From a virus, in the IMG/VR virus record IMGVR_UViG_3300022752_000441, positions 1-21,857 of that record: DNA of 21,857 nt, one strand, 5' to 3'. Both the position numbers and the translations under genes were made by a program. The notes under the pieces are model-generated. The model was given only the letters and a program-made list of their open reading frames with translations. It searched no databases and was not told the origin of the DNA. Positions 1 through 21,857 of the stretch are shown here, piece by piece; within the stretch, counting starts at the first letter, position 1, and each line of letters opens with the position of its first letter.

Positions 1-61
1 ACAATTTAGGGGACTAACACTCACGCTGTATTAAGAGACGCCCTTTGAGCTTGTTAACATG

Positions 62-76
62 TATAGCTATATACTG
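62..76. repeat. 15-bp motif shared with 10412-10426
   Basis: TATAGCTATATACTG here and TATAGCTGTATACTG at 10412-10426 differ at one base. Both copies lie outside genes. No function is recognised. The motif could be a regulatory site or chance similarity in AT-rich DNA. Confidence 0.3.
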
Positions 77-146
77 GCGCAATTCCTTTACACCTATAGC
101 TAGTTTTTTTGTGTTATTGAATAAGGTTGTCTGTTTTCCTGCAAGT

Positions 147-190
147 AAGACTAACTAACACAGTATCAATGAGTTATGTTAGTCAGTCTT
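147..190. repeat. Imperfect inverted repeat, 13-bp arms
   Basis: The arms AAGACTAACTAAC (147-159) and GTTAGTCAGTCTT (178-190) pair at 12 of 13 positions around an 18-nt loop. It lies just past the terminator of the minus-strand gene and has no T-tract on either side, so it is not a typical terminator. It could be an operator, a processing hairpin or a replication-associated structure. Apart from this, the 62-76 motif and the terminator, positions 1-235 show no gene. Confidence 0.4.
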
Positions 191-204
191 CTTGTGGGAT
201 TATA

Positions 205-228
205 TAAAAAACCCCCCGAAGGGGGTTT
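205..228 (-). terminator. Rho-independent terminator of the minus-strand gene
   Basis: Read on the minus strand there is an 8-bp stem (AAACCCCC / GGGGGTTT) closed by a TTCG tetraloop in a C-UUCG-G context, followed by a run of T. It begins 7 bases past the stop codon of the 134-aa gene. The geometry is textbook. Confidence 0.9.
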
Positions 229-235
229 AAGGCTG

Positions 236-640
236 TTAAGCCTTAGCACTGCGAGTTCTGCGAGCAGGTGCAGGAGCAGGTGCGCTAGCACCAGCGATTG
301 CAGACTCGAGCTTTACAAGGTCGATGTCTGCATAGAGACGGGTGGACTTCCTGGGTTCAGGAAGGTCATTCCCGTGTCTATCCTGGGTGTAGTAGACAGG
401 TTCTTCTGTCTGTACATCCCAGTCGATGTGATCGCCTACTGAGAGGGACTCGAAGTAAGCGGTTACAGCGTCTACTTGATCTTCTGAGGCATCAGATGAT
501 TCAAGTAGGTACTTCAAAGATGGTACATGGTACAGAGTACCTGTCCATCTGAAGATACCTTTTAAAAGTCCTTTACCTTGTTTAGGTGCTTCTGCACACA
601 CTAATAGGGATCCACCCTTGTTAATTCTTCTAATATACAT
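236..640 (-). CDS. Hypothetical phage protein, 134 aa, basic Ala/Pro tail
   Basis: This is the only convincing minus-strand gene in the window. The family is not recognised. The protein starts MYIRRINKGG, has a mixed alpha/beta-looking body with an acidic stretch around residues 50-80, and ends in a low-complexity tail of Ala-Pro repeats followed by basic residues (ARRTRSAKA). Such tails often mediate contacts with nucleic acid or partner proteins. The tail makes its DNA more GC-rich than the rest of the gene. It is followed at once by a strong terminator and faces the divergent + strand block, which suggests it is the last or a stand-alone gene of the other arm. A hairpin (656-661 pairing with 675-680) lies upstream of its start. 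The two + strand ORFs over the same bases are shadows. Confidence 0.75.
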   Translation of the reverse strand: MYIRRINKGGSLLVCAEAPKQGKGLLKGIFRWTGTLYHVPSLKYLLESSDASEDQVDAVTAYFESLSVGDHIDWDVQTEEPVYYTQDRHGNDLPEPRKSTRLYADIDLVKLESAIAGASAPAPAPARRTRSAKA

Positions 641-748
641 ATTATGTATTTTTTATGGCAGGGGCGCACGACCACTGCCAAATAAAGGTGGGGGAGTTGT
701 TGATTAGGACCCATCACATTCTCTAATACAATAGGTATTTAAATGGCA

Positions 749-784
749 GACTTGGGGGGTGACTTAGGGGGTAACTTGGGGGGG
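749..784 (+). repeat. Three tandem 12-bp G-run repeats (iteron-like, possible G4)
   Basis: The units are GACTTGGGGGGT (749-760), GACTTAGGGGGT (761-772) and AACTTGGGGGGG (773-784). They are contiguous, in phase and close to one helical turn long. With the later G6 run at 807-812 they give four G-tracts of five or more, enough in principle for a G-quadruplex with the parS-like palindrome in the last loop. The repeats are seen directly; any function as iterons or quadruplex is inferred. Confidence 0.65.
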
Positions 785-787
785 ATG

Positions 788-801
788 GTTCCACGTGGAA
801 C
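788..801. promoter_or_regulatory. parS-like palindrome GTTCCACGTGGAAC
   Basis: This is a perfect 14-bp palindrome centred on CACGTG. With one flanking base on each side the minus strand reads TGTTCCACGTGGAACC, which matches from memory the parS centromere sites bound by chromosomal ParB proteins in Pseudomonas. The consensus recalled more broadly is TGTTNCACGTGNAACA. No T-tract follows, so it is not a terminator. No parA or parB gene is seen in the window, so a host ParB or a phage ParB elsewhere would be needed. It could instead be an operator for a phage repressor. Confidence 0.55.
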
Positions 802-821
802 AATATGGGGGGAATTTATTA

Positions 822-860
822 TTTGGAAATTTCCCTAATGTCCCTATAATTTTGTATATT
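822..860 (+). promoter_or_regulatory. Bacteroidota-type promoter upstream of the PhoH-like gene
   Basis: TTTG (822-825) is followed by a 21-nt spacer and TAATTTTG (847-854). This fits the established Bacteroidota primary sigma pattern TTTG-N19-21-TAnnTTTG. The -7 box is embedded in the repeated element TTTTGTATATT (850-860), also found at 10475 and 17258. Transcription would start near 860-870 and produce a leader of about 290 nt before the ATG at 1159. Confidence 0.6.
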
Positions 861-870
861 AGAATTGTAG

Positions 871-1158
871 AGCATCCTCTGTATACCACAGAGATCACCC
901 TTGAGGGATTAAAATAGTAGGGGGTCAGACGTTGGATGGTAGGTCTAAATAAGACTGAGATTTCTCCGACAGGTGCAAAAAGGTCTGATAATATAAACCA
1001 GGGAGTGGACCATTACACATAGGTAGAGTGTTCTGAATTAACAGAGATATTAGGATCCATGTAGGTGTAGGACATAAGTCTGACGTACAGCCCAGGTGAA
1101 ATTTACAGATGAATTAAAAGATCTCTAGGGGAGAGGTGTATTTATATAAAACTACTTT
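871..1158 (+). promoter_or_regulatory. Long hairpin-rich 5' leader of the PhoH-like gene
   Basis: No ORF was found. Visible hairpins are CTCTGT/ACAGAG (877-893), CCCT/AGGG (898-907), a longer-range TCAGAC/GTCTGA pairing spanning roughly 926-986 that encloses GTCT/AGAC, and TCTCT/GGAGA shortly before the start codon. A leader of nearly 290 nt is long for a compact phage and may carry post-transcriptional control. It matches no riboswitch class I recognise. Confidence 0.3.
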
Positions 1159-1812
1159 ATGAAAGAACCAAATAGAGAACGTAAGAATGATATTAAGTAT
1201 ACAATACAGCTAAATGATGAACAAAAGGAGGCTAAAAGACTTATTAGGGAAAACCAAATTGTGGTTATTACTGGTAGGGCTGGATGTGGTAAATCACTTG
1301 TATCAGCACAGACAGCTCTTGATTTTTTGTTCAAGAAAGAATGTGACCAAATCTTAGTTACTAGGGCAGCTGTAGAAGTGGGGCATTCTCTGGGGTTTCT
1401 TCCTGGGTCTTTAGATGATAAGTTTAACCCCTATCTAGAAGCATTTATAGAAAACCTAACAAAATGCTATGATAAAGGAAAGATACAGTCATTAGTGGAA
1501 GATAAGAAGGTGACAGCCCTGCCAGTGCAGTTTATCAGGGGCAAAACTATAGATGATGTACTAGTGGTAGAAGAAGCCCAGAATCTTACAAAGACAGAAA
1601 TGCTTGCTATTCTCACTAGACTAGGAAAGACAGGAAAGATAATTATTAACGGGGATAATGAACAGCAGGATATAAAGGGAGAGTTTAATGGACTTAAATA
1701 TGTTATTGAACTATCTAAAAAAATCCAAGAGATTAAATGGGTAAAACTTAAACACAACCACAGGTCAGATCTAGTAGGAAAAATACTAGACTACGAATAC
1801 AAGGGGAGCTAA
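1159..1812 (+). CDS. phoH-like: PhoH-like ATPase
   Basis: This 217-aa protein is a P-loop NTPase of the PhoH family (helicase superfamily I-like core). It shows a Walker A GRAGCGKS at residues 39-46, the PhoH-typical stretch HSLGFLPGSLDDKFNPYLEA (about 76-95), a Walker B-like DVLVVEEAQN (133-142, with Glu where Asp is usual) and the sensor NGDNEQQD (164-171). PhoH homologues are common in phages. Their role there is unsettled, but RNA or DNA unwinding linked to nucleotide or phosphate metabolism is often proposed. It is the first gene of the + strand block, behind the promoter at 822-854 and a long leader. Its stop codon sits in the loop of its own terminator, so it is probably transcribed as a single gene. 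The ATG at 1159 keeps the full N-terminal helix ahead of the P-loop. Confidence 0.9.
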   Translation: MKEPNRERKNDIKYTIQLNDEQKEAKRLIRENQIVVITGRAGCGKSLVSAQTALDFLFKKECDQILVTRAAVEVGHSLGFLPGSLDDKFNPYLEAFIENLTKCYDKGKIQSLVEDKKVTALPVQFIRGKTIDDVLVVEEAQNLTKTEMLAILTRLGKTGKIIINGDNEQQDIKGEFNGLKYVIELSKKIQEIKWVKLKHNHRSDLVGKILDYEYKGS

Positions 1813-1825
1813 GCTCTCCTTTTTT
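1803..1825 (+). terminator. Terminator overlapping the stop codon of the PhoH-like gene
   Basis: GGGGAGCT and AGCTCTCC pair (one G-T wobble) around the TAA stop at 1810-1812 and are followed by six T. The last codons and the stop form part of the hairpin, so terminating ribosomes could affect its folding. Confidence 0.75.
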
Positions 1826-1892
1826 ATTAACATAATGTGTATAAGTAAATTAAAATAATATTTTATTTATATATAAATTTGGTAAGTTTAAA

Positions 1893-1914
1893 CATTTTAA
1901 GTATATTATATTAT
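1893..1914 (+). promoter_or_regulatory. Possible promoter or leader element before the 1913 gene
   Basis: GTATATTATATTAT (1901-1914) is identical to bases within the putative promoter at 17262-17275. It runs into the ATG at 1913. A new transcription start is expected after the terminator at 1803-1825. If the start site is analogous to the other copies it would fall inside the gene, so the upstream TTTTAA may matter more. Weak evidence. Confidence 0.25.
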
Positions 1915-2137
1915 GAAAAAACCAAATTATGAGATTGAACCTATTGAAGGGCATTTCTCCCATTATCGTGTAACCACTAATAAATATGGAATGCAGGTAA
2001 GGGTACCAGTCATTGATGTTAGAGATGGGGTGGTAGAAAGGATTACAGCTCTACATATGGAGAGTATGTCTAAGAGGAGTAAATATATGAACTACAATGA
2101 ATATCACAGATCACATAAACCAAGAAAAACATTATGA
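1913..2137 (+). CDS. Hypothetical protein, 74 aa
   Basis: This small basic protein has no recognised family. It starts MKKPNYEIEP, has a probable beta-rich middle (MQVRVPVIDVRDGVVERI) and a Lys/Arg/His-rich C-terminus (YHRSHKPRKTL) that suggests nucleic-acid binding. It is the first gene after the PhoH-like terminator. Its TGA overlaps the ATG of the next gene as ATGA, which indicates translational coupling. Confidence 0.7.
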   Translation: MKKPNYEIEPIEGHFSHYRVTTNKYGMQVRVPVIDVRDGVVERITALHMESMSKRSKYMNYNEYHRSHKPRKTL

Positions 2138-2394
2138 TACATCAGTGCAATATAAACTGTAAAACAATGGAACCAGGAATGTCTGAGTCTTTAGGAATCC
2201 AAGACCCAGGTAAATGGCTACCTTTTATATTTGATATAGGAATGGTGGAAGCTGCAAAAATGACGACAGATGATGAAGACGATGCGTTATTTAATTGTAC
2301 TTCAATCTTTACTATGAATGGGGATGTATATATAATAGATACCCCTTACAAAAAGTTTTCTAAAATATTTTTAGAATATTATAAATCAGAATAA
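2134..2394 (+). CDS. Hypothetical protein, 86 aa
   Basis: Family not recognised. The protein is acidic in the middle (TTDDEDDALF) and ends in a lysine- and aromatic-rich stretch (YKKFSKIFLEYYKSE). The start is supported by the 4-base ATGA overlap with the upstream gene. Two Cys near the N-terminus (CNINC, residues 4-8) could bind a metal, but no second pair is evident. Its position among the small genes between PhoH and the packaging genes suggests a minor or regulatory role. Confidence 0.65.
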   Translation: MIHQCNINCKTMEPGMSESLGIQDPGKWLPFIFDIGMVEAAKMTTDDEDDALFNCTSIFTMNGDVYIIDTPYKKFSKIFLEYYKSE

Positions 2395-2405
2395 AACCAA
2401 TTAAA

Positions 2406-2717
2406 ATGACAGAAGAAAAACAACCTACTAGAGAAGAAATTATTGCTTTTCTAAATGAAACTATTGAAGTGACAAAACTTAGGTCGGAATTGCAAGATCT
2501 TAATACAAAAATTGCAGTTAGTCGAGCTGAAGAGTTAAAAGCACTTGTATTTATTGGTCAAATTACCAATCCTAAACAAGATGAGTTAGAAAACTATACA
2601 GTCACTCAAGATGATATTGATAATAATCCTGACTTTAAAGACAATGGTATAAAAGCTGGTGATGAGATTAAAGTGCCAGCTGAAGTAAAGAGAAAACTTA
2701 AACGTGAAACTGCATAA
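2406..2717 (+). CDS. Hypothetical charged helical protein, 103 aa
   Basis: The N-terminal half (about residues 7-50) is highly charged and heptad-like, probably a helix or short coiled coil. The C-terminal half contains TVTQDDIDNNPDFKDNGIKAGDEIKVP, which resembles the consensus of small SH3- or LysM-like beta folds where a numbered parameter is followed by GDEI-V. It ends in a basic stretch (KRKLKRETA). No family is assigned. The leader carries ACCAATTA directly before the ATG and no Shine-Dalgarno. It lies 2 bases upstream of the wHTH-like gene. Confidence 0.75.
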   Translation: MTEEKQPTREEIIAFLNETIEVTKLRSELQDLNTKIAVSRAEELKALVFIGQITNPKQDELENYTVTQDDIDNNPDFKDNGIKAGDEIKVPAEVKRKLKRETA

Positions 2718-2719
2718 TA

Positions 2720-3085
2720 ATGGCTGTAGTAAATCAAGTGGACAAAAAAGCAAAACTTGATAAATTCACTATAGTTCAGTATCAAATACTTACACACTGT
2801 TTTCTTACAGGCATTGTTCTTAGTAGTGCTGAACTTACATGTTTATCAATGTTAGCATTAGAGGGTGAGCAAGAGCTGAATAGTTTTTGCCAGAAGATGC
2901 ATTCTATGTCTATATTCAAGTCTGCCCAAACTGTTAGGAATACAATTTCCAAAGCTGAAAAAAATAAGCTTGTAGTAAAGGAAGGAAAGAGCAAAAAAAG
3001 AATATGGATTAATAATGAAATGAAGGTGCAAAAAGATGGTAATATATTATTAAACTATAAATTCTTGTCTCTTGAATCCTCATAA
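2720..3085 (+). CDS. Putative winged-helix DNA-binding protein, 121 aa
   Basis: The middle and C-terminal parts look like a winged helix. Residues about 70-105 read as a recognition helix (SAQTVRNTISKAEKNKLV) followed by a beta-hairpin wing (VKEGKSKKRIWIN). A wHTH protein next to an IHF-like gene upstream of the terminase is consistent with crAss-like gene order as I recall it. Possible roles are transcriptional control of late genes or DNA recognition during packaging initiation, like a small terminase, but neither is shown. Its 3' end overlaps the start of the IHF-like gene by 14 bases. Confidence 0.65.
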   Translation: MAVVNQVDKKAKLDKFTIVQYQILTHCFLTGIVLSSAELTCLSMLALEGEQELNSFCQKMHSMSIFKSAQTVRNTISKAEKNKLVVKEGKSKKRIWINNEMKVQKDGNILLNYKFLSLESS

Positions 3086-3449
3086 AGTTAAAGACCTTCT
3101 TCCAAGTTTTGCCATGGAAATTGATAAACCTGTACATGAAGTACAGGCTGTTATGCTATTCTACTATAAAACAATAAGACAACAACTGACAAAGCTTGAG
3201 GATGTAAATGTGCATTTAGAAAATTTAGGCACATTTTATATAAAGGAAAGGGCTCTTGATTCTTACATAGAAAAATGTGAAAATATAATAGAAATACTTT
3301 CTAACAATACTATAAAGGAATATGCATCTAAAGAAGATTATAAAATTAAACTTCAGAAGATGAAGAATATGAAAGATCTTTTATTAGATGAAAAACAAAG
3401 AAGAAAAGATGTAATTAATAAAAGATTTAACAATGAGTCTAAAAGCTAA
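3072..3449 (+). CDS. IHF/HU-like DNA-binding protein, 125 aa, TTG start
   Basis: The first about 60 residues match the pattern of IHF/HU-family subunits in crAss-like phages. There is a helical N-terminus (VKDLLPSFAMEIDKPVHEVQ), then a helix ending in a VNVHLENLGTFYI strand that corresponds to the HU/IHF 'V.L.GFGTF' segment. The rest is a charged helical tail in place of the usual complete arm, so it is a diverged version. IHF-type proteins bend DNA and may help packaging, genome compaction or transcription. The frame has an in-frame stop at 3051-3053, so the first usable start is TTG at 3072. An ATG at 3114 would remove the first helix, so TTG is preferred. It overlaps both neighbours. Confidence 0.65.
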   Translation: MNPHKVKDLLPSFAMEIDKPVHEVQAVMLFYYKTIRQQLTKLEDVNVHLENLGTFYIKERALDSYIEKCENIIEILSNNTIKEYASKEDYKIKLQKMKNMKDLLLDEKQRRKDVINKRFNNESKS

Positions 3450-3762
3450 CATATTTAAGATTTGGAAAAATAAGGGACAAATACTAGAAGGTATAGCTAA
3501 TAGTATATTTAAACATGAGGACGTAGAGGCTGTAGCTGAATACAGAATGTTTGTCTGTAAAAATTGTAAGCTATATGATGAGAAAGGAGAAGGCTGTATG
3601 GTGCCTGGTACATCTCCCTGTTGTAATGAAAAGCTAGGAGGATGTGGATGTAGTCTTTCTTTAAAGACAAGGGCTATGTCTTCTGAATGTCCTTTTAAAA
3701 AATGGAAAGCAGAAATGTCAGAAGATGAGGAGGATATGTTAAACAAAAAACTAGGTTTATAA
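3433..3762 (+). CDS. Cys-rich, probably zinc-binding protein, 109 aa
   Basis: Residues about 42-90 contain a cluster of cysteines: CKNC, then single C, CC, CGC and C. This is enough for one or two zinc sites, as in zinc ribbons. The N-terminus is basic and helical and the C-terminus is acidic (MSEDEEDML). Small zinc-ribbon proteins of this kind are frequent between regulatory and packaging genes in Bacteroidota phages, but no function is assigned. The start overlaps the IHF-like gene by 17 bases and the stop overlaps the next ATG by one base, so it is within a coupled operon. Confidence 0.75.
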   Translation: MSLKANIFKIWKNKGQILEGIANSIFKHEDVEAVAEYRMFVCKNCKLYDEKGEGCMVPGTSPCCNEKLGGCGCSLSLKTRAMSSECPFKKWKAEMSEDEEDMLNKKLGL

Positions 3763-4589
3763 TGGCACTAATATTTAAACCAGAGAAACATGAATATGTA
3801 TCATTAGCTGATGATGGAATTAAATGGACAAGTGTAACTAGTTTCATATCTAATTTTAAACAGCCTTTTGATGCAGACATTATAGCTAAGAAATCTTCTA
3901 AAAGCAAGAAGTCCAAGTGGTATGGAATGAATGTAGAAGATATTAAAACTGCCTGGGCTAGTGAATCTAAAAGAGCTACAGATTTAGGTACATGGTATCA
4001 TAATCAAAGGGAGGTTGATATATGTGGACTTGAGACAATAGAAAGAGAGGGAGTGAATATCCCTATATTTAAACCTATTCAACAAGATGGAGCAAAGATA
4101 GCTCCAGAACAAAAACTTAAAGAGGGTGTCTATCCAGAACATATGGTTTATTTAAAATCAGCAGGACTTTGTGGTCAATCTGATTTAGTAGAAGTAGTAA
4201 ATGGAAAGGTAAATATAACAGATTATAAAACTAATAAAGAAATTAAAGTTGAGGGATATACTAATTGGGAAGGAATCACTCAAAAGATGGGTGCTCCTGT
4301 CAATCACCTTGATGATTGTAATTTTAATCACTATTCTCTTCAGCTTAGTTTGTATATGTATATTATTCTTAAACATAATCCTAGGCTTACTCCTGGTACC
4401 CTTAAACTTCATCATATATTATTTCAAGAAGCAGGAAGAGATCGTTTTAATAATCCTATATCTGCTCTTGATACTTATGGTGATCCTATTGTCACAGATG
4501 TAGTACAATATAATGTTTCTTATTTAAAGGATGAAGTGATATCTTTAATACATTGGTTAGCAAATAATAAAGAAAAACTTAAGAAATGA
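3762..4589 (+). CDS. PD-(D/E)XK nuclease, RecB/Cas4-like, 275 aa
   Basis: The protein carries the RecB-family nuclease signature. It has a GxxxH motif (LGTWYHNQ, His80), a Glu in the PEHMVY segment (Glu126), GQSDLVEV with Asp141, NITDYKTNK with Asp154 and Lys156, and the QLSLYMY motif (Gln194, Tyr198) typical of RecB, Cas4 and lambda-exonuclease-like enzymes. It should be a metal-dependent exo- or endonuclease. A nuclease directly in the packaging operon could resolve branches in replicated DNA, act in recombination or process ends before packaging, or it may degrade host DNA. The specific role is inferred. The stop overlaps the next start as ATGA. Confidence 0.85.
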   Translation: MALIFKPEKHEYVSLADDGIKWTSVTSFISNFKQPFDADIIAKKSSKSKKSKWYGMNVEDIKTAWASESKRATDLGTWYHNQREVDICGLETIEREGVNIPIFKPIQQDGAKIAPEQKLKEGVYPEHMVYLKSAGLCGQSDLVEVVNGKVNITDYKTNKEIKVEGYTNWEGITQKMGAPVNHLDDCNFNHYSLQLSLYMYIILKHNPRLTPGTLKLHHILFQEAGRDRFNNPISALDTYGDPIVTDVVQYNVSYLKDEVISLIHWLANNKEKLKK

Positions 4590-5098
4590 TAAGATTACTT
4601 GATATACAAAATGGTAAAGTAATTCCTAGTGAGCATTGTTATACTTTAAAGTTTCTTAAAGATATTATGGAAGAACATCCAGATGAGTATCTTAAGATAT
4701 ATGCTTATTTGTTTTATATGACATGTCCTAATCCTGACATGAACCCTTTCTTTGATATTCCAGAGACAGATAAAGAAGAGTTTATTCTTAAAGAAATAGA
4801 TGCAGACTTTAGCACAGAAGATGAAAAGGTCATTCATGCTTTAAAAATGTGTGAAAAGATGTATCAAACTCCTACATATAGAGCCTATTTAGGAATTAAA
4901 ATATTCTTAGATAATATGGCTAAGAGCATGGCTAGCGAACAACTTACATTTGGTAGAGATGGTTCTAGTCCTGCACTTCTCAGAATGGCTGAAAAATATG
5001 ACGCTGTTAGACAATCTTTTAAAGGAGTATATAGAGATTTAATGGAGGAGCAACAGTCTTCTGTACGAGGTGGTCAGAATCTTGCATACGATCAATAA
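4586..5098 (+). CDS. Conserved-looking protein upstream of TerL, 170 aa
   Basis: Family not assigned. The protein is mostly helical and acidic, with a long central segment (STEDEKVIHALKMCEKMYQT) and a C-terminal helix ending in a polar tail (EEQQSSVRGGQNLAYDQ). It lies just before the large terminase, translationally coupled to the nuclease. This is where a small terminase or packaging accessory protein would be expected, but there is no clear HTH, so a small-terminase role is a hypothesis only. Confidence 0.75.
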   Translation: MIRLLDIQNGKVIPSEHCYTLKFLKDIMEEHPDEYLKIYAYLFYMTCPNPDMNPFFDIPETDKEEFILKEIDADFSTEDEKVIHALKMCEKMYQTPTYRAYLGIKIFLDNMAKSMASEQLTFGRDGSSPALLRMAEKYDAVRQSFKGVYRDLMEEQQSSVRGGQNLAYDQ

Positions 5099-5116
5099 CA
5101 CTTAAAACATATAACA

Positions 5117-5335
5117 ATGAGTGAAGATCAAATCTATTTGTATGACTGGTTATTTCATTATAATCCTTATACAAAAAAATGGGCAGCTTTTCCTAAAGAT
5201 TTAAAGAATGAATATTTTATAAACTACAATCATCCTAGTGTAATAAGAAGTAGTTCTATAAATACATTAATTGAACTATTACAAAGAACAGAAGGGGATA
5301 CAGATAAGTTAGAAAAGCTGGCGAATAAAAAGTAA
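5117..5335 (+). CDS. Hypothetical protein, 72 aa
   Basis: This small soluble protein has an aromatic-rich N-terminus (YLYDWLFHYNPYTKKWAAF) and a helical C-terminus (SINTLIELLQRTEGDTDKLE). The NPYTKKWAAF stretch resembles short beta-hairpin elements, but no family is recognised. The upstream leader is A-rich (cttaaaacatataaca) with no Shine-Dalgarno. Its stop TAA abuts the terminase ATG (TAAATG), supporting co-expression with the terminase. Confidence 0.75.
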   Translation: MSEDQIYLYDWLFHYNPYTKKWAAFPKDLKNEYFINYNHPSVIRSSSINTLIELLQRTEGDTDKLEKLANKK

Positions 5336-7528
5336 ATGTATATTTCAGTTCCTACATATAAAGATGGTGCATGGGGAGTTACAGATTTTTCTACAAGGGA
5401 AGAATTTAGAGATTTTCTAATTCCATTATTTAAAGAACCAGGTACATATAATTTTGACGAAACATCTCTTATATTTAATGCAGAGGGTAGAAAATTCCAA
5501 AAACAAAAATATTATTGTGATGCACCAGTTAAATCAAAAGACTTTATTGCATATTGGGATGACCAAAAAAACAAATGTAGAAATGGTATATTAGTTTATT
5601 CAAATACCAATATTTGGTATATTTCTAGAGATTATTACATGTGGTTAAACTTTCTTCCCATCTATGATAAAGAGGAAAAAAGGTTTGACTTTGCTAAAGT
5701 GCGTGATGCACAATATCATATGGCTTTATATGAGATATTAGCTGAGTTGCACTATAAACATGTTGTCATTCTTAAGAAACGTCAGATAGCTAGTTCATAC
5801 TTCCATATGGCTAAACTCATCAACCAGTATTGGTTTGAGGAAGGAGCTGTATTAAAAATAGGAGCTAGTCTTAAAGACTACATTAATGAGAAAGGATCTT
5901 GGAAATTTTTGGATGAATATAAAAACTTCTTAAATGAGCACACTGCTTGGTATAGACCTTCGGAACCTGATAAGGTGGGAGCATGGCAGCAGAGAATTAA
6001 AGTGAGGATTAATAACAGGGATACATATAAAGGACTTAAATCCACTATATCAGCATACTCTTTTGAGAAAGATCCTACAAATGGTGTGGGTGGTCCTGTC
6101 ACCTATTTTTTTCATGAGGAGGCAGGTATTGCTCCTAAGATGAATGACACATATGGGTTTATGAAACCAGCTTTGAAGTCAGGACATATTATCACAGGTC
6201 AGTTTATTGCAGCAGGATCTGTGGGTGATCTTGATCAGTGTGAGCCCATGAAAGAATATATTCTACATCCTGAAGAGAATGGGTTCTATGGTGTGGAAAG
6301 TAATCTTATAGACTCAGATGGTGCTATAGGTAAGATAGGACTATTTATTCCTGAACAATGGTCTATGCCGCCTTATATAGATCAATATGGAAATTCTCAG
6401 GTGGAAGATGCATTAGCAGCTTTAGAAGAAGAGTTTGCTAAAATGAAAAAAGACTTGGACCCTGCTGCCTATCAACTTACTGTGAGTCAGCAACCTAGAA
6501 ATATAGAGGAAGCATTTGCCTCTCGTAAAGCTTCTCTATTCCCACAACATCTAGTGTCTAAACAACTTCAGAGAATCTCAGATAAAGACTATCCAGTAGA
6601 ATATGTTGATCTATCTAGAAATACTGAAGGAAAAATTGTTTCACTACCATCTAGGAAACTTCCTATTACAGAGTTTCCCATATCTAAAAAGACAGAAGAT
6701 AAGGAGGGAGTGATATGTGTATATGAACGCCCTTGCAAAGATCCTACATTTGGAATGTACTATGCTGCTGTCGATCCAGTGGGAGAAGGTAAAACAACTA
6801 CCTCAGAGTCTTTGTGTGCTATTTACATTTTAAAGAATGCAGTGGAGGTAATTGTAGATGAAGGAGATGGTAAAGTGAAGAACACTATAGAAAGAGATAA
6901 AATAGTGGCATCATGGTGTGGTAGATTTGATGACATTAACAAAACTCATGAGAGGTTGGAAATGATCATTGAATGGTATAATGCCTGGACAGTTGTAGAG
7001 AATAACGTAGCCTTATTCATCCAATATATGATCTCTAAAAAGAAACAGAGATATCTAGTTCCTAAAGATATGATATTGTTTCTTAAGGACATAGGGGCTA
7101 ATAGGAATGTATTCCAAGAGTATGGATGGAAGAATGTGGGTACAATCTTTAAGGGTACAATACTATCATATGGTATTGAGTTCCTTAAGGAGGAGTTAGA
7201 CCATGAAACTCTACCTGATGGCACTATAGTGAAGACTATTTATGGGGTGGAGAGAATACCAGATCCTATGCTTTTAAAAGAGATGCAGGCGTATAGAGAT
7301 GGAATTAACGTAGATAGACTGGTAGCATTTTGCTCTTTGATAGCTTTTGCCAAGGTGCAACAATCTAATAGAGGGTTACAAAAAAGACTGGAAACTACCA
7401 ATAAAAACTTGGAAAATCCAGAAAAAAGTTATAAATTAAAATTGAACCCTTTTAGACATATGGGTAAATCTACAGGGGTTAGGAGTCAATATAGAAGACC
7501 CAATTTACCATTTAAAAATATGAGATGA
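5336..7528 (+). CDS. terL: Terminase large subunit (packaging ATPase-nuclease), 730 aa
   Basis: This is the DNA-packaging motor. The N-terminal ATPase has a Walker A-like segment VVILKKRQIASSYF (about residues 143-156) that lacks the usual GK[ST] triplet, a Walker B VTYFFHEEAG (255-264, catalytic Glu261/262) and a coupling motif near GQFIAAGS (288-295). The C-terminal RNase H-like nuclease has YYAAVDPVGEGK (Asp480), TVVENN (Glu556) and NVDRLVAF (Asp660) as the likely metal triad. The tail is basic, typical for DNA or portal contact. At 730 aa it is at the long end for TerL but fits crAss-like forms. It would dock on the portal encoded next and cut and translocate concatemeric DNA. The missing Lys at the standard P-loop position is unusual and is discussed as a finding. 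Confidence 0.92.
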   Translation: MYISVPTYKDGAWGVTDFSTREEFRDFLIPLFKEPGTYNFDETSLIFNAEGRKFQKQKYYCDAPVKSKDFIAYWDDQKNKCRNGILVYSNTNIWYISRDYYMWLNFLPIYDKEEKRFDFAKVRDAQYHMALYEILAELHYKHVVILKKRQIASSYFHMAKLINQYWFEEGAVLKIGASLKDYINEKGSWKFLDEYKNFLNEHTAWYRPSEPDKVGAWQQRIKVRINNRDTYKGLKSTISAYSFEKDPTNGVGGPVTYFFHEEAGIAPKMNDTYGFMKPALKSGHIITGQFIAAGSVGDLDQCEPMKEYILHPEENGFYGVESNLIDSDGAIGKIGLFIPEQWSMPPYIDQYGNSQVEDALAALEEEFAKMKKDLDPAAYQLTVSQQPRNIEEAFASRKASLFPQHLVSKQLQRISDKDYPVEYVDLSRNTEGKIVSLPSRKLPITEFPISKKTEDKEGVICVYERPCKDPTFGMYYAAVDPVGEGKTTTSESLCAIYILKNAVEVIVDEGDGKVKNTIERDKIVASWCGRFDDINKTHERLEMIIEWYNAWTVVENNVALFIQYMISKKKQRYLVPKDMILFLKDIGANRNVFQEYGWKNVGTIFKGTILSYGIEFLKEELDHETLPDGTIVKTIYGVERIPDPMLLKEMQAYRDGINVDRLVAFCSLIAFAKVQQSNRGLQKRLETTNKNLENPEKSYKLKLNPFRHMGKSTGVRSQYRRPNLPFKNMR

Positions 7529-7653
7529 TGAATGAGATTGTTACAATTTCCATATCTGATATAAATGCTGGAACATTTTCCTGTGTTACAACAACAGGAC
7601 CCACCAACATTACATATATCACTCCTGACACTCCCGTCACCCTAACTAATTAA
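7525..7653 (+). CDS. Small ORF between terL and portal, 42 aa
   Basis: An ORF starts at ATG 7525, overlapping the terL stop as ATGA, and encodes a 42-residue Thr-rich protein (MMNEIVTISISDINAGTF to TPVTLTN). It looks like a pair of beta-strands. Use of CCC, ACC and GTC codons differs slightly from the neighbours. It ends 5 bases before the portal start and fills the whole gap, which supports a real coupled gene, but no family is recognised. A spacer with a chance ORF cannot be excluded. Confidence 0.45.
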   Translation: MMNEIVTISISDINAGTFSCVTTTGPTNITYITPDTPVTLTN

Positions 7654-7658
7654 TAATC

Positions 7659-10394
7659 ATGCAAGTATATAACGCACTAGACCTAAAAGCTGGCAAAAAG
7701 ACCCAGTATAATAAGATGGGTACTCTCACACAGCCCATCCAGTTTCTTCCTAAAAAAGAAAAGGATGAGGAGTGGGGAGCATGGAATATGGACTGGTTAG
7801 AATGGCAGGGGATAAAACAAATTAGAAGAAATTCTAGGAAACTTTTAAAAAACTATAAACTAGCAAAGGGTATTATTGATAGAACTGATTATATTATAGA
7901 AGATGATAATGAGTATGCTGACCTTATAGAAACACTTACTAAAGAAGATCAATCTGCTCTAGAACTTAAGTTTTATCCTATTATTCCTAATGTTATTAAT
8001 GTTTTAACTGGAGAATTTGCTAAACGTAGCTCTAAAATTATGTTTAGAGCCATGGATGATATTTCTTATAATGAGATGATGGAGGAAAAAAGGGCTATGA
8101 TAGAGCAAACTCTACTGGCTGAGGCAGAACAAAAAGCTATTATGAAGCTTATTCAGATGGGGATGGATCCTCAATCAGAAGAGGCTCAGCAGGTTTTATC
8201 TCCTGAAAGCTTAAAATCTTTACCAGAAATAGAACAGTTTTTTAAGAAAGATTATAAGTCATTAGTAGAAGAATGGGCAACTCATCAACAAAAAGTAGAT
8301 GACGAAAGGTTTCATATGTATGAGCTTGAGAATATGGCCTTTAGAGATATGCTTATTACAGATAGAGAGTTTTGGCATTTTAAGATGAATGAAGATGACT
8401 ATGAATTAGAACTTTGGAATCCTCTTCTTACATTCTATCATAAATCTCCTAGTGCTCGTTACATCTCCCAGGGTAACTGGGTTGGTAAAATTGAAATTCT
8501 CACTGTAGCAGATATTATAGATAAGTATGGTTATTTGATGACTCAAGATCAGCTAGAAGCTCTTGAGGCCATCTATCCAGTAAGATCGGCAGGTCTTCCT
8601 TTAGGAGGTTTACAGAATGATGGATCTTATTATGACGCTACAAGATCATATAAATATAATGTAGAAGGACCCTCATTAGCATATCGCCAGTTTCTATCTA
8701 ATTATGAGAATATGCCCTATAATGGAGATATTGTTCAATGGATATTATCTGAGGGGGAAGACTTTTTAGATTATGGTCCAACTCATATGTTACGTGCTAC
8801 TACATGCTATTGGAAATCTCAGCGCAAAGTTGGACATTTAACGAGAGTTAGTGAGGAAGGAGAAATTATTCAGGATATAGTGGATGAAGGATATATTATT
8901 ACAGAAAAACCTATATATAATACAAATATTATTAAATCTAAGACAAAAGATAATCTTTTGTTTGGTGAGCATATAGAATGGATATGGATTAATGAAACTT
9001 GGGGAGGTATTAAAATTGGACCTAATAGACCATCTTTCTGGGGTATGAATAATCCAGGTGGTCTTGCACCTATGTATATCAATGTTAAAAAACTTCCATT
9101 TCAATTCAAAGGAGATAGTACTATTTATGGTTGTAAGTTACCAGTTGAAGGTTCTGTATTCTCTGATAGAAATACAAGGTCAGTAAGTCTTGTAGATTTA
9201 ATGAAGCCTTATCAAATTGGTTTTAATATTGTAAATAATCAAATAGCTGATATTCTAGTAGATGAACTTGGTACAGTGATTATGCTGGACCAGAATGCTT
9301 TACCTCGTCACTCTTTGGGTGAAGACTGGGGTAAGAATAATTTAGCTAAGGCTTATGTAGCCATGAAGAACTTTCAAATGTTACCTTTAGATACTAGTAT
9401 CACTAATACAGAGAATGCCCTTAACTTTCAGCATTATCAAGTGTTGAACCTTGAGCAAACTCAACGTCTACTATCTAGGATACAACTTGGAAACTATTTT
9501 AAAACACAAGCATTTGAAACTATAGGTATTAATCCTCAGCGTATGGGATCTATAGTTGGTCAACAAACTGCTAGTGGCATAGAACAGGCTGTTTCAAACT
9601 CTTATGCACAAACAGAGCACTATTTTGTACAACATTGTGACTATTTAATGCCAAGGGTGCATGAGATGAGAACTGATTTAGCTCAATATTATCATTCTAA
9701 AAAACCTAGCTTAAGACTTCAATATATAACTTCTACAGATGAAAAAGTTAATTTTCAGATGAATGGAGTGGATTTACTATCTAGAGATATTAATGTTTTT
9801 GCTACAACAAGAAGTAATCATAGAACTATTCTTGAGCAACTTAAGCAATTAGCTATGAATAACAATACTTCTGGAGCTTCTATTTATGACTTAGGTAATA
9901 TTATAAAATCTGATAGTATTGCTGAACTTACTTCTGTACTTAAGGCTGCTGAAGAAAAAATACAAGCTCTAAAACAATCTGAAATGCAACAGCAACAACA
10001 GATGCAGCAACAGCAAATACAAGCTAGACAAGAAGAGCAAAGACAGAAGATGCAGTTTGAAGCTGATGAAAATGAAAAGGATAGACAAACTAGAATTATT
10101 GAGGCTGAGATTAGGGCTGCAGGATATGGGTCAACTGTTGATATTAATGAAAACTTACAGTCTGACTACCAGGATGCCCTTGAGAAAATTCAAAAGCAGG
10201 ATAATTATAGAGAGCAGATGAACCTAGAAAGAGAGAAGGAGGTTAATAGAATGAGTCTTTCTAGAGAGACAAATGCTCTAAAAGAAAGAGAAATACAGTC
10301 TAGGCAGCAGATAGCTGAAAAACAATTAGAGATAGCTCGTACTAATAAGAATAAGTATGATGTTCAACCTCCTAAGAATAAGAAAAAAAAATAA
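7659..10394 (+). CDS. Portal protein with coiled-coil tail, 911 aa
   Basis: This is the dodecameric head-tail connector through which DNA passes. Its place between terminase and scaffold/MCP, its length, and the segment FYPIIPNVINVLTGEFAKRS (about residues 106-125), which resembles portals of crAss-like and related Bacteroidota phages, support the call. The body ends near residue 760. It is followed by a long Gln/Glu/Arg-rich coiled coil with an almost pure Gln block (about 777-790) and a poly-Lys end (PPKNKKKK). This tail probably forms the barrel extending into the capsid or contacts packaged DNA or cargo proteins. It is longer than in many portals. No frameshift is seen. Function is assigned with confidence from context and resemblance. 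Confidence 0.88.
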   Translation: MQVYNALDLKAGKKTQYNKMGTLTQPIQFLPKKEKDEEWGAWNMDWLEWQGIKQIRRNSRKLLKNYKLAKGIIDRTDYIIEDDNEYADLIETLTKEDQSALELKFYPIIPNVINVLTGEFAKRSSKIMFRAMDDISYNEMMEEKRAMIEQTLLAEAEQKAIMKLIQMGMDPQSEEAQQVLSPESLKSLPEIEQFFKKDYKSLVEEWATHQQKVDDERFHMYELENMAFRDMLITDREFWHFKMNEDDYELELWNPLLTFYHKSPSARYISQGNWVGKIEILTVADIIDKYGYLMTQDQLEALEAIYPVRSAGLPLGGLQNDGSYYDATRSYKYNVEGPSLAYRQFLSNYENMPYNGDIVQWILSEGEDFLDYGPTHMLRATTCYWKSQRKVGHLTRVSEEGEIIQDIVDEGYIITEKPIYNTNIIKSKTKDNLLFGEHIEWIWINETWGGIKIGPNRPSFWGMNNPGGLAPMYINVKKLPFQFKGDSTIYGCKLPVEGSVFSDRNTRSVSLVDLMKPYQIGFNIVNNQIADILVDELGTVIMLDQNALPRHSLGEDWGKNNLAKAYVAMKNFQMLPLDTSITNTENALNFQHYQVLNLEQTQRLLSRIQLGNYFKTQAFETIGINPQRMGSIVGQQTASGIEQAVSNSYAQTEHYFVQHCDYLMPRVHEMRTDLAQYYHSKKPSLRLQYITSTDEKVNFQMNGVDLLSRDINVFATTRSNHRTILEQLKQLAMNNNTSGASIYDLGNIIKSDSIAELTSVLKAAEEKIQALKQSEMQQQQQMQQQQIQARQEEQRQKMQFEADENEKDRQTRIIEAEIRAAGYGSTVDINENLQSDYQDALEKIQKQDNYREQMNLEREKEVNRMSLSRETNALKEREIQSRQQIAEKQLEIARTNKNKYDVQPPKNKKKK

Positions 10395-10411
10395 TAGGAT
10401 AGTTAAATTTT

Positions 10412-10426
10412 TATAGCTGTATACTG
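10412..10426. repeat. Second copy of the 15-bp TATAGCT-TATACTG motif
   Basis: TATAGCTGTATACTG lies between portal and scaffold genes and differs by one base from the copy at 62-76. It sits about 50 bases upstream of the promoter-like element at 10473. Function unknown. Confidence 0.3.
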
Positions 10427-10472
10427 CAGAAATAAGTTTTGATTGCTTACATTTTTAATATTTATGACAATA

Positions 10473-10496
10473 TATTTTGTATATTGTTATTGTAGA
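10473..10496 (+). promoter_or_regulatory. Putative promoter for scaffold and capsid genes
   Basis: TATTTTG followed by TATATT forms the repeated element TTTTGTATATT (10475-10485). ATTGTAGA 4 bases further on also matches the copy at 850. A -33 TTTG at normal spacing is not evident, so it may depend on a phage RNA polymerase or activator rather than host sigma. It sits 17 bases before the ATG at 10513. Confidence 0.45.
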
Positions 10497-10512
10497 ACAA
10501 AAACCAACAAAA

Positions 10513-11742
10513 ATGAGTACACAACAACCTGCACAAACAGTTGTGCAACAAGTAGATCTTGACATAGATAGTCTTTTTGAAGGAACCCCTGGAGCAGATA
10601 CTATTATCACTCCAAAGGTTGATGAAAAAAAACCTGGTATATTTAGTAATGGTGAAATGGACATGAGTTTTTTGGATCCTGAAGCTAAAGAAGAAACTAA
10701 AAAGGATGAAGAAACTACTCCTGAAAAAAAGGACAAGACTAAAGAAACTATAGATGAGTTATTAGAAATTGTTGATGGAAAGATTGAAGATGAAAAAACA
10801 AATGGTAGACCTAAAGTAGATAAATCTGGTTTAGTTGATACCATGAGTAAGTTAATAGAGGAAGGATTGATTATTCCTTTTGATGATGAGAAGTCTATGG
10901 ATGAATATTCTCTCAAAGATTGGAAAGAGCTTTTAGAAGCAAACTTTCAAGAGAGAGAGAAAGCAATAAGACAAGAAACTCCTCAACAGTTCTTTGAATC
11001 ACTACCAGAAGAGTTGCAATATGCAGCAAAGTATGTAGCAGATGGCGGACAAGATCTTAAAGGTCTTTTTAGAGCATTAGCTCATGTAGAAGAATTTAGA
11101 GAAATGAGTCCAGAAGATCCTAATGATCAAGAATTTATAGTTAGGAGTTATCTAAGAGCTACAGGGTTTGGAAATGATGATGATATTGATGAAGAAATTA
11201 CTACTTGGAAAGACCTTGGTAAACTTGAAGGACAAGCTAAAAAGTTTAAACCAAAGTTGGATGCAATGCAGGAAGAAGTGGTTATGGAACAATTAGCTAG
11301 ACAAGAGCAGATGAGACAACAACAAGAAGAAGCAGCTAATGCTTATGTTGGTAATGTTTATGAAGCTTTAAAAGCTGCTGAATTGAATGGAGTAAAGTTA
11401 GATAAAAAAACTCAAGCTCATTTATATACAGGATTGGTTCAACCACAGTATCCATCTATATCAGGTAAACCTACAAATCTTTTAGGACATCTTTTAGAAA
11501 AGTACCAGTTTGTAGAACCTAACTATCCTTTGATTGCAGAAGCACTATGGTTATTATCTGATCCTGATGGATACCGTACAAATCTTATGAAACAAGGTAA
11601 AAATCAGGCAGTTGAGCAAACTGTCCGTCAGTTAAAAACAGAACAGTCTAATAAAATAGCTAGTTCAGTTAGTGATTATGAAGAACCACAAAAACAAGAA
11701 ACTAGAAAAATAACAAGACCACAAAATATATTTAAAAGATAA
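10513..11742 (+). CDS. Putative capsid scaffolding protein, 409 aa
   Basis: This acidic, mostly helical protein is encoded directly between portal and major capsid, the usual place of the scaffold. The N-terminal about 120 residues are low complexity with Asp/Glu/Lys-rich stretches (EETKKDEETTPEKKDKTKE). A long helical region with a coiled-coil patch (EQLARQEQMRQQQEEA, about 255-275) follows, and the C-terminus is basic (TRKITRPQNIFKR), as scaffolds often use to bind coat protein. No protease motif is evident. The ATG at 10513 (MSTQQPAQ) is chosen over the upstream TTG at 10477, because that TTG is inside the promoter-like element and would add 12 unconvincing residues. The role is inferred from position and composition. 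Confidence 0.75.
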   Translation: MSTQQPAQTVVQQVDLDIDSLFEGTPGADTIITPKVDEKKPGIFSNGEMDMSFLDPEAKEETKKDEETTPEKKDKTKETIDELLEIVDGKIEDEKTNGRPKVDKSGLVDTMSKLIEEGLIIPFDDEKSMDEYSLKDWKELLEANFQEREKAIRQETPQQFFESLPEELQYAAKYVADGGQDLKGLFRALAHVEEFREMSPEDPNDQEFIVRSYLRATGFGNDDDIDEEITTWKDLGKLEGQAKKFKPKLDAMQEEVVMEQLARQEQMRQQQEEAANAYVGNVYEALKAAELNGVKLDKKTQAHLYTGLVQPQYPSISGKPTNLLGHLLEKYQFVEPNYPLIAEALWLLSDPDGYRTNLMKQGKNQAVEQTVRQLKTEQSNKIASSVSDYEEPQKQETRKITRPQNIFKR

Positions 11743-11771
11743 TTTTAATAATTAAAACAAACTAAAATCCT

Positions 11772-13397
11772 ATGGCAACTCCAGTTTTAAACAATGGTAT
11801 ATTTCTACGGGATACCAACTACCAAGCTAGTTCACACGTAGATTCTTATCACCTAGTAAACATGCTGAAGTCTGCTGAACCTATGGATATGGGTCCAGTA
11901 GATCTTTGGGCAATGGCACAAAAAGTAGAAATGCCTTTGTATCAAATGTCTTCCTTTGGTGGAAAGAATGTAATTAATGTAGATAATGCTCGTGGTGAGT
12001 ACAAATGGCAAATTCCAGTTTCTCAAGATCTTCCTTATGTTGTTGAGAATATTGAAAATCAAGGTGCTCAACTAGGTGTTGATGGTACTACATTTAAAAT
12101 TAAATTGAGTAAACGTACTTTTGGTCATGGTGATATTATCACTTATGATAAGTACAACGGTGTGGAACTTTATATTGTTCCCACTGAAGATGTTATTCCT
12201 GTTCCAGATGGTGTTATTTATACTGTTCAATTAGTGAACAATGATAACACTAAGTATTTGGATGGTGATAAGTATCTAAAGAATGGTACTAAGTTTTTCC
12301 GCAAAGGTTCTGCTCGTGGTGAATATGGGGAAAGATTCTCTGATATTGGAACATATGGTTCAGGATACAGGGAGTTTTATAACTTTGTAGGTGGTGCAGA
12401 AGCTCACGTACACTACTCTGTATCTAGTCGTGCAGATTTGATGATGAAAGGTGGTTTAAAACAAGATGGTTCAGTTCCTGTTACTGAAATTTGGAGAAAC
12501 TTTGATAAGAATGCTGACCCAGCTATCTCTAGTCTTGAAGGTCTTGCTGCTAAAATGGGTAAAGAGTATGTTAAAAAGGCTATCCAAGGCGGTACCCTTA
12601 CACGTACTTTCTTAACTACAATGGAAGCTGCTCACCTGACTAAAATTGCTACAGATATTGAAACATACTTAATGTGGGGTCATGGTGGACGTCTTAAACA
12701 AGATGGTCCAGATGACATCCGTTTGTCTGTAGGTCTTTGGAAGCAGTTGGATAACTCTTACAAGCGTATTTACAATAAGTCATCATTTAATCTTGACTTG
12801 TTTAAGTCTGAAATTTTTAACTTCTTTAATGGTCGTGTTGAATTTAAAGGACCAGATCCTCAAAGAGCTTTGATTGTACAGACTGGTATGGGAGGTATGA
12901 AAATGATTAATGAAGCTATTAAGAAAGAAGCGGTTAACTCAGGTTTGGTACTTAATGCTCGTGAACTTGGAGCTGTTACTGGTTCTGGTATGGATCTAAA
13001 CTTTGGATTTGCTTATACTAGTTACATTATTCCATTCTTGGCAAATGTTAAGTTTGTACTAAATCCAGCTTTTGATAATGTACATACCAATGACATTGAG
13101 AACCCAATCATTGATGGTTTCCCTCTGTCTTCCTATAATTTCATTATCTTTGATATCACAGATAATACTAATGATAACATCTTCTTATTGAAGTTGGGAT
13201 GGGATAATCAACTGAAATGGTTCTATCAAAATGGTACTATGGATTACATGGGACGTACACAAGGTTTCCAATCTTCTGGTAACTTTAACGGATACCGTGT
13301 ATTTATGACTCAGACAATGCCAGCTATTTGGGTTAAAGATCCAACTAAGGTATTAAAAATTGTTATGAGGAATCCAGTTACTGGAGGATCATTCTAA
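11772..13397 (+). CDS. Major capsid protein, HK97 fold, 541 aa
   Basis: It lies directly after the scaffold-like gene and before a strong terminator, with more regular codon choice, as expected for the most abundant virion protein. Its size, the beta-rich and glycine-rich middle, and C-terminal segments such as AYTSYIIPFLANVKFVLNPA and the ending IVMRNPVTGGSF are consistent with the major capsid protein of crAss-like phages (HK97 fold). The protein has no cysteine at all, in contrast to the tail genes. There is no obvious cleavable N-terminal delta domain, consistent with a separate scaffold gene. A short A-rich leader precedes the ATG at 11772. The family call is by resemblance and position. 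Confidence 0.85.
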   Translation: MATPVLNNGIFLRDTNYQASSHVDSYHLVNMLKSAEPMDMGPVDLWAMAQKVEMPLYQMSSFGGKNVINVDNARGEYKWQIPVSQDLPYVVENIENQGAQLGVDGTTFKIKLSKRTFGHGDIITYDKYNGVELYIVPTEDVIPVPDGVIYTVQLVNNDNTKYLDGDKYLKNGTKFFRKGSARGEYGERFSDIGTYGSGYREFYNFVGGAEAHVHYSVSSRADLMMKGGLKQDGSVPVTEIWRNFDKNADPAISSLEGLAAKMGKEYVKKAIQGGTLTRTFLTTMEAAHLTKIATDIETYLMWGHGGRLKQDGPDDIRLSVGLWKQLDNSYKRIYNKSSFNLDLFKSEIFNFFNGRVEFKGPDPQRALIVQTGMGGMKMINEAIKKEAVNSGLVLNARELGAVTGSGMDLNFGFAYTSYIIPFLANVKFVLNPAFDNVHTNDIENPIIDGFPLSSYNFIIFDITDNTNDNIFLLKLGWDNQLKWFYQNGTMDYMGRTQGFQSSGNFNGYRVFMTQTMPAIWVKDPTKVLKIVMRNPVTGGSF

Positions 13398-13410
13398 TAT
13401 TAAAAAAGAT

Positions 13411-13452
13411 ACCTGGGGTGCTTACCGTAAGATCAGCTCCCAGGTCTTTTTA
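13411..13452 (+). terminator. Terminator after the major capsid gene
   Basis: ACCTGGG (13411-13417) pairs with CCCAGGT, extended by GCT/AGC after a bulge, and is followed by a run of T and TAT. It sits 14 bases past the MCP stop and probably ends or attenuates the head operon. Confidence 0.75.
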
Positions 13453-13483
13453 TAATTTAGTAACCAATTAAAACAAATATAAA

Positions 13484-13642
13484 ATGGCAGGAAATTCAAG
13501 AACTCCAAAGAGTGCAAAATTTACAAGTGTTGTTAAATCTCCAACTGGTCGTACAGGCGGTACTAATAAGCCTGCTTCTACACAGTCTACAGCTCAAGTA
13601 TCTAAAATGAAAATGGGCGGTAAAGTTGGTAAAAAGAAGTAA
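13484..13642 (+). CDS. Tiny basic protein, 52 aa, Lys/Gly-rich end
   Basis: This 52-residue protein (MAGNSRTPKSAKF start) is rich in Ser, Thr, Gly and Lys and ends KMKMGGKVGKKK. It has no predicted core and is probably disordered and nucleic-acid or virion binding. It begins a short distance after the MCP terminator, has the recurring ACCAATTA leader at 13463-13470 and an A-rich run into the ATG. Similar very small basic ORFs occur again at 15452, 15608 and 15847. Family not recognised. Confidence 0.65.
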   Translation: MAGNSRTPKSAKFTSVVKSPTGRTGGTNKPASTQSTAQVSKMKMGGKVGKKK

Positions 13643-13649
13643 TATCCGT

Positions 13650-13732
13650 CCTTAGATTTAACTATCTAAGGCTCAACCTAAAGTATGCATACCGTGTTGA
13701 TCACACGAAGGGTTTGCAACCCTTGTTAGGTT
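13650..13732 (+). ncRNA. Compact multi-arm RNA structure candidate
   Basis: The gap 13643-13745 contains a perfect 8-bp hairpin (CCTTAGAT/ATCTAAGG, 13650-13671). Next comes a branched unit closed by AACCTAA (13675-13681) pairing with TTAGGTT (13726-13732). Inside are the short palindrome GTATGCATAC (13683-13692), the hairpin CGTGT/ACACG (13693-13707) and the hairpin AAGGGTT/AACCCTT (13708-13724). The 7-bp closing stem with three internal arms is tRNA-like in outline, but it is only 58 nt, lacks the conserved D- and T-loop bases and has no variable loop. It is more likely a regulatory, processing or stability element. Pairings were read directly; function is unknown. Confidence 0.45.
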
Positions 13733-13745
13733 CTAATATATAGTT

Positions 13746-14198
13746 ATGATATCTCTTAGACGTCTTATAATAAATCCTAAATCACCAGATAGAGCTTTAC
13801 AAATAGCTTATTCTGAGGCAGAAAGTGCATTAGCTAGACTAGCCCATGTAAATTTACTGTCTAAAGATATAATGGATATAAAGCATTATGAAGCTGATTT
13901 TAATAATACTAATACGATAGTTATTCCTATAAATTCTAAAAAAGGAATTATAGATATAGTAAATGCAGATGCTACAGCTACAAGTCTTTTTATTTGGTTG
14001 ACAAATAAAGAGATAGAATATGATCATGATAAGTTTTACATGCAGCTTTCTATATATTGTAATAATAGTAGTGTCACTCCAATAATTATGTCTAGGGGAT
14101 TTCAGCCAAATGAATTGTTGATAGAGATTAAAAATCTTAGTGCAGCAGCTAATTGGTCAAAATGCTATGCTTATTATGATCTTGTTAAGATAGACTAA
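13746..14198 (+). CDS. Hypothetical virion-region protein, 150 aa
   Basis: Family not recognised. The N-terminal third is helical (RALQIAYSEAESALARLAHVN) and the rest looks beta-rich (TNTIVIPINSKKGIIDIVN, KFYMQLSIYC). This mix is common in small capsid-decoration or head-completion proteins. It follows the structured RNA candidate and precedes a 338-aa gene, within the block of virion genes. A 6-bp hairpin (ACATGC/GCATGT, 14205-14221) follows its stop. Confidence 0.8.
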   Translation: MISLRRLIINPKSPDRALQIAYSEAESALARLAHVNLLSKDIMDIKHYEADFNNTNTIVIPINSKKGIIDIVNADATATSLFIWLTNKEIEYDHDKFYMQLSIYCNNSSVTPIIMSRGFQPNELLIEIKNLSAAANWSKCYAYYDLVKID

Positions 14199-14204
14199 TA
14201 TATG

Positions 14205-14221
14205 ACATGCATGTAGCATGT
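14205..14221 (+). other. Short hairpin between genes
   Basis: ACATGC (14205-14210) and GCATGT (14216-14221) pair perfectly around ATGTA. An AT-rich stretch follows, but there is no clean T-run, so it is at best a weak terminator or a processing hairpin. Confidence 0.4.
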
Positions 14222-14247
14222 ATTTATAAAAAACCAAAAAACCAAAC

Positions 14248-15264
14248 ATGAGTAGTATTACATTAGTGGAAAAGTATCCACAAAACAAAAAATCTAGTAT
14301 TGCAATCCGCCCTTACTTTGAGTCCAATAAAGGGAACATGGGATTAGAAAAATATGGACTTTCGCTCTTTGATGGTGCATTTCATGAGGAACAACTTGCT
14401 TGTTTAGAAATTAATGGTATTAAAAGATATGTAACAGGTCTTAATGAGTTTGCTCCAGAAGTAAAAACATTAGAATCAGATGAACAAGCAGCTAAAATTA
14501 AACAAATTAGGTTTATTGTGGCACAGTTAGAAAAAGAACTAGCTGCCAATGTTATTGATCCAGCAGATGAGTTATTTTGGAATAAAGTAAAACTTTTAAG
14601 ACCAGATAATGATGAGTTTTGGGGAAGAATTAAGATTGCATGTGGTAATGAACCAGTTTTTTTGGAGCCTGATAAAGACCCTTATGATCTTATCAAACTA
14701 TATGCTATAGAAGCTGGAGGATTCTCAATTGTTGCTAAATCATTTGAACATGCTAGAATGATGTCCGTTCCTCCAAAGTTTTATTTAGATAAGTTAGAAA
14801 ATACTATATCTACTAAAACAGAAGTTAAAAAACTTAGAAATAAGGCTCTTTCAGAACTTCAAAAGCTCTTTGATAAAAACACTAATAAGTTATTTTATGT
14901 AGCTAAAGTGGTGGATACTAATAGTACACAATATAAAAAATCTACTCCTACAGATGTTCTTTATGATAATATGGATAAATACATTAATGGAGAAACAGTA
15001 GATACAAATAGAAAGCGTACTGCTGAAAAGTTTCTTGATGTGGTAAATCTTGATATGGAAACTCTTAAAATAAGAGCAATGGTTAAAGATGCTAGTTATC
15101 ATAAAATTATTGCATCAAGAGGAGATGGGTTCATCTATCATTTAGAAAGTAGTACAATGTTAGGAAAAACTCCTAGTGATGTAGTAGAATATTTAAAAAA
15201 TCCTTTAAATGAACAAATACTTGTAGATATTCAGGCAAAGGTTGAAAAAACTTGGAATAAATAA
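14248..15264 (+). CDS. Probable virion-associated protein, 338 aa
   Basis: This protein of unassigned family has a long charged helix (residues about 70-100, around AAKIKQIRFIVAQLEKELAA), a mixed middle with DELFWNKVKLLRPDNDEFWG (two related W/K/I-containing segments in tandem), and a C-terminal helical part ending in VEKTWNK. The repeated pattern FWNKVKLLRPDNDEFWGRIKI may reflect an internal duplication. Its place among post-capsid genes suggests a structural or head-interior protein. The leader is A-rich (aaaaccaaaaaaccaaac) with no Shine-Dalgarno. No enzymatic motifs are visible. Confidence 0.8.
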   Translation: MSSITLVEKYPQNKKSSIAIRPYFESNKGNMGLEKYGLSLFDGAFHEEQLACLEINGIKRYVTGLNEFAPEVKTLESDEQAAKIKQIRFIVAQLEKELAANVIDPADELFWNKVKLLRPDNDEFWGRIKIACGNEPVFLEPDKDPYDLIKLYAIEAGGFSIVAKSFEHARMMSVPPKFYLDKLENTISTKTEVKKLRNKALSELQKLFDKNTNKLFYVAKVVDTNSTQYKKSTPTDVLYDNMDKYINGETVDTNRKRTAEKFLDVVNLDMETLKIRAMVKDASYHKIIASRGDGFIYHLESSTMLGKTPSDVVEYLKNPLNEQILVDIQAKVEKTWNK

Positions 15265-15282
15265 AACCTTAAATTATAATCT

Positions 15283-15450
15283 ATGAGAACTTTTTTAATT
15301 GTATTATCAATCTTTTCATTTTTGACAGGATGTACAATCTCTAATGAAAGTACACCAGTAACCACTGATTCTACAGTCATTTCTGTAGATACGCTTAGAC
15401 CTGATAGTGTTATTGTTAAAGATACTATTACTATAAATTCTTTAGAATAA
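15283..15450 (+). CDS. Small phage lipoprotein, 55 aa
   Basis: The first 17 residues (MRTFLIVLSIFSFLTGC) form a classical lipoprotein signal: a positive Arg2, a hydrophobic stretch and the lipobox LTGC with Cys17 as the lipidated residue. The mature part is about 39 residues, Ser/Thr/Asp-rich and probably extended. The residue after Cys is Thr, not Asp, so outer-membrane localisation would be expected under the E. coli rule. Small phage lipoproteins are known as outer-membrane spanins in lysis or as superinfection-exclusion proteins (such as T5 Llp). No i-spanin or endolysin is visible nearby. It lies between virion genes and 1 base before the next gene. Confidence 0.75.
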   Translation: MRTFLIVLSIFSFLTGCTISNESTPVTTDSTVISVDTLRPDSVIVKDTITINSLE

Positions 15451-15451
15451 T

Positions 15452-15604
15452 ATGGCAAAAAAACAAATGATAAAAAGAGCAGATGGTTCATATTCTCAGA
15501 GAGGACTTTGGGATAACATCCGTGCCAACAAAGGAAGTGGAAAGGCTCCAACTAAGGAAATGCTTAAGCAAGAGCGTAAGATTAAAAGTAAAAGTAAGAA
15601 GTAA
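15452..15604 (+). CDS. Tiny basic protein with DGSYSQRGLWDNIR motif, 50 aa
   Basis: This 50-residue, Lys-rich protein has a central motif DGSYSQRGLWDNIRANKGSG and a C-terminus KQERKIKSKSKK. From memory, the same motif recurs in short proteins and protein ends of environmental Bacteroidota and marine phages, usually near virion genes, with no assigned function. It is packed between the lipoprotein and another small basic gene. It is probably nucleic-acid binding or an assembly peptide; the role is unknown. Confidence 0.75.
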   Translation: MAKKQMIKRADGSYSQRGLWDNIRANKGSGKAPTKEMLKQERKIKSKSKK

Positions 15605-15607
15605 AAT

Positions 15608-15844
15608 ATGCCTAAGGGAGCTAAAAAAGTAACAGCTGGTGGAGAAAAGCATATAGTTTATAAAAAGACTATTGCTAAAGGTAAAGGTAAACCAGGTCAT
15701 ATTATGGTAAATCATCCCACTAAAGATAAAGGTGAATGGGATACTATAGACCTCACTAAGAAAGCTGGTGCAAAAACTGTAGCTCAGGGTGTTGCTGCAA
15801 CTAAAAAATGGCACAAACAACATCCCTATATTAAAAAGAAATAA
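15608..15844 (+). CDS. Small basic protein, 78 aa
   Basis: This very basic protein (MPKGAKKVTAGGEKH start, HPYIKKK end) has a short beta-looking core (HIVYKKTIAKGKGKPGHIMV) and a C-terminal helix (KKAGAKTVAQGVAATKKWHKQ). Family not recognised. It is the second of three adjacent Lys-rich mini-genes, with only 3 bases to each neighbour, so the three form one translational unit. DNA or RNA binding is likely from charge. Confidence 0.75.
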   Translation: MPKGAKKVTAGGEKHIVYKKTIAKGKGKPGHIMVNHPTKDKGEWDTIDLTKKAGAKTVAQGVAATKKWHKQHPYIKKK

Positions 15845-15846
15845 TT

Positions 15847-16095
15847 ATGGCAAAGAGTCCAGCTTGGCAAAGAAAAGAAGGTAAGTCTCCTAGCGGAGGT
15901 CTTAATGCTAAAGGTAGAGCTTCTTATAATAAAGCTACAGGAGGAAATCTTAAACCACCACAACCAGGTGGTGGTTCTAGAAAAAAGTCATTCTGTGCTA
16001 GAATGGAAGGTATGAAGGCTAAACTTACTTCTGCTAAAACAGCAAGAGATCCTAATAGTAGAATTAATAAGTCACTAAGAAAGTGGAAATGTTAA
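15847..16095 (+). CDS. Small basic phage protein, DUF6321-like, 82 aa
   Basis: The sequence starts MAKSPAWQRKEGKSPSGGLNAK... and contains SYNKATGGNLKPP, then RKKSFCARMEGMKAKLTSAK and ends RINKSLRKWKC. This pattern is a widespread small phage family that I recall as DUF6321, found in many phages including T4-like cyanophages. Its function is unknown. The extreme conservation of the SGGLNAKGR and SFCARM blocks suggests a specific assembly or DNA-binding role. It directly precedes the neck-ring-like gene. Confidence 0.75.
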   Translation: MAKSPAWQRKEGKSPSGGLNAKGRASYNKATGGNLKPPQPGGGSRKKSFCARMEGMKAKLTSAKTARDPNSRINKSLRKWKC

Positions 16096-16096
16096 T

Positions 16097-16795
16097 ATGA
16101 CAAACAGTCTTTTAAGAATAAAGTTTCAGCAAAGGTTGAATAAACTAGCAACATTTGACTACGACAATATAGAATGTTGGCAAATAGCTGAAGCATTTAA
16201 TAAAGCGCAAAGAGAGTGGTTTAGAAGACAAGTGCATGGGTTAAATAGTAAGAAAGAAGGATCTGAACAATCTATAGCTCTTATAGATGATTTACAAAAG
16301 TTTATTACTGTTGACGCCTTAAATGGTGAGAATGTTCAAACCTATTTTAAAACAGATACTATTCCCACTGACTATTCCTACTTTATTAAGATAAGCGTAT
16401 TAGCTAAAAAGAATGATTGTTCTGGAAGATCTATAAAAGTTTATCTAGCAGAAGAAGCTAACTCAGATGTATTAATAAGTGATCCTTTTAAAGGGCCTAG
16501 TTTTGACTGGGGAGAAACTTACGCTACAATGGATACTAATAGATTTAAAATTTATACTAATGGAGATTTTGCTGTAGAGAGTGTGACACTTTCATATTAT
16601 AGAAAACCACTAGATGTTACATTTAATAACTGTATTAATCCTACAACTAATAGTGTAAGTATAGATCAAGAATGTGAGTTTAAAGATGATGTTGTAGAAC
16701 TCATTATAGATGAGGCGGTTGCAATAATAGCTGGAGATATTGAGTCTTTTAATCAGTATCAAAGGTCACAAATGAATGCTCAAAAATCTAACTAA
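16097..16795 (+). CDS. Putative neck/ring protein, 232 aa
   Basis: The protein starts with a helical segment (LLRIKFQQRLNKLATFDYDNIECWQIAEAFNKAQREWFRRQ) and continues with beta-rich parts (PTDYSYFIKISVLAK, ESVTLSYYRKPLDVTF) and a C-terminal helix (FKDDVVELIIDEAVAIIAGD). This helix-beta-helix plan, with the 'W..AEAFN.AQ.E' start and a C-terminal 'L.IDEA' helix, matches head-completion or ring proteins placed after the capsid genes, such as the ring 1 protein of crAss-like virions (recalled, not searched). It would form the first ring below the portal. A tail tubular-like role is an alternative. Confidence 0.6.
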   Translation: MTNSLLRIKFQQRLNKLATFDYDNIECWQIAEAFNKAQREWFRRQVHGLNSKKEGSEQSIALIDDLQKFITVDALNGENVQTYFKTDTIPTDYSYFIKISVLAKKNDCSGRSIKVYLAEEANSDVLISDPFKGPSFDWGETYATMDTNRFKIYTNGDFAVESVTLSYYRKPLDVTFNNCINPTTNSVSIDQECEFKDDVVELIIDEAVAIIAGDIESFNQYQRSQMNAQKSN

Positions 16796-16798
16796 TAT

Positions 16799-17257
16799 AT
16801 GCAAAAGTTATCAAGACCTAGTATATTTTCTACTAGTATGCCATCTTCAATGATGAGCAATAATTCTGAAATGGGACCAGTTTGCAATCAATGTGCAGCA
16901 CTTGCTAATGAATTAATGAATGCTGCTACTAGTTTTCATAAACTACATCTTAAAATTACTGGTATAGGATCTTATGCTGGGCATAAAGCTCTTAATGAAA
17001 TCTATGATGCACTTCCAGGACATGCTGATGATTTAGTAGAAGGTTATCAAGGTGCAGCAGAAAAAATCCTAGAAATACCAGATACAATGCCTAGAAAACT
17101 AAATAGTGTAGAAGATGCTCTAAGTTATCTTAGAGAATTAACTTCACAAGTAGATAGCCTTCAATCAGTTATGCCATATAGTCAAATTGTTAATGAACTT
17201 GATAATGTTAAAAGTTCTATAGATGGTGTAAAATATAAATTGTTATTTTTAAAATAA
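16799..17257 (+). CDS. Ferritin/Dps-like protein (DUF5856-like), 152 aa
   Basis: Residues about 30-90 read as a ferritin-like helical hairpin. The segment FHKLHLKITGIGSYAGHKAL continues with NEIYDALPGHADDLVEGYQG. This contains the spaced His47, His50, His62, Glu67, Asp70, Asp77 and Glu81, resembling the Dps ferroxidase pattern. From memory it matches the DUF5856 family of phages. A CxxC (Cys29, Cys32) precedes it. The C-terminal third is a long helix pair probably used for assembly (VEDALSYLRELTSQVDSLQS). Dps-like proteins can bind DNA or iron. Its place between ring and tail genes suggests a virion or assembly role, but neither activity is shown. Confidence 0.65.
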   Translation: MQKLSRPSIFSTSMPSSMMSNNSEMGPVCNQCAALANELMNAATSFHKLHLKITGIGSYAGHKALNEIYDALPGHADDLVEGYQGAAEKILEIPDTMPRKLNSVEDALSYLRELTSQVDSLQSVMPYSQIVNELDNVKSSIDGVKYKLLFLK

Positions 17258-17278
17258 TTTTGTATATTATATTATAAA
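17255..17278 (+). promoter_or_regulatory. Putative promoter for the Cys-rich structural gene
   Basis: TAATTTTG (17255-17262) fits the Bacteroidota -7 box and is part of the repeated element TTTTGTATATT (17258-17268). It overlaps the TAA stop of the Dps-like gene and lies about 35 bases before the ATG at 17312. No -33 TTTG at the proper distance is seen. Confidence 0.45.
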
Positions 17279-17311
17279 CATATTTTTTTATAACCCTAAA
17301 TTCTTAAAACT

Positions 17312-18664
17312 ATGTATTTTAATCACGCGTTCCGAAAAGCTTTTCTAGGAAAAGCTGATGGAGGTGATCTTGATGTAAGAACATCAGGAACTACTGCTGA
17401 CCTTACAGCAGGTCAAATTGGTCTTTTTGATGCTAAGACCTTCCAAGCTGTTACAAGCTCTGGTAAACCTTTTATTTTGGCTCAAGGTTCTTATTTCACC
17501 AATGACAAGATTGGTCCTGTTCATGGTGGTTATACAGAATCTGTTAAGTCAAAAGTTATTAATCCTAAGTACATTAATCGTGTATTTACTACATGTGCTG
17601 TAGATCCAGCTACTCATGTAGTTGCAGTGGGTTGGAACTTAGAAGATGGTGAACCAGGTTATCAGTTTGAATGTGGTAAAACCTATCGTTTGAGGGTTGA
17701 TCTTAAAGGGTCACCTGCTCTACGTTTTTTATCACATAATGTATACAGAGTTGTTGATGCTTTCTCTGGTTGCTGTGCAGATGATTGTTCAGCTACATGT
17801 ACAGGAGATCCAGTTGATGCAGCTTGTGTACTTCTTAAGTGGAAAGATCAACTTTATCGTACTCCTCTTACTAGTTCATTTATTGAACCTAAAGTTTGGA
17901 TAAATGATGGTGGTACAGCAGTTGAGGTTTTCTCTGCTTATGATGTTGAACAAGGCAGGGCTAATCCTGGTGATGAATATGAGTGTGTAACAGGTGCTGG
18001 AGCTGGTGATGTAGTTGCAGGTCTTACAATTGAAGCTGCATATGAAGACACTAAGTTTGGTATTTGTACTTTCACACCTACAGATCATTATGAATTGATG
18101 CCTATTAGAATTTTTGCTTCAATAGTTGATGAAACTGGTGAACCTTGCGCTATTAAACCTGTTGGAAATATCTCATCTGATTATACTTCTACTAATTTAG
18201 TTAGTACAATCCAAGAGCCTATGCAAGCTCAAGGTGTTGGTGAAAGTGTAATTCGTGACCTTATTTTAACTGGTAGATATCGTCAAGAAGCATATCCTGA
18301 TTCATTAAGAGTTGAACACTTGAGGATGAGGGAAATTGAAGCTAACCCTGCTCTTACTGGTACCAATGGTCAAAGCATTAGAACTAGCAAGTATAATTCA
18401 ATTAACATTCTTCATTCTGTACCTAGGTTTAATAATCCAACTGGTACATTTGATAATGACCAATATTTGTTGACTATTTATACTCCAACTGGAGTATCTA
18501 CGGGAACATTTTTGGATAGTCTTCAAGAAACATTAAATTGTGCTGGTACTGGTCTTGAAATTGAATACTGGGATGTAGCACCTTGTCCTGATATGGACTT
18601 TAGTGTAGATTCTGGTGATGGTTGCCTTAATCCAGTGACCACTACAACAACTGTAGGACCATAA
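17312..18664 (+). CDS. Cys-rich probable major virion/tail protein, 450 aa
   Basis: This gene has its own putative promoter and terminator, and its regular codon choice resembles the MCP, so it is likely highly expressed. The protein (MYFNHAFRKAFLGK start) is beta-rich with a conserved-looking RLRVDLKGSPALRFLSHNVYR segment. It has 13 cysteines, including a GCCADDCSATC cluster near residue 150, and a Thr-rich end (TTTTTVGP). Size and position after the ring gene suggest a tail, tube/sheath-like or muzzle-like virion protein, but no family is confirmed. The many Cys imply disulfides or metal sites in an extracellular particle, which is unusual next to a Cys-free MCP. The small + and - ORFs inside it are shadows. 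Confidence 0.7.
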   Translation: MYFNHAFRKAFLGKADGGDLDVRTSGTTADLTAGQIGLFDAKTFQAVTSSGKPFILAQGSYFTNDKIGPVHGGYTESVKSKVINPKYINRVFTTCAVDPATHVVAVGWNLEDGEPGYQFECGKTYRLRVDLKGSPALRFLSHNVYRVVDAFSGCCADDCSATCTGDPVDAACVLLKWKDQLYRTPLTSSFIEPKVWINDGGTAVEVFSAYDVEQGRANPGDEYECVTGAGAGDVVAGLTIEAAYEDTKFGICTFTPTDHYELMPIRIFASIVDETGEPCAIKPVGNISSDYTSTNLVSTIQEPMQAQGVGESVIRDLILTGRYRQEAYPDSLRVEHLRMREIEANPALTGTNGQSIRTSKYNSINILHSVPRFNNPTGTFDNDQYLLTIYTPTGVSTGTFLDSLQETLNCAGTGLEIEYWDVAPCPDMDFSVDSGDGCLNPVTTTTTVGP

Positions 18665-18687
18665 TATTTCCTATGAAAAATCATAAA

Positions 18688-18721
18688 GAGGGGGGAGATG
18701 AATAATCTCCCTCTTTTTTTT
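18688..18721 (+). terminator. Strong terminator after the Cys-rich structural gene
   Basis: A G-rich arm (18688-18699) pairs with ATCTCCCTC (18705-18713), with a small bulge, and is followed by eight T. This is the cleanest + strand terminator in the window and makes the 450-aa gene a single-gene transcript unit together with the promoter at 17255. The gap to 18795 otherwise holds AT-rich DNA that may carry the next promoter. Confidence 0.85.
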
Positions 18722-18795
18722 GGATAAGTTTTCAAAATTTCTTATATTAATATTGAGAACTTATTGGTCATTCTTTTATATAAAAAATATTTAAT

Positions 18796-19374
18796 ATGTC
18801 TGCTGCCCATCAGTTATTTCTTGAAATTCCACATACAAACAATCCTAGAATATTTAGGGTGATAGATACGTCTATATATACAGATATGATTCCTGTAGAA
18901 GATCAAACATTAGAGATTACACCTCCTGGTTTTAATCAACCTACAATCATATCTCCTACAGTGGAAAACTTTAATTTAGCTTTAAACGCATGTTCATTAC
19001 AGCTTCAAACTAAAGACTGTGGGACAAGTTCACAGGTTTTACCAGATGGTATTTATATCATTAAATATTCTGTAAAACCTAATTCTAAGGTATATGTAGA
19101 ATATAATCATTTAAGAGTTACACAATTTATTAATAGATATAATCAAAAACTTTGTAACTTAGAAATGGCTGCATGTGAGCCTAATGCAGATGTAAAAGAA
19201 CAATTAAATCAGCTAAGACTTATTAAGTCTTTTATAGATGCAGCAAAAGTTAAAGTGGAGGATTGTCATGATAATCAAGCTGGTATGGACTTATTATCAT
19301 ATGCTCAAAAGTTACTAATGAAACTAGATGGACTAAATTGCGCTATTGGAAATGGTAGTCCAAACTGTTGTTAA
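18796..19374 (+). CDS. Cys-rich tail-region protein, 192 aa
   Basis: The N-terminal about 110 residues look beta-rich (LFLEIPHTNNPRIFRVIDTS, YIIKYSVKPNSKVYVEYNHL) and the C-terminal part is a helical bundle (CNLEMAACEPNADVKEQLNQ, LLSYAQKLLMKLDGLNC). There are eight cysteines, and the end is NCC. No family name can be given with certainty. Its position after the Cys-rich 450-aa gene and before tail-tip-like genes suggests a tail ring, adaptor or tube component that may interact with that protein. It is translated from its own unit after a strong terminator. Confidence 0.75.
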   Translation: MSAAHQLFLEIPHTNNPRIFRVIDTSIYTDMIPVEDQTLEITPPGFNQPTIISPTVENFNLALNACSLQLQTKDCGTSSQVLPDGIYIIKYSVKPNSKVYVEYNHLRVTQFINRYNQKLCNLEMAACEPNADVKEQLNQLRLIKSFIDAAKVKVEDCHDNQAGMDLLSYAQKLLMKLDGLNCAIGNGSPNCC

Positions 19375-19399
19375 AATGTAACCAATAAAAACCAATTAT

Positions 19400-19573
19400 A
19401 TGAGTCAATGTTTAAATTGTAACACTAAGCTTTCTTGTGGATGTCAAAAACGTCTTGCTTCAGATGGAAAATATGTATGTTCTAAATGCATTATTTCTTA
19501 TGAAGATTCTTTAAAAGAAAAGAATAAAAACAGTAGTAGTAAAATATCTTCACCTTCCAATCTTAATAAATGA
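19400..19573 (+). CDS. Small zinc-finger-like protein, 57 aa
   Basis: The first 30 residues (MSQCLNCNTKLSCGCQKR, then DGKYVCSKC) contain CxxC, CxC and CxxC motifs typical of a zinc ribbon or finger. The rest is a Ser/Lys-rich tail. The leader ACCAATTA (19391-19398) directly precedes the ATG, and the TGA overlaps the next ATG as ATGA, supporting a real coupled gene. It could be a structural tail connector or a regulator. Function unknown. Confidence 0.7.
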   Translation: MSQCLNCNTKLSCGCQKRLASDGKYVCSKCIISYEDSLKEKNKNSSSKISSPSNLNK

Positions 19574-20043
19574 AAAGTTATATAGACAAAGAAAGAAAGT
19601 ACAATAATGAGTTTGCAGATGCTATGATGGTAGTATTTCGTAAAATGAAATATGGTATTTCTTCTTGTCGGTATACTAAAGATTTGGATTTGATATTAAT
19701 GAGAAAAGAGTTAGTTGATTGGCAAACATCAGGTGATTACACTCCTTTGTCTTCTGTAAGAACTAATTATAAGAAATGGTTGCCTGTTAATTTCTGTGAA
19801 GAAGATATGTGCTATGTTAATATCAATATTAATGTAAACAATCCTGATGCTGTTTCTAAATCTTATAGGGTGAATCCTCCACAGCTTATTTGGACATTTA
19901 TACACAATCTTGGATTCTTTCCTAATGTAACTACAACTGATGATGCAAATCAAGAAATTGTTGGAACAGTTACCTATATAGATGTTAATTCATTAAAAAT
20001 AGAATTTAGCGACCCTGTCTCAGGATGGGCATATTTATCTTAA
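19570..20043 (+). CDS. Tail-associated protein with C-terminal beta domain, 157 aa
   Basis: The N-terminal half is helical and basic (RKYNNEFADAMMVVFRKMKY). The C-terminal about 50 residues contain a phage tail motif, WTFIHNLGFFPNVTTTDDAN then VGTVTYIDVNSLKIEFSDP and GWAYLS. From memory, this 'HNLG..P.V...D..G..V.G.V.Y.D.N...I.FS....G.AYL' pattern is widespread in fibre- and baseplate-associated proteins. It is probably a tail-tip or fibre-attachment subunit for the fibre encoded next. Confidence 0.75.
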   Translation: MKSYIDKERKYNNEFADAMMVVFRKMKYGISSCRYTKDLDLILMRKELVDWQTSGDYTPLSSVRTNYKKWLPVNFCEEDMCYVNININVNNPDAVSKSYRVNPPQLIWTFIHNLGFFPNVTTTDDANQEIVGTVTYIDVNSLKIEFSDPVSGWAYLS

Positions 20044-20047
20044 TAGA

Positions 20048-21857
20048 ATGGCTATCACCAAAGAATATTATCACGATATTGATTTAAAAGCTAATCAGCT
20101 ATTTAATAGCAGATTGCATAACATCACTACAGCTGCTAGGATTATTCTTGGTGGAACATTGTCCACTACAGATAAGGGTTACCAGGTTTATGACACAGAC
20201 ACTTTAACTCCTTATTTCTGGGATGGAACTTCATGGCAGTCTGCAGGTGGAGGAACATGGGGTAGCATAACTGGTTTAATTACTAATCAAACAGATTTAA
20301 TTAGTTATCTATCAAGTAATTACTATCCTCTTACTAGTAATCCTGCAGGATATTTAACTACAGCTGCAGCTGATCTTTTATACTATCCATTATCTAGTAA
20401 TCCAGCTGGCTATCTTACTAGTGAAACAGACCCAGTATTTAGTGCATGGTTAGCTACACCTCCTAATATTAGTATATTTAATAATGATGCTGGATTTATT
20501 AACTTAAGTAGTTTATCAGCAGGTGCAGGAATATCTTATAATAATCTTACTGGTGTTATAACCAACTCATCTCCAGACCAAATAGTAGTTCTCACTAATG
20601 GTACAGGAATTTCAATAAGTGGTACTTATCCAAGCTTTACCATTACTAATACTAGTCCTTCTAGTGGAGGAACTGTTACAGCTGTAACGGCTAGTTCTCC
20701 TTTAGCCTCTTCAGGAGGAACCACTCCTAATATAACAATACAACAAGCTTCTGGTTCATCAGATGGTTATCTATCTTCTACAGACTGGACCACGTTTAAT
20801 AGTAAAGAACCAGCTATTGCTGCTGGTACAACATCTCAGTATTGGAGAGGTGATAAAACTTGGCAGACTTTTCCTACAATTCCTACAGTTACACCATCTG
20901 CTCTTACTAAGACAGATGATACTAATGTCACTCTTACATTAGGAGGTACACCTAATACAGCATTATTAGAATCAGTAAGTCTTACATTAGGATGGACAGG
21001 AACTCTTGCTGATAGTAGAATTGCTTCAGCTGCTACTTGGAATAGTAAAGAACCTGGTATAACACCTGGAACCACTTCACAATATTGGAGAGGAGACAAG
21101 ACTTGGCAAACTTTAGATAAATCTGCTGTAGGACTTTCTAATGTAGAAAATACAGCTCTTTCTACATGGGCAGGTAGTACAAATCTTACAACACTTGGTA
21201 CAATTGTTACAGGTGTGTGGAATGGTACAGCTATAGGAGACACTTATATTTCCTCAGCGTCTACCTGGAATGCTAAACAAAATGCATATACTAATTTAAC
21301 TACTATAGGAACATTAGCTAATGCGGCTGGTTATTTATACAATGATGGATCTGGTGTATTTTCTTATACAACTCCTACTGGAGGAGTTACTTCTGTAGGA
21401 GCTACTGCTCCTATTACATCTAGTGGAGGAACAACCCCCACTATTTCAACCTCTATGTCTACTAATAAACTTATTGGTAGAAGTACAGCTGGTACAGGAG
21501 TGATGGAGGAAATTAGTGTAGGAACAGGACTTTCTCTATCTGCAGGAACACTTAGTGCTAGTGGTGTAATACCACATGGTACAGCAAGTGGTACAGATAC
21601 ATACACTGCAACTATTGGTACAGCATCTTCTTATAGTGATGGTGATGCATATCTTGTTAGATTTACTAATGGTAATACCACCAGTTGTACATTGAATATC
21701 AATAGTATAGGAGCTAAGACACTATATAGGAACAATGATGGGGCTCTTATAGGTGGGGATATTGTAGCTGGGGCAGAGATGCTTTGTATATATAATTCCA
21801 CCCTTGATGGATTTCAAACCATAGGTACAGCTCCTAACACTCTGCTTGGATATGTTA
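20048..21857 (+). CDS. Tail fibre protein, modular, truncated by the window end
   Basis: One open frame from ATG 20048 runs off the end (603 codons seen, no stop). The N-terminus (MAITKEYYHDIDLKANQLFN) resembles an attachment domain. After it come repeated short modules typical of fibre proteins of environmental phages: YYPLTSNPAGYLT twice, VTAVTASSPLASSGGTTPNI and a variant, DGYLSSTDWTTFNSKEP and variants, and GTTSQYWRGDKTWQT twice. Composition is Gly/Ser/Thr/Asn-rich, as in trimeric beta-structured fibres. Function is host recognition; the receptor-binding tip lies beyond the window. The ORFs on the opposite strand here are shadows. Confidence 0.85.
   Translation, partial: MAITKEYYHDIDLKANQLFNSRLHNITTAARIILGGTLSTTDKGYQVYDTDTLTPYFWDGTSWQSAGGGTWGSITGLITNQTDLISYLSSNYYPLTSNPAGYLTTAAADLLYYPLSSNPAGYLTSETDPVFSAWLATPPNISIFNNDAGFINLSSLSAGAGISYNNLTGVITNSSPDQIVVLTNGTGISISGTYPSFTITNTSPSSGGTVTAVTASSPLASSGGTTPNITIQQASGSSDGYLSSTDWTTFNSKEPAIAAGTTSQYWRGDKTWQTFPTIPTVTPSALTKTDDTNVTLTLGGTPNTALLESVSLTLGWTGTLADSRIASAATWNSKEPGITPGTTSQYWRGDKTWQTLDKSAVGLSNVENTALSTWAGSTNLTTLGTIVTGVWNGTAIGDTYISSASTWNAKQNAYTNLTTIGTLANAAGYLYNDGSGVFSYTTPTGGVTSVGATAPITSSGGTTPTISTSMSTNKLIGRSTAGTGVMEEISVGTGLSLSAGTLSASGVIPHGTASGTDTYTATIGTASSYSDGDAYLVRFTNGNTTSCTLNINSIGAKTLYRNNDGALIGGDIVAGAEMLCIYNSTLDGFQTIGTAPNTLLGYV
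20321..20419 (+). repeat. Fibre module repeat YYPLxSNPAGYLT, two copies
   Basis: Copies at 20321-20359 and 20381-20419 encode nearly the same 13 residues but use different codons, so the similarity is conserved as protein rather than as recent DNA duplication. Confidence 0.75.
20675..21445 (+). repeat. Fibre module repeat V-T-x-V, SSGGTTP, two copies
   Basis: Segments at 20675-20734 (VTAVTASSPLASSGGTTPNI) and 21386-21445 (VTSVGATAPITSSGGTTPTI) are homologous modules separated by about 650 bases of other repeats, indicating a duplicated super-module. Confidence 0.75.
20825..21112 (+). repeat. Fibre module repeat GTTSQYWRGDKTWQT, two copies
   Basis: The 15 residues are identical at 20825-20869 and 21068-21112, but many codons differ synonymously. 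This points to long-standing selection on the peptide or exchange with other fibre genes. Confidence 0.8.

Follow-up and report, generated by a model that had tools for sequence, protein, structure and literature searches.

RNase P gauges the stack formed by the acceptor stem and T arm of its substrates, seems able to dispense with the D loop, and requires a loop resembling the T loop (PMC4919913). Hairpins made of the acceptor/T portion are cut by the enzyme at the canonical site, position 74 is in contact with the RNase P RNA, and phage RNAs belong to the known natural substrates (PMC11143913). The DNA analyzed here, referred to as the window, is a 21,857-base IMG/VR viral contig with a crAss-like morphogenesis cluster, in which terminase large subunit and portal genes are present. 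In the window, a tRNA-like element occupies the interval that separates the major capsid gene from the next long genes (Table 1).

Table 1. Coordinates of the tRNA-like element, its parts and the neighboring features in the window.
Feature	Position	Strand	Basis
Major capsid gene	11772..13397	+	Pfam PF23898 Crass_capsid, E 3.7e-31; PHROG major head protein
Hairpin ACCTGGG/CCCAGGT followed by five T, 3' of the capsid gene	13411..13451	+	Direct reading; compared across relatives
52-aa ORF in the interval between capsid gene and element	13484..13642	+	Direct reading; similar small ORFs in close relatives
Leader hairpin, perfect 8 bp, CCTTAGAT-TTAACT-ATCTAAGG, optional companion	13650..13671	+	Direct reading
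Core tRNA-like element, including N73 (T13732) and C74 (C13733)	13676..13733	+	Model match 78.6 bits, E 3.6e-19 (window itself among the sequences used to build the model); pair counts
P1 5' strand, acceptor-like stem, partner 13725-13731, innermost pair A.G here	13676..13682	+	Covariation at several pairs, 64 elements
D-like hairpin GTA-TGCA-TAC	13683..13692	+	Stem exchanges GUA/UAC, AUA/UAU, GCA/UGC in relatives
Kissing contact, D-like loop GCA with TGC	13687-13689 with 13715-13717	+	27/27 paired, two covarying pairs
Optional anticodon-like arm CGTG-TTGATCA-CACG, 7-nt loop	13693..13707	+	Covaries where present; several relatives without the arm
T-like arm AAGGG-TTTGCAA-CCCTT, 5 bp and 7-nt loop	13708..13724	+	5/5 pairs changed on both sides, 100% of cells paired
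P1 3' strand	13725..13731	+	
N73 and invariant C74	13732..13733	+	C in 64/64 elements; preceding base T/A/C/G
150-aa ORF, start 13 nt downstream of the element	13746..14198	+	

A sequence-only reading of the window had described a perfect 8-bp hairpin followed by a closing stem that holds three further arms, and direct reading locates both exactly there. The closing stem (P1) has six pairs and an A.G apposition in the window; shifted one base outwards, it gives seven pairs (AACCTAA/TTAGGTT). The 8-bp hairpin had been counted as part of the structure. A hairpin of at least 6 bp, often with 8-9 bp and a gap of 2-3 nt to P1, lies directly upstream in 42 of 60 elements, and it is a frequent but optional companion outside the core. 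The D-arm-like and T-arm-like loops form a 3-bp loop-to-loop helix, a kissing contact that the sequence-only reading missed. The minimum-energy fold of positions 13640-13745 reaches -26.5 kcal/mol, compared with -17.2 ± 3.1 kcal/mol for shuffled sequences (z = -2.98), and 1 of 200 shuffles is as stable. This single-sequence statistic is modest, and comparison with relatives settles the reality of the structure.

A search with the capsid protein retrieved 80 related contigs, and two further searches added more. Most of the related contigs have a matching structure at the same place. A pattern search in which the loop bases of interest were left free, independent of the capsid gene, gave 78 stretches. 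In total, 64 distinct elements were gathered from crAss-like phages in IMG/VR, each downstream of the major capsid gene and ahead of the gene that comes next. A match is present in 19 of 24 long contigs; all but one of these have one strong copy, and the remaining one carries a single weak mini form. The other five have no match, and one of these, the contig of L063/L262, has a diverged form that was missed by the first model. The finding of one strong copy per contig rules out multiple copies per genome acting as tRNA-style punctuation; one genome holds a second, weak match whose P1 pairs poorly. On the capsid tree, the element occupies one large clade and a few separate branches (L062; L259/L261; L081/L182/L183).

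Pairing holds in 97.0% of cells in the alignment of 27 relatives, with changes on both sides in 14 of the 20 pairs. When the partners were slid by one to three columns as a control, pairing was only 32-45%. The covariation score of these relatives is 0.441 compared with 0.190 in shuffles, and none of 500 shuffles reaches it. All helices covary, including the kissing contact, and the D hairpin itself shows the stem exchanges GUA/UAC, AUA/UAU, GCA/UGC, GAG/CUC and GGG/CCC. The sequence-only reading had made its proposal depend on compensatory changes and conservation among relatives, and both were found. The structure is real and conserved.

In sequence comparison, the kissing contact is the strongest evidence for a conserved structure. 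A D segment is present in 62 of the 64 elements, and the contact is made by GCA/UGC (39), GCG/CGC (10), GCC/GGC (4), ACC/GGU (2), single cases of GUA/UAC and ACG/CGU, and four versions with G.U pairs. L225 alone fails the standard register, with GUAU/AUAC possible instead. D segments set against the T loops of other elements with differing kissing bases match in 28% of cases under the same loose rule, and the near-complete agreement within elements is therefore far above background. With the kissing bases free in the search pattern, they are complementary in 35 of 35 distinct true elements and not complementary in three chance matches without P1. Beyond the kissing bases, hardly any sequence is invariant apart from loop position 2, loop A59 and C74.

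The 7-nt loop is followed by 5 + 7 = 12 paired nucleotides of 3' strand; the next base varies, and after it comes C in all 64 elements. In tRNA, the T stem, acceptor stem, N73 and C74 follow one another at the same spacing. The 5 + 7 stems and T at loop position 2 were conditions of the scan; C74 was not. The tRNA acceptor/T geometry (7-bp stem, 5-bp stem, 7-nt loop, base 73 and C74) was found in 64 distinct elements; L016 and L037 have an 11-nt 3' strand instead of 12. The T-like loop has the consensus Y-U-N-G-Y-A-A, and its second base (position 55) is U in all elements examined, an invariance that rests independently on the alignments only, as the scans required T there. A true T-loop has A at position 58, and this A is missing. 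T predominates at base 73, and A or T stands at position 75 in 62 of the 64 elements. As a set, the 64 elements lack a CCA end and the tRNA T-loop consensus UUCRA, with a full CCA at positions 74-76 in two of them. The earlier statement that the CCA end and the conserved tRNA bases are missing stands for CCA and only in part for the bases: U55, C74 and the D/T kissing contact are kept.

The anticodon-like arm is absent from L003, L043, L046, L248, L253, L260, L262, L280 and others. Elements that carry the arm have a 7-nt loop in it, mostly NUGAUCA. This loop (arm at 13693-13707 in the window, and relatives) recalls an anticodon loop and is self-complementary. The smallest form, L259 (on the contig that also holds L055), has been reduced to a bare 12-bp hairpin, whose loop is CUCGUAA and whose tail is UC. 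Elements can do without the anticodon-like arm and without the D arm, and the acceptor/T stack, its loop and C74 are retained. Judged by pairing and spacing, the element is a mimic of the top half of tRNA; it is not a tRNA. The outline of a "shrunken tRNA" noticed in the window is borne out by covariation and by the geometry of 7 + 5 bp and a 7-nt loop.

Searches of the window and of 10 relatives gave no Rfam 15 family at gathering scores, nor anything meaningful at E values up to 10, and ARAGORN predicted no tRNA in the window or 20 relatives. These were the covariance-model and tRNA-finder checks that the sequence-only reading had suggested. An exact 23-base pattern from the window had no match in IMG/VR, and blastn of the element region against 50,697 phage records gave no match. 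The named or deposited relatives Leptolyngbya phage Lbo-JY46, Cellulophaga phi17:2, csAssE-Sib and MT838541 contain no model match. The pattern gave 17 matches in 84,980 bacterial and archaeal genomes; none was matched by the model, and they were taken as chance. None of the titles and abstracts found by a literature search of partial coverage describes the element. By these tests, the element is a new RNA family of a known kind, the tRNA-like structures, with an unusual elbow. The suggestion of an undescribed phage structured RNA is backed by the covariation and by the stem and loop geometry.

The distance from the capsid stop codon to the element ranges from 34 to 865 nt among relatives because optional ORFs come and go. 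The distance from the element to the next start codon is usually 13-77 nt (median 36 nt), irrespective of which ORF comes next. The element sits 34-55 nt past the capsid stop in some genomes, which therefore leaves little space for a separate promoter. The fold, kissing contact, near-constant geometry, invariant C and this location are established at the level of sequence comparison.

Several other features were observed around the element. The 52-aa ORF (13484-13642) is lysine-rich (MAGNSRTPKSAKF...), has been gained or lost among relatives between the capsid gene and the element, and has no family match in PHROG or Pfam. The capsid gene of these phages is followed by that of a strongly conserved 338-aa protein (VEKYPQN...; 14248-15264), which has no Pfam, PHROG or credible PDB sequence match. 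Close relatives of the window have a hairpin CAGTAC(C/T)...TTACCGTAAGATCAG...GGTCTTT directly after the capsid stop (window 13411-13451), and its loop, ACCGTAAGATC or ACCATAAGAAC, is conserved beyond the needs of a plain terminator. A sequence beginning ATACAAATGAAAAAAATAAGTTTAGAAAAATCCGAAGAAATAATAAGG... lies directly 3' of the capsid gene in several genomes (L010, L015, L047) and resembles an endonuclease-type insertion. A second, distinct conserved RNA-like stretch, AACAGTACTCAG...GGATAGC..ACCAG..CTGGCTAAAACACCC...CTGAGTC with the closing stem ACTCAG/CTGAGT, occurs between the capsid gene and the element in L190, L211, L188, L187, L246, L152 and L191, located 58 nt past the capsid gene in L188. 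It has no Rfam match in the loci tested, including L025 (same contig as L246).

The element does not resemble an intrinsic terminator: TTCTAATATATAG comes after it in the window, and most relatives lack a T-run at this place. A T-run of at least five follows the capsid gene in 12 of 86 element-bearing genomes compared with 32 of 43 genomes without the element; this is a plain T-run count, with element labels that include hand corrections and a few doubtful loci. The window has both the element and a T5 run. The missing T-run was considered as support for processing in place of termination and then dropped: the element label needs only seven changes on the capsid tree, and an independent-pairs test on that tree had too few label changes to give support. 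The association is not counted as support because it is not phylogenetically independent.

Among the functions that the sequence-only reading had offered, a putative processing signal for RNase P or RNase Z is the best supported. We propose, with a probability that we place slightly below even, that the late polycistronic mRNA carries in this element a cis-acting tRNA mimic, probably cut by host RNase P, which would separate the capsid message from the downstream message. We infer that transcription probably runs through the site, and in the same way we infer the enzyme, the cut and its purpose. The 12-bp acceptor/T stack, the T-like 7-nt loop, the elbow locked by the kissing contact and N73-C74 would imitate the top half of tRNA, and a host tRNA-processing enzyme, foremost RNase P, would recognize them. 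The predicted cut lies at the 5' edge of P1, about 13675/13676. It would separate the two messages; the upstream product might next be shortened as far as the hairpins that follow the capsid gene, and a compact structured 5' end would open the downstream message.

A stack of tRNA length with a T-loop-like loop, as RNase P requires (PMC4919913), is present in the element. Of the RCCA end, which base-pairs with the RNA of RNase P, only C74 is kept, and the contact would be partial because CCA is incomplete. As the element fits the RNase P ruler except for the full CCA, we rank RNase P first among the candidate enzymes, with RNase Z as its rival. The 11-nt strand in two relatives, the lack of A58 and the uninformative T-run link count against RNase P. 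In addition, P1 in some cases continues pairing upstream of its first base, and the cut site could become less sharp.

The spacing to the neighboring genes also suits a 5'-leader of the downstream gene, in which the element would be a structured 5' end or intercistronic block for stabilization or translation control and not a processing substrate: the next start is near (median 36 nt) and the capsid gene is at 34-865 nt. We consider this unlikely, since it leaves the tRNA spacing, the invariant C two bases past P1 and the reduction to a minihelix unexplained. Recognition on the 3' side, by RNase Z cutting after N73 or by a CCA-adding or other elbow-binding enzyme, appears improbable. The elbow and acceptor/T stack are the ruler of RNase Z and CCA-adding enzymes too (PMC4919913), and the full CCA that blocks RNase Z is mostly absent, but such recognition has no obvious need for an invariant C74.

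The self-complementary arm loop UGAUCA raises the idea of a free small RNA that forms a homodimer or complex, and the loop core remains self-complementary in the variants GAUC, GGCC, GUAC and UUAA. Given the conserved G and C, however, only two inner-base changes are independent, and the palindrome could be chance; the arm is also absent or altered in several relatives, so that we regard this idea as distinctly improbable. A small self-cleaving ribozyme would likewise be compact, pseudoknotted and intercistronic, but almost no invariant sequence exists beyond the kissing bases, one form is a plain hairpin and no ribozyme family matches, which makes a ribozyme very improbable. Finally, the single-sequence z-score of only about -3 would be compatible with a chance structure without function, and this is refuted because P1, the outer arms and the kissing contact all show compensatory changes and none of the 500 shuffles reaches the covariation score, leaving it a negligible probability.

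The RNase P-cut mimic in the late mRNA would have a wider meaning, which we put forward tentatively and as somewhat less probable than not. A crAss-like phage lineage may carry its own class of tRNA top-half mimic, used once per genome as mRNA punctuation after the capsid gene. Its elbow would be a re-codable 3-bp kissing helix in place of the tRNA elbow bases, and its living intermediates, four-armed, three-armed and bare minihelix, would show how far a tRNA can be pared down with the processing ruler still in place. If so, crAss-like phages split their late messages with the host tRNA-processing machinery, and a single transcript could yield far more capsid than neighboring proteins. The natural gradation from four arms down to a bare hairpin offers ready substrates for asking what tRNA-processing enzymes measure. 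The covariation-backed family, absent from Rfam 15, is usable for annotating an abundant phage group.

Compared with tRNA, the element shares the directly joined 7-bp and 5-bp stems, the 7-nt loop, U55, the D/T loop contact, a free base 73 and C74. It differs in its elbow, a complementary 3-bp kissing helix whose sequence changes freely, and in lacking CCA, A58 and the two-base linker ahead of the D arm. Its D arm is stunted and its anticodon-like arm is absent or short, and it is not chargeable as it stands. Like the phage substrates of RNase P (PMC11143913), it is a tRNA-shaped or T-arm-bearing structure within a probable longer transcript; in contrast to them, it is a conserved family at one fixed genome place with an incomplete CCA, and its cleavage is a prediction. 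The ornate RNAs GOLLD, ROOL and OLE of phages and bacteria are likewise structured RNAs from comparative genomics, some of them homo-oligomeric (PMC12286853), but they are very large, whereas the element has about 60 nt. AT1, the tandem acceptor/T-arm model hairpin used with RNase P, has the same 12-bp stack and 7-nt loop as the L259 form (PMC11143913); it was man-made from E. coli tRNA-Phe and carries CCA.
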